From assembly GCF_014696435.1 (NCBI RefSeq), contig NZ_JACJQG010000017.1:79051-143050 (forward strand): DNA of 64,000 nucleotides, read 5' to 3'. The notes beneath the pieces are model-generated. The model made no database searches. It was not told the DNA's origin and was given only the letters and a program-made list of their open reading frames with translations. Shown here piece after piece: positions 1-64,000 of this stretch. How positions within the stretch are numbered: position 1 is the stretch's first letter; every line of letters starts with the position of its first letter. The translations under genes and the position numbers were made by a program. The DNA is from Calothrix anomala FACHB-343 (lineage in GTDB: Bacteria; Cyanobacteriota; Cyanobacteriia; Cyanobacteriales; Nostocaceae).

Positions 1-1543
1 ACTCTATCCCTAAAACAGAGTTATTTAATTCATCTGCGCTCACTAAAGCCGGATGAATTACTTGTTTTTGAGACTGCAATCTACCCGCACCAATAAAAGC
101 CCGTAAACCATATTGCTGTTCAATAGAACTTTGTTCTTGTTTGAGATGAAATGCTGCTAAATATTGATGTTGTTCAAAATATAATTTTCTTACTTCTTCT
201 AATATGCGAATATATAATTTAGGATTATACTCAGGCTTACATTGACTTTTCGCAACTTCTAAATCATTGAGTGCTGCTTGCACTTGTCCCAGATGGCGTT
301 TACTTTGAGCTAATAATAATAAATGCCAACTTCTATAATATTGACTCGCCCAATTATTCTCTAGTTGAGAAGCTTGGGCAATTTTATTAATAGCTATTTC
401 TGCATATTCTTGGGCTTGTTTCCATTGGAATTTAGCCAGCGCTACCTCAGACAAAACAGCATAAGCATTAGCTAATCTAATCGGTTGGTAATATTTGCTG
501 TGTAAGACAATAGCATCCTTAGCCAGTTTTTCTAGCCTATCCCACTCTCCCAATTGTTGCAGAACTTCCCCCAAGGAATTGATAAAATTAGCTGCTAAAT
601 CGGGACGATTGGCTTTTTGCAATCTTTTAATACATCGCTGATAATAATTGCGGGCGCAGCGACAAGCTTTGTCATATTCTGCACGATGTAAAACTGCATA
701 TCTACGCCACCACAACCCAAGATGAAAGAGTATACAGGCTTGCTTTTCTAAATTGCTTTGAATTAACTCTGCTGCTTCCTGGTTGTGAACTTCATCAATA
801 TATTGCTGCCACCAAAATGCTAAACTCTGTTTATAAAGTTGGCGCGATCGCTCCATCTCATTTTTGCCATAAGCATCACGCCCTAAAATAAAATGCTGGC
901 TGGCGGCTATTTCTGGTTGTTCGCACCCACGCTTTTTTAATTCCTCTAATGCAGATTCAATTTCAAAGCGTTTCCCTGCTCCCATTTCTAAATGCAGCGC
1001 TGAATTATCGAGAAATTGATCCGCTCCGGCTGCTAAGATTTTTGTGAAAGCTTCCTCTGCTTCTTGGTGGAGAAAATTGAATAATTCTTCAGTAGCGATC
1101 GCTAATCGAATCGGTACAGCAGCATAAGTATAAAAATCAGGCGCTAATCTGATCAATTTTTGCAGCACTAAATCATTAATCCACAACACCAAGGGAAAAG
1201 GAAAGTCATGCAAAAAATCATTGCGCAACCGATTAATACAAACCAGAAAATCATCTAACTTATGTACTGACTCAATCCCAAATACCATGACAGCATTTGG
1301 TTGTGCCGTACCAACTTCTGCTGTCATCACAGAATAAAGATTATTAGCAGACTTTGGCAGATTAATTGCCAATATATCCAACTGAGAACGCTCTCGGACT
1401 TGAGCTAATATCTGTTCTTGAATCCCTGCATAATTGCAGCGCAATAAAATTAACGAAAATCGCCCTTGAGCATTGGCAATAGCTCGAATTAAAGTAGAGA
1501 GCGATCGCTCATTTTGAGCATTAATATCATCTGGGTTTGTCAT
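1..1543 (-). CDS. Large helical-repeat (TPR-like) protein, C-terminus cut by window edge
   Basis: An open frame of 514 codons runs from an ATG at 1543 off the left edge, so the C-terminus is missing. The protein starts MTNPDDINAQNERSLST. The first 170 residues look like a degenerate NTPase-like fold (hydrophobic strands such as AVMVFGIESV and FPLVLWINDLVLQ) with no Walker A motif. From about residue 200 on there are repeated helical pairs rich in Ala, Tyr and Leu with TPR character (for example WKQAQEYAEIAINKIAQAS). It lies 98 bp downstream of an ATPase on the same strand and was probably transcribed with it. The start codon lies in a heptamer repeat array (TGACAAA units), with no good ribosome binding site. 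Function unknown; a STAND-type signalling or scaffold partner of the ATPase is inference. Confidence 0.75.
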   Translation of the reverse strand, partial: MTNPDDINAQNERSLSTLIRAIANAQGRFSLILLRCNYAGIQEQILAQVRERSQLDILAINLPKSANNLYSVMTAEVGTAQPNAVMVFGIESVHKLDDFLVCINRLRNDFLHDFPFPLVLWINDLVLQKLIRLAPDFYTYAAVPIRLAIATEELFNFLHQEAEEAFTKILAAGADQFLDNSALHLEMGAGKRFEIESALEELKKRGCEQPEIAASQHFILGRDAYGKNEMERSRQLYKQSLAFWWQQYIDEVHNQEAAELIQSNLEKQACILFHLGLWWRRYAVLHRAEYDKACRCARNYYQRCIKRLQKANRPDLAANFINSLGEVLQQLGEWDRLEKLAKDAIVLHSKYYQPIRLANAYAVLSEVALAKFQWKQAQEYAEIAINKIAQASQLENNWASQYYRSWHLLLLAQSKRHLGQVQAALNDLEVAKSQCKPEYNPKLYIRILEEVRKLYFEQHQYLAAFHLKQEQSSIEQQYGLRAFIGAGRLQSQKQVIHPALVSADELNNSVLGIE

Positions 1544-1564
1544 TTGTCATTTGTCATTTGTCAG
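1539..1564. repeat. Heptamer array (CATTTGT)n
   Basis: Three and a half copies of a 7-bp unit in the spacer between the ATPase and the helical-repeat gene. On the minus strand the units read ATGACAA and the last one gives the ATG of the downstream gene. Confidence 0.9.
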
Positions 1565-1596
1565 AGACGCGATTCATCGCGTCTGTACAATTGTCC
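1565..1596. repeat. Dispersed palindrome, AGACGCGAT family
   Basis: AGACGCGATTCATCGCGTCT followed by GTACAATTGTC. The same palindrome, usually with the same right flank, recurs at 6695-6720, 17090-17120, 19441-19473 and, degraded, at 27346-27366. It is always intergenic and usually next to heptamer arrays. Confidence 0.85.
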
Positions 1597-1641
1597 TCCT
1601 TCCCTTGTCCCCATGCCCAATGCCCCATGCCCCATGCCCCA

Positions 1642-2952
1642 TCAAAACTGCTTTGCTTCCGCTAATACCGGATTTATCCCAAACCAACGCCCTTGTCGAT
1701 CCTGATATTCAAAAACAAACAAACTGCGCAGTAAAAGTTGATAGTCTCCTTCACCACTGACGCTTTGTTTTTGCACTACTAACCGCAGTACTTCCCATTC
1801 ATCATCAGTAATCGCTAATACCAAACCTTCGCGGTATTCGCGGATAGCATTTTCTAAACATTCCCGCGATAAAGGTGGGTCTTCTACCTGAAGGCAGCTA
1901 TAGAGAATGCCTAACAAGTTGCGCACGTGACCGCCACTAATGCGGCACAGTCTATCTAAAGTTTCTGGTGTATCAAATATTTCCGTAATTAAAGCTAACC
2001 TGTCATCAGGGTTTACTTCTGGAAAAGCTCTGGCTAACACCATCTGACGCAACAGTGCTAAACCTTCCTCATAGTCTCCCCCATCCCGTAGCTGTACGGG
2101 TACCATTGGTAAAATTTTAGGAGCCATCCCACCCCCCAAGCGATTTTTCAGCGCCTCAATTTCATTAGAGAACATCAACACCAAAGGAATCGTGTAAACC
2201 ACATGACAATTGAGTTTGCGTAACTGTTCGCCCCGATCGACAAACAAATATTCTGGTTGCGATCGCTCGCTGGTTTTCGCCCGTGGATCTATCCGATCCA
2301 AGTTATCAATAATTACTACCAGCCCATTTTTACCCTTAGCTTTGAGTTCCTGCTTGGCACGTTCGAGAACTTCTTGATTAATCGACTCTAAAATATTATT
2401 GGTGCGCGGTTCCAAGTATTGCCTTAAGCGGCTGCGTAATTTGGGGCTATCTTTCGTTTTCGCCGTAATTTTAGCAATTTTCAACGGCAGAGAAATTTCT
2501 GCTTCAGCTTTTAACTCTATCGGCGTTTGCAAAAAATCGATAACTTCATTCAGCAGATTATTAAAATAACCAGGGCGAATTTTGATATTTACAGCTTCTA
2601 AACTTTCAGTTACCTGACGCGCGATCGCCAGCATAATATCTGTCACATCCACATCAGCCATATCTAAGTCTTGGGTAGACTCAAAATACACCACATGAAA
2701 GTTTTGCTGCTTTAACTCCGCTTCCAGTCGCCGCAATTCCGTAGACTTTCCGCAACCAATATGTCCGGTAAACAACTGACAAGTCGGCTTATTAGGTGCA
2801 AGGCGGGTAATCGTGCGCCCCAGTGCTTCAATCACCTTTCCACCCCGCACCGAGGCAAAATCAATATAATATTGCCGTTCCTCAGGATTTTCTAAGACTA
2901 AAGTTTTACTGGGGTTGCAACTGTCAAAAAATCTTTGTAAATCTAGTTTCAT
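1642..2952 (-). CDS. AAA/STAND-like P-loop ATPase
   Basis: A 436-residue P-loop ATPase. Walker A GHIGCGKST lies at residues 63-71 and Walker B LVVIIDNLDR at 211-220; a sensor-2-like LCRISGGHVRNLL segment follows near residue 345-360, and a winged-helix-like C-terminus ends the protein (residues about 380-436). This architecture fits the AAA/STAND-type ATPases that act as switches in signalling or defence. The target is not evident. No signal peptide or membrane segment, so it is likely cytosolic. The next gene on the same strand, 98 bp away, encodes a helical-repeat protein, suggesting a two-component ATPase/scaffold operon. The ATG at 2952 is the only plausible start and nothing in the frame is broken. 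Confidence 0.85.
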   Translation of the reverse strand: MKLDLQRFFDSCNPSKTLVLENPEERQYYIDFASVRGGKVIEALGRTITRLAPNKPTCQLFTGHIGCGKSTELRRLEAELKQQNFHVVYFESTQDLDMADVDVTDIMLAIARQVTESLEAVNIKIRPGYFNNLLNEVIDFLQTPIELKAEAEISLPLKIAKITAKTKDSPKLRSRLRQYLEPRTNNILESINQEVLERAKQELKAKGKNGLVVIIDNLDRIDPRAKTSERSQPEYLFVDRGEQLRKLNCHVVYTIPLVLMFSNEIEALKNRLGGGMAPKILPMVPVQLRDGGDYEEGLALLRQMVLARAFPEVNPDDRLALITEIFDTPETLDRLCRISGGHVRNLLGILYSCLQVEDPPLSRECLENAIREYREGLVLAITDDEWEVLRLVVQKQSVSGEGDYQLLLRSLFVFEYQDRQGRWFGINPVLAEAKQF

Positions 2953-3179
2953 AAGGCAGATGGCAGAGGGCAGAGGGCAGAATGAGAGAGAGTTTTAAGT
3001 CTTTTTGTTACATAATTGGGTTATGAGGCTGACTTACTGAGTGTTTAAACTAGATTTTATGATTAATCTGAGTTTTAAGTAAAATTATCAGCTATTTTTT
3101 CAGAATTTATACAAAATTGGGCATTGGGCATGGGTAACACTAGGTCATTTCAATTTGAAACAAGATTCTCTCGCTTACC

Positions 3180-3265
3180 CGATGTAGCGCCCGCAGGCTG
3201 GAAGCCACTGGCTCTCATTACAAAGCCCACAAAGGTGGGCTAAAGAATTCAGTCCACGTAGGTGG
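3180..3265. repeat. Dispersed hairpin unit with GCCACTGGCTCT core
   Basis: The unit reads GGCTGGAAGCCACTGGCTCT followed by paired short hairpins (AAGCCCACAAAGGTGGGCT, GTCCACGTAGGTGGAC). A related copy with the same order lies at about 47565-47632, upstream of the small membrane protein gene. Confidence 0.7.
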
Positions 3266-3342
3266 ACTTTGTACGATTAGCCGCACCCTTGAGGGTGACG
3301 GCGGGATTTCGGGATAAGCGATGTTTTGATTTAAATGAAATA

Positions 3343-3494
3343 AGGGACTTCCAAATAAAAAAATATACAACTATTTATTGTGGGGTGGGCGTCTCGCCCG
3401 CCCATAGTCAAAGGCGGGCAAGACTTCGGCGTGAGCGCTCAGTCGAACGCTGCCCACCCCACAAGATTGGATAATTTATTTCTTGGAAGTCCCT
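3343..3494. mobile_element. MITE-like element, AGGGACTTCCA ends (copy 1)
   Basis: 152 bp bounded by perfect 11-bp inverted ends AGGGACTTCCA and TGGAAGTCCCT. The core is an imperfect palindrome built on GGGTGGGCGTCTCGCCCGCC. The roughly 25-30 bp next to each end match the ends of a second element at 30071-30193, in reversed orientation, while the cores differ. No coding capacity, so non-autonomous if mobile. Confidence 0.7.
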
Positions 3495-3576
3495 AAGTCC
3501 CTAAGAACCTAAACAAATCCGCAAAAACTTGGGTGTCACTACCTTTTAGGTGTCTACATTCAATTACCCATATTTC

Positions 3577-3632
3577 GTAGTGCGAGCATCTTGCTCGCTT
3601 TTGAATACCAGCGAGCAAGATGCTCGCACTAC
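3577..3632. repeat. Perfect 22-bp hairpin
   Basis: Left arm 3577-3598 starts GTAGTGCGAGCATC and right arm 3611-3632 is its exact complement, with a 12-nt loop. There is no T tract, so it is not a typical terminator; it resembles the dispersed palindromes of filamentous cyanobacteria. Confidence 0.85.
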
Positions 3633-3778
3633 AAATTTTTTGGGTATTTAAAAAATTGGATGTCCCTTAAGAATAAGTGCGTAGGCGTAGCCCGCCTTCG
3701 GCATCGCCAAAAACAACAAAGCATAGCTACACAGCTGCTTATTGTTCAACATGGAAATTTTTGAGCCAGCAATATACT

Positions 3779-4030
3779 TTTTCACCTGCAGAAAATACCA
3801 AAATGAGTGCGCGATTTACCGAAATGGGTAAGTGATATGGCTTTTTACCTGCGGAAAACACTAAAACCTGTGCGCGATTTACCAAAATGAGAAAGCGTTA
3901 AGGCTTAATGAGTAGGTGAAATGGTATTTTGCTTGCGGAAAACACCAAAATGAGAAGGCGTTAAGGCTTAATGAGTAGGTGAAATGGCTTTTTGCTTACT
4001 TAAAACAGGAAAATGGGTACTTGATTGAGA
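3779..4030. repeat. 63-bp degenerate tandem repeat with 21-bp subunit
   Basis: ACCTGC at 3784 and 3847, CCAAAATGAG at 3882 and 3945, and GCTTGC/GCTTAC at 3931 and 3994 are all spaced by exactly 63 bp. One unit carries an extra 21 bp (TGCGCGATTTACCAAAATGAG-like), so the array is built from 21-bp subunits. TAA, TAG and TGA occur in several frames, so it is not coding. Confidence 0.75.
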
Positions 4031-4482
4031 TAAATGAGAAAGCGATCGCCTTTTTTGTTTACTCAAAATATACAAATGACTACTGAATATATGTAAATGA
4101 TAAAGCTGGCGCATTTTGCCCCGCAAAGAACCAAATTTCCTTGCTAATAGCCAAATTCATCTAAAAATGACTATATATCAGTTATTTCTCAGATACAAGC
4201 TTGGGCTTACCGGATGTAAACCCAACAAAAACTTGTAAATGTTGGGTTTCGCAAAGCCTCAACCCAACCTACATCTAGCTAATATGACCGTAAAATTAAC
4301 AACTTTTTTTCAGAATTTATACATAAAAATAGCAAACTAGCGCAAATTACCCATGATGTAGATACTCCTATGCCCCATGCCCAATGCCCCATGCCCAACT
4401 TCTGATTTCTTAACGAAAAGCAAAACATTTCTGAGTAACTTGCAGTACAGAATAGTTTTCAGGCAGTAATTTAATACAAATC

Positions 4483-6453
4483 ATGTCTCAACCCACCATA
4501 GAATCAATCCTACAAGAAACACGTTTATTTCCCCCATCTGCGGAATTCTCGCAAAACGCGCAGATTAAAAGCCTGGAAGATTACCAACGCCTTTACGATA
4601 AAGCTAAAGCAGATCCGCAAGCGTTTTGGGCAGAATTAGCGGAAACTGAGTTGCACTGGTTCCAAAAATGGGACAAGGTGCTAGATTGGCAACCACCTTT
4701 TGCTAAATGGTTTGTCGGCGGTAAAATTAACATTTCTTACAACTGCTTAGATAGACACCTCAACACCTGGCGCAAAAATAAAGCCGCGCTAATTTGGGAA
4801 GGTGAACCGGGAGATTCTCGCACGTTGACTTACGCGCAATTACATCGGGAAGTTTGTCAGTTCGCCAATGCTTTAAAACAACTGGGAATTCAAAAAGGCG
4901 ATCGCGTCGGTATTTATATGCCGATGATACCCGAAGCCGCGATCGCTATGTTAGCCTGTGCTAGAATTGGTGCGCCTCACAGTGTCGTATTTGGTGGTTT
5001 CAGTGCAGAAGCTTTGCGCGATCGCTTAGTTGATGCGGAAGCCAAGCTAGTAATTACAGCTGATGGTGGTTGGCGTAAAGATGCGATCGTTCCCCTTAAA
5101 GAACAGGTAGACAAAGCTTTAGCAAATAACGCTGTCCCCAACGTCAAAAACGTCCTAGTAGTACAGCGTACCAAGCAAGAAACACACATGGAAGCTGGGC
5201 GTGACCATTGGTGGCACGATTTACAAAAAGGTATATCTGCTGATTGTCCCGCCGAACCAATGGACAGCGAAGATTTACTATTTATTCTCTACACTTCTGG
5301 CAGCACAGGCAAACCGAAGGGAGTGGTGCATACAACGGCTGGGTATAACTTATATACTCACATGACCACAAAATGGATCTTCGATTTACAAGACACAGAT
5401 GTATATTGGTGTACTGCCGATGTCGGTTGGATTACGGGACATAGCTACATAGTTTACGGCCCTCTTTCCAACGGTGCTACAACCCTAATGTACGAAGGTG
5501 CGCCCCGTGCATCTAATCCCGGCTGTTTCTGGGATGTAATTGAAAAATATGGCGTCAATATTTTTTATACTGCACCTACAGCAATTCGGGCATTTATTAA
5601 AATGGGCGATCAACATCCCAACACCCGCAACTTATCATCCTTGCGTTTATTGGGAACCGTAGGCGAACCGATTAACCCAGAAGCTTGGATGTGGTATCAT
5701 AAAGTTATTGGTGGAGAACGCTGCCCAATTGTCGATACATGGTGGCAAACAGAAACAGGCGGGATTATGATTACACCCCTACCAGGCGCAATTTCCACAA
5801 AACCCGGTTCAGCCACACTTCCCTTCCCTGGAATTCTTGCAGACATCGTAGATTTAGATGGTAATTCTGTCGCCGACAACCAAGGCGGTTACTTAGCAAT
5901 ACGCCATCCTTGGCCGGGAATGATGCGTACAGTCTACGGCGATCCAGAACGCTTCCGCCGTACCTACTGGGAACACATACCCCCGAAAGATGGTAACTAT
6001 ACATATTTTGCTGGTGATGGAGCCAGAAAAGATGAAGACGGTTACTTCTGGGTAATGGGAAGAGTAGACGACGTACTCAACGTATCCGGACACCGCCTGG
6101 GGACAATGGAAGTAGAATCAGCCTTAGTATCTCACCCCGCCGTTGCCGAAGCAGCAGTAGTAGGTAAACCTGACGAACTTAAAGGAGAGGAAGTTGTAGC
6201 TTTCGTCACCTTAGAAGGTACTTATCAAGCCAGTGAAGATTTAAGCAAAGAACTCAAGCGCCACGTTGTCCAAGAAATTGGGGCGATCGCCCGTCCCGGT
6301 GAAATCCGCTTTACAGACGCCTTACCCAAAACGCGATCGGGTAAAATCATGCGCCGCTTACTCCGAAACCTCGCCGCCGGTCAAGAAGTATCCGGCGACA
6401 CCTCAACCCTAGAAGATCGCAGCGTCCTAGATAAATTACGCGAAGGAGCATAA
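4483..6453 (+). CDS. acs: Acetyl-CoA synthetase (AMP-forming)
   Basis: 656 residues, the usual length for AcsA, which turns acetate, ATP and CoA into acetyl-CoA through an acetyl-AMP intermediate in the cytosol. The ANL adenylation core carries the P-loop [16 protein letters not shown] (about residues 267-282), the WWQTETGG motif, and the C-terminal [14 protein letters not shown] motif with Lys621, the residue that is acetylated to switch the enzyme off in this family. N-terminal ACAS domain is present. Start ATG at 4483 gives [18 protein letters not shown], as in cyanobacterial homologues. It stands alone, with long repeat-rich spacers on both sides. No protein acetyltransferase or deacetylase is adjacent. 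Confidence 0.97.
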
Positions 6454-6842
6454 TTTAATAGTCAATAGTCAATAGTCAATCAATTTTAGATTTTGGATTT
6501 ACGATTTTGGATTAACCTCTCCATTAATGGAGAGGCTTAAATATTGAATTTTTTGGTTTTTCTCCGTAAACGGAGAGGCTTGAAACCATTTTTTGGATTC
6601 TAGATTTAGATTTAATCCAAAATCCAAAATCTAAAATCCAAAATTGTCTCGGTCAATAGTCAACAGTCAACCGTCAACCATCAACTGACAATTGTACAGA
6701 CGCGATTAATCGCGTCTGTACTACTGACCGTGGAACATTTAATACGCGATCCCCAGTCAATTTTAATTGAGGTGCGTTTGTGATGAGCTAACGCACCTCA
6801 ATTTATTATGAGAATTAGAACACTGTTGAGGAATTGAGGGCA
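6454..6842. other. Repeat-filled spacer
   Basis: AATAGTC heptamers (6455-6477), a long inverted pair built from GATTTTGGATT and AATCCAAAATC (about 6485-6645), GTCAACA-type heptamers (6651-6690) and a perfect 26-bp palindrome at 6695-6720. GAGGTGCGTT at 6770 and AACGCACCTC at 6790 form a further hairpin just upstream of the TPR gene. Confidence 0.75.
6695..6720. repeat. AGACGCGAT-family palindrome
   Basis: A perfect 26-bp palindrome with core GACGCGATTAATCGCGTC, flanked on the left by the ACAATTG segment typical of the family. Confidence 0.85.
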
Positions 6843-7553
6843 ATGAAGCTGAACAACCAATCTAAATCAGTATTTGTTCAACCTCTTAGTTACATAACAC
6901 TGAGCATCATAACTGCAATTTCTATTTCACCATCAGTATTTGCTGTAACTGCACAAGATTCTTTACATAATCCGAAATTCGCGGCTGACAAATTAACCAC
7001 ACAGCCAAAGTTTAATAGCCAAGAGTTAAAAATAGCACAGGTTCAGGAAGACACCATTGTTCGCGAGCGATCGCAATTTATTCAGCAAGCTAATAATTTA
7101 TTGAGTCAAGGCGATTTTACAGGTGCAGAGGAAAGCTTGCGTAAATTCCTCAAAAGATTTCCCGATGACGCCTTTGGATATTATCAACTAGGAAATGTCC
7201 TATTTCGCCAAAATAGATCTGATGAAGCTATAACTGCATATCAAGAAGCCATTCGTCTCAAACCAAAATATGCCTTAGCCTACAATGGAATCGGGATTGT
7301 TCACGCCAGTCAAGCTCACTGGGATGATGCTATTAGTCAATATCGCAAAGCTTTAGAAATCAATCCAACTTATGGAGATGGTCTGACTAATTTAGCACTA
7401 GCACTTTGGCAAATAAATAAAAAAGATGAGGCTATTGCTTCTTTGACAAAAGCTTTAGATATCTTCAAATCGCAAAATAGAACCGAAAAAGCTTATCAAG
7501 TAGAACAAATTTTGCAAAAAATCAAAGATTCCGATAATCCAGGTTTATCTTGA
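6843..7553 (+). CDS. Secreted tetratricopeptide repeat protein
   Basis: The ATG at 6843 gives a 236-residue protein; an in-frame TTG nine bases upstream is less likely, because GAGGAATTGAGG lies just before the ATG. A basic start (MKLNNQSKS) and a hydrophobic stretch ending SPSVFA around residue 32 form a signal peptide, so the protein is probably periplasmic or thylakoid-lumenal. Residues about 75-210 hold three to four TPR units (for example AITAYQEAIRLKPKYALAYN and AISQYRKALEINPTYGDGLT). TPR proteins bind partners rather than catalyse, and no partner is evident from the neighbours. Monocistronic, with repeat arrays on both sides. Confidence 0.85.
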   Translation: MKLNNQSKSVFVQPLSYITLSIITAISISPSVFAVTAQDSLHNPKFAADKLTTQPKFNSQELKIAQVQEDTIVRERSQFIQQANNLLSQGDFTGAEESLRKFLKRFPDDAFGYYQLGNVLFRQNRSDEAITAYQEAIRLKPKYALAYNGIGIVHASQAHWDDAISQYRKALEINPTYGDGLTNLALALWQINKKDEAIASLTKALDIFKSQNRTEKAYQVEQILQKIKDSDNPGLS

Positions 7554-8128
7554 TATCAAATTTGTAATTCTTCATTTGAATGCCAGGAAAAATAAAATAC
7601 ATTTTTGTAGGGGTTTAGCATTGCTAAACCCCTAATTTCATCCAACTATAATTCATGATTTAAGCTAAACCACATCTATTTTGCATAATCTGAAATTGTA
7701 GATTTCTTGTGGGCGGGCGAGACGCCCACCCAATATATGCAAGTTAAATGTGGAATAACCTTATACCCATTTAATATGAAGTTGCATATATCTAGATCCC
7801 CCTAAATCCCCCTTAAAAAGGGGAGGCAGTGCGTTGGGCGGGTTTCCCGACTTGAAGCAACTGCCGTGGACTTTGATTCTATTTCCCCCCTTTTTCAAGG
7901 GGGGCTAGGGGGGATCGAATTCTATGCAGCTTCATAAAAAATTGGTATTAATACCAATTTAAATAATGTTGGCGACACATCAATCTATTCTATAGGGCAT
8001 GGCATTGCCATGCCCCTACCATCTATCGCATTCTTTTTTCAACTAGGTATAATTAAACAAAAGCCCTAAATAAATCCTAATGACAAATGACCAATGACCA
8101 ATGACCAATGACTATTGACAAATGACAA
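7554..8128. other. Spacer with element and heptamer array
   Basis: Contains GGGTTTAGCATTGCTAAACCC (7611-7631), a GGGCGGGCGAGACGCCCACCC unit (about 7710-7731) shared with the core of the element at 3343, an inverted-repeat element (7775-7936), GGCATGGCATTGCCATGCC (about 7998-8017) and a heptamer array ending at the next gene's ATG. No gene seen. Confidence 0.75.
7775..7936. mobile_element. MITE-like element with about 50-bp inverted ends
   Basis: Left end TATGAAGTTGCATA continues into TAGATCCCCCTAAATCCCCC; the right end, read on the other strand, is TATGAAGCTGCATA and CGATCCCCCCTAGCCCCCC. The arms match over about 50 bp with several mismatches. The interior module GACTTGAAGCAACTGCCGT recurs, reversed and slightly changed, at 63973-64000. 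No coding capacity. Confidence 0.65.
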
Positions 8129-8134
8129 ATGACC
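8081..8134. repeat. Heptamer array (ATGACCA/ATGACAA)
   Basis: About seven 7-bp units, running straight into the nucleotidyltransferase gene and supplying its ATG at 8129. Confidence 0.9.
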
Positions 8135-8731
8135 ATTCCCCTAATTATCCTCGCCGCCGGTGCATCAACCCGTATGGGTAAGCCAAAACAACTGTTATCC
8201 TATCAAGGACGCAGCCTAATTCAGCATACAGTTGAAAGTGCGATCGCTTCATTCTGCAACCCTGTAATCGTCGTTTTAGGCGCTAACGCACAACAAATCC
8301 GTTCCCAATTTAATCAAGATTTAGTGCAAATAGTTGAAAATCCGCACTGGAATTTAGGCATGAGTACGTCAATTCGTAGCGGTATTTCTGCACTCAATCA
8401 TGACTCCCAAAATATAGAAGCAGCAGTAATTACCGTTTGCGATCAACCATATATTTCCGCAGAAATTATTAATAACTTAATCTCTGCCTACTCTGCCACA
8501 AAAAAACCGATAATAGCCTCTCAATATGCAGAAACTTTAGGCGTACCCGCTTTATTTAGTCGCCAATTTTTTCCAGAATTACTCACTCTCAATGAAGATA
8601 CTGGTGCAAAATATTTAATTAAGAAATATCGCGATTTAGTATTAGCTGTGAATTTCCCCTTAGGCGCAATTGATATCGATACTCCTAATGATTATCAAAA
8701 CTTGCAAGCAAATATCAAGTTGTCTGAATAA
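8129..8731 (+). CDS. MocA/MobA-like nucleotidyltransferase
   Basis: 200 residues with the nucleotidyltransferase signature LAAGASTRMGKPKQLL at residues 8-23 and a metal-binding-type CDQPY at 104-108. Both fit the MocA/MobA-like family (molybdenum cofactor cytidylyltransferase and relatives), which transfers CMP or GMP from CTP or GTP to molybdopterin in the cytosol. Length matches the family. No xanthine dehydrogenase or other molybdoenzyme gene is adjacent, so the exact substrate is inference. The start at 8129 is the last ATG of a heptamer array; earlier ATGs of the array are out of frame. There is no clear ribosome binding site. Confidence 0.88.
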   Translation: MTIPLIILAAGASTRMGKPKQLLSYQGRSLIQHTVESAIASFCNPVIVVLGANAQQIRSQFNQDLVQIVENPHWNLGMSTSIRSGISALNHDSQNIEAAVITVCDQPYISAEIINNLISAYSATKKPIIASQYAETLGVPALFSRQFFPELLTLNEDTGAKYLIKKYRDLVLAVNFPLGAIDIDTPNDYQNLQANIKLSE

Positions 8732-9060
8732 AGTTTGATAATTTTACTTAACAAATGGAACTGATAACCAAGTACAAAGTCATACTGAGATAAAGATATG
8801 CTTTATCAATTACCTAGTTAAGACAGCGAATTGCAAGTTGATGAGGTAGAGATAATCATTGATTGTAGGGGCATTGGCACTGCCATGCCCTGAAGCGCGT
8901 ACCTAATTTACCTGAAATATCCTGTAGGTAAGTTGATTAAAATAAACCAAACTCTGTTACAAAAGGTAAACAGGCTGGAAACCCTTACCAATGACTAATG
9001 ACTAATGACTAATGACAGCCCTTTCCAACTATCTTTAATTACACCACTCTACTTATTAAT
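8732..9060. other. Spacer with a two-module repeat
   Basis: Module 1 (about 8829-8915, TTGTAGGGGCATTGGCACTG and CGAAGCGCG-like tail) and module 2 (8946-9052, arm-heptamer-arm cassette). The same two modules lie next to each other, reversed, at 49502-49815. No gene seen. Confidence 0.75.
8946..9052 (+). repeat. Arm-heptamer-arm cassette, copy A
   Basis: Left arm ACCAAACTCTGTTAC...GGTAAACAGGCTGGAAA, core of ATGACTA heptamers, right arm GACAGCCCTTTCC...AATTACACCACTCTAC. The arms match the copies at 49502 and 51803, and the right arm also matches those at 20759 and 40031. Confidence 0.8.
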
Positions 9061-10326
9061 ATGAAACTTAAATCTATTCCAACTGCGATCGCATTATCTC
9101 TGATCAGCATTGGAATTTCCCATATAGCTTATACTCAAACTCCCACCGCCCAACAAGCACGATTAAATCAAGAAGTAGCACAACTCCGCCCACAGGGGCC
9201 TAGTGGTTTAGAAAAATTTTTAAATAATCATGCTTCACAACTCAAAAACCCTAACCCAGAAATACGCCAAGCATTAGATAAACTTTGTCAACAGCGAGAC
9301 TGCTACGCTTCTAAACTTTATTGGTACACCGATATAGAACAAGCTAAAGCTGCGGCTAAAGCTAGTAATAAACCCATTCTTTCATTACGTTTATTAGGAA
9401 ATCTCGATCAAGATTTAAGTTGTGCTAACAGTCGCTTTTTCCGCGTAGCTTTATATCCCAATGCCGAAATTTCTCAATTCCTGCGCGATCGCTATATACT
9501 ACACTGGGAATCTGTACGCCCAGTACCAAAAGTTACCGTAGATTTTGGCGATGGACGCAAACTAGAACGCACCCTCACAGGTAACAGCATTCACTATATT
9601 TTAGACAGTTCCGGCGTACCTATAGATGCTATTCCCGGTTTATACGGGCCGCAAGCCTTTTTACGTCAGCTAGTAGCTGGAGAAAAAGCAGTCAAAGAAT
9701 ATAATAAATCCCAAGGTATCGCCCGCTACAACTTTTTACGCGATTACCACCGCCAACAATTAGCATCAATTCAACGTCAATGGCTTGCAGATTTAGCCAA
9801 TCTTGGCATCAAAAACCCACCCCGTCTAGTAGAATTTACACCCAACAATAACGAAGCACCTAGCGCCAGCGTCGCAGGTACAATTGCTGTCAGCAAAATG
9901 CGCGTAGAATCACCGATACTGCGCAACATCAACGCAGCCAATAACAATCAAAAAGCCCTAAGAGAAATTACTGACGCAGCCACATGGGAAAAAATAGCCC
10001 AACGCTACGCAGCAGATGCCAAATTAGATAATAATAGTGTGGCATTAATTCAGACTAAGCGCTTTCAAGACAGCAAAAGCGATAATTTACAGCGCGTTGT
10101 CAGCAATTTTCAAGCAGCAATGGCATTAGATACGGTGAGAAATGAGTATACTTTGCACAGCCAAATTCACCAGTGGTTTATGCAAGAAAACGCCACAAAT
10201 AATGTCAAAGCATTGAATGATAAAGTTTACAGCGAATTATTTCTCACCCCTAATGCTGACCCGTGGCTAGGGTTAATGAGTAGTGAAAGCTACAGCGCTA
10301 TTGATAATGATGGCATTAGAAAATAA
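9061..10326 (+). CDS. Secreted thioredoxin-fold-like protein
   Basis: 421 residues. A signal peptide is visible (MKLKSIPTAIALSLISIGIS, cleavage probably near residue 25). Residues about 85-210 resemble the Thioredoxin_7/DUF255-type fold: YTDIEQAKAAAKASNKPIL is the usual first strand and helix, followed by a Cys (121) and FLRDRYILHWESVRPV. The redox CxxC is absent; Cys76, Cys81 and Cys121 are the only candidates nearby, so it may not be an oxidoreductase. Residues 215-421 are mainly helical and unassigned. The gene is alone between a repeat cassette and a convergent HhH gene. Periplasmic location and folding or binding role are inference. Confidence 0.75.
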   Translation: MKLKSIPTAIALSLISIGISHIAYTQTPTAQQARLNQEVAQLRPQGPSGLEKFLNNHASQLKNPNPEIRQALDKLCQQRDCYASKLYWYTDIEQAKAAAKASNKPILSLRLLGNLDQDLSCANSRFFRVALYPNAEISQFLRDRYILHWESVRPVPKVTVDFGDGRKLERTLTGNSIHYILDSSGVPIDAIPGLYGPQAFLRQLVAGEKAVKEYNKSQGIARYNFLRDYHRQQLASIQRQWLADLANLGIKNPPRLVEFTPNNNEAPSASVAGTIAVSKMRVESPILRNINAANNNQKALREITDAATWEKIAQRYAADAKLDNNSVALIQTKRFQDSKSDNLQRVVSNFQAAMALDTVRNEYTLHSQIHQWFMQENATNNVKALNDKVYSELFLTPNADPWLGLMSSESYSAIDNDGIRK

Positions 10327-10399
10327 TCCAGCTAATCCCTCATAGGAAAACCACAACCAAAAATAAAAATCTCTCTTCCCTAACCCCTAACCCCTATAT

Positions 10400-10933
10400 T
10401 CAAAATCTTAAATAATACATTAACTGCGCGATCGCATCTGCTGGTAACTCCAAACGTCGCTGAAAATCAACCAAATTGCGGTATGGCCCAGCAGATAGGC
10501 GATTTTGCACCACAGCTTGCGCGAGAGATAAATCAATAAAAGGTATTTTTGTTAGGTTCTCAACTGTGGCTGTATTAGGATTAACTAAAGGCACAAGACA
10601 ATCGAGAGATTCTTCGTCATAGTAAACAAAATTCAGCAACAGCTTGATTGGTTGTAAACGCTGCACAGGAATAGCTAACGCCGCCGCAATATCTTCAATA
10701 CAGTAGAATTTAACACCAGAACGGGATAATTCTACAAGCGATCGCGCCTGGTGAATCGATAAACCAGGTAAACGTAACCAATCATCGACAGTGGCTTGAT
10801 TAGCATCAATCTGAATACCCAACTGTATCGCTAGCTGCACTTCTTCCCCAGATTGTAATCTGTAGTAAGGATCGTTGAGCAGCTTAGTACGGAGTTTTTG
10901 CAACCTCAGATTTAAAGGTAGCCAGTTTTTCAT
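10400..10933 (-). CDS. ComEA-like helix-hairpin-helix protein
   Basis: 177 residues with two helix-hairpin-helix segments: residues about 44-73 (ANQATVDDWLRLPGLSIHQA) and about 117-165 (VNPNTATVENLTKIPFIDLS, then GPYRNLVDFQRRL). This VNPNTA...L..IP pattern is the ComEA-type HhH that binds duplex DNA non-specifically. Unlike ComEA it has no signal peptide or membrane anchor, so uptake of DNA is not implied. ATG at 10933. It lies 14 bp downstream of the TM2 gene on the same strand and is probably cotranscribed with it. Confidence 0.8.
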   Translation of the reverse strand: MKNWLPLNLRLQKLRTKLLNDPYYRLQSGEEVQLAIQLGIQIDANQATVDDWLRLPGLSIHQARSLVELSRSGVKFYCIEDIAAALAIPVQRLQPIKLLLNFVYYDEESLDCLVPLVNPNTATVENLTKIPFIDLSLAQAVVQNRLSAGPYRNLVDFQRRLELPADAIAQLMYYLRF

Positions 10934-10947
10934 AATTGTTGCAGGGG

Positions 10948-11346
10948 TTAAGAAATCTGGTCTAGTAGCTGGCGACGCTTTTGTTCAAATTCGTACTCAG
11001 AAATCAGTCCATCTTGACGCAAAGCATCTAACTCCCGCAAAGCTTCAGCCATTGCGCCTACATTATTGCTTACTTGCTGTGAGTTCTTAATTGCTGACTT
11101 ACCAAAATTAAAATTGCGATCGAACGCTTCTTCATCTTGCGCCAAATACCAAACCCCCTCAATCGCACTAGCCACTTTAGGGATAGGCGTCCAAGACAGC
11201 AAAACATACAACAAGCCCCAGAAAGGCTGTCCTAAATAAAACTTATGTAATCCTGAAACAGTCAGCGTGCCAGAAAAAGCTAAAATAGCGGCTACGCTGC
11301 GGCTTTTTCGCTTAGTCAACATATTCCCCAATTGAGCATTTGTCAT
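10948..11346 (-). CDS. TM2 domain protein with SHOCT tail
   Basis: 132 residues from the ATG at 11346, or 124 from ATG 11322 (MLTKRKSRSVA), which is the more usual family start; the extra residues MTNAQLGN derive from an ATGACAA unit. The TM2 domain shows the two membrane helices around AAILAFSGTLTVSGLHKFYL and FWGLLYVLLSWTPIP, with the typical G.H.FYLG turn. The C-terminal LRELDALRQDGLISEYEFEQ is a SHOCT motif, a short oligomerisation tail. Inner-membrane protein of unknown function. The HhH gene follows within 14 bp. Confidence 0.85.
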   Translation of the reverse strand: MTNAQLGNMLTKRKSRSVAAILAFSGTLTVSGLHKFYLGQPFWGLLYVLLSWTPIPKVASAIEGVWYLAQDEEAFDRNFNFGKSAIKNSQQVSNNVGAMAEALRELDALRQDGLISEYEFEQKRRQLLDQIS

Positions 11347-12050
11347 TTGTTAGTTGTCGATTCTCAATAGTCAACGATCGATTGTCATTGAGATTAGCTT
11401 AAATATTGGTCGCTTGCTCATTTTTATCGATACCTGTGATAAATATTGCCGACAAATTACATATATTCACTGTAATTAAATATGGCGCTAATACTAACAT
11501 TGGCTATAAATTACTGAATTACAAGACTTTACATGATCTACACCGACAAAAAATCAAATTAAGTCTGTTTATGCCAGTAATAATTGCAACAATCCTCAGA
11601 ATTTCCTCACTTTTTAGACATATTCTGAAAATCAAGGTTCTCAACCAGGCAAATTCATGTATCCTACAACATCTCAAACCCAAACTATAAATTAATCCAG
11701 ATAAACAACTTTTTTAAAATTTGTAGGGCTAGTAACCTACTGAATATGAATCTATTGTATTGATTTCTAGTACGGGCTATCAATGGGAAATAAGTAGGCT
11801 ATATTCAAAGAACTTATACACAAAGAAAACGTCCAAGTACCCTTGATTTACTAGTATTCACTCAAAAGAACTATGTAATACAATACATTACATTACTCTT
11901 ATTTCAGAGAACTCTTCACATAGCAACAATACTTCAGTCAAGATTCTCAATCAAGCTAGTTTTAGCCAAAAAATCAATTTCTCGGTTTTGAGTTATCTGA
12001 ATTGTTGCACTACCTTTACCTATTGTTGCTAAACGCACTGGGACTAAATA
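11347..12050. other. AT-rich 0.7 kb spacer
   Basis: AT-rich and poor in HIP1 sites. A 94-codon frame at 11406 starts with TTG and has neither a ribosome binding site nor recognisable motifs; I do not call it. It contains the divergent promoters of the TM2 gene and the TPR gene, but no clear boxes were identified. Confidence 0.5.
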
Positions 12051-12461
12051 ATGCTAAAACTAAGAGCTAAACAAGTGGAACAGAGACTAGAGGAAAATAA
12101 TTCTCAAGCCAACATACAACAATACGCTGATCGTCACTACCAGAGGGCTACGCAGTACGCCAACCAAAAAAATTGGCCTAGTTGCGTACAAGAACTACGA
12201 GAAGCCATCAAGCTAGAACCGAAAAATAGTGACTATCATGCATTACTTGGCGTTGCTTATGCTCAACAAAATTTTCAGGGAATGGCAACAGTTTATATTC
12301 GCCAAGCATTAAAATTAAATCCTCAACATTCTTTAGCTTTGAAATACGCTGAGAAGTTAGGTCTGAATGGCTCGTCTCAAAACGCGAATCCTAAATCTGT
12401 ACCCATGTCTCTCAACATCGCCAATGTCTTAAGCAGGTTTTCATCTCGTCAAGGTTCTTGA
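12051..12461 (+). CDS. Short TPR protein
   Basis: 136 residues. Two TPR-like units occupy residues about 30-100 (ATQYANQKNWPSCVQELREA and MATVYIRQALKLNPQHSLAL), preceded by a charged helix and followed by a Ser/Asn-rich tail. No signal peptide, so cytosolic. The unit resembles the C-terminal TPR part of longer cyanobacterial DnaJ-TPR proteins, so it could be a truncated descendant, but the start ATG at 12051 and the stop are clean. Function unknown. Confidence 0.7.
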   Translation: MLKLRAKQVEQRLEENNSQANIQQYADRHYQRATQYANQKNWPSCVQELREAIKLEPKNSDYHALLGVAYAQQNFQGMATVYIRQALKLNPQHSLALKYAEKLGLNGSSQNANPKSVPMSLNIANVLSRFSSRQGS

Positions 12462-12563
12462 GTCAAGTGGTGAAATTTCCCTAACTAACCGTAATCCAAC
12501 CGTAGCTTGTTCCTTAGATGATTGCCCTAGACTAGAATGAAAATATAAGCAAAACCATAATTT

Positions 12564-12583
12564 ACTGAGTTTTAACACTCAGT
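12564..12583 (+). promoter_or_regulatory. Hairpin just upstream of DUF1825 gene
   Basis: ACTGAGT and ACTCAGT form a 7-bp stem with a 6-nt loop, 15 bp before the preferred ATG at 12599 and 3 bp before ATG 12587. It could shape translation initiation or end the upstream transcript. Confidence 0.45.
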
Positions 12584-12598
12584 GGAATGTTAAACAAA

Positions 12599-12922
12599 AT
12601 GGGATTCTTTGATTCTGAAATAGTTCAGCAAGAGGCAAAGCAGCTATTTGATGATTATCAAGCGCTAATCAAGCTTGGTAATAATTACGGTAAATTTGAC
12701 CGTGAAGGCAAAAAGCTGTTCATTGAGCAAATGGAAGCCATGATGGATCGTTACCGTATCTTTATGAAGCGTTTCGAGCTTTCTGAAGATTTCATGGCGC
12801 AAATGACTATGGAACAGATGAAAACGCAACTAGGCCAGTTTGGGGTAACTCCTCAACAAATGTTTGATCAAATGCACCTCACCCTACAGAGGATGAAAAC
12901 TGATTTGGAAAAACAAACTTAG
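12599..12922 (+). CDS. DUF1825 family protein
   Basis: 107 residues from ATG 12599 (MGFFDSEIVQQEAKQLF), the usual family start; an in-frame ATG at 12587 would add MLNK. The whole protein is the DUF1825 domain, a small helical protein found almost only in cyanobacteria and plastid-bearing lineages. It is rich in Met, Gln and charged residues (EQMEAMMDRYRIFMKRFELS) and has no membrane segment. Function unknown. Confidence 0.9.
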   Translation: MGFFDSEIVQQEAKQLFDDYQALIKLGNNYGKFDREGKKLFIEQMEAMMDRYRIFMKRFELSEDFMAQMTMEQMKTQLGQFGVTPQQMFDQMHLTLQRMKTDLEKQT

Positions 12923-13034
12923 GATCAAGAGCCAGAGGCTAGAGGTTAAGGGCTAGTAATTTATGCACTAACCAAATGCTTTTTCAATTTTCGTCACCTC
13001 AGTCTCTAGTCTCTAAATCCCTAATCCCTAGCTT

Positions 13035-14966
13035 CTAATCCTTCTCATTCGCTTTGGGGCGAGGAAACTGAGAGGGCGATTTAAAGCTTTCTACAGGGAC
13101 GTTTTTTAGCGCCTGTTGCATAAAGTCGCGCCAAATAGGAGCTACCATCACACCACCAGTAGCACCACTGGCTAATTGTCTGTTATCGTCTCTACCTACC
13201 CAAACAGCAGTTGTTAACTGGGGTACAGTACCGACAAACCAAATATCTTTTTCTGAAGATGTCGTCCCCGTCTTACCAGCAGCAGGTCGGCCAATTGCTG
13301 CATTTTTACCAGTACCCTCGGTAATTACGGATTGCATAACGTTAATAATTGCTGCCGACGCCCAAGGATCGAGAACCAATTGGGGTTTTGGTGTGTTATC
13401 CAGTAAAACGTTACCGCTACTATCTGTAATCCGGGCAATTACCGTTGCTGGTGACTGCCAGCCATAATTAGCAAAGGTAGCATAAGCGCTAGCCATTTCC
13501 AATGGTGTCACGCCAATAGCACCTAAAGGTAAAGAAGTCACCGGTTCCATTGGACTCATAATGCCCAAAGTCCGGCAAATTTCAATAACTTTATTCATCC
13601 CTACAGTTTTACCCACCTTAATTACAGGAATGTTGCGCGACTGTGCTAGAGCAGTACGAATCGACATCGCACCAGAAAAACCACCATCATAGTTTCGCGG
13701 ATAATACCAACCATCACCATCGCGATAGCTGACAGGAGCATCTATGACTGTACTATCAGGTGCAAATTTGCCAGAAGCAAAGCCCGCGTAATAAACAAAC
13801 GGCTTAAAAGAAGATCCTGGCTGACGCTGGGCTTGGGTGGCGCGGTTAAATTCGCTAGTTTTGGGATCAACACCACCTACCAAAGCTTTGACAAAATGCG
13901 TGCGGGGATCAATCGCTACCAAGGCCATTTGATTCTTAGATAAGCCTTGACCTTTTAGTCTCTCATGCCATTTGACAACAGTTTGCTCTGCCATTTTTTG
14001 GAATTCGGCATCAACTGTGGTTTGGACGCGCATACCGCCTTTGAGTAGAGCATCGCGCCCGAATTTTTTCGCTAATTCTTGGGCAACTGTATTAGTTACA
14101 TAAGGTAAGGCACTACCTTGGAAAGAGCGAATTTTACCGAGTTTAATTTCTTGCTTGAGAGCGTCATCATACTCTTTCTGGGTGATCCAATTCAAATCCA
14201 GCATCCGCCCTAAAACTTCTTTTTGCTTCTGCTTTGCCAATTTCATGCTGGCAAAGGGGCTGAATTCTTCTGGTGCTTGAATCAAACCAGCCATCATTGC
14301 TGATTCGCCCAAAGTTAAATATTCTGATGATTTGTTAAAGTAACTCCGTGCTGCTGTTTGCACGCCATAGTTATTATGACCCCAATAAACTTGATTGAGG
14401 TACATTTCTAAAATTTGGTCTTTAGTGAGAATTTGTTCTAAGCGAATTGCTAGCACTCCTTCTGCTAGCTTCCGGGTAAAGGCTCGCTTATGAGACAAAA
14501 ATAAGTTTTTCACCAGCTGCATGGTGATGGTGGAACCACCTTCTTTGACACCACCAGCTACTGAGTTGACAATAATCGCCCGACCTACACCTGTAGGATT
14601 GATACCGTGATGGTTGTAGAAATGTCCATCTTCACTGGCTAATACTGCGCGTTTGAGATTGGGAGAAATTCTATCTAGAGGGACAACTTCTCGGTTAGCT
14701 TCTCCATGAACGCTGGTTAAGAGTTTTCCTTTTATATCGTAAATATAAGTCGTTTCTGAAGGAAAGAAGTTACGCAATTGCCTGACATCTGGCAAATTAC
14801 GAAAACTAATAGCCAAACCCACCAATCCCCCCGCTACAATTGAGCTTGTAAGCATTGTGATTGATAATAGAGTTCCGCCAGCTACCTGACCTACTCCTTT
14901 CAAAAACTCAAAACCGGATGAAGCCTTATTTTGGGCTTCCTTGTCTTCAAAAGTCCTAGACGACAC
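13035..14966 (-). CDS. Class A penicillin-binding protein (PBP1 type)
   Basis: 643 residues from a GTG at 14966. It makes and crosslinks peptidoglycan. One membrane segment lies at about residues 30-55. The GT51 glycosyltransferase domain carries catalytic Glu112 in ASEDGHFYNHHG and the GGSTITMQL motif at 143-151. The transpeptidase domain carries Ser385 in the SSFK tetrad, the SRN triad near 444 and KTGT at 566-569. All key residues are present. It is divergent from tyrS with about 170 bp between. Cyanobacteria carry several such PBPs, and which paralogue this is cannot be told from one window. Confidence 0.95.
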   Translation of the reverse strand: MSSRTFEDKEAQNKASSGFEFLKGVGQVAGGTLLSITMLTSSIVAGGLVGLAISFRNLPDVRQLRNFFPSETTYIYDIKGKLLTSVHGEANREVVPLDRISPNLKRAVLASEDGHFYNHHGINPTGVGRAIIVNSVAGGVKEGGSTITMQLVKNLFLSHKRAFTRKLAEGVLAIRLEQILTKDQILEMYLNQVYWGHNNYGVQTAARSYFNKSSEYLTLGESAMMAGLIQAPEEFSPFASMKLAKQKQKEVLGRMLDLNWITQKEYDDALKQEIKLGKIRSFQGSALPYVTNTVAQELAKKFGRDALLKGGMRVQTTVDAEFQKMAEQTVVKWHERLKGQGLSKNQMALVAIDPRTHFVKALVGGVDPKTSEFNRATQAQRQPGSSFKPFVYYAGFASGKFAPDSTVIDAPVSYRDGDGWYYPRNYDGGFSGAMSIRTALAQSRNIPVIKVGKTVGMNKVIEICRTLGIMSPMEPVTSLPLGAIGVTPLEMASAYATFANYGWQSPATVIARITDSSGNVLLDNTPKPQLVLDPWASAAIINVMQSVITEGTGKNAAIGRPAAGKTGTTSSEKDIWFVGTVPQLTTAVWVGRDDNRQLASGATGGVMVAPIWRDFMQQALKNVPVESFKSPSQFPRPKANEKD

Positions 14967-15139
14967 GGCGATTTCACTTCCTCACTGGTAAATATAAATG
15001 TAATTGATTTGGCGAAGCAAGGCGGTTAATTTTTTGCAATTATAGTAGTTTGGCAGGTAAGACAACGGACAAATTGCCAGTGAATACAACCAACTTAACT
15101 TCTCCCAGTCAAAATTTAATTAATAGCGAATCTCCTAGT

Positions 15140-16336
15140 ATGGCGCAAGATATGAATTGGTTGCGTCGTGGTGTAGTAGAAATTTTCCCACAACCAACTG
15201 ATGCTGACAGCGAAATTGAAAGTTTAGAACAGCGTTTGGCAAGTACAAATCGACCTTTAAGGGTCAAATTGGGCATCGATCCAACTGGTGCTGATATTCA
15301 TCTTGGTCATAGCATACCGGTAAGAAAACTGCGAGCTTTTCAAGATGCTGGTCATACCGCAGTACTAATTATTGGTGATTTTACGGCACGGATTGGCGAT
15401 CCGACTGGTAAATCTGAGGTGCGTCGCCAGCTGACAGAAGCAGATGTGGCGCAAAACGCCCAGACTTATCTTGAGCAAGTACGTCCTATATTGGATTTTG
15501 ACACACCAGGCAGGTTAGAGGTACGCTACAACTCGGAATGGCTCTCCCGCCTGGATTTAGGCAAAATTTTAGAGTTACTCTCAACGATGACTGTGGGGCA
15601 GATGCTAGCCAAGGAAGGATTTGCCGAACGTTATAAGAAGGAGAATCCAATTTTCCTGCATGAGTTCCTTTATCCGTTGATGCAGGGCTATGATTCGGTG
15701 GCTGTGGAGGCGGATGTGGAATTAGGCGGAACTGACCAAAAATTTAACATTGCTGTGGGGCGAGATTTACAGCGTAGGTTTGGGCAAAAGCCCCAGTTTG
15801 GCTTACTGCTGCCAATTTTAATTGGTACAGATGGGGTACAAAAAATGTCGAAATCTCTAGGTAATTATGTGGGCTTGTCGGCACACCCATCGGAGAAATA
15901 CCAAAAATTGCAGGGCGTTCCCGATCAACTACTAGAGCAGTATTTTGAACTGTTGACGGATTTCGCTTTGGATAAATTACCGGAAAATCCCCGCGATCGC
16001 CAATTACTTCTGGCATGGGAAATTGTTAGGCAGTATCATGGCGAACAAGCAGCGAATCAAGCGAAGGAAGCTGCTGATAGTGGTGGGAAAAAAGGCGCGA
16101 TTCCGGAATTTTCTGTGGCTGGAATAGAGCAGTTTCCCGTCAAGTTGGCTTATTTACTCAATGCTAGCGGCTTGTGTAAAAGCAGCGGCGAAGGTAAGCG
16201 GAAAATTCAAGAAGGTGGGGTGTATATAGATGGCGATCGCATTACTAATGTAGATACCAGTTTTGCCCAAGCTGATGAATTAACCGACAAAGTGCTGCAA
16301 GTGGGTAAAAACAAGTTTGTGCGCTTAGTACCTTAA
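15140..16336 (+). CDS. tyrS: Tyrosyl-tRNA synthetase
   Basis: Charges tRNA-Tyr in the cytosol. From the ATG at 15140 ([19 protein letters not shown]) it has 398 residues, close to the family length; an upstream in-frame TTG at 15050 would add 30 residues rich in Asn and Ser that look non-conserved. The HIGH-class signature is HLGHSIP (after GIDPTGADI) and the second signature is KMSKS. The C-terminal S4 RNA-binding domain is present ([28 protein letters not shown]). Only 19 bp separate it from pyrF, so the two are probably cotranscribed. Confidence 0.96.
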
Positions 16337-16355
16337 TTTGGGATAGAAACCAGCG

Positions 16356-17078
16356 ATGAATCCTGAGCAGCGAATTATAGTACCTTTAGATGTCCCAGAT
16401 ATCGCCAGCGCGATCGCTCTTGTTGAGCGGCTACCACAAGTTACTTTCTGGAAAGTTGGCTTGGAGTTGTTTACCAGCACCGGGCCAAGTATTCTGGAAA
16501 TTCTCAAATCTCGCCAAAAGCAGATTTTTCTCGATTTAAAATTTCACGATATCCCGAATACCGTAGCTGGTGCTTGTCAGGCTGCGGCGCGTTACGGGGT
16601 AGATTTATTGACAATTCACTCTACAACCGGCAAAGATGCCCTAAAAGCGGCAACTGAGGCAATTCAAACAGGGGCAGCACAAACAAGTGTTAAACCGCCC
16701 AAATTAATTGCTATTACCCTGTTAACAAGCATTTCTGCCCGACAGTTGGCGTTTGATTTGAAAATTCCTTTAGAATTGCCAGAATACGCCCTGTCAATGG
16801 CACTCCTCGCCCAAGAAACCGGATTAGATGGGGCAGTTTGTTCGCCTCAAGAAGTGGCACAGCTACGACAAACTTGCGGGGATAATTTTCTGTTAGTTTG
16901 TCCTGGCGTGCGCCCGACTTGGGCAGATAAAGGCGATCAAAAGCGATCGCTAACTCCCTCCCAAGCCATTCAAGCAGGCGCAGATTACCTAGTAATTGGT
17001 CGTCCGATTACCAGTGCGGCGGAACCTGAGTTAGCTTGGAAGAGAATTTGTGAGGAATTAGCAGAAAATAGTCAATAG
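16356..17078 (+). CDS. pyrF: Orotidine 5'-phosphate decarboxylase
   Basis: 240 residues. It decarboxylates OMP to UMP, the last step of de novo pyrimidine synthesis. Catalytic residues fit the family: Asp11, Lys33, and the [11 protein letters not shown] motif with Asp60, Lys62 and Asp65. The C-terminal phosphate loop reads [11 protein letters not shown]. The ATG at 16356 follows tyrS by 19 bp. Group I type by length. Confidence 0.97.
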
Positions 17079-17195
17079 TCAATGGTCAGAGACGCGATGA
17101 ATCGCGTCTGTACAATTGTCATTTGTCCTCCTTGTCCTCCTTGTCCCCCTTGTCACCCTCTAGCCTAATCTGCTCTCCTACGCCCTCTGTGATAC
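17079..17195. repeat. Heptamers plus AGACGCGAT palindrome
   Basis: AATAGTC units, then the palindrome AGACGCGATGAATCGCGTCT (17090-17109) with its GTACAATTGTC flank, then TTGTCCTCC-type 9-bp units (about 17121-17155). Confidence 0.85.
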
Positions 17196-17810
17196 ATGGT
17201 GATGAAAACTTTTTCGTTGGGACTACCTCGGAATTTGTGGCTGATGGTTTGTGGCTACTTTGTGGTAGTTAGTACTATTGGTAATCCCGTATTTTCGCAA
17301 AGCCTCCCCGTGTCAAAGGATAAAGCGGGGTTGACTTGTGTTGAGCAAAAAATAGACAGTTTAACTACCTATTTGTTGCGGGATTTACCTAGTTACACAA
17401 ATCGCGTGACCCAACGCGCCCGCCGTCTCAGCCGGAAGAGTGAAGTTTATAGCTACTTTCTATTAGCAGGTAGACCAGAGTTTACACCCCTACCTCTGAA
17501 TCCTGGAATTAACGGCGTAGATAGTGACAAAAGTGCGGCATCAGGTGTGGAGCAGGTTTTCTTTACTACTTTAGAAAGGCAGTATATAGGGGGAAAAGTG
17601 GTGGAATTACAGGAATTCCACTGGCTGTTATTGACGAAAACTGAAAGCGGGTGGCGTTTGGTGATGATGTTTACCCAAAGTGGGTCATCAACTGGATCGT
17701 CGGGGGGACAACAACCGCTATCGCCGCCACGAGATAGTAGCCGTAGCGCGATCGCTCAAGCGATTAATATTTGGTTGCGGGATTGTCAGGCAGGAAGCGT
17801 GAGGATGTAA
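17196..17810 (+). CDS. Secreted hypothetical protein
   Basis: 204 residues from ATG 17196 (a second ATG lies two codons on). Residues about 10-35 form a signal peptide (NLWLMVCGYFVVVSTIGNPV, then FSQS). The mature part has two Cys, a basic segment (RVTQRARRLSRKSEVYSYFL) and a Ser/Gly/Pro-rich linker near residue 165. I do not recognise a named family; it has the look of conserved cyanobacterial envelope proteins of unknown function. It is not in an evident operon. Confidence 0.7.
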   Translation: MVMKTFSLGLPRNLWLMVCGYFVVVSTIGNPVFSQSLPVSKDKAGLTCVEQKIDSLTTYLLRDLPSYTNRVTQRARRLSRKSEVYSYFLLAGRPEFTPLPLNPGINGVDSDKSAASGVEQVFFTTLERQYIGGKVVELQEFHWLLLTKTESGWRLVMMFTQSGSSTGSSGGQQPLSPPRDSSRSAIAQAINIWLRDCQAGSVRM

Positions 17811-17945
17811 TTGGGCATTGGGCATTGGGCATTGGGCATTGGGCATGTATTAATTAAATCGGTAAGGGTGGGGAGACCCCACCCCTACAGGTGTCTCTGT
17901 ATTATTTTCTTTAATTACGAATTACGAATTACGAATTACGAATTA
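17811..17945. repeat. PAIR of arrays: GGGCATT and AATTACG heptamers
   Basis: Four to five GGGCATT units directly after the stop codon (17815-17845) and four AATTACG units (17916-17944) that reach into the 3' end of the LD-carboxypeptidase gene, with GGGTGGGGAGACCCCACCC hairpin between (about 17868-17886). Confidence 0.85.
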
Positions 17946-18840
17946 TTAATGTTCCTTTATCCCCATCTAAAGTTACTTCTTGACCTACTGGTAATGCTGC
18001 ATTACATTTATCGTGACCAAAGGGTAAGTCAGCAACAACGGGAATACCTAAGTCGCCTAAGCGATCGCGCAAAACTTCGTCAACTGTAAAGCTGGGCACA
18101 TTGGCTGGTGGTTCACAGGCAGTAAAACCACCTAAAGCGATTCCCTTAATTTGGGCTAAATTACCGCTTAATCGCCACTGGGTGAGCATTCTGTCTATTC
18201 TATAGGGTGCTTCTGATACATCCTCAAAGGCTAAAATTACACCTGCAAAATCTGGTTGAAATGGTGTGGCTAACAGATGGGTGGCTACTGTCAAGTTACC
18301 TGGGAGCAAAATTCCTGTGGCGACACCATTACCCCAACCTTTACCTTGCAGTGGCTCAAGGGTACGACCTTCGACTAAATTAAATAATCGCTCACATGAC
18401 CAATCTGGCTCATTAGCAAGTGTGGTTAATACAGGGCCGTGAACGCTGGAAATCCCGACATTGTAAAGGCTCCACAATAAAGCGGTAATATCAGAAAAAC
18501 CTATTAACCATTTGGGATTTTCGCTTGTCGATGATTCTGGTTGCCAATGCCAATTTTCGAGGATGCGGGTACTACCGAAACCACCTCTAGCGCAGAGAAT
18601 ACCCCGGCAATTTGGGTCTTTCCAGGCTGCTGCAAGCTGCTGGCGACGGTTTTGGTCGTTTCCTGCTAAATAGCCCCATTTGTCTGTAATTTCTGGGGGA
18701 ACTTCGATTTGATAACCGCGCGATCGCCAAATTTCTATACTCTGATAAAAGCTGTCAAATTCTCGCAAAGCACCACTAGGGGCAATGACTCGCAGTAAAT
18801 CGCCGGGTTTGAGAGGTGGGGGTAAGATTTTTGCTGGCAT
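17929..18840 (-). CDS. LD-carboxypeptidase (peptidase S66)
   Basis: 303 residues, family length. It trims the terminal D-Ala from murein tetrapeptides during peptidoglycan recycling, in the cytosol. The S66 triad is visible: Ser116 in LIGFSDITALL, Glu206 in AFEDVSEAPYRIDRML and His276 in LPFGHDK. ATG at 18840 gives MPAKILPPPLKPGD. The last codons (NS) come from the AATTACG heptamer array, so the C-terminus ends within repeat DNA. A microcin C self-immunity (MccF-like) role is less likely for this length and context. Confidence 0.93.
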   Translation of the reverse strand: MPAKILPPPLKPGDLLRVIAPSGALREFDSFYQSIEIWRSRGYQIEVPPEITDKWGYLAGNDQNRRQQLAAAWKDPNCRGILCARGGFGSTRILENWHWQPESSTSENPKWLIGFSDITALLWSLYNVGISSVHGPVLTTLANEPDWSCERLFNLVEGRTLEPLQGKGWGNGVATGILLPGNLTVATHLLATPFQPDFAGVILAFEDVSEAPYRIDRMLTQWRLSGNLAQIKGIALGGFTACEPPANVPSFTVDEVLRDRLGDLGIPVVADLPFGHDKCNAALPVGQEVTLDGDKGTLIIRNS

Positions 18841-18939
18841 AAATTAATTACTAGTAGGAAAAAATACTACATTGATCGTGTTAACAATGTAATGTAAAGA
18901 TTTAGCTGTGATTTATTTTTTTATTTCAGTAGAAATTTT

Positions 18940-19395
18940 ATGCGCCAAGGAATGAAAGTGAGTCTAGCACTGCTAGCATTTTTAGGAAATTTGACATGGT
19001 GCTATAGTGCCAAGGCAAATTTTAAAGGCAACCTGACGGTAGAAATTGATGGATTTAAAAATAAACAAGGGCAAGTCTGCGCCAGTGTCTTTGCCAAGAG
19101 TCAAGGTTTTCCTAATAATCGCGATCGCGTCATTCAAAGGCAGTGTACCAAGATAACCGACAGTTCTGTAAAGCTGACTTTTGAGAATTTATCAGCCGGT
19201 AGCTATGCCGTGGCTGTGATGCATGATAAAAATGAAGATTCAAAACTCAATCGTAATAGCTTAGGTATGCCCACAGAAGGCTTTGGATTTTCCAAAAATC
19301 CAGAAGTTCGCACGAGCGCACCCAAATTCAGCGAAGCCGCTATTTTATTAGCAGGGCCAAATACTAATATTCAAGTGCATTTGAAATATTTATAA
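18940..19395 (+). CDS. Secreted DUF2141 protein
   Basis: 151 residues from ATG 18940; ATG 18952 (MKVSLALLAFLGNL) is an equally good start. A signal peptide ends near residue 26 (SAKA). The mature part is the DUF2141 beta-sandwich: FKGNLTVEIDGFKNKQGQVC, SAGSYAVAVMHDKNEDSKLN, and the typical TEGFGFSKNP. Two Cys could pair. A role in the envelope is likely by location only. It is followed by GGGCATT heptamers and an AGACGCGAT palindrome. Confidence 0.88.
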   Translation: MRQGMKVSLALLAFLGNLTWCYSAKANFKGNLTVEIDGFKNKQGQVCASVFAKSQGFPNNRDRVIQRQCTKITDSSVKLTFENLSAGSYAVAVMHDKNEDSKLNRNSLGMPTEGFGFSKNPEVRTSAPKFSEAAILLAGPNTNIQVHLKYL

Positions 19396-19498
19396 GGGCA
19401 TGGGGCATTGGGTATGGGGCATTGGGCATTGGGCATTGGGTAGAGACGCGATTAATCGCGTCTCTACAATTGTCCCCCTTGTCTCCCTTCCCCATACG
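19396..19498. repeat. GGGCATT heptamers with palindrome
   Basis: GGGCATT-type units (19396-19440) followed by a perfect 26-bp palindrome TAGAGACGCGAT... (19441-19466) and the CTACAATTGTC flank. Confidence 0.85.
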
Positions 19499-20647
19499 CT
19501 AATTATCATTCTCCTCATGTTCTGGCAGAGTTTCGCGATCGCATACAACACGGATGCGATTAATCTGGTTTAATGCATACCTTGCTGTTGACTGTACTTC
19601 TAAATCGGGATCTTCTACTGCATGGCGTAGCATCTGGCTGACTTGAGACATCATGTCATAAACGCGGGTTAAATCGCGAATGGCATTTTGTCGTACTTGT
19701 GGGCTTTCGTTTTGGATGGAGATGGCTAATGCACGATTCATGGGTTTGAGTGTGCGAATGCCGATTTCGCTTAAAGCTGCCAAAATTAGGCTGTGTTGTT
19801 GGGAATCTGCATCTAGCATCAAGTCTAGCAACGGTTGAATCGCTCTTGAGTCTCCTTGCTGCCCTAAATCCCAAATTGCTTTGTGTCGCTTCGCTGGATC
19901 GGGATTATATAAATCGTTAATTAATTCATCAACTATATTGACTTTGGCTAAACGGGAAGTATTAGCTGGAGGTAAAAGTTTTGGCGTCATCGATGCTGCG
20001 TCTGGGGAATCAGCAATAGCTGCATCATCCTGCTGTTCCTCTGGGCTAGCTTTTGACTCTGGTAACAGTGGTATTGTTGAGTTATTAGTTTCAGTTCTTG
20101 TTTGAGTATCAGAAGTTTCTAAATGTAGCAATTGCTTAGATGGTGTGAACTTTCTCACAAAGTAAACAATTGCGCCAATACTTCCGAGAATTCCTAAGCC
20201 GAGTAACGACCAGCGAATGACATTATGCTTAGGCGAATTTTGCTCACTGGGTTTGGAAGTAGGTACAGGTGAGGCGGTAAATGATTTTTTGGCAGCAATT
20301 GCTGATTGGATACTTTTCTTCGTCGTGTTGCCAAAAATACCGTCTGCTTCTAAACCCTGTGCTTTCTGAAATTCAGCTACAGCAGTTTTTGTAGTTTCTT
20401 TGTACTTTCCATCTACCACATCTTTGTAATATCCCAACTCTTTTAATTGAGTTTGCAAAGTTTCTACATCCGATCCTGTACTATCGGGTCTGAGAATAGT
20501 TGCGAGGACAGCTTCTGTGGTACTGATTTGAGGCAGTATCAAAATTTGTTGTGGTAAATTACGTATCGCTGGATTCGCGGGTGTTTGGTACAAACCCAGG
20601 TAGAGAAAACAAGCCAAGATAGGGATTGAGGAGTGACATGGCCTCAT
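19499..20647 (-). CDS. Membrane protein with peptidoglycan-binding domain and HEAT repeats
   Basis: 382 residues. An N-terminal hydrophobic signal (residues about 5-25), a PG_binding_1 domain at about 58-115 (DVETLQTQLKELGYYKDVVD, ADGIFGNTTKKSI), one membrane helix at about 147-165 (SLLGLGILGSIGAIVYFV) and HEAT repeats at about 240-372 (AKRHKAIWDLGQQGDSRAIQ). With a cleaved signal, the domain that binds the wall would be periplasmic and the HEAT part cytosolic, so it could link wall state to a cytosolic partner. That topology and role are inference. Divergent from the helicase. Confidence 0.82.
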   Translation of the reverse strand: MRPCHSSIPILACFLYLGLYQTPANPAIRNLPQQILILPQISTTEAVLATILRPDSTGSDVETLQTQLKELGYYKDVVDGKYKETTKTAVAEFQKAQGLEADGIFGNTTKKSIQSAIAAKKSFTASPVPTSKPSEQNSPKHNVIRWSLLGLGILGSIGAIVYFVRKFTPSKQLLHLETSDTQTRTETNNSTIPLLPESKASPEEQQDDAAIADSPDAASMTPKLLPPANTSRLAKVNIVDELINDLYNPDPAKRHKAIWDLGQQGDSRAIQPLLDLMLDADSQQHSLILAALSEIGIRTLKPMNRALAISIQNESPQVRQNAIRDLTRVYDMMSQVSQMLRHAVEDPDLEVQSTARYALNQINRIRVVCDRETLPEHEENDN

Positions 20648-20956
20648 AATTACTAGTTTTGGACAACGGGTATTTTTGAAATGTTCGATACCACGATAGC
20701 TTTAACTAGTCTAAAATTTAACTTTTCTTGTGACAAAAATTGCGATCGCTACAGATAAGTAGGTTGGTGTAATGAAAATATTGGCAAGGGCTGTCATTTG
20801 TCATTAGTCATTGGTCATTTGTCAGTTTTTGCATCTTGGTTGAAACTGGGATGAACAAATATCCTAATGTAGGACAATTGTATTAATTTTCCGTCATGAT
20901 AGAGTTGTTGACTATATTAAATTGTTAAGTCTGCATCTCCAGCCGAAAATTCTCTA
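20648..20956. other. Divergent promoter region with repeat cassette
   Basis: Carries arm-heptamer cassette copy B (20759-20830) and otherwise AT-rich sequence. It must contain the promoters of the PGBD-HEAT gene and the helicase, but no clear boxes were identified. Confidence 0.6.
20759..20850 (-). repeat. Arm-heptamer-arm cassette, copy B
   Basis: GTAGGTTGGTGTAAT...TTGGCAAGGGCTGTC followed by TCATTTG/TCATTAG heptamers. The outer arm (TTGGTTGAAACTGGG) is diverged from the other copies. Confidence 0.7.
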
Positions 20957-23413
20957 ATGTCAGACGCTAATTTTATTGATACAGTGACACAAGAATCTGT
21001 TTACTCAGAATTATCGGAGCAATCGCCTGTTTTTACTTTGCGTCAAGAAGCGATCGCCCGCATTCGCAATAGTCTGCGTCCCGGACAACAACAAATGGCT
21101 GATTGGTATACGGGGCCTTTGGCTGTTTCTGCCGTTCCTGGTGCTGGTAAATCTACGGGGATGGCGGCGGCGGCAGCGATCGCGATCGCGCGTCAGTATG
21201 AACTTGCAGCCCAAGCGCGTCAATCTTACCGTCGTCAATTGGTAGTAGTGACTTTTACCCGCTCTGCTGCTGCTAATATTAAAGCTAAAATCCGCAAATA
21301 TTTACGGGATGATTTATCTTTACCGCAAACGGGATTTGTTGTTTATACTTTACACGGTCTAGCTTTAAATATCGCTAGCCGTCATCCCGATTTATCTGGT
21401 TTACAGTTAGAAAATGTCACTTTAATTACACCAAATCAAAGTCACCGCTTCATCCGCACCGCAGTTGAGCAGTGGATTACCAAGAATCAAAGTACTTATT
21501 TGCGTTTATTAGAAGGTAGCCAATTTGACGGGGAGGAGACAGAAAGATTACGGCGTCAATCGGTATTAAGAACAGAAGTTTTACCAGACTTAGCCACTAC
21601 AGTTATTCATGAAGCCAAAAGTTCTGGTTTATCAGCCGATGATTTACGCAATTGGAGTCAACAAACCACAGACCCATACGCAATTTTAAATGTAGCTGCT
21701 GGTTTGTATGCTGAATATGAGAATTTAATGCGATCGCGTGATTTTATCGATTACGACGATATGATTTTAGCTGCATTGCGGGTGTTAGATAACGATAGCG
21801 CCCGCCGCATTGAGCAAAATCAAGTTTTCGCAGTTTTTGAAGACGAAGCTCAAGATTCTAGCCCTTTACAGACAAAGTTACTGGAGATTTTGGCGAGTGA
21901 TGTGGGGAATATGGGGGACAAGGGGGACAAGGGAGACAGGGGGGATGGTTTTTATAATGGTAATCAGCAATCGTTGATTAATTTAGTGCGAGTTGGCGAT
22001 CCGAACCAAGCTATTAACTCGACTTTTACCCCAGCCGATCCGATTTATTTTCGCCAATTTTGCGAAGAGTGCGATCGCTTGCAGAGATTGGCGACAATGG
22101 ATCAAGCTGGGCGGAGTACGCGAATTATTCTGGAAGCGGCGAATTTTACCTTGGAATGGATTAATAGTTTTTACGGCGTTAAGATGCAGCAATCATCCCA
22201 TGACTCGATTGCGTCTCTTCCCTTCCGTCCCCAGAGAATACGCTCTGTTGATACTGGCGATCCTCAAAAAGATGCTAACCCCGCAGCAGTAGGAATGGGC
22301 TTAGAACTTTACACGCCTCGCGATATTCATCACACCGTAGAATTACTGTCTGGGCGGGTGATTGAATTATTTGCGGAAGACCCCTCAAAGGTAAGTGCAG
22401 CAATTTTAGTGCGGGAGAATCGCCAAGGACGCTGGTTAGCTGAGGCTTTAGAACCGATATGTAAAGAGCATAAAATTACACTTTATGATGTGGGCGAACG
22501 CGATCGCCGTTCCCAGATTCCCCAAGAAATTTTAGCTTTATTGCAATTTTGCGATCGCCCCCATTCTCCAGATTATCTCAAAGCTGCCCTGGAAGTACTT
22601 GTAGAACGTCAGCTAATTCCCACCCAAGACCTCAACGCCCTTGCTAGTTTACCAGAAGAGTTTTTATACCCCGGCCCCTTAACAGCACCGCAAACGGAAA
22701 ACGTCCACAAAGCCTCGCATTTGTGTCGGAGTTTACTGCGTGCCCGGTTAGAATTACCCATATACCAATTAATTTCCTTTTTGGCTTTAACTTTAAATTA
22801 CGACCAAGCCGAACTAGCAACGGCAGACAAATTAGCAGAACGAGTAAATCAGCAAACTGCTGGTAATAGTTCGATGGGATCGATGCTGTCAGCTTTAAGT
22901 GAAATTGTCAGTTCTGAACGATTTGAAGCTGTAGAAACAGAAGACTTAGAAGCGCGTTACACCCGTAATGGTCAACTGACAATTATTACCATGCACAAAG
23001 CCAAAGGGCTAGATTGGGATTATGTTTTTCTTCCCTTTCTCCACGAAAACTTAATACCTGGTAGGTTTTGGGTTCCACCTCAAAGCCAGTTTTTAGGTGA
23101 CTTTACCTTATCAGAAGTAGCTCGCGCCCAAGTGCGTGCTGCTTTACACAATGAATCACGTATACCAGAAGTCAACCAAGCGTGGGAAATTGCCAAACAC
23201 CTGAAAACGGCTGAAGAATACCGTTTACTCTACGTAGCGATGACACGCGCCAAGCGCTTATTGTGGATGTCAGCAGCGCAAAAAGCACCTTTTACTTGGA
23301 GTAAACCAGAGAATTTACAAGAACAAGCACCTTGTCCGGTATTTCCGGCGTTAAAGCGCCAGTTTCCCAACGCTGTAATTTCTTTAGGGACGGCGGTTAA
23401 ATCTGGTAGCTAG
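20957..23413 (+). CDS. UvrD/Rep-type superfamily 1 DNA helicase
   Basis: 818 residues with the SF1A motifs: Walker A AVPGAGKST (59-67), motif Ia VVTFTRSAAANIK, Walker B FEDEAQDSSPLQ (295-306), motif III LVRVGDPNQAI, motif IV region, motif V TIITMHKAKGLDWDYVF and motif VI EYRLLYVAMTRAKR. It should unwind DNA 3'-5' in repair or replication restart. Unlike UvrD/PcrA, the motif III Q-D-R is GDPNQAIN. Between motifs II and III residues 320-331 read GDKGDKGDRGDG, encoded by four in-frame 9-bp GGGGACAAG units of the genome's intergenic repeat type. Start ATG 20957. No nuclease domain. Likely cytosolic and monocistronic. Confidence 0.92.
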   Translation: MSDANFIDTVTQESVYSELSEQSPVFTLRQEAIARIRNSLRPGQQQMADWYTGPLAVSAVPGAGKSTGMAAAAAIAIARQYELAAQARQSYRRQLVVVTFTRSAAANIKAKIRKYLRDDLSLPQTGFVVYTLHGLALNIASRHPDLSGLQLENVTLITPNQSHRFIRTAVEQWITKNQSTYLRLLEGSQFDGEETERLRRQSVLRTEVLPDLATTVIHEAKSSGLSADDLRNWSQQTTDPYAILNVAAGLYAEYENLMRSRDFIDYDDMILAALRVLDNDSARRIEQNQVFAVFEDEAQDSSPLQTKLLEILASDVGNMGDKGDKGDRGDGFYNGNQQSLINLVRVGDPNQAINSTFTPADPIYFRQFCEECDRLQRLATMDQAGRSTRIILEAANFTLEWINSFYGVKMQQSSHDSIASLPFRPQRIRSVDTGDPQKDANPAAVGMGLELYTPRDIHHTVELLSGRVIELFAEDPSKVSAAILVRENRQGRWLAEALEPICKEHKITLYDVGERDRRSQIPQEILALLQFCDRPHSPDYLKAALEVLVERQLIPTQDLNALASLPEEFLYPGPLTAPQTENVHKASHLCRSLLRARLELPIYQLISFLALTLNYDQAELATADKLAERVNQQTAGNSSMGSMLSALSEIVSSERFEAVETEDLEARYTRNGQLTIITMHKAKGLDWDYVFLPFLHENLIPGRFWVPPQSQFLGDFTLSEVARAQVRAALHNESRIPEVNQAWEIAKHLKTAEEYRLLYVAMTRAKRLLWMSAAQKAPFTWSKPENLQEQAPCPVFPALKRQFPNAVISLGTAVKSGS
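21914..21949 (+). repeat. In-frame 9-bp repeat inside the helicase gene
   Basis: Four units of GGGGACAAG type (last one GGGGATGGT) encode GDK-GDK-GDR-GDG. The same 9-bp unit forms intergenic arrays at 29389-29430 and 37797-37860. Confidence 0.85.
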
Positions 23414-23523
23414 GAAAAATCAATTAATAATTGATAGGCGAAATATGGGCGCGTCCCTAAATTTTTTTGGTGAATTTGTGAACTGAGAATCTCCTGAATT
23501 CTATTCAGAAGATTGCCAATTTA

Positions 23524-24411
23524 TTAACAATCCACAACTCCCAATCTCAATGCAATTCGCTGGTATTGGGTGGAGTCATAAAAAGTTCCTCTGTGCATTA
23601 CTTGTGAGTTATCCCATAAAGTCACATCTCCTGGTTCCCAAACATGGGAATATACAGGAGTGCGTTTTAAAACCGTCTCAAATAAATCTTGCCAATATTT
23701 TTGTGCGGCTTCTCGCTGATTTTCCATTCCCAGAGGAATTGCTGTATTCCAAGAACCTAAATATAACCCTTTTTGTCCGGTAACCTTGTGAGTAGAAACG
23801 ATAGGATGAACTTTTTTTGGAGCATCATCCCATGCAATATTTGGCCGCGCAAATATGGGGGACATTTGGTACATTGAGATTTCTGCTAATTCTTGTTGCT
23901 GGCTAGAATCGAGATTGTTATAAGCTTCGACTAAATCTAAATACTCTGTAGTGTGAGGTTGCCCATTTTCTCCCTCTTCCGGAACTTTTATACTGTAGAG
24001 CATGACAACATACAGCGCATTCATATCCAATTCTTCTATTCTGGGTACGCCATCTTTATCCTGATGCCACACTCTAGCTCCATAAATCTTTTCCGCAGGT
24101 TCTTGATCAAATCCTTTAGGATTACCCAAAATTGCTGTATATTGGCTCTGAATATCGGGAGTGATATCGGGGTCTAAAGTAAAAGAATTACGCCCAAACA
24201 TTAAGCTACCAAAAGTTTTTCTGGCAAATTCTTCTAACTCAGATGCAGTCAAGTTTTGATTTTTGACAACAACTACACCATGTTTCCATAGAGATTGTTT
24301 CAACTCATGTTTTTGTGCATCTGTGAGATTAAGTAAGTTACATCCCGGCAGAACTTCCAATCCTAGCCTGGATTGATATGCTGTTGCTCTTAAGGCATTT
24401 TTGATGGTCAT
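23524..24411 (-). CDS. TauD/TfdA-family Fe(II)/2-oxoglutarate dioxygenase
   Basis: 295 residues, family length. The iron ligands are visible: His116 and Asp118 in VWHQDKDG and His273 in NSQVMHRGTFYD, with Arg285 in QRIALRLG placed to bind 2-oxoglutarate. The family hydroxylates small substrates such as taurine or other amines and acids; the substrate here cannot be told. The ATG at 24411 follows GAGGAACTCTT, a fair ribosome binding site. No transporter or sulfur gene is near, which speaks against simple taurine catabolism; secondary metabolism is possible. Confidence 0.88.
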   Translation of the reverse strand: MTIKNALRATAYQSRLGLEVLPGCNLLNLTDAQKHELKQSLWKHGVVVVKNQNLTASELEEFARKTFGSLMFGRNSFTLDPDITPDIQSQYTAILGNPKGFDQEPAEKIYGARVWHQDKDGVPRIEELDMNALYVVMLYSIKVPEEGENGQPHTTEYLDLVEAYNNLDSSQQQELAEISMYQMSPIFARPNIAWDDAPKKVHPIVSTHKVTGQKGLYLGSWNTAIPLGMENQREAAQKYWQDLFETVLKRTPVYSHVWEPGDVTLWDNSQVMHRGTFYDSTQYQRIALRLGVVDC

Positions 24412-24947
24412 AAGAGTTCCTCTTGCTAAATCATAGAATCCCTACAATCGCATTCAACCTCAAACTTGTAATTAAAAACTTATCTGGAAATATTTCGCTT
24501 AACCAATAATATTGCCGTTTTTACATGCTTATACTTTGCATTCACTACAGCAGATGGAATGCAACAAATGTGTCTAATCTTTACGAAATCTAAATTTGAG
24601 TACTTGTCAGTTAAAAAATTTGAGGTGCGATCGCTTAACGAAAGCATGAAAATTACAGCCTTTAAATTAGTTTAAAGGATAAAAGACCTCTTTTAACTAA
24701 AGCAGCGATCGCATTCTTTCGTGTAGAGGCAAGAAATGCGATCGCAGTGACGAATTAAAAGTTAATATTTTTTTGTGATTATCAGCTTTAATTTAGACAG
24801 CACAAACTTTTCATCAGCAGTAGGAGCGGGTTGAGAGATATAAACAATCATTTACCTCGCCCCTCAGGCTTATGTAAAAATAGAACGTGTAATTTTCAAG
24901 TTGTCTTTATCACAAAATTCAGCTTGAAAACTCTTGCTAATTATTTC
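24412..24947. other. Spacer without genes
   Basis: AT-rich with several HIP1 octamers, a GCGATCGCATTC / GAAATGCGATCGC inverted pair (about 24703-24745), and a degraded GGGCGGGTT-type unit (about 24820-24865). No gene seen. Confidence 0.6.
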
Positions 24948-25382
24948 TTAAGAGTTGACATTTGATGATGATTGCTTTTGCCAAAGGCGATCGCGAATTA
25001 ATTGTAATTGCTCTTGAGTACTAACAGGACTACGGGGCGATGGTAAGTCTGTATTCGGCCAACTTGGTAAATTATGACAGGGACAACTTAAGGCTGGCAT
25101 CCCCAAATTGCGCATTGCTACTGGCATATTGCAACGACTACAGGGTAACATTTCCCATGTAGGTGTCAGGAGTTCGCCAATTGTTTCACTAGTTCCTTCT
25201 AAATACGATTCATCCGCGCGATCGCGAATTTCTTGCCAACAGTTTTCAAATTCTGAACTATAGCTATCACCTTTCAGCACTGGTTGCGGCAACAAAGATG
25301 CCATACCATTGCCTACAACTACCTTTTTACCTAGCTGAAACCAGTAGGCTAAATATCTTTTAACGTCTTTTTCAGTTGCCAT
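24948..25382 (-). CDS. Conserved hypothetical protein with Cys cluster
   Basis: 144 residues. N-terminal half is helical (MATEKDVKRYLAYWFQLGKK). The C-terminal half has CSRC and, 15 residues on, CPCH, which could bind zinc as a small ribbon. I recognise no named family; it looks like a cyanobacterial conserved protein. No signal peptide. The stop region (SSSNVNS) is clean. Monocistronic; the cobU gene on the same strand lies upstream across a heptamer array. Confidence 0.72.
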   Translation of the reverse strand: MATEKDVKRYLAYWFQLGKKVVVGNGMASLLPQPVLKGDSYSSEFENCWQEIRDRADESYLEGTSETIGELLTPTWEMLPCSRCNMPVAMRNLGMPALSCPCHNLPSWPNTDLPSPRSPVSTQEQLQLIRDRLWQKQSSSNVNS

Positions 25383-25454
25383 ACCTTTAATTCTAAATTT
25401 AAGCTGGGAACTTTAGGTCATTAAATCTTGAATAAACTATTAAGAAGCGAGATA

Positions 25455-25512
25455 CATCGGTCATTAGTTATTAGTCATTAGTCATTAGTCATTAGTCATT
25501 GGTCATTTGTAT
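25455..25512. repeat. Heptamer array (GTCATTA)n
   Basis: Seven units of GTCATTA/GTCATTG/GTCATTT between cobU and the Cys-cluster gene. Confidence 0.9.
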
Positions 25513-25538
25513 CCTTTTTCTTCCTTACACCTCTTCCT

Positions 25539-26087
25539 TTATTCCCTGGGAGGTGGTAATGGTGTGCCAAGAGTGCTGAGATTCAAAACATGACCCCCAG
25601 TAACTAGATATACGGTATCGCAAAGAATAGCTAATTGACGTACCAAAGAACCCAGGCGATCGCGGAATAGCCGTCCGCTAGGATAAGCCGGAACTAAACC
25701 CCATCCAACTTCCTCGGCAACAAATATCATATCTGCCGCAACGAGCTGTACAGTTTCTAACAATTCTGCTATCTTGTTGTCCCAACTAATTTTGTCTTCC
25801 TCTAAAAAATTAGCTACCCAAGTGCCCAAAGAATCAACTAGAAGGCAGGTGTTTGGCGTGGCTGCGGCTAAAGTCGCAGATAATTCCATAGGTACACTCA
25901 GAGTTAACCAATCTTGGGGACGCCGATTTTGGTGTGCTTGAATGCGTTTTTGCCATTCTTCATCGCCAGGATATTCTGCTGCTGTGGCTACATACACAAC
26001 CACCTTTTGTGAATGCATCGCCAGATTTTCTGCCCATTCACTTTTACCAGATCTAGCTGGCCCTGTAACTAAGATAACTTTACCCAA
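25539..26087 (-). CDS. cobU: Adenosylcobinamide kinase/guanylyltransferase
   Basis: 182 residues, family length. CobU phosphorylates adenosylcobinamide and transfers GMP to give adenosyl-GDP-cobinamide in late B12 assembly. The P-loop GPARSGKSEWAE lies at residues 9-20; the guanylylated-His region is AHQNRRPQDW (His52), and the LVDSLGTWVANFL and FVAEEVGWGLVP segments are typical. The start is a TTG at 26087 preceded by AAGGATAAGGC, which supplies a ribosome binding site; no in-frame ATG is available near. No other cob gene and no cobalamin riboswitch is visible next to it. Confidence 0.95.
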   Translation of the reverse strand: MGKVILVTGPARSGKSEWAENLAMHSQKVVVYVATAAEYPGDEEWQKRIQAHQNRRPQDWLTLSVPMELSATLAAATPNTCLLVDSLGTWVANFLEEDKISWDNKIAELLETVQLVAADMIFVAEEVGWGLVPAYPSGRLFRDRLGSLVRQLAILCDTVYLVTGGHVLNLSTLGTPLPPPRE

Positions 26088-26299
26088 AGCCTTATCCTTA
26101 CTCTGTTTAATTGATTTGGGTTACAATGTCTAAACTTAATTTTTACCTTGAGGGATGAGATTGTTGGTTTTAAATATCTTTTAAGAGATAAAATTAGCAC
26201 CAGCATCATTGATGCAAAATTGGCATAAGCCAAAAATCCCAACAACCCCATTCTGAATTATTTAACACTACTGGGGACAGCAAATTTCAGGATATTTTT

Positions 26300-27115
26300 A
26301 TGAAAGCAGGCTGGAAACGTATTGAGGCAACTCTACACGATTTAGGGACGAAAACTGCCGCAGACAATGCTGAAGCAGGGGCTTCGCCAAAGCGGCCTTT
26401 CTCTTTTAGAATCAGCGTTGGGGCAACTGAATCTAAAGATGGTGATGTCACTTCATCATCCCAGGAGCTAAATACACAAGGAGCAACAATCGATTTAAGT
26501 GCAGATCCCCAGGGTAATTTTTCTGACGCCGAAAATGGCTTTTCTCAACATAACCCAGTACAGGCTTTTTCGACACAAGAAACAGGTGGTAAAGCACCTA
26601 GCCTACCTAAATTTAAAACCCCTACTTTTAGTAATCATCGCCACGGTGCTAATCCAGGATTGGCAATGAATCTGCTGAAGGAGATTGAAGAACAGGTTGT
26701 AGGTTGGGAGAAAGAACTCAAAAATATTCTTAAGCAAATTCAAGATGTTTATTTAGAAGGGCCGATTGTTAATGGTTGGCTAGAATCCAATCCCCAGGAA
26801 ACAGAACAGGGAGGAAAAGCCACCTTACGCCATGCAGAAGTCGATCGCCTGATGGACTATGTGGAAGAGATTTGTGCTACCAATGCCAAGTTATCGCAAT
26901 CTGGGCGCACAGGTTACCGTCTGTGCGGTGTAGATGATACGGGTAAAGTTTGGACACGTCCCTGTCCCCCCGATCAAGTGGCTTCTGTGAGTATGGCGAT
27001 CGCGCGTTACCAAAAATTACGCCAACTATTAGGGCGCAAGCAGTACTTGGAAACCCGCCTCAGTCAATTAGCTGAGACTTTGGTGATTTTGCACAGTCAT
27101 ATACAACAAGCGTAA
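26300..27115 (+). CDS. Conserved hypothetical protein, coiled-coil C-terminus
   Basis: 271 residues. Residues 1-120 are low in order (Ser, Gly, Asn rich). Residues about 120-150 (NLLKEIEEQVVGWEKELKNI) and 220-271 (YQKLRQLLGRKQYLETRLSQ) are strongly helical with heptad character, flanking a compact central part with CRLCGVDDTGKVWTRPCPP-like Cys. No signal peptide or membrane segment. I do not recognise a named family. Divergent from cobU by about 210 bp. Confidence 0.72.
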   Translation: MKAGWKRIEATLHDLGTKTAADNAEAGASPKRPFSFRISVGATESKDGDVTSSSQELNTQGATIDLSADPQGNFSDAENGFSQHNPVQAFSTQETGGKAPSLPKFKTPTFSNHRHGANPGLAMNLLKEIEEQVVGWEKELKNILKQIQDVYLEGPIVNGWLESNPQETEQGGKATLRHAEVDRLMDYVEEICATNAKLSQSGRTGYRLCGVDDTGKVWTRPCPPDQVASVSMAIARYQKLRQLLGRKQYLETRLSQLAETLVILHSHIQQA

Positions 27116-27416
27116 AGTTCGTCATATTATTTCCGAAAAAACTCGGTTGGTGAGTCTGTAATTTTTGGGATAGATTGGCAGGCACTAGGTAAATATTTAA
27201 TGTTGTCAGTAGGGGCGGGTTTATTTGTATTATTTCTAATCGGCGAAGATATCTGTGAACCCGCCCGTACAGTAGTCAGTAGTAAAGGCGGTTTTCATCT
27301 GTCCTTAACAAGACAGAGTTATTCAACTTTCTGCAAAACGACTGTACAGACGTAATTAATTGCGTCGCTGATAATTGACAAGTTAAGGGCAATAAAAATC
27401 ACAACCACCGCTACCT
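27116..27416. other. Spacer with GGGCGGGTT element and palindrome relic
   Basis: 27209-27267 starts GTAGGGGCGGGTT and ends AACCCGCCC, as does 63812-63870; a degraded AGACGCGAT-type palindrome lies at 27346-27366. No gene seen. Confidence 0.7.
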
Positions 27417-28346
27417 ATGCCAGATACTCAAATCTCTGCCATTATTTGCACTCACAATCGAGACACCTATTTAGGTGCAGCGATTGATAGTCTATTGGCG
27501 CAGGATTTTCCGGCTGAGTTTGAAGTTGTGGTAGTAGACAATGGATCGAGCGATCGCACTTGTGAAGTTGTCGCCAAAAGAGCCAGCAATCCCCGTCTTA
27601 AATATATCTTTGAACCAATTTTAGGGTTATCTGTAGCTCGGAATACCGGCGCAAAAGTCGCTAGTAGTGAAATTCTCGCCTATCTAGATGATGATGCAGT
27701 GGCGAGCGATCGCTGGTTGCAAGTGTTATATCATGCCTACCAAAATAATCCCAAATTAGCGATCGCGGGTGGTAAAGTTACCCTTATCTGGCCGCAAAAT
27801 GTTTCTCAACCAAAATGGCTATCTCCTGGATTAGCTGCTAACTTGGGTGCATACGATTTGGGTGAGAACATCATTTATATTCATCAACCAGGTTTAACCC
27901 CTAGAGGACTAAACTATTCTATCCGTCGTTCCTTCTTGATAGAAATTGGCGGTTTCGATACCCATCTTGGCAGAGTGGGGAAAAATTTATTATCAAATGA
28001 AGAACTACAAATGACAGAATGCGCCCTCAAAAAAGGATGGCAAGTTGCTTATCTACCAGAGGCGCTAGTAGCTCATAATGTTGCACCAGAACGCTTAAAT
28101 CGTTCCTGGTTTTTAAACCGAGGTTGGTGGCAAGGTATTAGTGAATGTTATCGCGAACAGCTTACTGGTAAAGCAGGTATCAGCCAATTGCAACGGGGCG
28201 GCGAACGATTTCTTAGGGGTTTATATAAAGCATTACAACATTTCCGCGATCCAGCAGAACGCTTTGACAAACTTGTTTACGCTTACGGTCAAATTGGTTA
28301 TTTAAATGCTGCGATTCAGGGAATTTTTTCTAAATTCATTGAATAA
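27417..28346 (+). CDS. Family 2 glycosyltransferase
   Basis: 309 residues, GT-A fold. ISAIICTHNRDTYLGAAIDS starts the nucleotide-sugar-binding half; the metal-binding DDD lies at 91-93 in YLDDDAVASDRW; GLNYSIRRSFLIEIGGFD is the acceptor-side motif. No clear membrane segment, so it acts at the cytosolic face on a lipid-linked or similar acceptor. It leads a three-gene same-strand group (second GT2, WcaF-like acyltransferase), pointing to exopolysaccharide or hormogonium polysaccharide synthesis. The sugar is unknown. Spacing to the next gene is 108 bp. Confidence 0.9.
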   Translation: MPDTQISAIICTHNRDTYLGAAIDSLLAQDFPAEFEVVVVDNGSSDRTCEVVAKRASNPRLKYIFEPILGLSVARNTGAKVASSEILAYLDDDAVASDRWLQVLYHAYQNNPKLAIAGGKVTLIWPQNVSQPKWLSPGLAANLGAYDLGENIIYIHQPGLTPRGLNYSIRRSFLIEIGGFDTHLGRVGKNLLSNEELQMTECALKKGWQVAYLPEALVAHNVAPERLNRSWFLNRGWWQGISECYREQLTGKAGISQLQRGGERFLRGLYKALQHFRDPAERFDKLVYAYGQIGYLNAAIQGIFSKFIE

Positions 28347-28454
28347 CGCAGAAGGCAGGAGGCAGAAGAAATAAGGAAGATTACTGATATTTAATTAATT
28401 CTTGAATTTAAACTACCTACTCTTCAATAACGAGTAGCCTATATAAAATTTTAT

Positions 28455-29384
28455 ATGCCATTTAAAATACCCGTTTCTGTATTAATTCCCGCTAAAAACG
28501 AAGAAGCAAATTTACCAGCCTGTCTAACTAGCCTGCAGATGGCTGATGAAATTTTCTTAGTAGATTCTCAAAGTCAGGATAATAGCATCGCTATTGCAGA
28601 GAGTTTCGGTACTAAAATTGTGCAATTTAAATTTAATGGTAGCTGGCCAAAAAAGAAAAATTGGTCTTTAGATAATCTACCATTTCGCAATGAATGGGTA
28701 TTAATTGTTGATTGCGACGAAAGAATTACGCCAGAATTATGGCAAGAAATTGCCCAAGTAATTAATAATAATGAATATGCAGGTTATTATCTTAACCGTC
28801 GGGTATTTTTCTTAGGTAAATGGATTCGTCACGGTGGTAAATATCCCGATTGGAATCTGCGTTTATTTAAGCATAAACAAGGTCGCTACGAAAATCTCCA
28901 TACAGAAGATATTCCCAACACTGGCGATAATGAAGTTCACGAACATGTAGTTTTAAATGGAAAAGTCGGTTATCTCAAAAACGATATGTTGCATGAAGAT
29001 TTCCGCGACCTTTATCACTGGTTAGAAAGACATAACCGTTATTCTAATTGGGAAGCGCGTGTATATTACAATCTGCTGACGAATAGAGATGAAGGTGGAA
29101 CTATTGGCGCAAATTTATTTGGTGATGCTGTACAACGCAAACGCTTTTTAAAAAAATTATGGGTACATTTACCATTTAAACCATTACTAAGATTCATATT
29201 ATTCTATATTATTCAGCTTGGTTTTTTAGATGGCAAAGCTGGCTATATTTATGGACGACTATTAAGTCAATATGAATATCAAATTGGCGTAAAACTCTAC
29301 GAATTACGCAACTGTGGCGGTACGTTAAATACCGAAAAATCTCCGCCATTACCATCATCTTTAGGGCTAGGAGCTAGGGGCTAG
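28455..29384 (+). CDS. Family 2 glycosyltransferase, WaaE-like
   Basis: 309 residues. PVSVLIPAKNEEANLPACLT at the N-terminus and the metal site VDCDERITPELW (Asp86, Asp88) place it in GT2, in the group of WaaE/KdtX-like enzymes, which share VD.DER.TPEL and the RHGGKYPDWNLRLFKH pattern. A hydrophobic segment near residue 250 (LLRFILFYIIQLGFL) suggests membrane contact. Second gene of the probable exopolysaccharide trio. Its last residues (LGLGARG) run into the GGGCTAGGAG-type repeat, so the C-terminus was probably extended by repeat DNA. Confidence 0.9.
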   Translation: MPFKIPVSVLIPAKNEEANLPACLTSLQMADEIFLVDSQSQDNSIAIAESFGTKIVQFKFNGSWPKKKNWSLDNLPFRNEWVLIVDCDERITPELWQEIAQVINNNEYAGYYLNRRVFFLGKWIRHGGKYPDWNLRLFKHKQGRYENLHTEDIPNTGDNEVHEHVVLNGKVGYLKNDMLHEDFRDLYHWLERHNRYSNWEARVYYNLLTNRDEGGTIGANLFGDAVQRKRFLKKLWVHLPFKPLLRFILFYIIQLGFLDGKAGYIYGRLLSQYEYQIGVKLYELRNCGGTLNTEKSPPLPSSLGLGARG

Positions 29385-29388
29385 AAGG

Positions 29389-29485
29389 GGGACAAGGAAG
29401 ACAAGGAGGACAAGGAAGACAAGGAGGACAAATGACAAATGACAAATGACAAATGACAAATGACAAATGACAAATACCCAATGCC
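29389..29485. repeat. 9-bp then 7-bp repeat array
   Basis: About five GGACAAGGA-type 9-bp units followed by six ATGACAA units and CCAATGC units. The array bridges the two genes and supplies ATGs for the downstream one. Confidence 0.9.
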
Positions 29486-30053
29486 CAATGCCCAGCCTTT
29501 TGTAGATTTACGCAAGTATGACCAATCATGGTTCGATCGCGGTCGTCCTGGTTGGTATATTTTGCTATGGTGGTTTGTACAAGCGATCGCATTTCCTCTG
29601 ACTCCCCAACCGTTGAATAACCTCCGTTGTGCATTGCTGCGGCTGTTTGGGGCAAAGATTGGTAAAGGCGTATTTATCCGCCCTACAGCACGTTTCACCT
29701 ATCCTTGGAAGGTTTCTATAGGCGACTATAGCTGGATTGGTGATGATGTAGTTTTATATAGCCTGGATTATATTTATATCGGTCAACACTGCGTAATTTC
29801 CCATAAATCTTACCTTTGTACTGGTAGCCATGATATTCATGACCCTGCATTTGGGTTAAAAACAGCTACTATTACCATCGGTAATGGCGTCTGGGTAGCA
29901 GCAGATTGTTTTGTTGCACCGGGGGTAGAAATTGGCGCAAATGCTGTGATTGGCGCTCGTAGTAGTGTTTTCAGTACAATGCCATCGGGACAAGTTTGTA
30001 TGGGTAGTCCCTGTCGTCCCCATTATCCCAGATTCCCAGAATCTTCTAATTAG
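29460..30053 (+). CDS. WcaF-like acyltransferase (left-handed beta-helix)
   Basis: 197 residues. Hexapeptide repeats from about residue 70 (GKGVFIRPTARFTYPWKVSI, IGDYSWIGDDVVLYS, IGNGVWVAADCFVAPGVEIG) form the acyltransferase beta-helix; catalytic His lies in SHKSYLCTGSHDIHD. The N-terminal PFVDLRKYDQSWFDRGRPG and WYILLWWFVQAIAFPLTPQP are typical of the putative colanic-acid (WcaF) and hormogonium-polysaccharide (HpsU-like) acetyltransferases of cyanobacteria. It probably O-acetylates an exported polysaccharide. The first seven residues (MTNDKYP) come from heptamer repeats; ATG 29481 (MPNAQPFVDL) is a possible start too. Confidence 0.88.
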   Translation: MTNDKYPMPNAQPFVDLRKYDQSWFDRGRPGWYILLWWFVQAIAFPLTPQPLNNLRCALLRLFGAKIGKGVFIRPTARFTYPWKVSIGDYSWIGDDVVLYSLDYIYIGQHCVISHKSYLCTGSHDIHDPAFGLKTATITIGNGVWVAADCFVAPGVEIGANAVIGARSSVFSTMPSGQVCMGSPCRPHYPRFPESSN

Positions 30054-30070
30054 GCGTTAACTAATCCCTA

Positions 30071-30193
30071 AGGGACTTCCAGAAAATAAATTATCCAATT
30101 TCCGAGAGAAGATATTTTGATTTTCCCCCTGCTCCCTGCCCCCTGCCCCTCTGCCTACACAGTGATAGTATATTTTTTTAGTTGGAAGTCCCT
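30071..30193. mobile_element. MITE-like element, AGGGACTTCCA ends (copy 2)
   Basis: 123 bp bounded by AGGGACTTCCA and TGGAAGTCCCT. Next to the ends, GAAAATAAATTATCCAATT and TATATTTTTTTAGT match the ends of the element at 3343-3494 in reverse orientation; the core (CTGCTCCCTGCCCCCTGCCC heptamers) is unrelated. Flanked on both sides by TAATCCCTA-like sequence. Confidence 0.7.
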
Positions 30194-30198
30194 AATCC

Positions 30199-30678
30199 CT
30201 AGCTCCTAGCCCCTATTTTCTTGCGAGAAACAAGATAATGCTGCAAATTCCGCGATTGGGGTTGAGTGATGATAGAAGATGGGCGAGGTGATACTGAATT
30301 GCGCAGCAGCAGTAAAGGAATGCTGAGAAAGCCTAAAATCATCACTAATGCCGTAATTATCCACACTGACAAGCGATTTGGTTGATAATTACCGCGTTCA
30401 ATTTGCCAGAATACCTGATTGTATTGCCAAGCGGCTAAGGCAATGGTCAAAATGCCAATAATCACTAAAAAAATTCCTAAATTCTGCGAATTAAATAGAG
30501 GATGGACTTGTGGCTCTTTTTGTGATATTGCAGCATTAAGCTGATGTAAAAATAGACCGAATCTTGCGATCGCAAAACCAAAGCCAATCAAAGCAATCGA
30601 AGTCCGCAGCCAAGCCAAAAAAGTACGCTCATTTGCTTGATGCTCCCGTTGACGGTCTATTTTCGGCATTTTATCCAT
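30199..30678 (-). CDS. DUF202 (YidH-like) membrane protein
   Basis: 159 residues. The DUF202 signature is RQREHQANERTFLAWLRTSI at residues about 9-28, followed by a helix GFGFAIARFGLFL, a second (LGIFLVIIGILTIALAAWQY) and a third (LSVWIITALVMILGFLSIPL). Three membrane helices and about 120-160 residues match the family. ATG 30678 is preceded by AGGAAGAAATGC. Inner-membrane protein, function unknown. Confidence 0.9.
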   Translation of the reverse strand: MDKMPKIDRQREHQANERTFLAWLRTSIALIGFGFAIARFGLFLHQLNAAISQKEPQVHPLFNSQNLGIFLVIIGILTIALAAWQYNQVFWQIERGNYQPNRLSVWIITALVMILGFLSIPLLLLRNSVSPRPSSIITQPQSRNLQHYLVSRKKIGARS

Positions 30679-30855
30679 GCATTTCTTCCTATTCCAGCAT
30701 CCCCGACTGAATATACATACGTGCTAGAACAGGAAAATTCATCTCCACAAGGGTACATAATCAAAAGAAAATTCTCAAAAACATATCTCCTGACAGAGAC
30801 TTTAAAGCAGTCTAGTAAGCGAAAATAATCATCAGCAATCGATTAGGGTGATGCT

Positions 30856-31161
30856 ATGTTTCGTCTAACTCAAATTATGCGGAACTTCTACCTTCGGCTA
30901 GAAGGTGTTTTTTCTGTAATTTTCCGAAGTGTAGGTAATTTTTTTCAAAGCTTCTTTGGTTTTTTTGCCAAACTGTTTGGATTTAGTGAATCTGGTTATT
31001 TTTTAGAATCAGATCAAGCACAAACCATTAAGCGAAGCGAAACTCCACAGTTAACTGAACCTAAACAAGATACCCCAACTCTCACCCCTGCCAGCAAGCG
31101 CCGCGCTAATGCCAAAATGGACTATTACCTCAACATGGCTCGCGATATTAAAAAGAATTAA
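30856..31161 (+). CDS. Small conserved hypothetical protein
   Basis: 101 residues. N-terminal half is rich in Phe and amphipathic (NFYLRLEGVFSVIFRSVGNF, FFGFFAKLFGFSE), so peripheral membrane contact is likely. The C-terminal half is polar and ends in a basic helix (SKRRANAKMDYYLNMARDIK). I recognise no named family, but the pattern of a conserved basic C-terminus is seen in cyanobacterial unknowns. Clean start and stop; convergent with rsgA. Confidence 0.7.
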   Translation: MFRLTQIMRNFYLRLEGVFSVIFRSVGNFFQSFFGFFAKLFGFSESGYFLESDQAQTIKRSETPQLTEPKQDTPTLTPASKRRANAKMDYYLNMARDIKKN

Positions 31162-31253
31162 GGCGCAGATTAACCGCGCCAAATATGGTAGCAGTTTGGT
31201 GATGTTCTCAAGTTAATTCCCAGAACAAACACCTCTGCACCTACTAATTCAAC

Positions 31254-32315
31254 TCAATGTTTGTGGTGATGTCGCATAGCCTTATGGATTTTCTTCCATC
31301 GTTCTTTCTCAGCTAATTGTGCCCTTTGGTCTTGTTTACGGGCTGAGTATTCTAGTTCCTTTTGTAACTTTTGGTAACTGAGGAATCGAGAATAATCGAG
31401 TAGCTGTTCTGACAAAGCCTGTTGTACAGCACAACCAGGTTCTTGTTGATGCTGACAATCGCGGAAGCGACAATTTTGGGCTAAAGTTTCAATGTCTGCA
31501 AAAGTTTCTTGCAAACTTTCATCGCCCGCCCAAATTTGAATTTCTCTCATACCAGGGGTGTCAATAATTAAGCCCCCATTGGGGAGTAATATCAACTGAC
31601 GCTGGGTTGTTGTATGTCTCCCTCGGTCGTCACCTTGGCGTACTGATTGTACAGCTTGTAGGGCTTCACCTTTAAGTTGATTGGTAATGGTAGATTTACC
31701 CACACCAGATGAACCTAACAAAGCTACTGTCTGTCCTGGTTGTAAGTAAGATGTTAAAGCATCCAAGCCTTGATTATTGGCAGCACTTAACACTACTATT
31801 GGTACACCAATCGCAACAGCTTCTACTTCCGCCAAGCAAGATTCCAGAGAATCACACAAGTCAGCCTTATTTAACACAATCACTGGATTAGCACCGCTTT
31901 CCCAAGCCAGAATCAAATAGCGCTCAATTCGTCTGGGGTTAAAGTCACCATCTAAACCCGATACCAGAAATACTGTATCAACATTGGCGGCAACAATTTG
32001 CTCCTCTGTTTTATTACCTACAGTCTTGCGAGAAAATTTACTTTTCCTGGGTAATATTCCCTGGATAGTTGCTTGTTTTTGTGACTCTTGTACCCGAATA
32101 ATTACCCAATCTCCCACAGCAGGAAAGTCTTGGGGTTGAATCGCCTGATGTCTGAGTTTACCTGCAATTTTAGCTGTTAGTTCACCCTGTTCGCCGATCA
32201 GAGTGTAGGTATGTTTGTATTCAACAGCAACTCTACCAACAGTAAATCCTTGTTGGCGATATGGTTCAAAGCTGCGAGCAAAAAAGCTACTCCAGCCTAA
32301 ATCATTTAAATTCAC
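31254..32315 (-). CDS. rsgA: Ribosome small subunit-dependent GTPase A
   Basis: 353 residues, full length. RsgA checks 30S subunit maturation and hydrolyses GTP. The GTPase motifs are in the family's circularly permuted order: G4 NKAD (149-152), then G1 GSSGVGKST (201-209), then G3 DTPGM (252-256). An OB-fold precedes them (residues about 25-80), and the C-terminal zinc knuckle uses Cys282, Cys287, His289 and Cys295. Start is GTG at 32315, with GAGGAAATATCA upstream as ribosome binding site. Confidence 0.96.
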
Positions 32316-32454
32316 TGATATTTCCTCAATGTGTGCTACTTGCGCTGCACAAGGCTCACAGAGGAGACACTACCTAATTTATGGGAGATGAGCCGCTTCT
32401 CAATTTCCCAAATTACGAATTACGAATTAGATAAGTGTCTGTCAATTCTAGATT

Positions 32455-32553
32455 TCATTCCTGGAAGTTAGAGGATTGAACAAGAATCCCTGTACCTTGT
32501 GTCCGTTGAGTTGAAGTGGTTAATATCACCCGGACTGTTACAAACTCAGTCAT
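32455..32553 (-). CDS. Candidate small protein (32 aa)
   Basis: ATG at 32553 is preceded by GGGAGGAAGCAAG, an almost ideal ribosome binding site with 7-nt spacing, unusual for this AT-rich spacer. The product is MTEFVTVRVILTTSTQ followed by RTQGTGILVQSSNFQE. It has no Cys, no membrane helix and no RGSGR (PatS/HetN) motif. It lies 139 bp upstream of rsgA on the same strand. Could be a small regulatory or leader peptide, or chance. Confidence 0.35.
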   Translation of the reverse strand: MTEFVTVRVILTTSTQRTQGTGILVQSSNFQE

Positions 32554-32839
32554 CTTGCTTCCTCCCGACATACTACAAGGAATAATCTACATTATTACAT
32601 GACCTGATTCCAGAAAAATCAATACAGAATATTAATCATTGCTTAATATCTGAGGGAATCAGGGCAAGGTGTTGCAAAATTTTTACAAGCAGATATACTG
32701 AATAAAAGAGGGTTAAAAAAACTTTCAAAGTTCTGAATAAAGGGGAGAAGCTAACTACCAAAAAAGCAGCTAGCTTCTGGCGTAATCTACCGTGTCTTTG
32801 TCTTCAGCCGTTTACTGCTCCATTTCCCATACTAAGCTT

Positions 32840-32895
32840 GTCATTTTTTTTTGTCAAGCTGTCATTTAAAAATGACATAAAAAAATGTCTTGCAT
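32840..32895 (+). promoter_or_regulatory. Operator-like cluster of TGTCA boxes
   Basis: A perfect palindrome TGTCATTTAAAAATGACA (32860-32877), preceded by TGTCA at 32840 and 32852 and followed by AAATGTCT, all 55-110 bp upstream of the RHH gene. Ribbon-helix-helix proteins usually bind such spaced boxes near their own promoter; that this is the target is inference. Confidence 0.5.
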
Positions 32896-32949
32896 TTCAG
32901 ACTTCATGAGAGAAAATAAGACAAGCATGATATTTGAGGATTTCAGCAT

Positions 32950-33405
32950 ATGACTGATAAAAGACGCTCTGATGACTACAAGCAAATCAGTGGCTACATT
33001 CCCCTGGATTTAGCCCTGGAGTTTAAAAGCATTTGTGCCCGCTTAGGCATTTCCCAAAGCGACGCGATGGAAGAAATGGCGCAAGAGTGGGTAGCCAAAA
33101 AGACAGGTTCTCATTTTCTCAAATCTGGAAAAGCTGCTCCACTGACAATTGCCGATGTAGTAAGGGCTAACATGGCAAAACTTAAGTGCTGTGGGTTAAA
33201 AAATTTGCCAGCCTTAGCCAAAGGTGAAGTGCTACCAACACCAGGAGACTTTGCAATTATTACATCGGCTTTAGATATTTCTGAGGAAGACAGACAAAAA
33301 ATTTGGCAAGAAACTTTTAAAATTTCCGTGTATCAAGATTATCCGGGTGTAAAAGTATATAGAAATTCTGGAGGTGTCAAAGAAGATGAGTGTGAGTATT
33401 CTTAG
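32950..33405 (+). CDS. Ribbon-helix-helix-like putative DNA-binding protein
   Basis: 151 residues. Residues about 12-50 (ISGYIPLDLALEFKSICARL, GISQSDAMEEMAQEWV) fit a ribbon-helix-helix dimer: a short strand followed by two helices separated by a G-x-S turn. Residues 70-150 are helical (APLTIADVVRANMAKLKCCG) with no named domain. A GAGGAT ribosome binding site precedes ATG 32950. Its 3' end overlaps the PAS gene by 20 bp, so the two are translationally coupled. A cluster of inverted TGTCA boxes upstream suggests autoregulation. Known families with RHH plus a partner include toxin-antitoxin and plasmid regulators, but the partner here is not a known toxin. Confidence 0.68.
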   Translation: MTDKRRSDDYKQISGYIPLDLALEFKSICARLGISQSDAMEEMAQEWVAKKTGSHFLKSGKAAPLTIADVVRANMAKLKCCGLKNLPALAKGEVLPTPGDFAIITSALDISEEDRQKIWQETFKISVYQDYPGVKVYRNSGGVKEDECEYS

Positions 33406-34066
33406 AATCCTCAACTTACCAGGGTGGAACTTTAAAATGTCTTACGATGGGGTCTCTATTTTTGCCCCAACTAAGCGTGATGCCACTTATATAGCTCGCA
33501 GTTACGGTGAGGCTTTTAGCGAAACCGCATGTAAACTTAATGGCAAAGTAAAAATTCAGTGGCGAGGCTGTAAGCAACCAATTGAATTTTTTGGGTGGAT
33601 GGCTAGCGAACAACCGCCTACAGCGTCGGAAACAGCCGAAGGAATTCTGCAAAATGAGGGTGCAGTATTTTGCAGCCAATTGCGCGTACCATCACAATTG
33701 TTGTACCGTATGGTTGCGGCTGCAGAAAATGAGCGTCCGGTGAGCATCGTTAGACAAGATACTCGCAAGCAAATTATTGTTAACCAGCCAATGGCAGAAA
33801 TGCTACAGACACCACCAGAAATTGCTACTCAAAGGATCATGACTCAGTTTTGGCTACCTGAGGATTTAGCCGAACTAGAACGCAGATTACACAATGATAG
33901 GCAATTTACTTGGACTTATTCTGCGGGATTGAATGAGAGAGCTTGGGCAATTCTCACCACGCAGTTTGAGGCTTTTGAGGTGGATGGTATATGGTACAGA
34001 CAGGGAATCAGCTTGGCAAGTCCTCAACTAGTACCCATACCTCCAGGGGTGTTGGAACAAGCTTAA
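33386..34066 (+). CDS. PAS-like domain protein coupled to the RHH gene
   Basis: 226 residues from ATG 33386, which has GGAGG 11 bases upstream; an in-frame GTG at 33374 is too close to that site. Residues about 95-215 resemble a PAS fold: SQLLYRMVAAAENERPVSIV, IVNQPMAEMLQTPPE, MTQFWLPEDLAELERRLHND and TWTYSAGLNERAWA. The N-terminal 80 residues are unassigned and carry two Cys. No kinase, cyclase or GGDEF output follows, so if it senses something it must signal through a partner, most likely the RHH protein encoded by the overlapping upstream frame. Pair function is inference. Confidence 0.65.
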   Translation: MSVSILRILNLPGWNFKMSYDGVSIFAPTKRDATYIARSYGEAFSETACKLNGKVKIQWRGCKQPIEFFGWMASEQPPTASETAEGILQNEGAVFCSQLRVPSQLLYRMVAAAENERPVSIVRQDTRKQIIVNQPMAEMLQTPPEIATQRIMTQFWLPEDLAELERRLHNDRQFTWTYSAGLNERAWAILTTQFEAFEVDGIWYRQGISLASPQLVPIPPGVLEQA

Positions 34067-34581
34067 ATTAACAATTTGGCTCCTTCACGAATTAGAAAAT
34101 CATCAGGTGTATCATTGATTTTTCTATTTCGGGGTGCATTCTTTAGTTAAATTACCAGTATTTACGATCGCGTTTTAAATTTTCAGATTAAAAATTGCTG
34201 CAATCGGGGTATTTATCGTCATTCTCTTCAGGACATCTACCTAATTCTTTCTGAGAACCCCGATATGATGACAAAATAATTACTAATTCGTAATTCGTAA
34301 TTAAGATGCAGAGTGGTCGTTTTAGGTGCGGAAGTTAACTGTTCTGACAATTGTGGATGTTTAGTTTTGGTAAATGCACCCTTGACACTCCATTGCACTG
34401 ACCAAATTTACCTTGACTTTTACTAAGAAATCGTATCCATCCTTACAATTTGCTTTGTTCTTAGCTATTTTCTCCGTGTGACAGAATAATAAGCTGATGC
34501 ACAAGGAAGATTGTGTCTCAGGAAAGGTTTTTTGTGGTGTTTGGTGTGGTAATGTTTTTTAGACAAAAAGATAGCTAAACC
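34067..34581. other. Spacer without genes
   Basis: AATTCGT heptamers at 34284-34305, the rest unremarkable and AT-rich. The promoter of the S9 peptidase presumably lies at the right end. No gene seen. Confidence 0.5.
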
Positions 34582-36510
34582 ATGACTACACCAGAGATAG
34601 CAGCTTATGGAGCTTGGCGATCGCCGATTACTACAGATTTAATTACCTCCCAAACCATCGGCTTAGGACAAATTTGGCTTGATGGCGAGGATATATACTG
34701 GAGCGAATTACGACCATCAGAAAAAGGAAGGAACGTAATTGTTCGGTTAAAAGATGGTGAAGTTAGCGACGTAACCCCGGCTGGCTATAACGTCCGTACC
34801 CGTGTTCATGAATATGGCGGTGCTTCTTTTTTAGTAGTAAATGGCACAGTGTACTTTGTTAACTTTGCCGACCAGCGCCTTTATCGTCAATCTGCTGATA
34901 GCGCACCACAAGCTATCACACCAGAAGTAGCAAAACGCTATGCAGACGCTATCTTTGACCATCAACGCCAACGGATTATTTGCGTGTGCGAGGATCATAG
35001 CGTTACTGGGCAAGAAGCTGTCAATACTGTGGTAAGTATTGGATTGACAGCAGATAGTACGCCGCAGCAATTAGTCGCAGGTAACGATTTTTACGCCGCA
35101 CCGCGCCTGAGTCCTGATGGTTCGCGCTTGGCTTGGCTAAGTTGGAACCATCCAAATATGCCTTGGGATGGTACGGAACTTTGGATAGCAGAAGTTCAAG
35201 CAGATGGATTTTTAGGCAAAGCCGAAAAAATTGCCGGGGGTAGAGAAGAATCTATATTTCAACCTCAATGGTCGCCAGACGGTACGCTATACTTTATTTC
35301 TGACCGCACAGGCTGGTGGAATCTTTATCGCTGGCAAAATCAGACTGTGGAAGCCTTAACCGAGATAACAGCAGAGTTTGGTAAACCTCTGTGGGTGTTA
35401 GGGATGCGCACCTATGATTTTGAGTCAAGCGATCGCATTATTTGCACTTATACTCAAGAAGGTATTTGGCATTTAGCAAGTCTCGATACCAAAACCAAGC
35501 AACTAGAACCACTACCAAATCCTGACACAGAAATTTCTTCACTACATACAACCCCTGGTAAAGTCATTTTTATCGGTGGTTCTCCGACTGAGCAAACAGC
35601 TATTGTGCAGTTAGACTTGGCTAGTAAACAGCTGGAAGTGCTACGCCGCGCCAGTGAAGTGAAAATAGAGGCTGGTTATCTTTCCTTACCCCAAGCTATT
35701 GCCTACCCTACAAGCGATGGTAAGACAGCTTACGCCTTATTTTATCCACCACAAAATCAAGATTACACCGCACCTGTGGGTGAAAAACCACCGTTAATTG
35801 TGAATAGCCACGGTGGCCCTACAGCCGCAGCTGGGACTAGTTTAGACTTGAGCATTCAATATTGGACGAGTCGCGGTATTGCAGTTTTAGATGTTAATTA
35901 TGGTGGTAGTACCGGTTATGGCAGAGAATACCGTCAAAGATTAGATGGACAATGGGGAATTGTCGATGTTGATGATTGCGTTGATGGGGCGCGTTATTTG
36001 GTAGAAAAAGGAGCAGTAGACGGTAATCGCCTAGCAATTTCTGGTGGGAGTGCGGGTGGTTATACAACGCTGTGTGCTTTAACTTTCCGCGATACGTTTA
36101 AAGCAGGTGCGAGTCACTACGGCGTCAGCGATTTGGAAGCTTTAGCGCGAGATACCCACAAATTTGAATCGAGATATTTAGACCGCTTAATTGGTAAGTA
36201 TCCCGAACAGCAGCAGATTTATCAAGAGCGATCGCCAATTAATTTTACCGAACGTCTAGCCTCGCCTGTAATTTTCTTTCAAGGATTGGAAGACCAAGTA
36301 GTACCACCTAACCAGACAGAAGCAATGGTAACAGCATTGCGAGTTAAAGGTGTTCCCGTAGCTTACCTTCCCTTTGCAGGGGAGCAACATGGGTTCCGAC
36401 AAGCAGAGAATATCAAGCGTTCTTTAGAAGGGGAACTTTACTTTTACTCGCAGATTTTTGGCTTTGAATTAGCTGATGCTGTAGAACCTTTACGAATTGA
36501 AAACTTTTGA
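34582..36510 (+). CDS. S9-family prolyl oligopeptidase-like peptidase
   Basis: 642 residues. N-terminal beta-propeller (residues about 20-370; repeats such as SPDGSRLAWLSWNHPNMPWD and QWSPDGTLYFISDRTGWWNL) followed by the alpha/beta-hydrolase domain. Catalytic Ser490 sits in SGGSAGGYTTL, Asp571 in GLEDQVVPP and His603 in GEQHGFRQ. These are the acylaminoacyl-peptidase/DPP-like members of S9 that cut short peptides. No signal peptide, so cytosolic. Its stop abuts the convergent 3' end of the next gene. Confidence 0.94.
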   Translation: MTTPEIAAYGAWRSPITTDLITSQTIGLGQIWLDGEDIYWSELRPSEKGRNVIVRLKDGEVSDVTPAGYNVRTRVHEYGGASFLVVNGTVYFVNFADQRLYRQSADSAPQAITPEVAKRYADAIFDHQRQRIICVCEDHSVTGQEAVNTVVSIGLTADSTPQQLVAGNDFYAAPRLSPDGSRLAWLSWNHPNMPWDGTELWIAEVQADGFLGKAEKIAGGREESIFQPQWSPDGTLYFISDRTGWWNLYRWQNQTVEALTEITAEFGKPLWVLGMRTYDFESSDRIICTYTQEGIWHLASLDTKTKQLEPLPNPDTEISSLHTTPGKVIFIGGSPTEQTAIVQLDLASKQLEVLRRASEVKIEAGYLSLPQAIAYPTSDGKTAYALFYPPQNQDYTAPVGEKPPLIVNSHGGPTAAAGTSLDLSIQYWTSRGIAVLDVNYGGSTGYGREYRQRLDGQWGIVDVDDCVDGARYLVEKGAVDGNRLAISGGSAGGYTTLCALTFRDTFKAGASHYGVSDLEALARDTHKFESRYLDRLIGKYPEQQQIYQERSPINFTERLASPVIFFQGLEDQVVPPNQTEAMVTALRVKGVPVAYLPFAGEQHGFRQAENIKRSLEGELYFYSQIFGFELADAVEPLRIENF

Positions 36511-36936
36511 TTATTCTCTTTCGTGCTGCGGCTGATTTTGCGGACGACGGAGAAACCAATACCATCCAGAGCCTTTACGAGTCAGCCAGGAATCTTCTAA
36601 ATCGGGATTATAGTCAGGGAAATCGGAAAATTGATTATCATCATGGACGCGAATTCTCAAATTCTGACAATTTCCTTCAATATCAATTGTCACAGTCTGA
36701 TTATCGCTCTGGTTTGGGCGTAAGAGGCTATCTCTCATAATGCGTCGGGTTCTCTCTACTCTATTACTAGGAAGACAACGCACTCTGACTAAAGAACTGT
36801 CATTAGGGTTATCTAAAAGATAGGGTAGTACTGAAGAGTCGCGATTTCTCGGAGTTTCGGCGCTGGCTAAAGAGGTGATTGATAGCAAGAGAATTGTACT
36901 CAAGCTAATAATTCTGGCTCCAGGTGGGCTATTCAT
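36511..36936 (-). CDS. Secreted hypothetical protein
   Basis: 141 residues with a signal peptide (IISLSTILLLSITSLASAET, cleavage near residue 27). The mature part is basic in its middle (RVERTRRIMRDSLLRP) and ends in WYWFLRRPQNQPQ. Two Cys. No named family recognised. It is convergent with the S9 peptidase gene, the two stops being adjacent, so the downstream ends of the two transcripts must overlap. Confidence 0.72.
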   Translation of the reverse strand: MNSPPGARIISLSTILLLSITSLASAETPRNRDSSVLPYLLDNPNDSSLVRVRCLPSNRVERTRRIMRDSLLRPNQSDNQTVTIDIEGNCQNLRIRVHDDNQFSDFPDYNPDLEDSWLTRKGSGWYWFLRRPQNQPQHERE

Positions 36937-37038
36937 GGTATTTCTTCTTAATTAAAGACAGTAATTGCCAGGGCGGTAACCCCGGCAGAGCATTTATTTA
37001 GAATTTCAAATCAAATACTAGTGTCAATTAGTAATAAC

Positions 37039-37686
37039 TTATTTATTTTCTAGCAGTTGATTAACTTGCGCGCCTCTGCGACCAGTTTTAATTTCATAAC
37101 GGCGGGTGAGGTTGTCTTCGTAGTTCATATCTCTAGCAGCTGCTGAGTTCACAAAAGCATCGCAATTTTTACCTTGAACTACTGTAGAGGAACTGCTGCT
37201 ATTTTCTTCATTGCGGTTATTACGAGTATCTTTAGAATCGCTGTTATTTCGGCTACCTTGGCTAGCACCGCTACCGCTAACGCCAATACCTAAGAAGCTG
37301 ACACCACCGCCACCGCCATCATTATGGCTTTGAGAAGAACTAGAACGAGTGCTAGTAGAAGTAGCGATCGCAATTTTAGCGGAACTGTTGCGGGTGTTGC
37401 TACCTAAACCCACATCGCTACATAATGCACGAGGATCATTAGCGAGAGTTTTCGGGTCAACCCAAGATTGATGATCCCCCAAACCTTGAATTTCACTGTT
37501 ACCTACGGGATTGCTGGGAGTGCTAGGTGTAGAAGTGCTAGGAGTACCATTACCAACAGCTGCGCCAGGTTTAAAGATACCCGCCGACTGTACATCAAAT
37601 GGCCCGGCGAATGCTGGTACTGTAGCGGTTAACAGTGCAGTAGCGGTAAGTAAAGAGCTAGTTAGGTTACGGAATTTCATAATCAT
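37039..37686 (-). CDS. Secreted low-complexity hypothetical protein
   Basis: 215 residues from ATG 37686; AAGGAAA directly upstream fits ATG 37680 (MKFRNLTSSLL) better. Signal peptide ends at AFAG near residue 29. The mature chain is rich in Ser, Asn, Thr and Gly (TSTSTRSSSSQS, GGGGGVSFLG, RNNRNEENSSSSS) with two Cys and a basic C-terminus (RRYEIKTGRRGAQVNQLLE). Probably an exported, partly disordered surface or periplasmic protein. Family not recognised. Confidence 0.72.
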   Translation of the reverse strand: MIMKFRNLTSSLLTATALLTATVPAFAGPFDVQSAGIFKPGAAVGNGTPSTSTPSTPSNPVGNSEIQGLGDHQSWVDPKTLANDPRALCSDVGLGSNTRNSSAKIAIATSTSTRSSSSQSHNDGGGGGVSFLGIGVSGSGASQGSRNNSDSKDTRNNRNEENSSSSSTVVQGKNCDAFVNSAAARDMNYEDNLTRRYEIKTGRRGAQVNQLLENK

Positions 37687-37689
37687 TTT

Positions 37690-37980
37690 CCTTGATTTTC
37701 AGTGTTTGTCTTGGGCTTTCATCCCTTCACTTACTCATAGGTTGACCGAGAGAAGTTTATGCACCCCTTGGGGAAATTTTTTTGTAAATCCTGGGGAAGG
37801 GAAAGGGGGACAAGCAGGACAAGGGAGACAAGGGGGACAAGGAGGACAAGGGGGACAAGCAGGAAAAACAAATTACCAATGCCCAATGCCCAATGCCCAA
37901 TGCCCAATGCCCAATGAATAATGACTATTGACCAAAAATTGGGATAAATAAGTGAATCGTCTTGAGGTTTTTACCAAACT
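37690..37980. repeat. 9-bp and 7-bp repeat arrays
   Basis: About seven GGGGACAAG/GGAGACAAG units (37797-37860) followed by five CCCAATG heptamers (37877-37917). Same unit as found in frame in the helicase gene. Confidence 0.9.
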
Positions 37981-38565
37981 ATGCAGTACCCTTTAGAACT
38001 GACTTTTAAATTTTGGGCGTTAGCGCCGCAAATATCGATTGTTGATAGTCAAGGTAATTTGGTTTTCTATCTCAAGCAGAAATTGTTTAAGCTAAAGGAA
38101 GCAATTACGATTTTTGCTGATGTAGAACAAACTCGTCCGCTTTTTTATATTAAAGCTGACCGAATTATCGATTTTTCGGCACGTTATAACTTTAGCGATA
38201 GCGAAGGTAGAGAAATTGGTGCTGTGAAACGGCGAGGATTGCGATCGCTCTGGCGCGCCCGCTATGACATATTTGATGGTGAGACTAGCAATCTCACTAT
38301 CCAAGAGAAAAACCCTTGGGTAAAAGTTGCTGATGCTTTATTTGCAGAGATACCAGTTGTCGGGTTGTTCACTGGTTATGTCTTTAACCCAGTTTATCTA
38401 GTTAGCCGCGCTGATGGTACTATTGTCATGCGGTTAGAGAAAATTCCCTCGTTTCTCTCCAGAAGATTTACAATTAAACAAGTCGATCAATTAAGCGATC
38501 GCGAACAAGAGCAAGTTCTTTTAAGTTTGTTGATGATGCTGCTTATAGAACGCAATCGCGGCTAG
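37981..38565 (+). CDS. LURP-one-related (Tubby-like) family protein
   Basis: 194 residues. The whole protein fits the LURP1-related beta-barrel: FKFWALAPQISIVDSQGNLV, ADRIIDFSARYNFSDSEGRE and GAVKRRGLRSLWRARYDIFD show the typical D..G and G.I.R...S..R/Y pattern, followed by a central hydrophobic helix (FAEIPVVGLFTGYVFNP). Function of bacterial members unknown; the eukaryotic relatives bind membranes. No signal peptide. Lies directly after a long repeat array. Confidence 0.8.
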   Translation: MQYPLELTFKFWALAPQISIVDSQGNLVFYLKQKLFKLKEAITIFADVEQTRPLFYIKADRIIDFSARYNFSDSEGREIGAVKRRGLRSLWRARYDIFDGETSNLTIQEKNPWVKVADALFAEIPVVGLFTGYVFNPVYLVSRADGTIVMRLEKIPSFLSRRFTIKQVDQLSDREQEQVLLSLLMMLLIERNRG

Positions 38566-38794
38566 TTACAGTTAATACCAATTCAAAATTCAAAATTAAG
38601 AAATCTATATTTTGCTAAGGTTTCTGGATTTGGATCTTTTTCATGATTTTTAGTGAATTGGTATAACCCATATTCATGATTATTGTAGAGGAGACATCCA
38701 AATGATTCTCCTCAAATTATCCAATTTTGAGAGCAAAGAAATAATCCAATTCTTTCTCCTCTGCTCCCTCTGCTCCCTCTGCTTCTTTTGTTAT
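38566..38794. other. Spacer, repeats only
   Basis: CTGCTCCCT heptamer-like units (38763-38785) close to the M15-like gene's 3' end; a 56-codon frame at 38702 is chance (see rejected list). Confidence 0.55.
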
Positions 38795-39874
38795 CTAATA
38801 CCCATCTACAGACCAATGGGGAGGATCGTTACTCAACTTATACACCCCATAGGTGCTACCAACAGTCCATAAATTACGATTTAGGGCTGCATTGTTTGGG
38901 TTACCTACAGTTACCAATCGCCCATTACCATCTCTAATGCTAATTGTGCCATTCCAGGTGACATTCCAATCAATTGCCTGTCTTTGAGTATGGCGCGAAT
39001 TTAAAGAAACCGGATTACCACCAATTCCATAAGCATTTACCATTTCTTGAGCAGCTTGTACTGAGCCTGCATTGGTGTAATGCTCCCATTCAATATTCAC
39101 TCCCGCCATACTTGGGACAAATTTAGCTGAAATTTCTTGTCTATTGATTCGCGCTGCATAATGCATTAAATAAGCACGTTCTTTGGGACGATGGGTAGCA
39201 GTAACAATTACTTGACATCCTGCATCAATTAGTGCTTTTTGAAATGCTTCAACTCTTTGACGAAATGGTGATGCTAAATCAGCAATTAATCGACTGGTGG
39301 GGAAGTTATTAACCCAATGTGCGCCACTCAAACGAAATCTTTGATTTTTCGCAAACCCATTTAAAATATCTAAGGCTGGTGTTAAATCTTGTCCGAGTTT
39401 TTGTTTGGTATTATTGCTTAAAGCCTCTTCTATTTCACTACGCCAACGTACATCTCTTTTTTTATATGCTTCGGCTAAACCTTTATTACTACTATTACCA
39501 AAATCTCCATCTGCTGTTAAAGGTGGATTTAATTGTCCAGTTTTATTAATGGATGCTTGTAAATCTTTAACTTCTGCTTCCCCAAAACCAAGGTAACTTA
39601 GCAATGTGCTAGCTGAGAGATTAGGAATCTGCAAAATAAAACCCTGATTTAGGGCTACAGAATAAGTCATATTTCCAACTATACCATCAGCAGTTAAGTT
39701 ATTTCTTTGCTGATAGCTACGAGTAGCTTGATCGGTTTGTTTACCAAAGTCCCCATCAACCACATCAATCGGAAATTGAGCATTTTTTAAAAAGCTTTGC
39801 CAACCTTGGACAATATCACCTTTTGAGCCAAGTCTGATGACTGGTAATTTGAGAATACTGACATTAAAAGCCAT
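38795..39874 (-). CDS. Endolysin-like M15-type peptidase with two PG-binding domains
   Basis: 359 residues. Two PG_binding_1 domains come first (about 11-70: GSKGDIVQGWQSFLKNAQFP; about 85-140). The C-terminal domain has the M15 (VanY/D-Ala-D-Ala carboxypeptidase) zinc-ligand pattern: His295 and Asp302 in SRHTQRQAIDWN, and His353 in DPPHWSVDGY. It probably cuts peptidoglycan stem peptides. There is no signal peptide, so release needs a holin, lysis or another export route, as for phage endolysins or tail lysins. GGGGAGAAAATT before ATG 39874 is a strong ribosome binding site. The amidase gene upstream, on the same strand, has the same domain logic. Confidence 0.85.
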   Translation of the reverse strand: MAFNVSILKLPVIRLGSKGDIVQGWQSFLKNAQFPIDVVDGDFGKQTDQATRSYQQRNNLTADGIVGNMTYSVALNQGFILQIPNLSASTLLSYLGFGEAEVKDLQASINKTGQLNPPLTADGDFGNSSNKGLAEAYKKRDVRWRSEIEEALSNNTKQKLGQDLTPALDILNGFAKNQRFRLSGAHWVNNFPTSRLIADLASPFRQRVEAFQKALIDAGCQVIVTATHRPKERAYLMHYAARINRQEISAKFVPSMAGVNIEWEHYTNAGSVQAAQEMVNAYGIGGNPVSLNSRHTQRQAIDWNVTWNGTISIRDGNGRLVTVGNPNNAALNRNLWTVGSTYGVYKLSNDPPHWSVDGY

Positions 39875-40030
39875 AATTTTCTCCCCATTAAAAATTATAG
39901 ACTTCTTGCAAAAGCTTGATTTTTAGTCAGAGAGTCAGCATTTTGCTGAATTTTATCTGTTACTTCAGGTACTTTTGCAAGCCGTCTATAGATTACTCAA
40001 TAATGATTGCCTAAATTTTGATGCATTCGC

Positions 40031-40115
40031 CAAATGAAAAATGACTAATGACAAATGACTAATGACAAATGACTAATGACAGCCCTCATCAATTATCTTG
40101 AATCGCACCACCATA
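40031..40115 (+). repeat. Arm-heptamer cassette, copy C
   Basis: ATGACTA/ATGACAA heptamers followed by the right arm GACAGCCCTCATCAATTATC...CGCACCACCAT. Left arm missing or diverged. It separates the two lytic-enzyme genes. Confidence 0.75.
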
Positions 40116-40116
40116 T

Positions 40117-41055
40117 TTAAAGTAATTTCTGCCAAGAAGCAGGTCCGATAATTCCATCAGCAACTAAGCCATTTTGCTTTTGAAAGTTTTTAACTACCGC
40201 TTCTGTTTGCGGCCCGTAAATACCATCAACTTCAACACCTAAACGATATTGGATGTAGCGAATTACCGGCCCGCCAGCATGATTTGGACGAATAATTCTG
40301 CGTGCTAAAATTAAATTGATGGCATCCCAGGTAGCTTTGTTAGCAGTTCCTGTTTCGGCAATATCAATGATTTTTTGAAATTTGGTAACAGCAGAACTTG
40401 TAGCACTTCCTGCTACCCCATCTTCTACTAAAGGTTTACCATTTCTATCGGTAATTTTTAGTTGGTTCAAGGCTTTTTGTAGACGTAGAACTGTGACATC
40501 TACATTCAGTTCTTCATCGGGTACGGGGTTTACAGCTGTAGTTGGTAATTTACCAGTCAAGCCTTTAACAATTGCATTCGCTAGAGCTTCTGGCTCATAA
40601 AGATTCATATCTTTTTGTGAATCGATAAAGCAGCACTCTACAAGAATTGCAGGCATATTTGTATTTCTCAATACATATAAATGAGAGCCACTTTTAACAT
40701 TACGATTAAAATAGCCTAATTTGACAATTTCATCTAATACTGGTTTCGCAATTCTGCGACTTGTTTCGCTACCTGCAAATACTTCTGTGCCGTTGGCTTG
40801 CCCGTTAAAAGCATTAAAATGAATTGAGACGAACACATCAACTTTATTGGCATTTGCTATATCACATCTTCTAGCAAGTGATTCACCGACTCTGCTAGCT
40901 CTCTGTGGTCTACATGGTATGACTTGATGCCCTAAAGCTTGTAACTTAGATATAACTCTATTGCCGACATCTAAGGTTAAATTATCTTCAAATCTAATGC
41001 CTCTTGCTCCAGTATCAGGGGGGCAATTATGTCCAATATCAATGCCAAATTTCAT
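40117..41055 (-). CDS. N-acetylmuramoyl-L-alanine amidase with two PG-binding domains
   Basis: 312 residues. Amidase_3 zinc site: His9 in GIDIGHN, Glu23, His79 in VFVSIHFNAF, and catalytic Glu140 in ILVECCFID. It cuts the bond between muramic acid and L-Ala. Two PG_binding_1 domains follow (about 182-245 and 256-312; DGIYGPQTEAVVKNFQKQN). No signal peptide, unlike the periplasmic AmiC-type amidases of cyanobacteria, so it resembles phage endolysins or spore-type enzymes. Strong GGAGGAGATAAAA ribosome binding site before ATG 41055. The M15-like gene follows on the same strand across a repeat cassette. Confidence 0.9.
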   Translation of the reverse strand: MKFGIDIGHNCPPDTGARGIRFEDNLTLDVGNRVISKLQALGHQVIPCRPQRASRVGESLARRCDIANANKVDVFVSIHFNAFNGQANGTEVFAGSETSRRIAKPVLDEIVKLGYFNRNVKSGSHLYVLRNTNMPAILVECCFIDSQKDMNLYEPEALANAIVKGLTGKLPTTAVNPVPDEELNVDVTVLRLQKALNQLKITDRNGKPLVEDGVAGSATSSAVTKFQKIIDIAETGTANKATWDAINLILARRIIRPNHAGGPVIRYIQYRLGVEVDGIYGPQTEAVVKNFQKQNGLVADGIIGPASWQKLL

Positions 41056-41631
41056 TTTTATCTCCTCCGCTTATTTTCATATTAGTTTAAATTCTTAACA
41101 CCTTTTGATTACTCTCTTTTATACTTTTACAGAAAGAAAAATAAATTTTCCATCTTAAAAGCTAACATGACTAGGAAAAATGCATACCATAAATATGCTG
41201 AAAGTTACTCTGACAAAAGTCATAAGATAAATAATCATGGCTCAAACTGCACAAAATATTTTTTTACTACAAACTACAGAAAATAAATTCCCGGATTTTA
41301 ACAAAACTTTTGTTCGCTTAACACAACTGGCAAATAAATTGATCGCGTAAAGAAAATGTAACAAAATACACAAGTATGTTGCTCTATATTTCTTCCCCGT
41401 CAACCGTCAACCGTCAACAATCAACCGTCAACAAACCTAGTGAAGGGAGGTAATACTACTGAGAAAGCCGTGAAGACCGATCCAGCTATTTACCATGCTC
41501 TTCTTACAATGATTTTATAAGAATTAATTTGATTTTCTTAGTCACGAACACTTGGCGAGAACGGATTCACCGTTGAGTCAGTGTGAGTTATCTTTATAGT
41601 CCTGTGTCTTTGGTGGTTTCTCCACAAGCCT
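41056..41631. other. Spacer upstream of clpB
   Basis: AT-rich, with GTCAACC/GTCAACA heptamers at 41398-41430. A GTG frame at 41470-41520 starts MKTDPAIY, like Rpn/transposase-family starts, then stops after 16 codons; it is at most a relic. The clpB promoter presumably lies within the last 150 bp. No CIRCE-type palindrome seen. Confidence 0.5.
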
Positions 41632-44250
41632 ATGCAACCCACTAATCCAAACCAATTTACAGAAAAAGCCTGGGAAGCGATCGCCCATACCCCGGATATT
41701 GTGAAACAATATCAGCAACAACAGATTGAAAGCGAACACCTAATGAAGGCGCTGCTAGAACAAGAAGGGCTAGCAAGCGGGATTTTGACCAAAGCGGGTG
41801 TAAATTTGCAAAAAATCCGCGATCGCGCCGAACAATTTATTCAGCGTCAGCCCAAGGTATCCGGTAGCAGTACTTCTGTTTACTTAGGACGCAGCTTGGA
41901 TACTTTATTAGACAGGGCGGACGCTTATCGCAAAGAATTTAAGGACGAATATATTTCTATTGAGCATTTATTGCTGGCTTATGCCAAAGACGATCGCTTT
42001 GGTAAAGGTATATTGCAAGAATTTGGTTTAGATGAAAGCAAGCTAAAAAATATTATTAAACAAATTCGGGGGAGCCAGACAGTGACCGACCAAAATCCAG
42101 AAGGTAAATACCAATCCCTGGAAAAATACGGGCGTGACCTCACAGAAGCAGCACGTAAAGGTCAACTCGATCCGGTGATTGGTCGTGATGATGAAATTCG
42201 CCGTACAATTCAAATTCTTTCGCGGCGCACCAAGAATAACCCCGTGTTGATTGGCGAACCAGGTGTAGGTAAAACTGCGATCGCGGAAGGACTCGCCCAG
42301 CGCATCGTCGCCGGTGATGTTCCCCAATCCCTCAAAGACCGCAAATTAATCGCTTTAGATATGGGTGCTTTGATTGCTGGGGCGAAATTCCGAGGAGAAT
42401 TTGAAGAACGCCTGAAAGCAGTCTTAAAAGAAGTGACCGAATCTGGCGGCAATATAGTTCTATTTATTGATGAAATTCATACTGTAGTTGGCGCTGGTGC
42501 AACTCAAGGCGCAATGGATGCGGGGAATTTATTAAAACCCATGCTAGCTAGAGGCGAGTTGCGCTGTATTGGAGCGACAACTTTAGATGAATATCGCAAA
42601 TATATTGAGAAAGACGCCGCTTTAGAAAGACGCTTCCAGCAAGTTTATGTAGATCAGCCCAGCGTCGAAGATACTATATCTATTTTGCGGGGGTTGAAAG
42701 AACGCTATGAAGTACACCACGGGGTAAAGATTTCCGACAGTTCCTTAGTAGCTGCGGCGACATTATCGAGTCGTTATATTAGCGATCGCTTTTTACCAGA
42801 TAAAGCCATTGACTTAGTAGACGAAGCTGCTGCTAGGCTGAAAATGGAAATTACTTCTAAGCCAGAAGAACTAGACGAAATCGATCGCAAGATTCTGCAA
42901 CTGGAAATGGAGAAGCTATCTTTACAAAAAGAAAGCGATTTAGCTTCTCGCGAACGGTTGGAAAGATTAGAGAAAGAACTTGCAGATCTCAAGGAAGAAC
43001 AAAGAACCCTGAATGCACAATGGCAATCGGAAAAGGATGTCATTACCAAGATTCAGGCGGTAAAAGAAGAAATTGACCGCGTTAACCTAGAAATTCAGCA
43101 AGCAGAACGGAATTACGACCTCAATCGCGCTGCTGAGTTAAAATACGGTAAGTTAACCGATTTACACAGAAGATTAGAAGCGGCGGAAAATGAACTAACA
43201 CAAGCCCAAGGTACGGGTAAATCTCTGCTGCGGGAAGAAGTTACCGAAGCCGATATTGCGGAAATTATTTCTAAATGGACAGGAATTCCCATCAGTAAAT
43301 TGGTGGAATCGGAAAAAGAAAAACTGCTGCATTTAGAAGATGAACTGCACCACCGGGTAATTGGACAAAATGAAGCCGTTACAGCTGTAGCTGATGCAAT
43401 TCAGCGATCGCGTGCTGGGTTAGCCGATCCTAATCGTCCCATAGCTAGCTTTATCTTCCTCGGCCCCACAGGTGTAGGTAAAACCGAGTTAGCCAAAGCT
43501 TTAGCCGCGTATATGTTCGACACCGAAGAAGCTTTGGTACGCATTGACATGTCGGAATATATGGAGAAACACGCCGTTTCTCGCTTAATTGGTGCGCCTC
43601 CCGGATATGTGGGTTACGAAGAAGGCGGACAACTCACCGAAGCTATTCGCCGTCGTCCATACGCTGTGATTCTCTTTGACGAAATTGAAAAAGCACATCC
43701 CGATGTGTTTAACGTCTTCCTGCAAATTCTTGATGATGGTCGCGTCACCGATGCCCAAGGTCATACGGTAGACTTCAAAAATGCGATTATTATCATGACC
43801 AGTAACATCGGTTCTCAATATATTCTCGATGTCGCCGGGGATGACATGCGCTATGACGAAATGCGCCATCGGGTATTGGAAGCGATGCGTAATAGCTTCC
43901 GTCCAGAATTCCTCAACCGAATTGACGAGTTTATTATCTTCCACAGCTTGCAAAAACGCGAACTCCGGCAGATTGTCATGCTACAAGCTGATAGATTGCG
44001 CCAAAGATTGAGCGATCGCAAAATGTCCCTGCGACTCTCGGATGCGGCTCTTGACTTTTTAGCCGAAGTCGGTTACGATCCAGTTTTTGGTGCGCGTCCA
44101 TTAAAACGAGCAATTCAACGGGAATTAGAAACTCAAATAGCTAAAGCTATCTTGCGTGGCGAATTCCACGATGGTGACTCTATCTTTGTAGATGTGCAAA
44201 ATGAACGCCTATCTTTCAGCCGTTTGCCGGTTGAGGTGTTTACTAGCTAA
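41632..44250 (+). CDS. clpB: ATP-dependent chaperone ClpB
   Basis: 872 residues, the full ClpB length. Clp N-domain (1-145), first AAA+ domain with Walker A GEPGVGKT (208-215), the coiled-coil middle domain (about 400-530, rich in Glu and Lys: [20 protein letters not shown]) that marks ClpB rather than ClpC, and second AAA+ domain with Walker A GPTGVGKT (611-618) and [20 protein letters not shown]. No IGF/IGL ClpP-binding loop is seen. It resolubilises protein aggregates with DnaK. Expected to be heat-induced; no heat-shock box was identified. A strong terminator follows. Confidence 0.97.
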
Positions 44251-44278
44251 TTTGGTTATCCATAACCGCAGACAAAGT

Positions 44279-44306
44279 AAAGACGCCAAGAATTCTTGGC
44301 GTCTTT
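44279..44306 (+). terminator. Rho-independent terminator after clpB
   Basis: AAAGACGCCAAG AATT CTTGGCGTCTTT, a perfect 12-bp stem with a 4-nt loop, followed by GTTTGTT, 28 bp after the clpB stop. Confidence 0.9.
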
Positions 44307-44456
44307 GTTTGTTATAAATACTGTGGGCAAATTTCAACCGCAAGATAATACTTAATCCGCCGTCGCCATACCTACTCAATCAGAAAAATTCTCACTCAAA
44401 TAACGACAAATAAATATAGAAATTAGGTTTATAAATTACCTATAAACAATTATTTT

Positions 44457-45053
44457 ATGCAAAATGTTCCTTATCAATATCGACTGCTAATTTTATTTTC
44501 ATTGATGGGTTTGGTTATCGCCTATGACTACTGGCGTCATCCAACTAACCCGAAAAAATTTAAAGAATACTTGTTTTTAATTCTATCCGGTTTAATGGGT
44601 GCAGTATTTGGTGTTATTAACGATCAGATTACCTGCACTCTTTCACCTGCTTACTTTTATTACTTCAAAAATGTCCCCTATGATTCTAGTTTTCGTTGGC
44701 AAGTAAGTCAGGTTGGATTTGAAGCAGGCTTTTTCGCGGGTTTTTTTAGCTACGGCATCTTTTTAATCATTAATCAGAAGCGAAAGTTACCTTTACCTCA
44801 TCATCAATTAATAAAAATGGCAAAGTATCCTATTGCTTGGGCAATTGTGCTTGCGCCAATTACAGGATTGATATTTTATTATTTGCAGTTTCCCTTTTTT
44901 GTCGAGCAAATTCAGCCAATCGCTGAACCCACAGAAATTCCCAAGTTTATTTTGGTTTGGGGAATTCATATTGGACTGTATCTTGGTGCAGTTTTAGGAA
45001 TTGTGCATGGTGCGGTAAAGATTCGCCGAAGATTGTTAGCCCAAATACCCTGA
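44457..45053 (+). CDS. Conserved hypothetical membrane protein
   Basis: 198 residues with four probable membrane helices (LLILFSLMGLVIAYDYW, YLFLILSGLMGAVFGVI, GFFAGFFSYGIFLII, IAWAIVLAPITGLIFYYLQF) and a fifth, more polar, near the C-terminus (FILVWGIHIGLYLGAVLGIV). It ends in a basic tail (KIRRRLLAQIP). No named family recognised. The stop at 45053 falls inside the start of a degenerate Ser/Thr kinase fragment in another frame, so an insertion or deletion probably fused the ends here. Confidence 0.68.
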   Translation: MQNVPYQYRLLILFSLMGLVIAYDYWRHPTNPKKFKEYLFLILSGLMGAVFGVINDQITCTLSPAYFYYFKNVPYDSSFRWQVSQVGFEAGFFAGFFSYGIFLIINQKRKLPLPHHQLIKMAKYPIAWAIVLAPITGLIFYYLQFPFFVEQIQPIAEPTEIPKFILVWGIHIGLYLGAVLGIVHGAVKIRRRLLAQIP

Positions 45054-45189
45054 AGGGGCATCCGTAGAAGGTCAAAATAACGTCATCCACCGCGATATCA
45101 AACCGGTAAATTTTTGGTTCCTCTACCATACAGAGTCTGGCGACGCATTTTTCAAAAAAGTCATAGGTACCCTTGGATATTATAGTTGA
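45040..45189 (+). pseudogene. Serine/threonine protein kinase relic
   Basis: In the frame that opens at 45040, the translation contains VIHRDIKPVNF, the catalytic loop of Hanks-type kinases (HRDxKxxN), and then, 24 residues on, GTLGYYS, matching the GTPGY of the activation segment, before a TGA at 45187. The DFG motif and everything before the catalytic loop and after the activation segment are missing. Only about 45 residues remain, so it cannot be functional. Such kinases are numerous in Nostocales, so this is a decayed copy. Confidence 0.75.
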
Positions 45190-45542
45190 ATCCGCATAAA
45201 TTCGATGTAACAAATTTCTTGATTCCACAAATAACGCTAAATCGTGGGTTATTTGCGAATAATTTGCGATAATTTGGATTTTTGTCATCTAACTTTACAA
45301 AATTAGGCAAAATTATCAATATTTATTACGCAAATCAGTAGCCAAAAATATCATAAATCACATTTTAATAGTAAATATACTGAATCAAAGAGATGTTAAT
45401 CAAAATCCAACTCCTCTGTCATCTCCTAATTCAAAAGTTTGAGAACATTCCTAAATGCTGGTTTATAGCAACCGGAATTAATTTCCGTGCCAATGTATGT
45501 TTTATTAGATGTAAAAATGACAATCGCAGGAGCTAAAGTTTT
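45190..45542. other. AT-rich spacer before Nif11 gene
   Basis: No repeats or genes recognised. A frame on the minus strand (45288-44947) overlaps the kinase relic and is its shadow. AGGAG before 45543 belongs to the Nif11 gene. Confidence 0.55.
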
Positions 45543-45779
45543 ATGTCCCTAGAACAAGTGAAAGCTTTTTATGACCTTTTAACATCAGAGCCAGCAATTT
45601 ATGACCAATATGCTAAAAAGTGTTGTAATCAAGGATTTTTTGGCAGTTACCATTGGGATAAAACAAAAATTGTCAAATTTGCGGCTACTCATGGCTATAG
45701 CTTCAATGAAAATGAACTCGATCAAATCTGGTTTGAAACCGAGTCCAGTAGTGCAGATAATTCTCTAAATCTGGCTTAA
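45543..45779 (+). CDS. Nif11-domain peptide
   Basis: 78 residues. MSLEQVKAFYDLLTSEPAIY, then KIVKFAATHGYSFNENELDQ, is the Nif11 pattern found in the leader of many Nif11-type RiPP precursors and in small stand-alone proteins near nif genes. No GG or GA cleavage site and no Cys/Ser/Thr-rich core follows; the tail is SSSADNSLNLA. Two Cys lie at positions 27-28. No LanM, radical SAM, transporter or other modification enzyme is within the window. AGGAG about 10 bases before the ATG supports the start. So it may be an orphan precursor or a regulatory Nif11 protein. Confidence 0.82.
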   Translation: MSLEQVKAFYDLLTSEPAIYDQYAKKCCNQGFFGSYHWDKTKIVKFAATHGYSFNENELDQIWFETESSSADNSLNLA

Positions 45780-45933
45780 TCTGCCAATTTTGCAGAGATA
45801 TCTGACTTAGAGATGATTTTATAATCTATAACGCTATAATTTGCTATTAATTTGCCACATTAATTGTGATGATTTCAAGTCATCCCAGACAGAAAGAATG
45901 ATTCATCATCATTAATGTGGCATGGCGATGCAG

Positions 45934-46509
45934 CTAAAATGCAGAATCAGGCTGCTGTAAAAATTCTATTTCCTCTGGAGTGGAAGGGCGTCCGAGAATG
46001 AGATTGCGATGAGGGAAGCGCCCAAAACGCTCAATTATTTCCAGATGTTTAAAAGCCGACTTAATCGCGATCGCACTTTCTCGATCGTGACTGATTTGCT
46101 GAAATAGCTTGATAGAGCGTCGTTGATCCTCCAGATTTTCGCTATGTTCAAAGGGTAAATAGATAAACCAGCGTTGTACGGGGAGGAATTCGCGATCGTA
46201 GCCTTTAGCTACAGCTTGCTGTGCTACTGAAAGCGCTTCCCAATCAGTGCTAAAGGCTTGAGGCGTGCCGCGAAACATATTTCGCGGAAATTGATCTAGC
46301 AGCAGAATCAACGCCAGACAACTTTCGGGAGAATTCACCCAATCGTCTAATAATCCTGCTGCGGCCTTTTGGTAAGCTTCGAGAAAGCGACTTGTCAATT
46401 CCCAATCGAAATCTGGTGTTGCTTTAAACCAAAAATCTCTGAGTTTACCGTAACCTGGTTCATCGGGATGACCAAACCAGAATTCCAAAATCGCTTTTAC
46501 CTGTGACAT
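45934..46509 (-). CDS. DUF924 family protein
   Basis: 191 residues from ATG 46509 (MSQVKAILEFWFGHPDEPGY); a TTG 21 bases upstream would overlap the preceding gene. The DUF924 pattern is clear: ILEFWFG, DFWFKATPDFDWELTSRF, LALILLLDQFPRNMFRGTP and WFIYLPFEHSENLEDQRRS. Helical cytosolic protein, function unknown. It follows the SRPBCC gene on the same strand by 8 bp, so the two are one operon. Confidence 0.92.
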   Translation of the reverse strand: MSQVKAILEFWFGHPDEPGYGKLRDFWFKATPDFDWELTSRFLEAYQKAAAGLLDDWVNSPESCLALILLLDQFPRNMFRGTPQAFSTDWEALSVAQQAVAKGYDREFLPVQRWFIYLPFEHSENLEDQRRSIKLFQQISHDRESAIAIKSAFKHLEIIERFGRFPHRNLILGRPSTPEEIEFLQQPDSAF

Positions 46510-46517
46510 TACTGTGA

Positions 46518-47084
46518 TTAACCCTTGCAAAGAACTTGTCGCATTTTACGCATATTTGCGGGTAACTCAAAGTTCATTGCTTGTTGAATCAAAATAGAGG
46601 GTATCATCAAATTTGGGGTAGCTCGCACATCATAAGCAAGCAAAGTCCCATTACCGCAATCTTGCAGTTCTAAATTGGCTTTAAAGTCCTCAAAAGTCCC
46701 TTTTTCCATGCGGAATTGAATTTGCTGTCCCAATACTTCCACAACATTTAAGTAAATTTCTACTTGAGCTGTGAAAAAGAAAAAAGCTTTTTGCGCTGCT
46801 TGATACAGACGCTTCACCTCACCTTTAGACACAACCTCGCTTTTGGTAATATCGGGAAAATAATGTACCCAACGCGGATAGTCTGTCAATTGCTGCCAAA
46901 CTTGCGATCGCACTAGCGGTACATACATCCAAGCTGTCACTGCACCACCCCAAGCTGTGTGCGATTCTGTTTTCACTAAAATTTCACCCTGCATGAGCAA
47001 TTTTTGCTCTTGTTGACTCCAAGGCATATCCTTACCTGTAATAATTGAGTCTGAGATATGAGACGCAGACATATTAATTTCCAT
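46518..47084 (-). CDS. SRPBCC (polyketide cyclase/START-like) protein
   Basis: 188 residues. The START-like helix-grip fold spans about residues 45-180: WGGAVTAWMYVPLVRSQVWQ, LTDYPRWVHYFPDITKSEVV and FEDFKANLELQDCGNGTLLA. Family members bind hydrophobic ligands or act as coenzyme Q-binding COQ10-like proteins. The ligand is not known. GAGGAG lies just upstream of the first ATG, fitting ATG 47072 as well. First gene of a two-gene operon with DUF924. Confidence 0.85.
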   Translation of the reverse strand: MEINMSASHISDSIITGKDMPWSQQEQKLLMQGEILVKTESHTAWGGAVTAWMYVPLVRSQVWQQLTDYPRWVHYFPDITKSEVVSKGEVKRLYQAAQKAFFFFTAQVEIYLNVVEVLGQQIQFRMEKGTFEDFKANLELQDCGNGTLLAYDVRATPNLMIPSILIQQAMNFELPANMRKMRQVLCKG

Positions 47085-47732
47085 TACTCCTCAAATCACA
47101 CAGTTAAAATGGTTTAAACTCCGAAGCATTTGATGGCATCGAGTCTAGTCCATTAAATTCTAGTTCCACTTCAGCAAATAAAATTTCCGGAAGTGGTAAT
47201 TTTTCCGTAAATATTTGATGAAAAGCTTTAAAAATTTGTGCTGATTATGAAAGAAGTTTAAAGTAAAAAGTTTGACTAATTTTACTCGGTAACTGTGTTA
47301 TTGTCAGCTGTCAACAAGGAAATAGGCAATAGGCATTTATCTTATTTTTTTATTTATACTCTTCTCTAGCTCCTATCCCTTGTAGCCAGTAGCATATTAG
47401 TACATATATTGTGTAGAACTAACTACTAATTACTGATATTACCTAGATTGCAACGCTTGCAAGTAGCAGAGAAACTTTTTCAGTAACAATAAATTTTCGT
47501 AAAAAATTGAATTTCTCCAAGATAGAATAGCACAAACATCATCGGGAGCATGCCAATTTTTATCAAGGCTGCCAGGCTATCAGCCACTGGCTCTAAATAT
47601 GAAGCCTACAAAAGCAGGCTTTGTTTGTGTAGTCATACTCTAGAAGGGTATTGATTAAAAAAGTGAGATGCTTCCAACATCATCTACTATGCAAGTTAGA
47701 TTCGTTAATTACTGAGATTAGAGGTAAAATAA
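47085..47732. other. Spacer with a dispersed hairpin unit
   Basis: A copy of the GCCACTGGCTCT hairpin unit lies at about 47565-47632 (AGCCTACAAAAGCAGGCT). The 96-codon frame at 47651 is a shadow of the membrane protein gene. No other gene seen. Confidence 0.6.
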
Positions 47733-47927
47733 GTGAGTCAGTCTTCTTTAAATCGGCGATTAACCCAACTTTTCGGCATTCTCTTAGGCATAGGCATAGC
47801 CGTATGGTTACTGAGAGGTTTCGGTCTGATTACTTTTATTCCTGGTGGCATTATTTGGTTATTATTACTAGGCGCGATCGCTGTTGGCATTCTCGGTTAT
47901 GTGCAAAAAACCTGGTGGCGTTTTTAA
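47733..47927 (+). CDS. Small membrane protein (64 aa)
   Basis: 64 residues from GTG 47733, supported by GAGGTAAAATAA with 7-nt spacing. Two hydrophobic helices ([18 protein letters not shown] and [20 protein letters not shown]) with a short basic end (YVQKTWWRF). It precedes the rubredoxin gene by 64 bp on the same strand and could be its membrane partner; that is inference. No named family recognised. Confidence 0.75.
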
Positions 47928-47991
47928 CATTGGCGAACTGAGAAAGCAATCACAAGTCAAGGCAATCACCAACTCTCTAAGGGAAAGTACA

Positions 47992-48153
47992 ATGGAAAAG
48001 TATATATGTACTATATGCGGCTATGTATACGATCCAGAAAATGGCGATCCAGATAGCGGCATAGAACCAGGAACAGCCTTTGAAGATATCCCCGAAGACT
48101 GGGTATGTCCAGTTTGCGGAGCGTCAAAACAGGACTTTGAAATCGCAGAGTAA
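47992..48153 (+). CDS. Rubredoxin
   Basis: 53 residues from ATG 47992, with AAGGGA upstream. Four Cys ligands for one iron: CTICGY and CPVCGASK, with the [20 protein letters not shown] spacer. A soluble electron carrier. It lacks the C-terminal membrane anchor of RubA, the rubredoxin needed for photosystem II assembly in cyanobacteria, so it is a different rubredoxin. A longer in-frame start upstream (47884) adds a non-conserved extension. Confidence 0.95.
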
Positions 48154-48260
48154 ACCAGCAAATCCCCAAACCAAACCAGAAAATCTCTTTTAACAGTCAA
48201 CAGTCAACAGTCAACAGTCAACGCTATTGTAAAGTAGGTGCTATTGAGATAGTTGTTAAG
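48154..48260. repeat. Heptamer array (CAACAGT)n
   Basis: Four GTCAACA units at 48195-48223 between the rubredoxin and flavoprotein genes. Confidence 0.9.
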
Positions 48261-49505
48261 TTGTTGCCATTGAAGATTGTTGTTATTGGGGGTGGGGCTG
48301 CGGGATTTTTTGGTGCGATCGCTTGTGCTCAAGTTAATCCTCATGCTCAAGTTACTTTAATTGAAGCTAGCCGCCAACCACTAGCGAAAGTACGGATTTC
48401 TGGCGGTGGACGCTGTAATGTGACTCATGCTTGTTTTGAAGCTCAAAGATTAGTGCAAAACTACCCTAGAGGTGGAAAAGCACTGTTAGGCGCTTTCACT
48501 CGCTTTCAAGCTCAAGATACTATAGCTTGGTTTGCCGCTCGGGGAGTCCAGCTAAAAACCGAAGCTGACGGCAGGATGTTTCCCATCACTGATAGTTCGG
48601 AAACGATAGTTGACTGTTTAATGAATGCGGCGCAAGCATCTGGGGTAGAACTGCTTATAGGTACAGCTGTAGTTAAAGTCCAACGCCAAACCGAGACAGC
48701 AGGGTTTGAGATTGTGCTGAAATCAAAAGAGGTGTTAAAGTGCGATCGCATTTTACTCGCCACAGGTAGCAGCATCGCAGGTCATAAAATTGCCCAAGAT
48801 TTAGGGCATAAAATTGAACCACCCGTACCCTCTTTGTTTACCTTTAATATTCCCGATCCTCAGTTGCGGGGATTAGCTGGGATTAGTGTCAACCCTGTCA
48901 AGTTACGGTTATTAACTAATAGTAAACCGCCACTAGAACAAACAGGAGCATTATTAATTACCCATTGGGGTTTAAGTGGCCCTGCTGTTCTCAAACTTTC
49001 CGCTTGGGGGGCGCGAGTTTTACATCAAAACCACTACAAAACTAAATTATTAATTAATTGGCTAGCGGAATTCCCGCAAGAAGAAGTCAGGCAAAAAATC
49101 CTCGCAGTGAAGACTGAATGGGGAAAGCGACCGATTATGCTACATCGAGGTGTAGACTTACCTCATCGCCTCTGGCAATACATTCTCACCCGTGTGGGAA
49201 TTACCCCAGAGGATCGTTGGGCAGAATTGCCTAATAAAATGCTCAATAAATTAGTAGCAGAACTAACTCAAGGAGAATACACAATTACAGGTAAAGGCGT
49301 TTTCAAAGAAGAGTTTGTTACCTGTGGCGGTGTCAATCTCAAAGAAGTCAACTTTAAAACGATGGAAAGTAAGTTAGTTCCTGGTTTGTACTTTGCTGGC
49401 GAAGTCTTAGATATTGATGGTGTGACTGGTGGATTTAACTTCCAGAGTGCTTGGACTACCGCCTATTTAGCTGGTAGCGCTATGGGAATTACGTCGAGTA
49501 AGTAG
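48261..49505 (+). CDS. HI0933-family (YhiN-like) flavoprotein
   Basis: 414 residues. The FAD site KIVVIGGGAAGFFGAIACAQ lies at the N-terminus, followed by ISGGGRCNVTHA, the family signature, and at the C-terminus a second FAD contact, GLYFAGEVLDIDGVTGGFNF. Predicted NAD(P)/FAD-dependent oxidoreductase of unknown substrate. The start is a TTG, at 48261; TTG codons are repeated here and no ATG precedes the Rossmann motif, so the exact start is uncertain by a few codons. Monocistronic. Confidence 0.93.
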   Translation: MLPLKIVVIGGGAAGFFGAIACAQVNPHAQVTLIEASRQPLAKVRISGGGRCNVTHACFEAQRLVQNYPRGGKALLGAFTRFQAQDTIAWFAARGVQLKTEADGRMFPITDSSETIVDCLMNAAQASGVELLIGTAVVKVQRQTETAGFEIVLKSKEVLKCDRILLATGSSIAGHKIAQDLGHKIEPPVPSLFTFNIPDPQLRGLAGISVNPVKLRLLTNSKPPLEQTGALLITHWGLSGPAVLKLSAWGARVLHQNHYKTKLLINWLAEFPQEEVRQKILAVKTEWGKRPIMLHRGVDLPHRLWQYILTRVGITPEDRWAELPNKMLNKLVAELTQGEYTITGKGVFKEEFVTCGGVNLKEVNFKTMESKLVPGLYFAGEVLDIDGVTGGFNFQSAWTTAYLAGSAMGITSSK

Positions 49506-49620
49506 GGTGGCGAAATGAAAATACTACCAAGGGCTGTCATTAGTCATTAGTCATTAGTCATTAGTCATTGGTCATTGGTCAGGATTTCCAGCCTATTTAC
49601 GTTTCGTAATATAGTTTGGT
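49502..49620 (-). repeat. Arm-heptamer-arm cassette, copy D
   Basis: GTAGGGTGGCGAAATGAAAA...CCAAGGGCTGTC, then TCATTAG/TCATTGG heptamers, then GATTTCCAGCCTATTTACGT, TTCGTAATATAGTTTGGT. It overlaps the last codons of the flavoprotein gene. The second module, TTGGCACTG-type, follows at 49738-49815, as at 8829. Confidence 0.85.
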
Positions 49621-49846
49621 GCAATTACTGAATTACTGAATTAATTAATGAAGGAATTTCTTTACTCTGTGTACTCTGTGCCCTCTGCGGTTAAAATCTT
49701 TTTTTGAACCACAGAAAACGCAGAAGTAAATGAGGTACGCGCTTCGGGGCATGGCAGTGCCAATGCCCCTACAATCAACGATAATCTGTACCTGATTAAC
49801 TGGCAATCTGCTGGAAATTTAATAATTCCCTAAAAGTCTGATTTGG
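49506..49846. other. Spacer holding cassette D and its partner module
   Basis: Between cassette D (to 49620) and the GGGGCATGGCAG module (from 49738) lies CTGTGTACTCTGTGCCCTCT (about 49665-49690), unlike copy A. No gene seen. Confidence 0.65.
49738..49815 (-). repeat. GGGGCATGGCAGTGCC module
   Basis: GAGGTACGCGCTTCGGGGCATGGCAGTGCCAATGCC... is the reverse complement, with few mismatches, of 8829-8912. Contains the hairpin GGCATGGCAGTGCC-like. Confidence 0.8.
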
Positions 49847-49858
49847 TTGTTTCTAAAA

Positions 49859-50653
49859 ATGAAAATTTGGCAAGCTGATTTTTACCGAATTCCCCAACAA
49901 AATACTACCAAAGAAAATATCTGGGAGTTGTTAATTTGCGATGCAACTCGCAGCTTAGAATATGTAGCTAGCTGTCCGCAAAAACAAGCGAATTCAACTT
50001 GGTTAACCAGTCAAATTCAACTAGCAGCAGGCGAACAAATGCCAGATATCATTCAGGTATTTCGCCCGCAATCTTTAAGTTTAATTGAGGCGGCTGGGCA
50101 GAATTTAGGGATTACAGTTGAACCTACCCGTCGGACTTTAGCACTTAAGCAGTGGTTAGAAGAAAAACAATATCCCACAGTTGTCGATCAACCACCACCT
50201 GTACCTTTACCAGAAAATCTTTGGGGCGAACAATGGCGATTTGCCACTTTAACGGCTGGGGATGTAGAAACAGCATTTAGCGATCGCCCGATTCCGATCC
50301 TCCATCTGCCAGAATATCTTAAACCCCTCAATCTCGGTTTACCATCAACCGCCCCAATTCCCGGTGTAGTCATCTATGGTGGGAGACAATCGATGCGTTT
50401 AGCCCGGTGGTTACATGAAGCTCGTCCTGTAGAGTTAAATTATGTGGCTGGTGCGCCCGATGGCTTAGTATTAGCAGCCGGTTTAGTCGATAGGTGGATT
50501 GTTGCCACTTTTACCGATTCAGAAGTGGCAACGGCTGCTAAACTTTATCAACAGCGTCAACAACTCAGTCGCGGATTACACTTTTTGTTAGTGCAACCAG
50601 ATGATTCTGGTATGACTTACAGTGGCTTTTGGTTATTGCAATCAGAACGTTGA
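49859..50653 (+). CDS. Tab2/Atab2-family protein
   Basis: 264 residues from ATG 49859 (MKIWQADFYRIPQQ); an in-frame TTG four codons upstream is less likely. The Tab2 pattern is clear: W..DFYR at the start, QPPPVPLPENLWGEQWRFA, PEYLKPLNLGLPSTAPIPG and the closing DDSGMTYSGFWLLQ. Plastid relatives bind RNA and help translate psaB, and cyanobacterial members are conserved. A role in photosystem I translation or assembly is likely by homology. Cytosolic. Confidence 0.93.
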   Translation: MKIWQADFYRIPQQNTTKENIWELLICDATRSLEYVASCPQKQANSTWLTSQIQLAAGEQMPDIIQVFRPQSLSLIEAAGQNLGITVEPTRRTLALKQWLEEKQYPTVVDQPPPVPLPENLWGEQWRFATLTAGDVETAFSDRPIPILHLPEYLKPLNLGLPSTAPIPGVVIYGGRQSMRLARWLHEARPVELNYVAGAPDGLVLAAGLVDRWIVATFTDSEVATAAKLYQQRQQLSRGLHFLLVQPDDSGMTYSGFWLLQSER

Positions 50654-50737
50654 ATTCGACGGAACCTCACCCACCCAGTTTACCTCTCTGCGCAAAAGAG
50701 GGGTTGGGGGTGAGGTGAAAATTTTGTATATCGAAGG

Positions 50738-51334
50738 TTAAATTAGCTCTATGTTATTTCGCCAATAAACTCCATCTTCTCGCTGCATTAATTTGTAACC
50801 AATTAACTCCCTGCGTAAAGTAGCGTAGTCAGGATGATAGCGTTTGAGTGTTTCATTCACTGTAAGTTCTGGATACTGAACTCCCGGTTCAAATTTACTG
50901 GCTAGCCACTTAAGAACGACTAAGCGCTTTTTCCGACTAGCGGGAATTTCTTTGAGACGTTGTACTACCTCTAGATTGTTGGCATTAGTTTCTATGTAGT
51001 TACTCAAGACTTTGCTTTCCCACGCTTCTGTGTCTACATCCTCGATTAAGGAGGCTATTTTCTCTGGGGTAAAAATTTCCTTGCTAATATTCTGCAAGGC
51101 TTCGCTATCTAATTGGTAGAAGCGGTTATTACCCTCTGGGCGCATAGTTACCAAATTTAGTTCCTTGAGTTTTGATAAATGATGGGATACTGTCGGTTCT
51201 TTAAGTTGTAATAGCACCGCTAACTCTTCAACACTGCACTCCTGGTTCGCTAAAATACCTACAATTTTTAATCGGCTCTCATCCGCTAAGGCTTTAAAAA
51301 ATTGCAGTAGAGTCTGAAATTGTTCTTTCCTCAT
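50738..51334 (-). CDS. ArsR-type regulator with DUF2087 domain
   Basis: 198 residues. N-terminal winged helix (LLQFFKALADESRLKIVGIL, CSVEELAVLLQLKEPTVSHH) is of the ArsR type, without the usual metal-binding Cys box. The C-terminal DUF2087 (about 110-198: LKRYHPDYATLRRELIGYKL) often accompanies such regulators. It probably represses or activates nearby or remote genes; its ligand is unknown. The divergent small HTH gene at 51508 is a candidate target. The start ATG at 51334 has no strong ribosome binding site. Confidence 0.9.
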   Translation of the reverse strand: MRKEQFQTLLQFFKALADESRLKIVGILANQECSVEELAVLLQLKEPTVSHHLSKLKELNLVTMRPEGNNRFYQLDSEALQNISKEIFTPEKIASLIEDVDTEAWESKVLSNYIETNANNLEVVQRLKEIPASRKKRLVVLKWLASKFEPGVQYPELTVNETLKRYHPDYATLRRELIGYKLMQREDGVYWRNNIELI

Positions 51335-51507
51335 AATTTGTTATAATCAAATTCGACTCCGATCTAATTAGAGAGAAATCGAATTAGCTATGTTGTTGCC
51401 CTCTGAGCAGGCAGAGGGATTGTTTTGCTTGATTGTGAATTATTGTTAATTCTGCGACTCGTTCTGTCCAAAGTTGAGATTTCTTAAGTTGTTCTTTACA
51501 TTTTGCT

Positions 51508-51726
51508 ATGTTCAGACCATTCTCAAATAGAAACAGATGGAGAGGAAGTAAAACCAAACAGGGTACTTCCTTGGTACAAGCGGCGAGATTTTTAGGTGTA
51601 GACCAAAGTACTCTGTATATGGCTTTGCAAAAAGGACAAATTCCTACTAGCAGGAGAAATGGGCGCACTTTTATTAGTCAAGGCGCTTTAATGGATTATC
51701 GCGCTAGAACTAGACCTCTGTTATAA
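51508..51726 (+). CDS. Small excisionase-like HTH protein
   Basis: 72 residues. QGTSLVQAARFLGVDQSTLY, then MALQKGQIPTSRRNGRTFIS, is the MerR/excisionase-type helix-turn-helix of small DNA-binding proteins. The first 15 residues are basic (RPFSNRNRWRGSKTKQ). No partner integrase is nearby, so it is not part of a visible prophage or ICE. A terminator hairpin follows at 51752. Divergent from the ArsR-DUF2087 gene. The start ATG 51508 is chosen because it is the only one before the HTH; no clear ribosome binding site. Confidence 0.62.
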   Translation: MFRPFSNRNRWRGSKTKQGTSLVQAARFLGVDQSTLYMALQKGQIPTSRRNGRTFISQGALMDYRARTRPLL

Positions 51727-51751
51727 GCAGATGTCATTCTAACAAAACCTG

Positions 51752-51800
51752 ACAGCATTCTTATCCCTAATTTCCACAGGATAGGAATGCTGTTGTTAAT
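51752..51800 (+). terminator. Hairpin terminator after HTH gene
   Basis: ACAGCATTCTTATCC and GGATAGGAATGCTGT form a 15-bp stem with one G-T pair and a 12-nt loop, followed by TGTTAATTA. Confidence 0.7.
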
Positions 51801-51802
51801 TA

Positions 51803-51907
51803 GTAGGTTGGTGTAATTAAATATAGCTGGCAAGGGCTGTCATTTGTCATTAGTCATTTGTCATTGGCAAGAGTTTCAAGTCTATTTACGTTTCGTAATA
51901 TAGTTTT
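51803..51907 (-). repeat. Arm-heptamer-arm cassette, copy E
   Basis: GTAGGTTGGTGTAAT...CTGGCAAGGGCTGTC, then TCATTTG/TCATTAG heptamers (four), then TTTCAAGTCTATTTACG, TTTCGTAATATAGTTTTG. Both arms match copies A and D. Confidence 0.85.
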
Positions 51908-52150
51908 GTTTATTTATAGCCACTTACTTATTTGCTTATTTGAATATTTATGCCTGATAGCACATAATTAATTTGCTGGTGAATTTTCTAGTAATTATTT
52001 AATAATGATTAGTAGGACAATTTTAGGCGATCGCCTGAATATTTCTCAGCAAAACATTAAAGCGATCGCCCATTCAGCACCGAATAAAGGCTTATTAAAA
52101 GGTATTTGGTGGGATTTTTAGCTAAATAAACTCCAAAATTCCCCAATAAT
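51908..52150. other. Spacer downstream of hemA
   Basis: AT-rich with two HIP1 sites; no further gene or repeat recognised. Confidence 0.5.
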
Positions 52151-53437
52151 TTAGCTAAATTGCTCTTCTGCGTCTAAATTAAATAGCATTTGCAGAGTTT
52201 GCATACATCGCCGTCTGGCTTCTACATCCTGCTGCGCTCGCAATTGCACCATCGGATCGTGTAAAATTTTATTAACTATTCCCCGTGTAAGTGCCTCGAT
52301 TACCTCTTGATGTTTCTCGGCAAATTCTGAACCTAAGCGCGACAATGCTTTTTCTAATTCTTGCTCGCGGATGGTTTCAACTTTATTGCGCAGACAGCTA
52401 ATAGTGGAGACAGTTTCTAAACTGCGCCACCAAATATCAAAAGCTTCTACTTCTTCATCCAGAATCTTCTCCGCTTCTTGCGCCATCTTCCGCCGACTTT
52501 CGTAATTTTGGGCGACAACCGCTTTCAAATCATCCACATTGAAGGCTTGGACGTTAGCTAGCTCATTTACGTCAGCATGGACGTTACGGGGTACGGAAAT
52601 ATCAAATAGCATGAGAGACTGGCTAGGCTCTAAAACCATTTCTAATTTGGCACGATCTAATATTGGCTCTGTAGCTGAAGTACTTGTAAATACTAAATCA
52701 CTCCGGGAAATTACTTGCATCATTTCCGAGAGTGGTTGAATATCTAAAGTTTGTTCGGGGAATTGTTTGGCTAATTCCAGAGCGCGATCGCGTGAGCGAT
52801 TTAAAATACTAATTTGCTGGGCACCTTTAGAAATTAAATGCTGTACCAACAAGCGCGACATCTTACCAGCACCGAGAATCGCCACCCGCGAAGCCGCTAA
52901 ATTTTCGACTTTCATGTGCGCCAATTCCACCGCCGCCGAACTGATGGAAACTGCGCCAGTACCAATGCTAGTTTCAGTACGAACTCGCTTACCTGCTGTT
53001 AAAGCTTGTTTAAATAACCGATTCAAAATTGTTTTTATACCGTTATATTGCTGGCCTAATTTGTGAGTATTTTTCACTTGAGCCAGAATTTGTCCTTCTC
53101 CCAGGACTAAACTATCTAAACCTGCTGCTACGCGCATTACATGCATCACAGCATCATCATGCAGCAACATAAACAGGTGTTGACGCAAAGATGTTACAGG
53201 CAATTTACTATATTCAGCTAAAAACTGCGTGACTTCGCGAATACCGTGTTCTGTTTCGCCTGTGACGATATAAATTTCCAGGCGGTTACAAGTGCTGAGA
53301 ATTGCAACTTCGTCAATATGGGGATAGCTAGTCAGTTGAGCGATCGCATTTTCTGTTTGGGGTTCGGGGATGCTCAACTTTTCCCGGATTTCTACTGGGG
53401 CTGTTTTATGGCTTAACCCCACCACTGCTATATTCAT
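52151..53437 (-). CDS. hemA: Glutamyl-tRNA reductase
   Basis: 428 residues, full length. It reduces glutamyl-tRNA to glutamate-1-semialdehyde, the first committed step to heme and chlorophyll. The catalytic Cys50 sits in [11 protein letters not shown]. The NADPH-binding motif is [13 protein letters not shown] (about residue 190), and the dimerisation helices at the C-terminus ([20 protein letters not shown]) are intact. ATG at 53437 gives [20 protein letters not shown], as usual. It lies 100 bp downstream of the FBP/SBPase gene on the same strand, so the two may be cotranscribed. Confidence 0.97.
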
Positions 53438-53537
53438 CTGCTAATTGATAATTGCTAAATGGTTAATGGTAAGTGGTGAATGGTGAGTCAGGAGTTAGGT
53501 AGGGGATTTAAACTCCTAACTCCTGACTATTTATTGC

Positions 53538-54575
53538 TTAGTGCAATTGTACGTACTTCGGCTGTTCAAACATGTGAATAGTATCCACAAAGCGCGCAGT
53601 TTTTGACTGGTTGGAAATAACTAGGCTTTGAGTTCTAGCTCCTCCATGAAAAAAGCGTACACCTTGGATGAGATTACCAGTGGTAATACCGCTAGCAGCG
53701 AACAGTACGGTTTCACCAGAGGCGAGTTCATGAGCATCATAGACCTTATCGGGGTCAGTGATATTCATTGACTGCAAACGCTCCAAGTTAGCTTCTTTGC
53801 TTTCGCCAATTAACCCTGTTTTGACGATAGCAGGGTCATAAATGAGCTGACCTTGGAAATGTCCACCTAAAGCACGCATAGCGGCGGCGGAAATTACACC
53901 TTCAGGCGCAGCACCGATACCCATCAGGGCGTGAATGTTGGTTCCAGCAAAACCACAAGATAAAGCTGCACCCACATCACCATCGGAAATTAGTTGCACT
54001 CTCGCCCCAGCCTCGCGGATTTCTTTAATTAAATCGTTGTGGCGTTCGCGCTTCATGACTACTACCACAAGTTCTTCAATAGAGCGATCTAGACACTCGG
54101 CGAGAATTTTGAGGTTTTCCGTTGCTGACTTGTTGATATCTACTTTGCCTTTAGCTGCTGGAGGTGCTGCTAATTTCTTCATGTAGAAGTCAGGAGCAGC
54201 AAATAAACCACCTTTTTCGGAAATTGCCAATACAGCCATCGAGCCTGGTTGGCCGTATGCTACCAAGTTCGTACCTTCACAAGGGTCAACGGCAATGTCA
54301 ATTTCGATGAGTTCGTCTGGGTTACAGAAGTCCTTAGCATCTGGACGGGAGCAGATACCCACCTCTTCCCCAATATATAGCATAGGGGCGTCATCGCGTT
54401 CACCTTCTCCAATCACAATGCGACCGCGCATATAGATTTTATTCATGCGTTCGCGCATTGCTTCCACTGCCACTTGGTCAGCAGTGTTCTTTTCGCCTTT
54501 ACCCATCCACTTTGCGGATGCGATCGCGGCTTGTTCTACTACCTCAATAATCTCTAATCCAAGTGTATTTTCCAC
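53538..54575 (-). CDS. glpX: Class II fructose-1,6-/sedoheptulose-1,7-bisphosphatase
   Basis: 345 residues, family length. In cyanobacteria this GlpX-type enzyme is the Calvin-cycle FBP/SBPase. Metal-binding motifs are VDPCEGTNL (residues 96-104) and [14 protein letters not shown] (56-69), with the Lys/Arg-rich [13 protein letters not shown]. The start is a GTG at 54575 with GAGGGCGACTCT upstream; the N-terminus [20 protein letters not shown] is typical. The protein of cyanobacteria is redox-regulated in some species. hemA follows on the same strand. Confidence 0.96.
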
Positions 54576-54855
54576 AGAGTCGCCCTCTAAACTGCTTGAC
54601 TTAGCGTCGTTTTATCTAGCTGTTCCAGTCTTCAAGTCTACCAAAGGGCGGATACCCGTGGAAAATACTATTGCTACTACTCTATGTTAAGTTTTGCTGC
54701 TATTAATTTTTGCTTGTTCTTTATTATACAAAGTTTTCTGTGTTTACACTGCCCTTTAACCGTTAAAAGTCTTTATTAATCATCAAACAGAAAGTATAGG
54801 CAATTACATAGGTAATATTGTACTCTTCTATTAAGTGTGTTTTTCTGGGTAAATC

Positions 54856-55428
54856 ATGTTTATTGACTACATCACACTGATGTTAATTAATATGGTAGCC
54901 GGGTTATTTTTACTCGCTGATTACCTGTATCGCGGAATAGATAGCGATCGCCAGAAAAGCTGGGTTCCTGGTTTTGGGATTACAGGCGCGATCGCACTCA
55001 CAACAGGCTTACACATGACTTTTACCTGGCCAGTTGGCGGTAGCTTTAATATCGCATTTGGGGAAACTACCGTTTTATTTGGCATTTTATTTATGAGTAG
55101 CGCGATCGCTCTTTCTCTAGACTGGGATTTATTAACGATAGCTATTTATGCTTTCTTTGCAGGCTTAGTAGCAATTGTTATCGGTATGAGAATTATTAAT
55201 TTAGGGATAACAAAACAACCATTAATGTCAGGAATAGGCTTTATTCTGACTGGTTTAAGTGGCGTTTGCGCAGCACCAACTCTTTACTGGAAAACAAACC
55301 GTACTTGGCGATTAATTGGGGTAATAGTGCTGATTGCAGCCGCGCTGATTTGGGCATTTACTGGTTATTTAGCCTATTGGAATCATCTCGAAACTTTCCA
55401 AAAGTGGGTTCCCACACCCATGCGTTGA
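54856..55428 (+). CDS. DUF981 membrane protein
   Basis: 190 residues with six probable membrane helices, starting MFIDYITLMLINMVAGLFLL; the PVGGSFNIAFGETTVLFGIL region is the DUF981 signature. Inner-membrane protein, function unknown. It is divergent from glpX with a 280-bp spacer. A second frame within it (55266) is a shadow. Confidence 0.9.
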   Translation: MFIDYITLMLINMVAGLFLLADYLYRGIDSDRQKSWVPGFGITGAIALTTGLHMTFTWPVGGSFNIAFGETTVLFGILFMSSAIALSLDWDLLTIAIYAFFAGLVAIVIGMRIINLGITKQPLMSGIGFILTGLSGVCAAPTLYWKTNRTWRLIGVIVLIAAALIWAFTGYLAYWNHLETFQKWVPTPMR

Positions 55429-55702
55429 ATTATTTTTTGCCCTACGTTTAAGTGTTAATACCGTTAATTTTGTATTTATATGTAATTAAAAAATTAATTT
55501 TTCTCTGGACTTTCGCCCATAGGCAATCATATGCTCTTATGCAGATAATATTAAGGTTATATATACATAATAAACCGCTTAAATACAGTTGCTTTTTAAC
55601 TCTTTGTTAACTACTTTCATCGCTGCTTAATGTTCTGATTTTTACAGAAAAGGGCATTCTATGTTGAGAGAACAAAGTTAAGATGAAGCAGCTACAAAAC
55701 GG

Positions 55703-57685
55703 ATGATTCAACAAAGATCCCCTATATTTCCGCATAGGCTTAAGCAAATTGGATGCATCATTGTTTTAGCGATCGCCTACTATGGAATGGCAGAAATATC
55801 CCGTCGTCTGGCTTCCACACCTCAAGATGTGACTCCAGTTTGGCCTCCCGATGGAATTGCAACGGGGGCTGTTTTGTTGTTTGGTAACTGGATTGGTTAC
55901 GGTGTGTTTTTGGGTTCATTTTTCGCTAACTTTTGGGCATTTCGAGATCCAACAAGTTTCTTATCTCTAGTAACTTCCTCAGTACCGGTGCTGTTAATTG
56001 CGATTGGCACAACAATAGGGACTTTATGCGGTGCTTTCCTGCTACGAAAAGCCAGCAACTTTCGCTATCCCTTAGAACGTGTCACTGATGTATTCAAATT
56101 TTTAATTTTAACTGGGATGGTAGGGCCGACAATCAATGCAACTGTGGGTGTCGCTTGCTTGGTGTTGAGTTGTAAAGTACCCTTGCCAATATCTGGACAA
56201 GTTTGGTTAACTTGGTGGATTTCTAACGTTTCGGGAATTGCGATTGTGACGCCAATTTTATTGAGTTGGCAGCAATTTATCGAAAAAAATCCCCAAACAA
56301 TTTGGCAAAGTTTACGATTAAATTCCCCATCAGAAAATTTTGCACATTTGGCTCATCGTTTAAAATTCTGGTTCAATATCTTAGAACCACTTATTCTGAT
56401 GCTGTTGGTAATATTCATCGGTGACATTGCTTTTGCTCAAGGATATCACTTGGAGTATATGTTGATTCCGATGTTGATTTGGTCGGCTTTTCGCCTGGGA
56501 CAACTGGGTGCAACTTTATTAACTTTTATTGTGGCAGCGATCGCTGTCATTGCTACTGTTAATGGTAAAGGTGGGTTTGCTAGTGAGGATCTCAACCAAT
56601 CTTTACTGCAACTGCAATTGTTTATTAATGCGATCGCACTTACCATTCTGGTACTCACAGCCACAATTGCCGAACGAACCCAAGCTGAATCCAAATTGCG
56701 TTTAGCCTTTGCTGAATTAGCCAGAACAAATGAAACTTTGGAATTGCGAGTACAGCGGCGAACTGAAGAATTGTATGAAAAAAATACTACTTTGAAGCAA
56801 ACCTTAAAAACCCTAAAAAAGACTCAACTACAAATGCTTCATAGTGAAAAAATGTCTGCATTAGGACAGATGGTGGCAGGAGTCGCCCATGAAATTAATA
56901 ACCCAGTTAATTTTATTCATGGCAACTTAATTCACCTTTCTGAGTATATCCAAGATTTACTGATAGCATTACAAACTTATCAACAACATTATCCCCATCC
57001 ACCTCAAGCCTTGCGTGCAAAATTGGAACAACTTGACCTTGATTTTTTACAGTCAGATGTTAATAAAATTCTTAACTCTATGAGTCTCGGTACCGAGCGC
57101 ATTCTCACTATAGTTTTATCATTAAGGAACTTCTCACGCTTGGATGAAACAGAATGGAAAGCAGTAGATATTCATCAAGGAATTGATAGTACTTTAGTAA
57201 TTTTGCAACATATATTGCAAGCCACAGCACATCGCCCACAAATCCAGGTAATCAAAGACTATAATCAGTTACCCCTAGTTGAATGTGATGCTGGTTCCCT
57301 TAATCAAGTATTTCTGAATATTTTCAGCAATGCGATTGATGCATTAGAAGCATCTCATCAGGCAGATTCGGTGACAGCAATTTCGGCTACCCTGCCTACC
57401 ATCTGCATTCATACTTGTCAAATTGATACCAACCAAATAAGAATTACGATTTCTGACAATGGTATTGGAATTCCTAAAGAGATTTGCTCGAACATCTTCG
57501 ATCCCTTCTTTACCACCAAACCTGTTGGTAAAGGTACTGGCTTAGGTTTATTTATGAGCTATCAAATTGTGACTCAGAAGCATGGTGGTAAAATTCGTTG
57601 TGACTCCACACTAGGAAAAGGTACAAAGTTTGTCATTGAAATTCCGATTAAAGTTCAGACTATGGCTGAATTCAGCAGGGTATAA
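55703..57685 (+). CDS. MASE1-domain sensor histidine kinase
   Basis: 660 residues. The N-terminal MASE1 sensor (about residues 15-320) has eight or nine hydrophobic segments ([37 protein letters not shown]). A coiled coil ([20 protein letters not shown]) leads to HisKA with His396 in [15 protein letters not shown], then the HATPase: [14 protein letters not shown]-like N box, [12 protein letters not shown]1 box and [12 protein letters not shown]2 box. No receiver or regulator gene is adjacent, so its partner is unknown. Membrane-bound. Confidence 0.95.
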
Positions 57686-57940
57686 GCGCGACTAATGTCA
57701 AGTATAATTAGCGTTTTTACTACGCAAAATCTGTATTGTAAAACACATCTTAATTAAGATTTAATTAGTATGCAAGTATTAATTATACCAGCACAAATGT
57801 AGACATTCACTGATTATTTACCTAGCGCTCATCATCTCCAAACCTTTGCAAATTGGTTTACACTTTCCAGGTGATGAAAAATTACCCATGAGAAATAACT
57901 TAATCTAGAGAAAATTCCTAAAAAGCGATAATATGCAAAT

Positions 57941-58255
57941 ATGCTTAATTTTCTCAATCCTTTATTAAACCGTCATCCAGAGCGAGTTAAAGCTCAAGTT
58001 GAAATCTATACTTGGCAAACTTGCCCTTACTGTATCCGCGCTAAAATCCTACTTTGGTGGAAAGGTGTTCAATTCCAAGAATACAAAATAGACGGCGACG
58101 AGACAGCTAGAGCCAAAATGGCAGAAAGAGCTAACGGACGCCGCACAGTTCCCCAAATTTTTATTAATAATCAACATATTGGTGGCTGCGATGACCTCTA
58201 TCAATTGGATACTCAAGGTCAACTCGATCCACTATTAGCGCAAACAGCAGTTTAA
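57941..58255 (+). CDS. grxC: Glutaredoxin 3
   Basis: 104 residues. The redox pair is CPYC (Cys28, Cys31) in YTWQTCPYCIRAKILL, and RTVPQIFINNQHIGGCDDLY carries the glutathione-binding TVPQ and GG. Reduces disulfides with glutathione in the cytosol. The ATG at 57941 adds a 19-residue N-terminus typical of cyanobacterial GrxC. Monocistronic. Confidence 0.95.
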   Translation: MLNFLNPLLNRHPERVKAQVEIYTWQTCPYCIRAKILLWWKGVQFQEYKIDGDETARAKMAERANGRRTVPQIFINNQHIGGCDDLYQLDTQGQLDPLLAQTAV

Positions 58256-58445
58256 ATTCAAAAATCTCGCCTTTAGGCTCTTTAAATACTTCCCAGCTAG
58301 AACCAAAAATAAACATTAAATTAGCCCGCTAAGATGGGCTTAGTCGCGATCGCTCTTAGTCCAAACGTGAGAGCTATCCAAGTCACTTCAGTGACTAATA
58401 ATCATGTCAACCTTTGGGTTCTAAATCAGAATTAGCAATAATCCA

Positions 58446-58931
58446 ATGTTAATTGCATACCCAGAATATCTTATCCACCGAAAATGGATGAGTCGTGCTT
58501 TGGAATTAGCACAAGCAGCTGGTGAAGCTGGAGAAGTACCTGTAGGAGCAGCAATAATTGATGCAGCAGGCAATTTACTTGCAGAAGGTGAAAACCGCAA
58601 AGAACGTGACAAAGACCCCACAGCTCACGCAGAAATTGTTGCCTTGAGAATAGCGGCTCAAAATTTACAAAATTGGCATCTTAATCAATGCACCCTTTAT
58701 GTAACTTTGGAACCTTGTCCAATGTGTGCAGGTGCCATTATACACGCCCGTGTGGGATTGCTGGTGTATGGAGTAGACGATACCAAAACTGGTGCAATTC
58801 GTACTGTTACCAACATACCCGATAGTGCAGCCTCTAATCACCGCCTGAAAGTCATTGGCGGGGTTTTAGAGTCGGCTTGCCGTCAGCAATTGCAAGCTTG
58901 GTTTGCTACCAAACGGCATAAGCGAAATTAG
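58446..58931 (+). CDS. tadA: tRNA adenosine(34) deaminase
   Basis: 161 residues. Deaminates A34 to inosine in tRNA-Arg(ACG). Zinc and catalytic motifs: HAE (His61, Glu63) and PCPMC (Cys91, Cys94). The N-terminal RKWMSRALELAQAAGEAGEV is characteristic of TadA, and the length is right. ATG 58446. The intervening 190 bp from grxC contain no gene. Confidence 0.96.
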   Translation: MLIAYPEYLIHRKWMSRALELAQAAGEAGEVPVGAAIIDAAGNLLAEGENRKERDKDPTAHAEIVALRIAAQNLQNWHLNQCTLYVTLEPCPMCAGAIIHARVGLLVYGVDDTKTGAIRTVTNIPDSAASNHRLKVIGGVLESACRQQLQAWFATKRHKRN

Positions 58932-59042
58932 CAGACAGAGACGAAACTGTCCAATAGGTATGACACAAGTGAGGAAAGAAAATTTACCGTGTAACTAATC
59001 AAGGTTTCGTCACATTTTACTAGGCAATCGGCAGTCACGAGC

Positions 59043-59822
59043 ATGATGGACATTCACTCTGCTACTCCTACCTCTGAGCAAAAGCTCGCAAACACCCGCA
59101 GCCATAACCAGGTGGCTAATACTACCTCTGATACTTCACGGGTTTCTGCTTGGTTAGCACCTTTAGCGTATCTCTTAGGACGGTACTTTTTAATACCGTC
59201 GTTTTTTGGACATATTCAAATCATCGGTGAAGAAAATATTCCCGAAACCGGGCCGATGATTCTGGCACCTACCCACCGTGCCCGTTGGGATGCTTTACTT
59301 GTACCTTATGCAGCGATCGCTTGTCACCGCAAAAATGACTTGCGATTTATGGTTACTAGTAGCGAATGCAAAGGATTGCAAGGTTGGTTTGTGAGGCGCT
59401 TAGGCGGTTTTCCCGTCGATCCGAAGCATCCATCAATTACAACCTTACGTCACGGTGTCGATTTACTACAGCAGAAAAAAACCTTGGTTATTTTCCCCGA
59501 AGGCGGAATTTATCGTGATGGTGAGGTTCATCCCTTAAAGCCAGGAATCGCCCGTTTAGCTTTAAGCGCGGAAGCCAGCCAGCCAGATTTAGGCGTAAAA
59601 ATCATTCCTATTAGTATCAATTACAGCCAAAGCTATCCTAACTGGGGTACTGATGTAATTATTCACATCGGCTCACCCATCACAGTTGCAGATTACAATC
59701 ATGGTTCTCTCAAACAAAATGCTAAATCTTTAACTAGCGATTTAACCAAAGTTTTACAACAACTCAGCCACCAAGAAACAGAAATTCCTAATCATACATT
59801 TGCAGAAATTCCTAATTTGTAA
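59043..59822 (+). CDS. 1-acyl-glycerol-3-phosphate acyltransferase-like
   Basis: 259 residues. PlsC-family motifs: HRARWDALL (HX4D), FVRRLGGFPVDP, and FPEGGIYRDGEVHPLKPG for acyl-CoA/ACP and phosphate binding. It should acylate lysophosphatidate or a related alcohol at the membrane. No predicted membrane helix except a weak one near residue 50 (LAYLLGRYFLIPSFFG). Start is one of two adjacent ATGs (59043 or 59046). Cyanobacteria carry several such paralogues; the exact acceptor is not known. Heptamer arrays follow. Confidence 0.9.
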   Translation: MMDIHSATPTSEQKLANTRSHNQVANTTSDTSRVSAWLAPLAYLLGRYFLIPSFFGHIQIIGEENIPETGPMILAPTHRARWDALLVPYAAIACHRKNDLRFMVTSSECKGLQGWFVRRLGGFPVDPKHPSITTLRHGVDLLQQKKTLVIFPEGGIYRDGEVHPLKPGIARLALSAEASQPDLGVKIIPISINYSQSYPNWGTDVIIHIGSPITVADYNHGSLKQNAKSLTSDLTKVLQQLSHQETEIPNHTFAEIPNL

Positions 59823-59826
59823 TTTG

Positions 59827-59934
59827 GTCAGTTGTCAGTTGTCAGTTGTCATTTGTCATTTGTCATTTGTCATTTGTCATTTGTCATTTGTAAAAAATAT
59901 CAATGCCCAATGCCCCATGCCCAATGCCCATTGA
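59827..59934. repeat. Heptamer arrays (GTCATTT and CCAATGC)
   Basis: Three GTCAGTT and six GTCATTT units, then CCCAATG/CCCCATG units, between the PlsC-like gene and the protease gene. Confidence 0.9.
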
Positions 59935-62037
59935 CTAAATACTCAAACTTAATTCCCAACTATTCAATTGACCAACATCTTGCGCGACATAATCAACTAA
60001 CCACAATTGCCAACGTCCTTTAGCTGAGATGGAAAGCAATTGTTTGAGTGCTGGATGCGATCGCACTGTATATGTTGTTTGTAATGTTGTCCGCCTTCCT
60101 AAAGTGCGGTTTTGCAATAAAACTTGTTGATTATTGGGTGCAATTAAATAAATTTCTAAATCGCCTAAAAAATCGTGGGTAAGATTAACTGTAACTTGTA
60201 TATCTTGGATGATACTGGCATCGGAAATCGCGATCGCGCTTTTAATTCCCTGGCGATTATTATCGGGAATCCCTAACGCACTATCATTTCTCCCCTTAAT
60301 TTGCTTGCTCGGAGTTGATACCCCTGTACGCATTTGCTGCGCAACCTGCACGGCTTTGGCTGCATTCACCTTGCCATAACCAAACCATTGGGAATGTCCG
60401 TTACTGTCATAAGTACCTTCCCGAAAACCCAATTGGGGGTCAGGATTGGTGTCTACAATCTTATCAGTGGTTTCTTGTAATATTCGTCTGACTTGTTGGG
60501 CAGTTAAGTCAGGGTTTGCTGACAAAATTAAGGCAGCAACGCCAGCAACTACAGGCGTGGCTGCCGAAGTACCGCCAAAGTTGTTGGTAAAGTCCCCTTT
60601 ATCGTAACCAGCAGCGCCTAATTGGTCTGAACTGAGCATACCTAAGCCAAAAAGAGAAGTAGCGATCGCGGGTTGGGTTTCCATAAATCCAGCTTCTTGA
60701 AACCACATCCCCGGCGGTGCATTGTTACTAGGGGCACATACAGCAATATTATTACCCCAATTGCTATAGGCTGATTTCTTATTCAAACTGGTACTCGCAG
60801 CAATAGCCATCACATCGGCATGTACCGCAAAACCACTTAACCAATCTGTATTACCTGATAATAGATTTTTCGGCCAGTTGCGCTCAAAAATAGTCCCGTC
60901 AATTGGGCGGTTAGCATTTCCCGCCGCAAATAAAATGACACAACCTTTACCATTCCGCCCTTTGGTAGCCGCCCGCGTAATTGCTGCACGTTGACGCATT
61001 GATAAAGGGAAATATACAGCCGATGCCCCCCAACTGCAAGAAATGACACTTGCACCTTTATCTATTGCCCAATTAAAGATATCTTCAATCGATTCATCAT
61101 CTAAAAATCCTGTGGTGCGAATTGGCATTAAAGCACAACCAGGTGCAACCCCGACAATTCCTTTACCATTTTCTTCAGCCACAGCTATTCCTGCGCAAGC
61201 TGTACCGTGGCTAGTTTCTTCTTCATCCGGTAAAGGTAAAAAATCATTTTCTTTTAAATCTCTAGGGGCGACAATCTTACCGCTACCTTGAAAATCCGGA
61301 TGATTTAAATCAAAAGAATCATCAACTACGGCGACTACTACAGAACGAACACCGCGAGTAATATCCCAAGCTTTTTCTACAGCAATATGGGAACCAACTG
61401 TTAATTGATTACCGCCATTGTGGTTAAGATACCATTGCTGGGCATACAGAGGATCGCGGGGTTTATAATGGGTTTCCTGACGTACCAAAATATTTGGTTC
61501 AGCCGCTAATACTTCTGGGCGAAATTGCAATTGATTGGCAATTTTCAGGGGATTTTCTGTAGCTTGTTTACTGACACCAAAGACAAAAGTATTCGGCAAA
61601 CCTGGCACTAATTTTTCTTGCACTAAGTTAAATGCAGTTGCGAGCGCATTGATCTGAGCAGCATCAATATTAGTAGCAAATTGAATAGTGATTTGATCGT
61701 TGAGATAAACAAAAGTTCCCGGATTATTTTTGAGCTTGTAAATATGGCTAGCAAAAGCTACTCTATTGTCAGCACGGGCTTGGGACATTGCCGTTTCTAA
61801 CTGATTGGGTGCTACAGTAAAAAGTTCTAGCTTGGCTTGGGGAATGCTGCGTTGCCAAGTACCCCAATTTATTTGAGATAATTCCTGGGAATTGAAATCT
61901 CGAACCAGACGAACACTGAAACGATCTAAAACCTTTTCTAAAATCAATTCTTCCCCACCGCGTTGTAATACTAATCCCAGATTGTTAGCTGGTATACCTG
62001 GATTGGGAGAGTTGGCAGAATTCATGGGATCGTTCAT
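59935..62037 (-). CDS. S8 subtilisin-type protease with P-domain
   Basis: 700 residues. Residues about 1-200 are a propeptide-like N-terminal region without a signal peptide. The S8 triad is Asp239 or Asp240 (VVAVVDDSFDLNHPDF), His277 (SHGTACAG) and Ser491 (GTSAATPVVAG), with the oxyanion Asn near FAAGNANRP. The C-terminal P-domain (about 590-700: IQVTVNLTHDFLGDLEIYLI, WQLWLVDYVAQDVGQLNSWE) is typical of kexin-type proteases. Calcium-dependent proteases of this kind (PrcA/CalA) act in heterocyst-forming cyanobacteria, but this is only a domain-level likeness. ATG 62037. Confidence 0.92.
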   Translation of the reverse strand: MNDPMNSANSPNPGIPANNLGLVLQRGGEELILEKVLDRFSVRLVRDFNSQELSQINWGTWQRSIPQAKLELFTVAPNQLETAMSQARADNRVAFASHIYKLKNNPGTFVYLNDQITIQFATNIDAAQINALATAFNLVQEKLVPGLPNTFVFGVSKQATENPLKIANQLQFRPEVLAAEPNILVRQETHYKPRDPLYAQQWYLNHNGGNQLTVGSHIAVEKAWDITRGVRSVVVAVVDDSFDLNHPDFQGSGKIVAPRDLKENDFLPLPDEEETSHGTACAGIAVAEENGKGIVGVAPGCALMPIRTTGFLDDESIEDIFNWAIDKGASVISCSWGASAVYFPLSMRQRAAITRAATKGRNGKGCVILFAAGNANRPIDGTIFERNWPKNLLSGNTDWLSGFAVHADVMAIAASTSLNKKSAYSNWGNNIAVCAPSNNAPPGMWFQEAGFMETQPAIATSLFGLGMLSSDQLGAAGYDKGDFTNNFGGTSAATPVVAGVAALILSANPDLTAQQVRRILQETTDKIVDTNPDPQLGFREGTYDSNGHSQWFGYGKVNAAKAVQVAQQMRTGVSTPSKQIKGRNDSALGIPDNNRQGIKSAIAISDASIIQDIQVTVNLTHDFLGDLEIYLIAPNNQQVLLQNRTLGRRTTLQTTYTVRSHPALKQLLSISAKGRWQLWLVDYVAQDVGQLNSWELSLSI

Positions 62038-62210
62038 AGAAACACTTTTAGATATTATGATTAAAAGCTGAGGGAACTCAATTAGCCTGATTTTCAGTCT
62101 AAAACAGAGAAACTGAGAATGTGACTTTGCTTGGTTAAAGACAAAAACAGAGTTAAGATACCCGAAGTTTCCATTTGCTTTTTATATATTTTGTCGCACG
62201 AATTGATCCC

Positions 62211-62807
62211 ATGAACCTAGCCGTTGCTGTTCCCTGGATTAGCTTCACTTCTTTATCACTCATAGCAACCCTCAGTCTGCTATCACCTAGTTATGCTCAG
62301 GTAAACAATTTACCAAGCAACAATCAAGCACAACCTATAGACCCCAACAATCCCAACAATCTGCGTCCGGTAGCGCAAAACACTACGTTGTTGAGCATTG
62401 AAAACGGACAGCGTTTGCTCAAGGAAGCCGAGGATGCTGTATCTGGCCAAAAATATGATGTAGCTGCCAAAAAACTTCAAGAAGCACGCCAGGTTTTTAA
62501 TCAGCTGTCTAATTTTTACCAAGATCTCAACGCCAGTTTTTCGGGAATTGACAACAGAGTTTCTGAGTCTCAGCGCCAAAAAGCGCGAGATACAGCCCAG
62601 CTAAGAGATGAAGCTACCTATAGACTGGCATTAGTGCATCGGGCACAAAATCAATCAGAATTGGCTGTACCTTTGCTAATCCAAATTATCAAAAGTCAAA
62701 ACCCCACAAGGGAATTGGGCAAAAAAGCTTATCAACAGCTATATGAGTTAGGCTTTGTAGATGCACCCTATCCCCGACAAGGTGGGAGTTCTTCTTCCCA
62801 AAAATAA
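62211..62807 (+). CDS. Secreted helical-repeat (TPR-like) hypothetical protein
   Basis: 198 residues from ATG 62211 (MNLAVAVPWISFTSLSLIAT); a TTG upstream at 62175 is less likely. Signal peptide ends near SYAQ at residue about 31. Residues about 65-190 are helical with TPR-like pairs (AEDAVSGQKYDVAAKKLQEA, LALVHRAQNQSELAVPLLI). Periplasmic. No named family; the fold likeness is to tetratricopeptide proteins. Monocistronic. Confidence 0.72.
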   Translation: MNLAVAVPWISFTSLSLIATLSLLSPSYAQVNNLPSNNQAQPIDPNNPNNLRPVAQNTTLLSIENGQRLLKEAEDAVSGQKYDVAAKKLQEARQVFNQLSNFYQDLNASFSGIDNRVSESQRQKARDTAQLRDEATYRLALVHRAQNQSELAVPLLIQIIKSQNPTRELGKKAYQQLYELGFVDAPYPRQGGSSSSQK

Positions 62808-63015
62808 GTTCACAAATGCCAAAATTCCCTGTGATGGGATGCTATGCTGGGCAATGCCTTAATGGTAGGATGTGAATATCTATTGTCTGTTAAGGCATTC
62901 TCAAACACAAGTCCCTAGAGTGCCTAGTTTTTTTAGCTTGGCAACAACTGCCAGGGTAAAAAGCGATCGCGCTCTATCTGTTAATAATAGAAAAGAAGTT
63001 TTTTCAGGAATTGCG

Positions 63016-63273
63016 ATGATTAGTCCGCAGCAGGTTGAGGCAATGATCGTAGCGGAACTGCCAGACGCACTGGTTAAAGTGCAAGATTTGACTGGTGGTG
63101 GCGACCACTATCAAGTGACAGTAGTTTCATCGCAGTTTGCAGGTAAGAGACTGGTACAACAACACCAGTTAATCTACGATGCATTGCGACAAGCTATGTC
63201 AACAGAAGCAATTCATGCACTAGCCATCAAGACTTACACTCCCGAAGCTTGGCAAACTACAGCCGCTTCTTAG
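63016..63273 (+). CDS. BolA family protein
   Basis: 85 residues from ATG 63016 ([15 protein letters not shown]), with CAGGAATTGCG before it. The frame is open further upstream, but that part is not conserved. The BolA fold is clear: [34 protein letters not shown] and [14 protein letters not shown]. BolA proteins bind monothiol glutaredoxins through a [2Fe-2S] cluster. The next gene, 121 bp downstream, is grxD, which agrees. Confidence 0.93.
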
Positions 63274-63394
63274 TCGTTTAATACTGACTGTTAAATGTCA
63301 GTCGCCTCCAGTTGCGTAGGCGTAGCCCGCCGCAGGCATCGCTACAGGCGCTGGCTCCTCTAGACTATAAGCAAAACTAGGAAACAGAAAAACC
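63274..63394. other. Spacer between bolA-type gene and grxD
   Basis: Contains a GCGTAGGCGTAGCCCGCC...GGCATCGC palindromic unit at 63314-63342 that also occurs at 3679-3708. It could be an insertion between two cotranscribed genes. Confidence 0.65.
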
Positions 63395-63718
63395 ATGACG
63401 CCAGAAGTAAAACAAAAAATTGACAACTACGTAAAACAAAACAAGATTTTTGTTTTCATGAAGGGAAACAAGTTAATGCCGCAATGTGGTTTCTCTAACA
63501 ACGCCGTGCAGGTTTTTAATACATTGGGCGTTCCTTTCGAGACTTTTGACGTTCTCTCCGATCCAGAAATTCGTCAAGGAATTAAGGAATATTCTAACTG
63601 GCCGACAATTCCCCAAGTCTATATCAATGGCGAATTCATTGGTGGTTCAGATATCTTAATTGAAATGTATCAAAGTGGTGAATTACAGCAATTAGTCGAA
63701 GTAGCCTTAGCTTCGTAA
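63395..63718 (+). CDS. grxD: Monothiol glutaredoxin (Grx4 type)
   Basis: 107 residues. The single-Cys CGFS site is at Cys31 (MPQCGFSNNAVQVF), with WPTIPQVYINGEFIGGSDIL for glutathione binding. This type carries a labile [2Fe-2S] cluster and hands it on, or senses iron, with BolA. BolA upstream on the same strand fits the known partnership. ATG 63395. Confidence 0.97.
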   Translation: MTPEVKQKIDNYVKQNKIFVFMKGNKLMPQCGFSNNAVQVFNTLGVPFETFDVLSDPEIRQGIKEYSNWPTIPQVYINGEFIGGSDILIEMYQSGELQQLVEVALAS

Positions 63719-63805
63719 TTCGTAATTCGTAATTCGTAATTCGTAATTCGTAATTCGTAATTCCCTTCGGGAAGCCGCTAGGCGTCTACGTAATTCGTAA
63801 TTAAA
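63714..63805. repeat. Heptamer array (AATTCGT)n
   Basis: Seven AATTCGT units start at the grxD stop codon (TAATTCG), followed by a short unrelated stretch and one more AATTCGT unit. Confidence 0.9.
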
Positions 63806-63811
63806 CCAGAA

Positions 63812-63870
63812 GTAGGGGCGGGTTGATGGATGATTTTCGTTAATCACCAAGGATATCTCTCAACCCGCCC
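63812..63870. repeat. GGGCGGGTT...AACCCGCCC element
   Basis: GTAGGGGCGGGTTG...CAACCCGCCC, 59 bp with inverted ends; a relative lies at 27209-27267 and a degraded one near 24820. Confidence 0.7.
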
Positions 63871-63942
63871 TTATAACCCCAAGCTAAAACAGGTTATAAG
63901 AAAGGCTAGCTGAAAACCCTTGAGGATGTGACTCGTAGCGTG

Positions 63943-64000
63943 GCGAAGAGACACATCCGTACTTTAGGCAAGGGGACGGCAGTTGCTTCAAGCCGGGGAA
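63943..64000. repeat. Repeat module shared with 7775 element, cut by window edge
   Basis: GACGGCAGTTGCTTCAAGCC at 63973 is the reverse complement, with few mismatches, of the interior module of the element at 7775-7936. It continues beyond the window. Confidence 0.65.

Follow-up and report, generated by a model that had tools for sequence, protein, structure and literature searches.

Arm-heptamer-arm cassettes of Calothrix anomala FACHB-343 as probable IS630-derived MITEs that carry a variable 7-bp array

Among the systems close to the family reported here are the STRR heptanucleotide repeats of heterocystous cyanobacteria, described as bare arrays, and the BOX element, whose boxB unit is tens of bp long. 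We know of no accepted mechanism for the abundance of heptamer arrays in heterocystous cyanobacteria. Regarding TAACTGA heptamers, which occur also in cyanobacteria, the remark made on a possible horizontal spread is that "no mechanism is evident" (PMC4679880). As for mobile elements, the literature already contains MITEs with a tandem core, namely BOX and BrickBuilt, which are the nearest precedents, and cyanobacterial MITEs, Nezha among them. RUP of Streptococcus pneumoniae is, like the element below, a small MITE with IS630-like ends; it is presented as a simple 107-bp unit and described without a tandem array (PMC3049150).

The window, that is, the whole stretch of 64,000 nucleotides that was analyzed, corresponds to C54:79051-143050 of the genome of Calothrix anomala FACHB-343 (9.24 Mb, 144 contigs; G000 hereafter). 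In an earlier note, five cassettes made of an arm, an array of heptamers and a second arm had been described at 8946, 20759, 40031, 49502 and 51803, with both arms conserved in three of them, units that differ in number and type, and an orientation that changes from copy to copy. All five are real and belong to one dispersed family, and their borders were redrawn as follows (window coordinates):

8925..9055, plus strand: full copy of the MITE; body 8927-9053 (127 bp), TA at 8925-8926 and 9054-9055.
8990..9016, plus strand: heptamer core of the 8925 copy; four units AATGACT/A, found by TRF.
9061..10326, plus strand: neighboring ORF of 421 aa; its ATG lies 5 nt past the right TA of the 8925 copy.
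20756..20829 (end approximate), minus strand: truncated copy, array and right arm; TRF array at 20792-20824.
40031..40119, plus strand: truncated copy, array and right arm; array at 40031-40081.
49499..about 49634, minus strand: two-armed copy; array at 49536-49581, left tip diverged and left border approximate.
51800..51930, minus strand: full copy of the MITE; body 51802-51928, array at 51838-51865.

The varying orientation (plus for 8946 and 40031, minus for 20759, 49502 and 51803) and the differences in unit number and unit type among the five copies were confirmed, as were the three copies with both arms (8925-9055, 49499-~49634 and 51800-51930); the other two consist of array and right arm only, and the left arm of the 20756 copy is missing in the window and in G001, the genome taken as that of the sister species C. 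brevissima NIES-22, alike. The two full copies measure ~127 bp between the TA dinucleotides, more than first proposed; in the 51800 copy, one flank is TA (51929-51930) and the other AA (51800-51801).

Regarding the size of the family, a BLAST search with a 201-bp query (window:8900-9100) against its own genome gave at least 41 matches, with E values from 9.9e-101 (the query itself) to 3.5e-15; it scored 40 of 455 first-look candidates, and the true number of matches is probably higher. The pattern AATGACNAATGACNAATGAC had 925 matches in the genome (514+411), overlapping matches inside one array being counted separately, against 0 for the reversed control; chance does not come near such figures. 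Among the matches listed, copies occur in G001, G002, G003, G004, G006 and G008, all genomes of the same genus; a strict pattern scan of genome contigs, too stringent to yield a distribution, found five loci (two in Moritella, one in a Nostoc MAG, two in Calothrix).

The common plan of the copies starts with a left arm, TA-AGTAAGTCGGTGGAAATAAACCAAACTATRTTACGAAACGTAAAtaGGCTTGAAACCCTTACC, followed by [AATGACN]n and by a right arm, GCCCTTGCCAGTTATATTTAATTGCACCGMCCTACT-TA; the left arm is ~66 bp long, of which ~46 bp match the end of an IS, and the right arm is ~39 bp. The terminal inverted repeats (TIRs) are AGTAAGTCGGTG / AGTAGGTCGGTG, and the frame NTA/AGTAAG...CTACT/TAN recurs among the 46 two-armed copies listed, with some exceptions (right flanks GA or AA, and diverged left ends). 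In 377 kb, made of four G000 contigs (C54, C94, C89 and C69) picked for holding copies, the exact TIR pattern matched six times and the reversed control not once; when one mismatch was allowed, the genome gave 137 matches and the reversed control 36, so that single weak TIR matches can be due to chance. The element is short (~130 bp), present in many copies and dispersed, as MITEs are, and the longest stop-free runs in three of the window copies span 23, 26 and 41 codons, which leaves no transposase gene.

Insertion of the whole unit can be read from two empty sites. The copy at G001 C1:124844-124974 is missing at G000 C89:9341, and exactly one TA is duplicated: the empty sequence is TTG-TA-TATAAATT, the occupied one TTG-TA-[element]-TA-TATAAATT. 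At the second site, G001 lacks the copy that G000 has at C54:39048, and the duplicated bases (2-3 bp) are AA or TAA. The left flank of a third locus (C69:71351, L087) is not clean, and the left and right flanks of locus L005 do not adjoin in G001, hence no empty site was found there. The TA target is therefore given by one exact empty site and by the TA flanks that recur in the 46-copy listing, with departures at the second site and in some copies. At the empty sites, arms and array are missing together.

The same joint behavior emerges from copies at different places. The copy on C94 has 100% identity, over 131/131 bp, with the copy at G001 C1:124844, and 99% over 132 bp with the one at G001 C1:7871575, the array being included in both alignments; to judge from such near-identical sequences at different loci of two species, the array travels together with the arms.

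As for the origin of the ends, the initial 46 bp of the element have matches on plasmids outside this MITE as well. In Dolichospermum sp. UHCC 0315A, what matches on the plasmid is the left terminus of a complete 1,176-bp element, which contains two overlapping ORFs, the first with an HTH and the second annotated as IS630 transposase; the Pfam families HTH_32, HTH_23 and HTH_28 were above cut-off in the first ORF, and DDE_3 was found in the second with an E value of 2.4e-27. Elements of the same size and with like ends occur on plasmids of Nostoc cf. commune SO-36 and Trichormus variabilis ATCC 29413, each with one annotated IS630 transposase CDS of 1,055 nt; this length is not a multiple of three, and the CDS is thus presumably read with a frameshift.

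The search for an autonomous partner in the same genome was negative: the Dolichospermum transposase had 0 matches at E 0.001 in the 144-contig assembly, and DDE_3 gave four short matches only, three of them at or over the family cut-off. One would expect such a partner if the family were active today; mobilization in the past does not call for it. Two long TIR pairs, each 3.2 kb apart, were considered as the autonomous parent and discarded as chance: the pair on C90 encloses, from a reading of the ORFs, an IS200/IS605-like gene pair and its near-TIR falls within an ORF, and the pair on C93 encloses no recognizable transposase. In G001, the closest element with a transposase is located on contig C3, whose coordinates agree with those of NIES-22 plasmid2, and it is interrupted; it is 1,303 bp long with the right ends, and its insert is a 130-bp TIR element without heptamers (L318:955-1084, AP018209.1). 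So the MITE family moved recently in this lineage, and its present-day driver was not found in this genome.

The cassette is best read as a non-autonomous MITE derived from IS630, presumably moved in trans and carrying the array as a passenger, to which we give a probability of about 93%. Its inverted ends, its dispersed copies, the exact TA duplication at one empty site, the ends shared with IS630, the array carried along with the arms and the variation by whole units are the observations behind this reading. An IS630-family (Tc1/mariner-like) transposase would recognize the conserved ends AGTARGTCGG, acting in trans, and the MITE would be inserted at TA; the arms would correspond to the transposon ends with their subterminal parts, and the array would have replaced the interior of the IS. 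The heptamers would then be a passenger tandem repeat, probably devoid of a function, that is passively copied along at transposition and afterward gains or loses whole units locus by locus, most simply via replication slippage or unequal recombination.

Changes by whole units are visible in the window itself, where the counterparts in G001 of the copies at 8925, 20756, 40031 and 49499 differ by +1, +2, -4 and -2 units, respectively; in these four pairs arms and near flanks are collinear, save substitutions and one 1-bp gap. The fifth copy has no usable orthologue, because synteny with G001 breaks at 51800. The expectation of the earlier note, namely that the number of units varies and the arms stay constant, agrees with all four comparable orthologues and with a set of 50 distinct two-armed sequences from this genome and its relatives, orthologous pairs included, which contain 1-12 units, most often four (21/50). 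L008, misread by the script, really has four units. The left arm is exactly 66 nt long in 34 of these 50 sequences, in which the register of the arrays is partly built in by the construction of the search, and a foreign insert lies within the array of four (L088, L091, L098 and L177). As a separate observation, small repeats of other kinds are inserted in the array or core of the MITE at L025, L088, L091, L098, L103 and L177.

Most of the sampled arrays are armless. The first 100 of the 925 pattern matches (contigs C1-C24), a sample not chosen for copies, reduce to 33 AATGACN arrays of three or more units: within 30 bp, one had both arms, three the right arm only and 29 none. One of the latter (L115) has its left arm 47 bp away, displaced by an inserted repeat, as seen upon rechecking it without the distance rule, and three more (L109, L120 and L123) have weak arm scores of 8-11 bits and are possible remnants, for a total of 25-29 armless arrays out of 33. 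In the window, arms occur at five of the ten arrays of three or more units; two of those lacking them are the following:

25460..25507, minus strand: armless AATGACN array; one unit shorter in G001.
29427..29475, plus strand: armless AATGACN array; four units shorter in G001.

In the 377 kb, arms were found at 8/18 AATGACN arrays, a share biased upward by the choice of contigs, versus 1/84 heptamer arrays with other units (Fisher p 1.6e-6); the association with the arms is genuine and almost confined to AATGACN units. The view of the earlier note that heptamer arrays are the variable heart of a larger element holds for the five window copies and fails as a rule for heptamer arrays. Its proviso, that the association would be local chance if most arrays lacked arms and arms occurred alone, had a mixed outcome: most sampled arrays are indeed armless and arms without arrays exist, and the association stands nonetheless.

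As for arms without arrays, 43 places of the genome have an exact TIR, and some of them represent the two ends of one element; 26 contain at least two standard units in a row and 17 do not. Among these 17, five have units that are single, variant or split (L084, L085, L091, L098 and L103), and six are, in pairs, the ends of three elements whose core is a TAGGGTGTGTT palindrome. The latter architecture, IS630-like ends around a TAGGGTGTGTT...ACACACCCTA palindromic core with no heptamers, is seen at L081/L082, L096/L097 and L172. Another small repeat, a hairpin like TTGTACAGACGCGATTCATCGCGTCTCT, adjoins 5 of the 33 sampled arrays by eye (L066, L068, L106, L109 and L115); at L115 it stands between the array and the left arm.

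The abundance of heptamer arrays, 102 in the 377 kb, together with the large armless share, could suggest that mobility or activity resides in the array and that the arms are merely adjoining sequence. This is extremely improbable and largely refuted by the empty sites, which miss the arms and the array as one piece with TA duplicated at one of them; in addition, the arm-array distance is fixed in most copies (the 66-nt left arm above), the arms match IS630 ends, and they have the preference for AATGACN arrays given above, measured on contigs chosen for copies.

The comparison with G001 also indicates how arrays behave with and without arms. Both flanks were found there for 47 of 102 arrays, and arrays are present on both sides in 40 of these; of the remaining seven, four are without a clear array and three have nothing. 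By script, the unit is the same in 27 of the 40 and different in 13, several of which look like misassignments to a neighboring array. In the 27 same-unit pairs, the lengths are equal or differ by whole units in 16 (seven equal, nine different) and by a value that is not a multiple of seven in 11; four of the nine are the armed copies of the window. In the clean set of 16, length differs in 4/4 armed and 5/12 armless arrays (Fisher p 0.09), and these four and 12 arrays are too few to say whether the arms raise the rate of change. The five armless arrays that differ in length imply that arms are not required for it. Two things thus come together here: a process that acts on 7-bp arrays, and an IS630 MITE with one such array on board.

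Seven and its multiple 14 are by far the commonest periods: of the tandem arrays above a fixed score in the 377 kb, 102 have period 7 and 79 period 14, compared with 11 at period 9, five at 15, two at 12 and one at 6 among the other periods from 4 to 15; at periods 4, 5, 8, 10, 11 and 13 no arrays were found above this score. At window 37876-37916 (C54:116926-116966), the array and its orthologue in G001 have different units in every repeat (CCAATGC against CAACTGA), with place and size nearly alike and flanks otherwise alike, which reads as replacement of the unit in place; at G000 C54:55148-55186, four AAATGAC units face four AAATTAC in G001, at equal length. Of the different-unit loci, only 37876 was checked by alignment, and 41512 and 55148 were read by eye.

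A different unit also occupies the slot in sister MITEs of other Nostocales. These have homologous-looking arms and NYCTGCC-like heptamers in place of the AATGACN of this genus, with 2-5 units, a count taken from eight sequences (L221, L218, L222/L313, which are one locus, L312, L314, L315, L316 and L317). They were found on plasmids of Nostoc sp. PCC 7524, Nostoc sp. MS1, Fremyella/Tolypothrix, Nostoc sp. NIES-3756, Brasilonema, Trichormus variabilis ATCC 29413 and Nostoc sp. C057; in Nostoc sp. MS1, two different loci have four and five units.

The excess of period 7, the unit swaps in near or exact register and the NYCTGCC-like slots support the idea that a process specific for 7 bp rewrites whole arrays in place with another unit, the register being kept and the copy number sometimes kept too, with the MITE as a moving slot; we consider this idea improbable. 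The same picture would arise from ectopic conversion among arrays or from ordinary slippage, in which an array collapses and expands again, and these are more likely.

The sister element in T. variabilis ATCC 29413, with its like arms, has a bearing on novelty as well. The family might coincide with Nezha, a cyanobacterial MITE already published (Zhou et al. 2008), or with a MITE of Anabaena variabilis found by MUST. For Nezha, mobilization by ISNpu3-like elements is proposed (PMC3049150). We regard this identity as possible, if rather doubtful; because it concerns novelty and not mechanism, its likelihood does not compete with that of the other explanations. In the open-licence literature, no description of a heptamer-cored IS630 MITE was found.

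Finally, the positions of the copies relative to genes were considered. The 8925 copy ends 5 nt upstream of the ATG of the 421-aa ORF, and homology with seven relatives (G002-G008) begins at 9057-9058, beside this copy; the TA end of the 40031 copy falls in the stop codon of ORF 40117-41055, on the minus strand, and the right end of the 49499 copy contains the stop codon of the plus-strand ORF 48261-49505. Next to the 8925 copy, high-copy dispersed repeats with many matches in relatives are present at window 8820-8926 and 7949-8052.

Such border positions might be expected of a regulatory or structured-RNA unit, such as a leader, a protein-binding site or an sRNA, in which the number of heptamers tunes the neighboring gene. 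The other data make this very unlikely: the window has no Rfam match at gathering score, 45 aligned left arms have no consensus structure (RNAalifold energy 0), and single-stranded DNA folding of three copies is no better than that of shuffles (z = 1.1, -1.0 and -1.2); moreover, copies are found in both orientations, beside unrelated ORFs, and empty sites exist. The RNA folds of two copies, which pair the ends and leave the array in the loop at -12.6 and -22.0 kcal/mol, were computed with no shuffle control. These DNA and RNA folds also concern the stable fold-back structure that is often listed for MITEs, though not as a strictly defining trait. An RNA role for the cassette is not supported, and a special arm-binding protein or transcript, as sought by the earlier note, is not needed to explain it. 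With the MITE reading, the positions at gene borders would reflect what selection tolerates.

In conclusion, the heptamer-carrying IS630 MITE offers one testable route of spread for part of the arrays, many of which lie outside the element. It also means that when heptamer repeats serve for fingerprinting or counting, transposon copies and bare arrays are pooled. Furthermore, the common origin of the arms and the known empty sites provide insertions in which the change of the array is measurable against that of the arms.

Tandem 7-bp units occur at many loci of this genome, and we take its 7-bp arrays to fit the name STRR and its definition. As in the STRRs of heterocystous cyanobacteria, the units are tandem heptanucleotides, intergenic and present at many loci; unlike in bare STRRs, a subset of the arrays sits inside a transposable element. 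With the 1,176-bp IS630 elements of Nostocales plasmids, the MITE has in common like ends over ~46 bp and TA flanks; it differs in being without a transposase gene, the interior being replaced by the array.

BOX of Streptococcus pneumoniae, boxA-(boxB)n-boxC, shares with the MITE the arrangement of two fixed end modules around variable tandem modules, as well as inverted ends, a target duplication, orthologous insertions of different length and a proposed mobilization in trans (PMC3049150). The ends of BOX are likened to ISSpn2 (PMC3049150), whereas those of the MITE are of the IS630 type; the unit here is 7 bp and the same heptamer is found also in many armless arrays, the two being compared by architecture only. 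BrickBuilt of Porphyromonas gingivalis is likewise a minisatellite in a MITE, with a leader, a tail and small inverted ends; it has a 23-nt unit, 1 to 22.8 units and 19 copies, and its duplications vary in both length and sequence (PMC4596501). The MITE of Calothrix anomala differs from it in its 7-nt unit, in the exact TA duplication at one empty site, in having its parental IS identified and in the existence of a sister family whose slot holds another unit.
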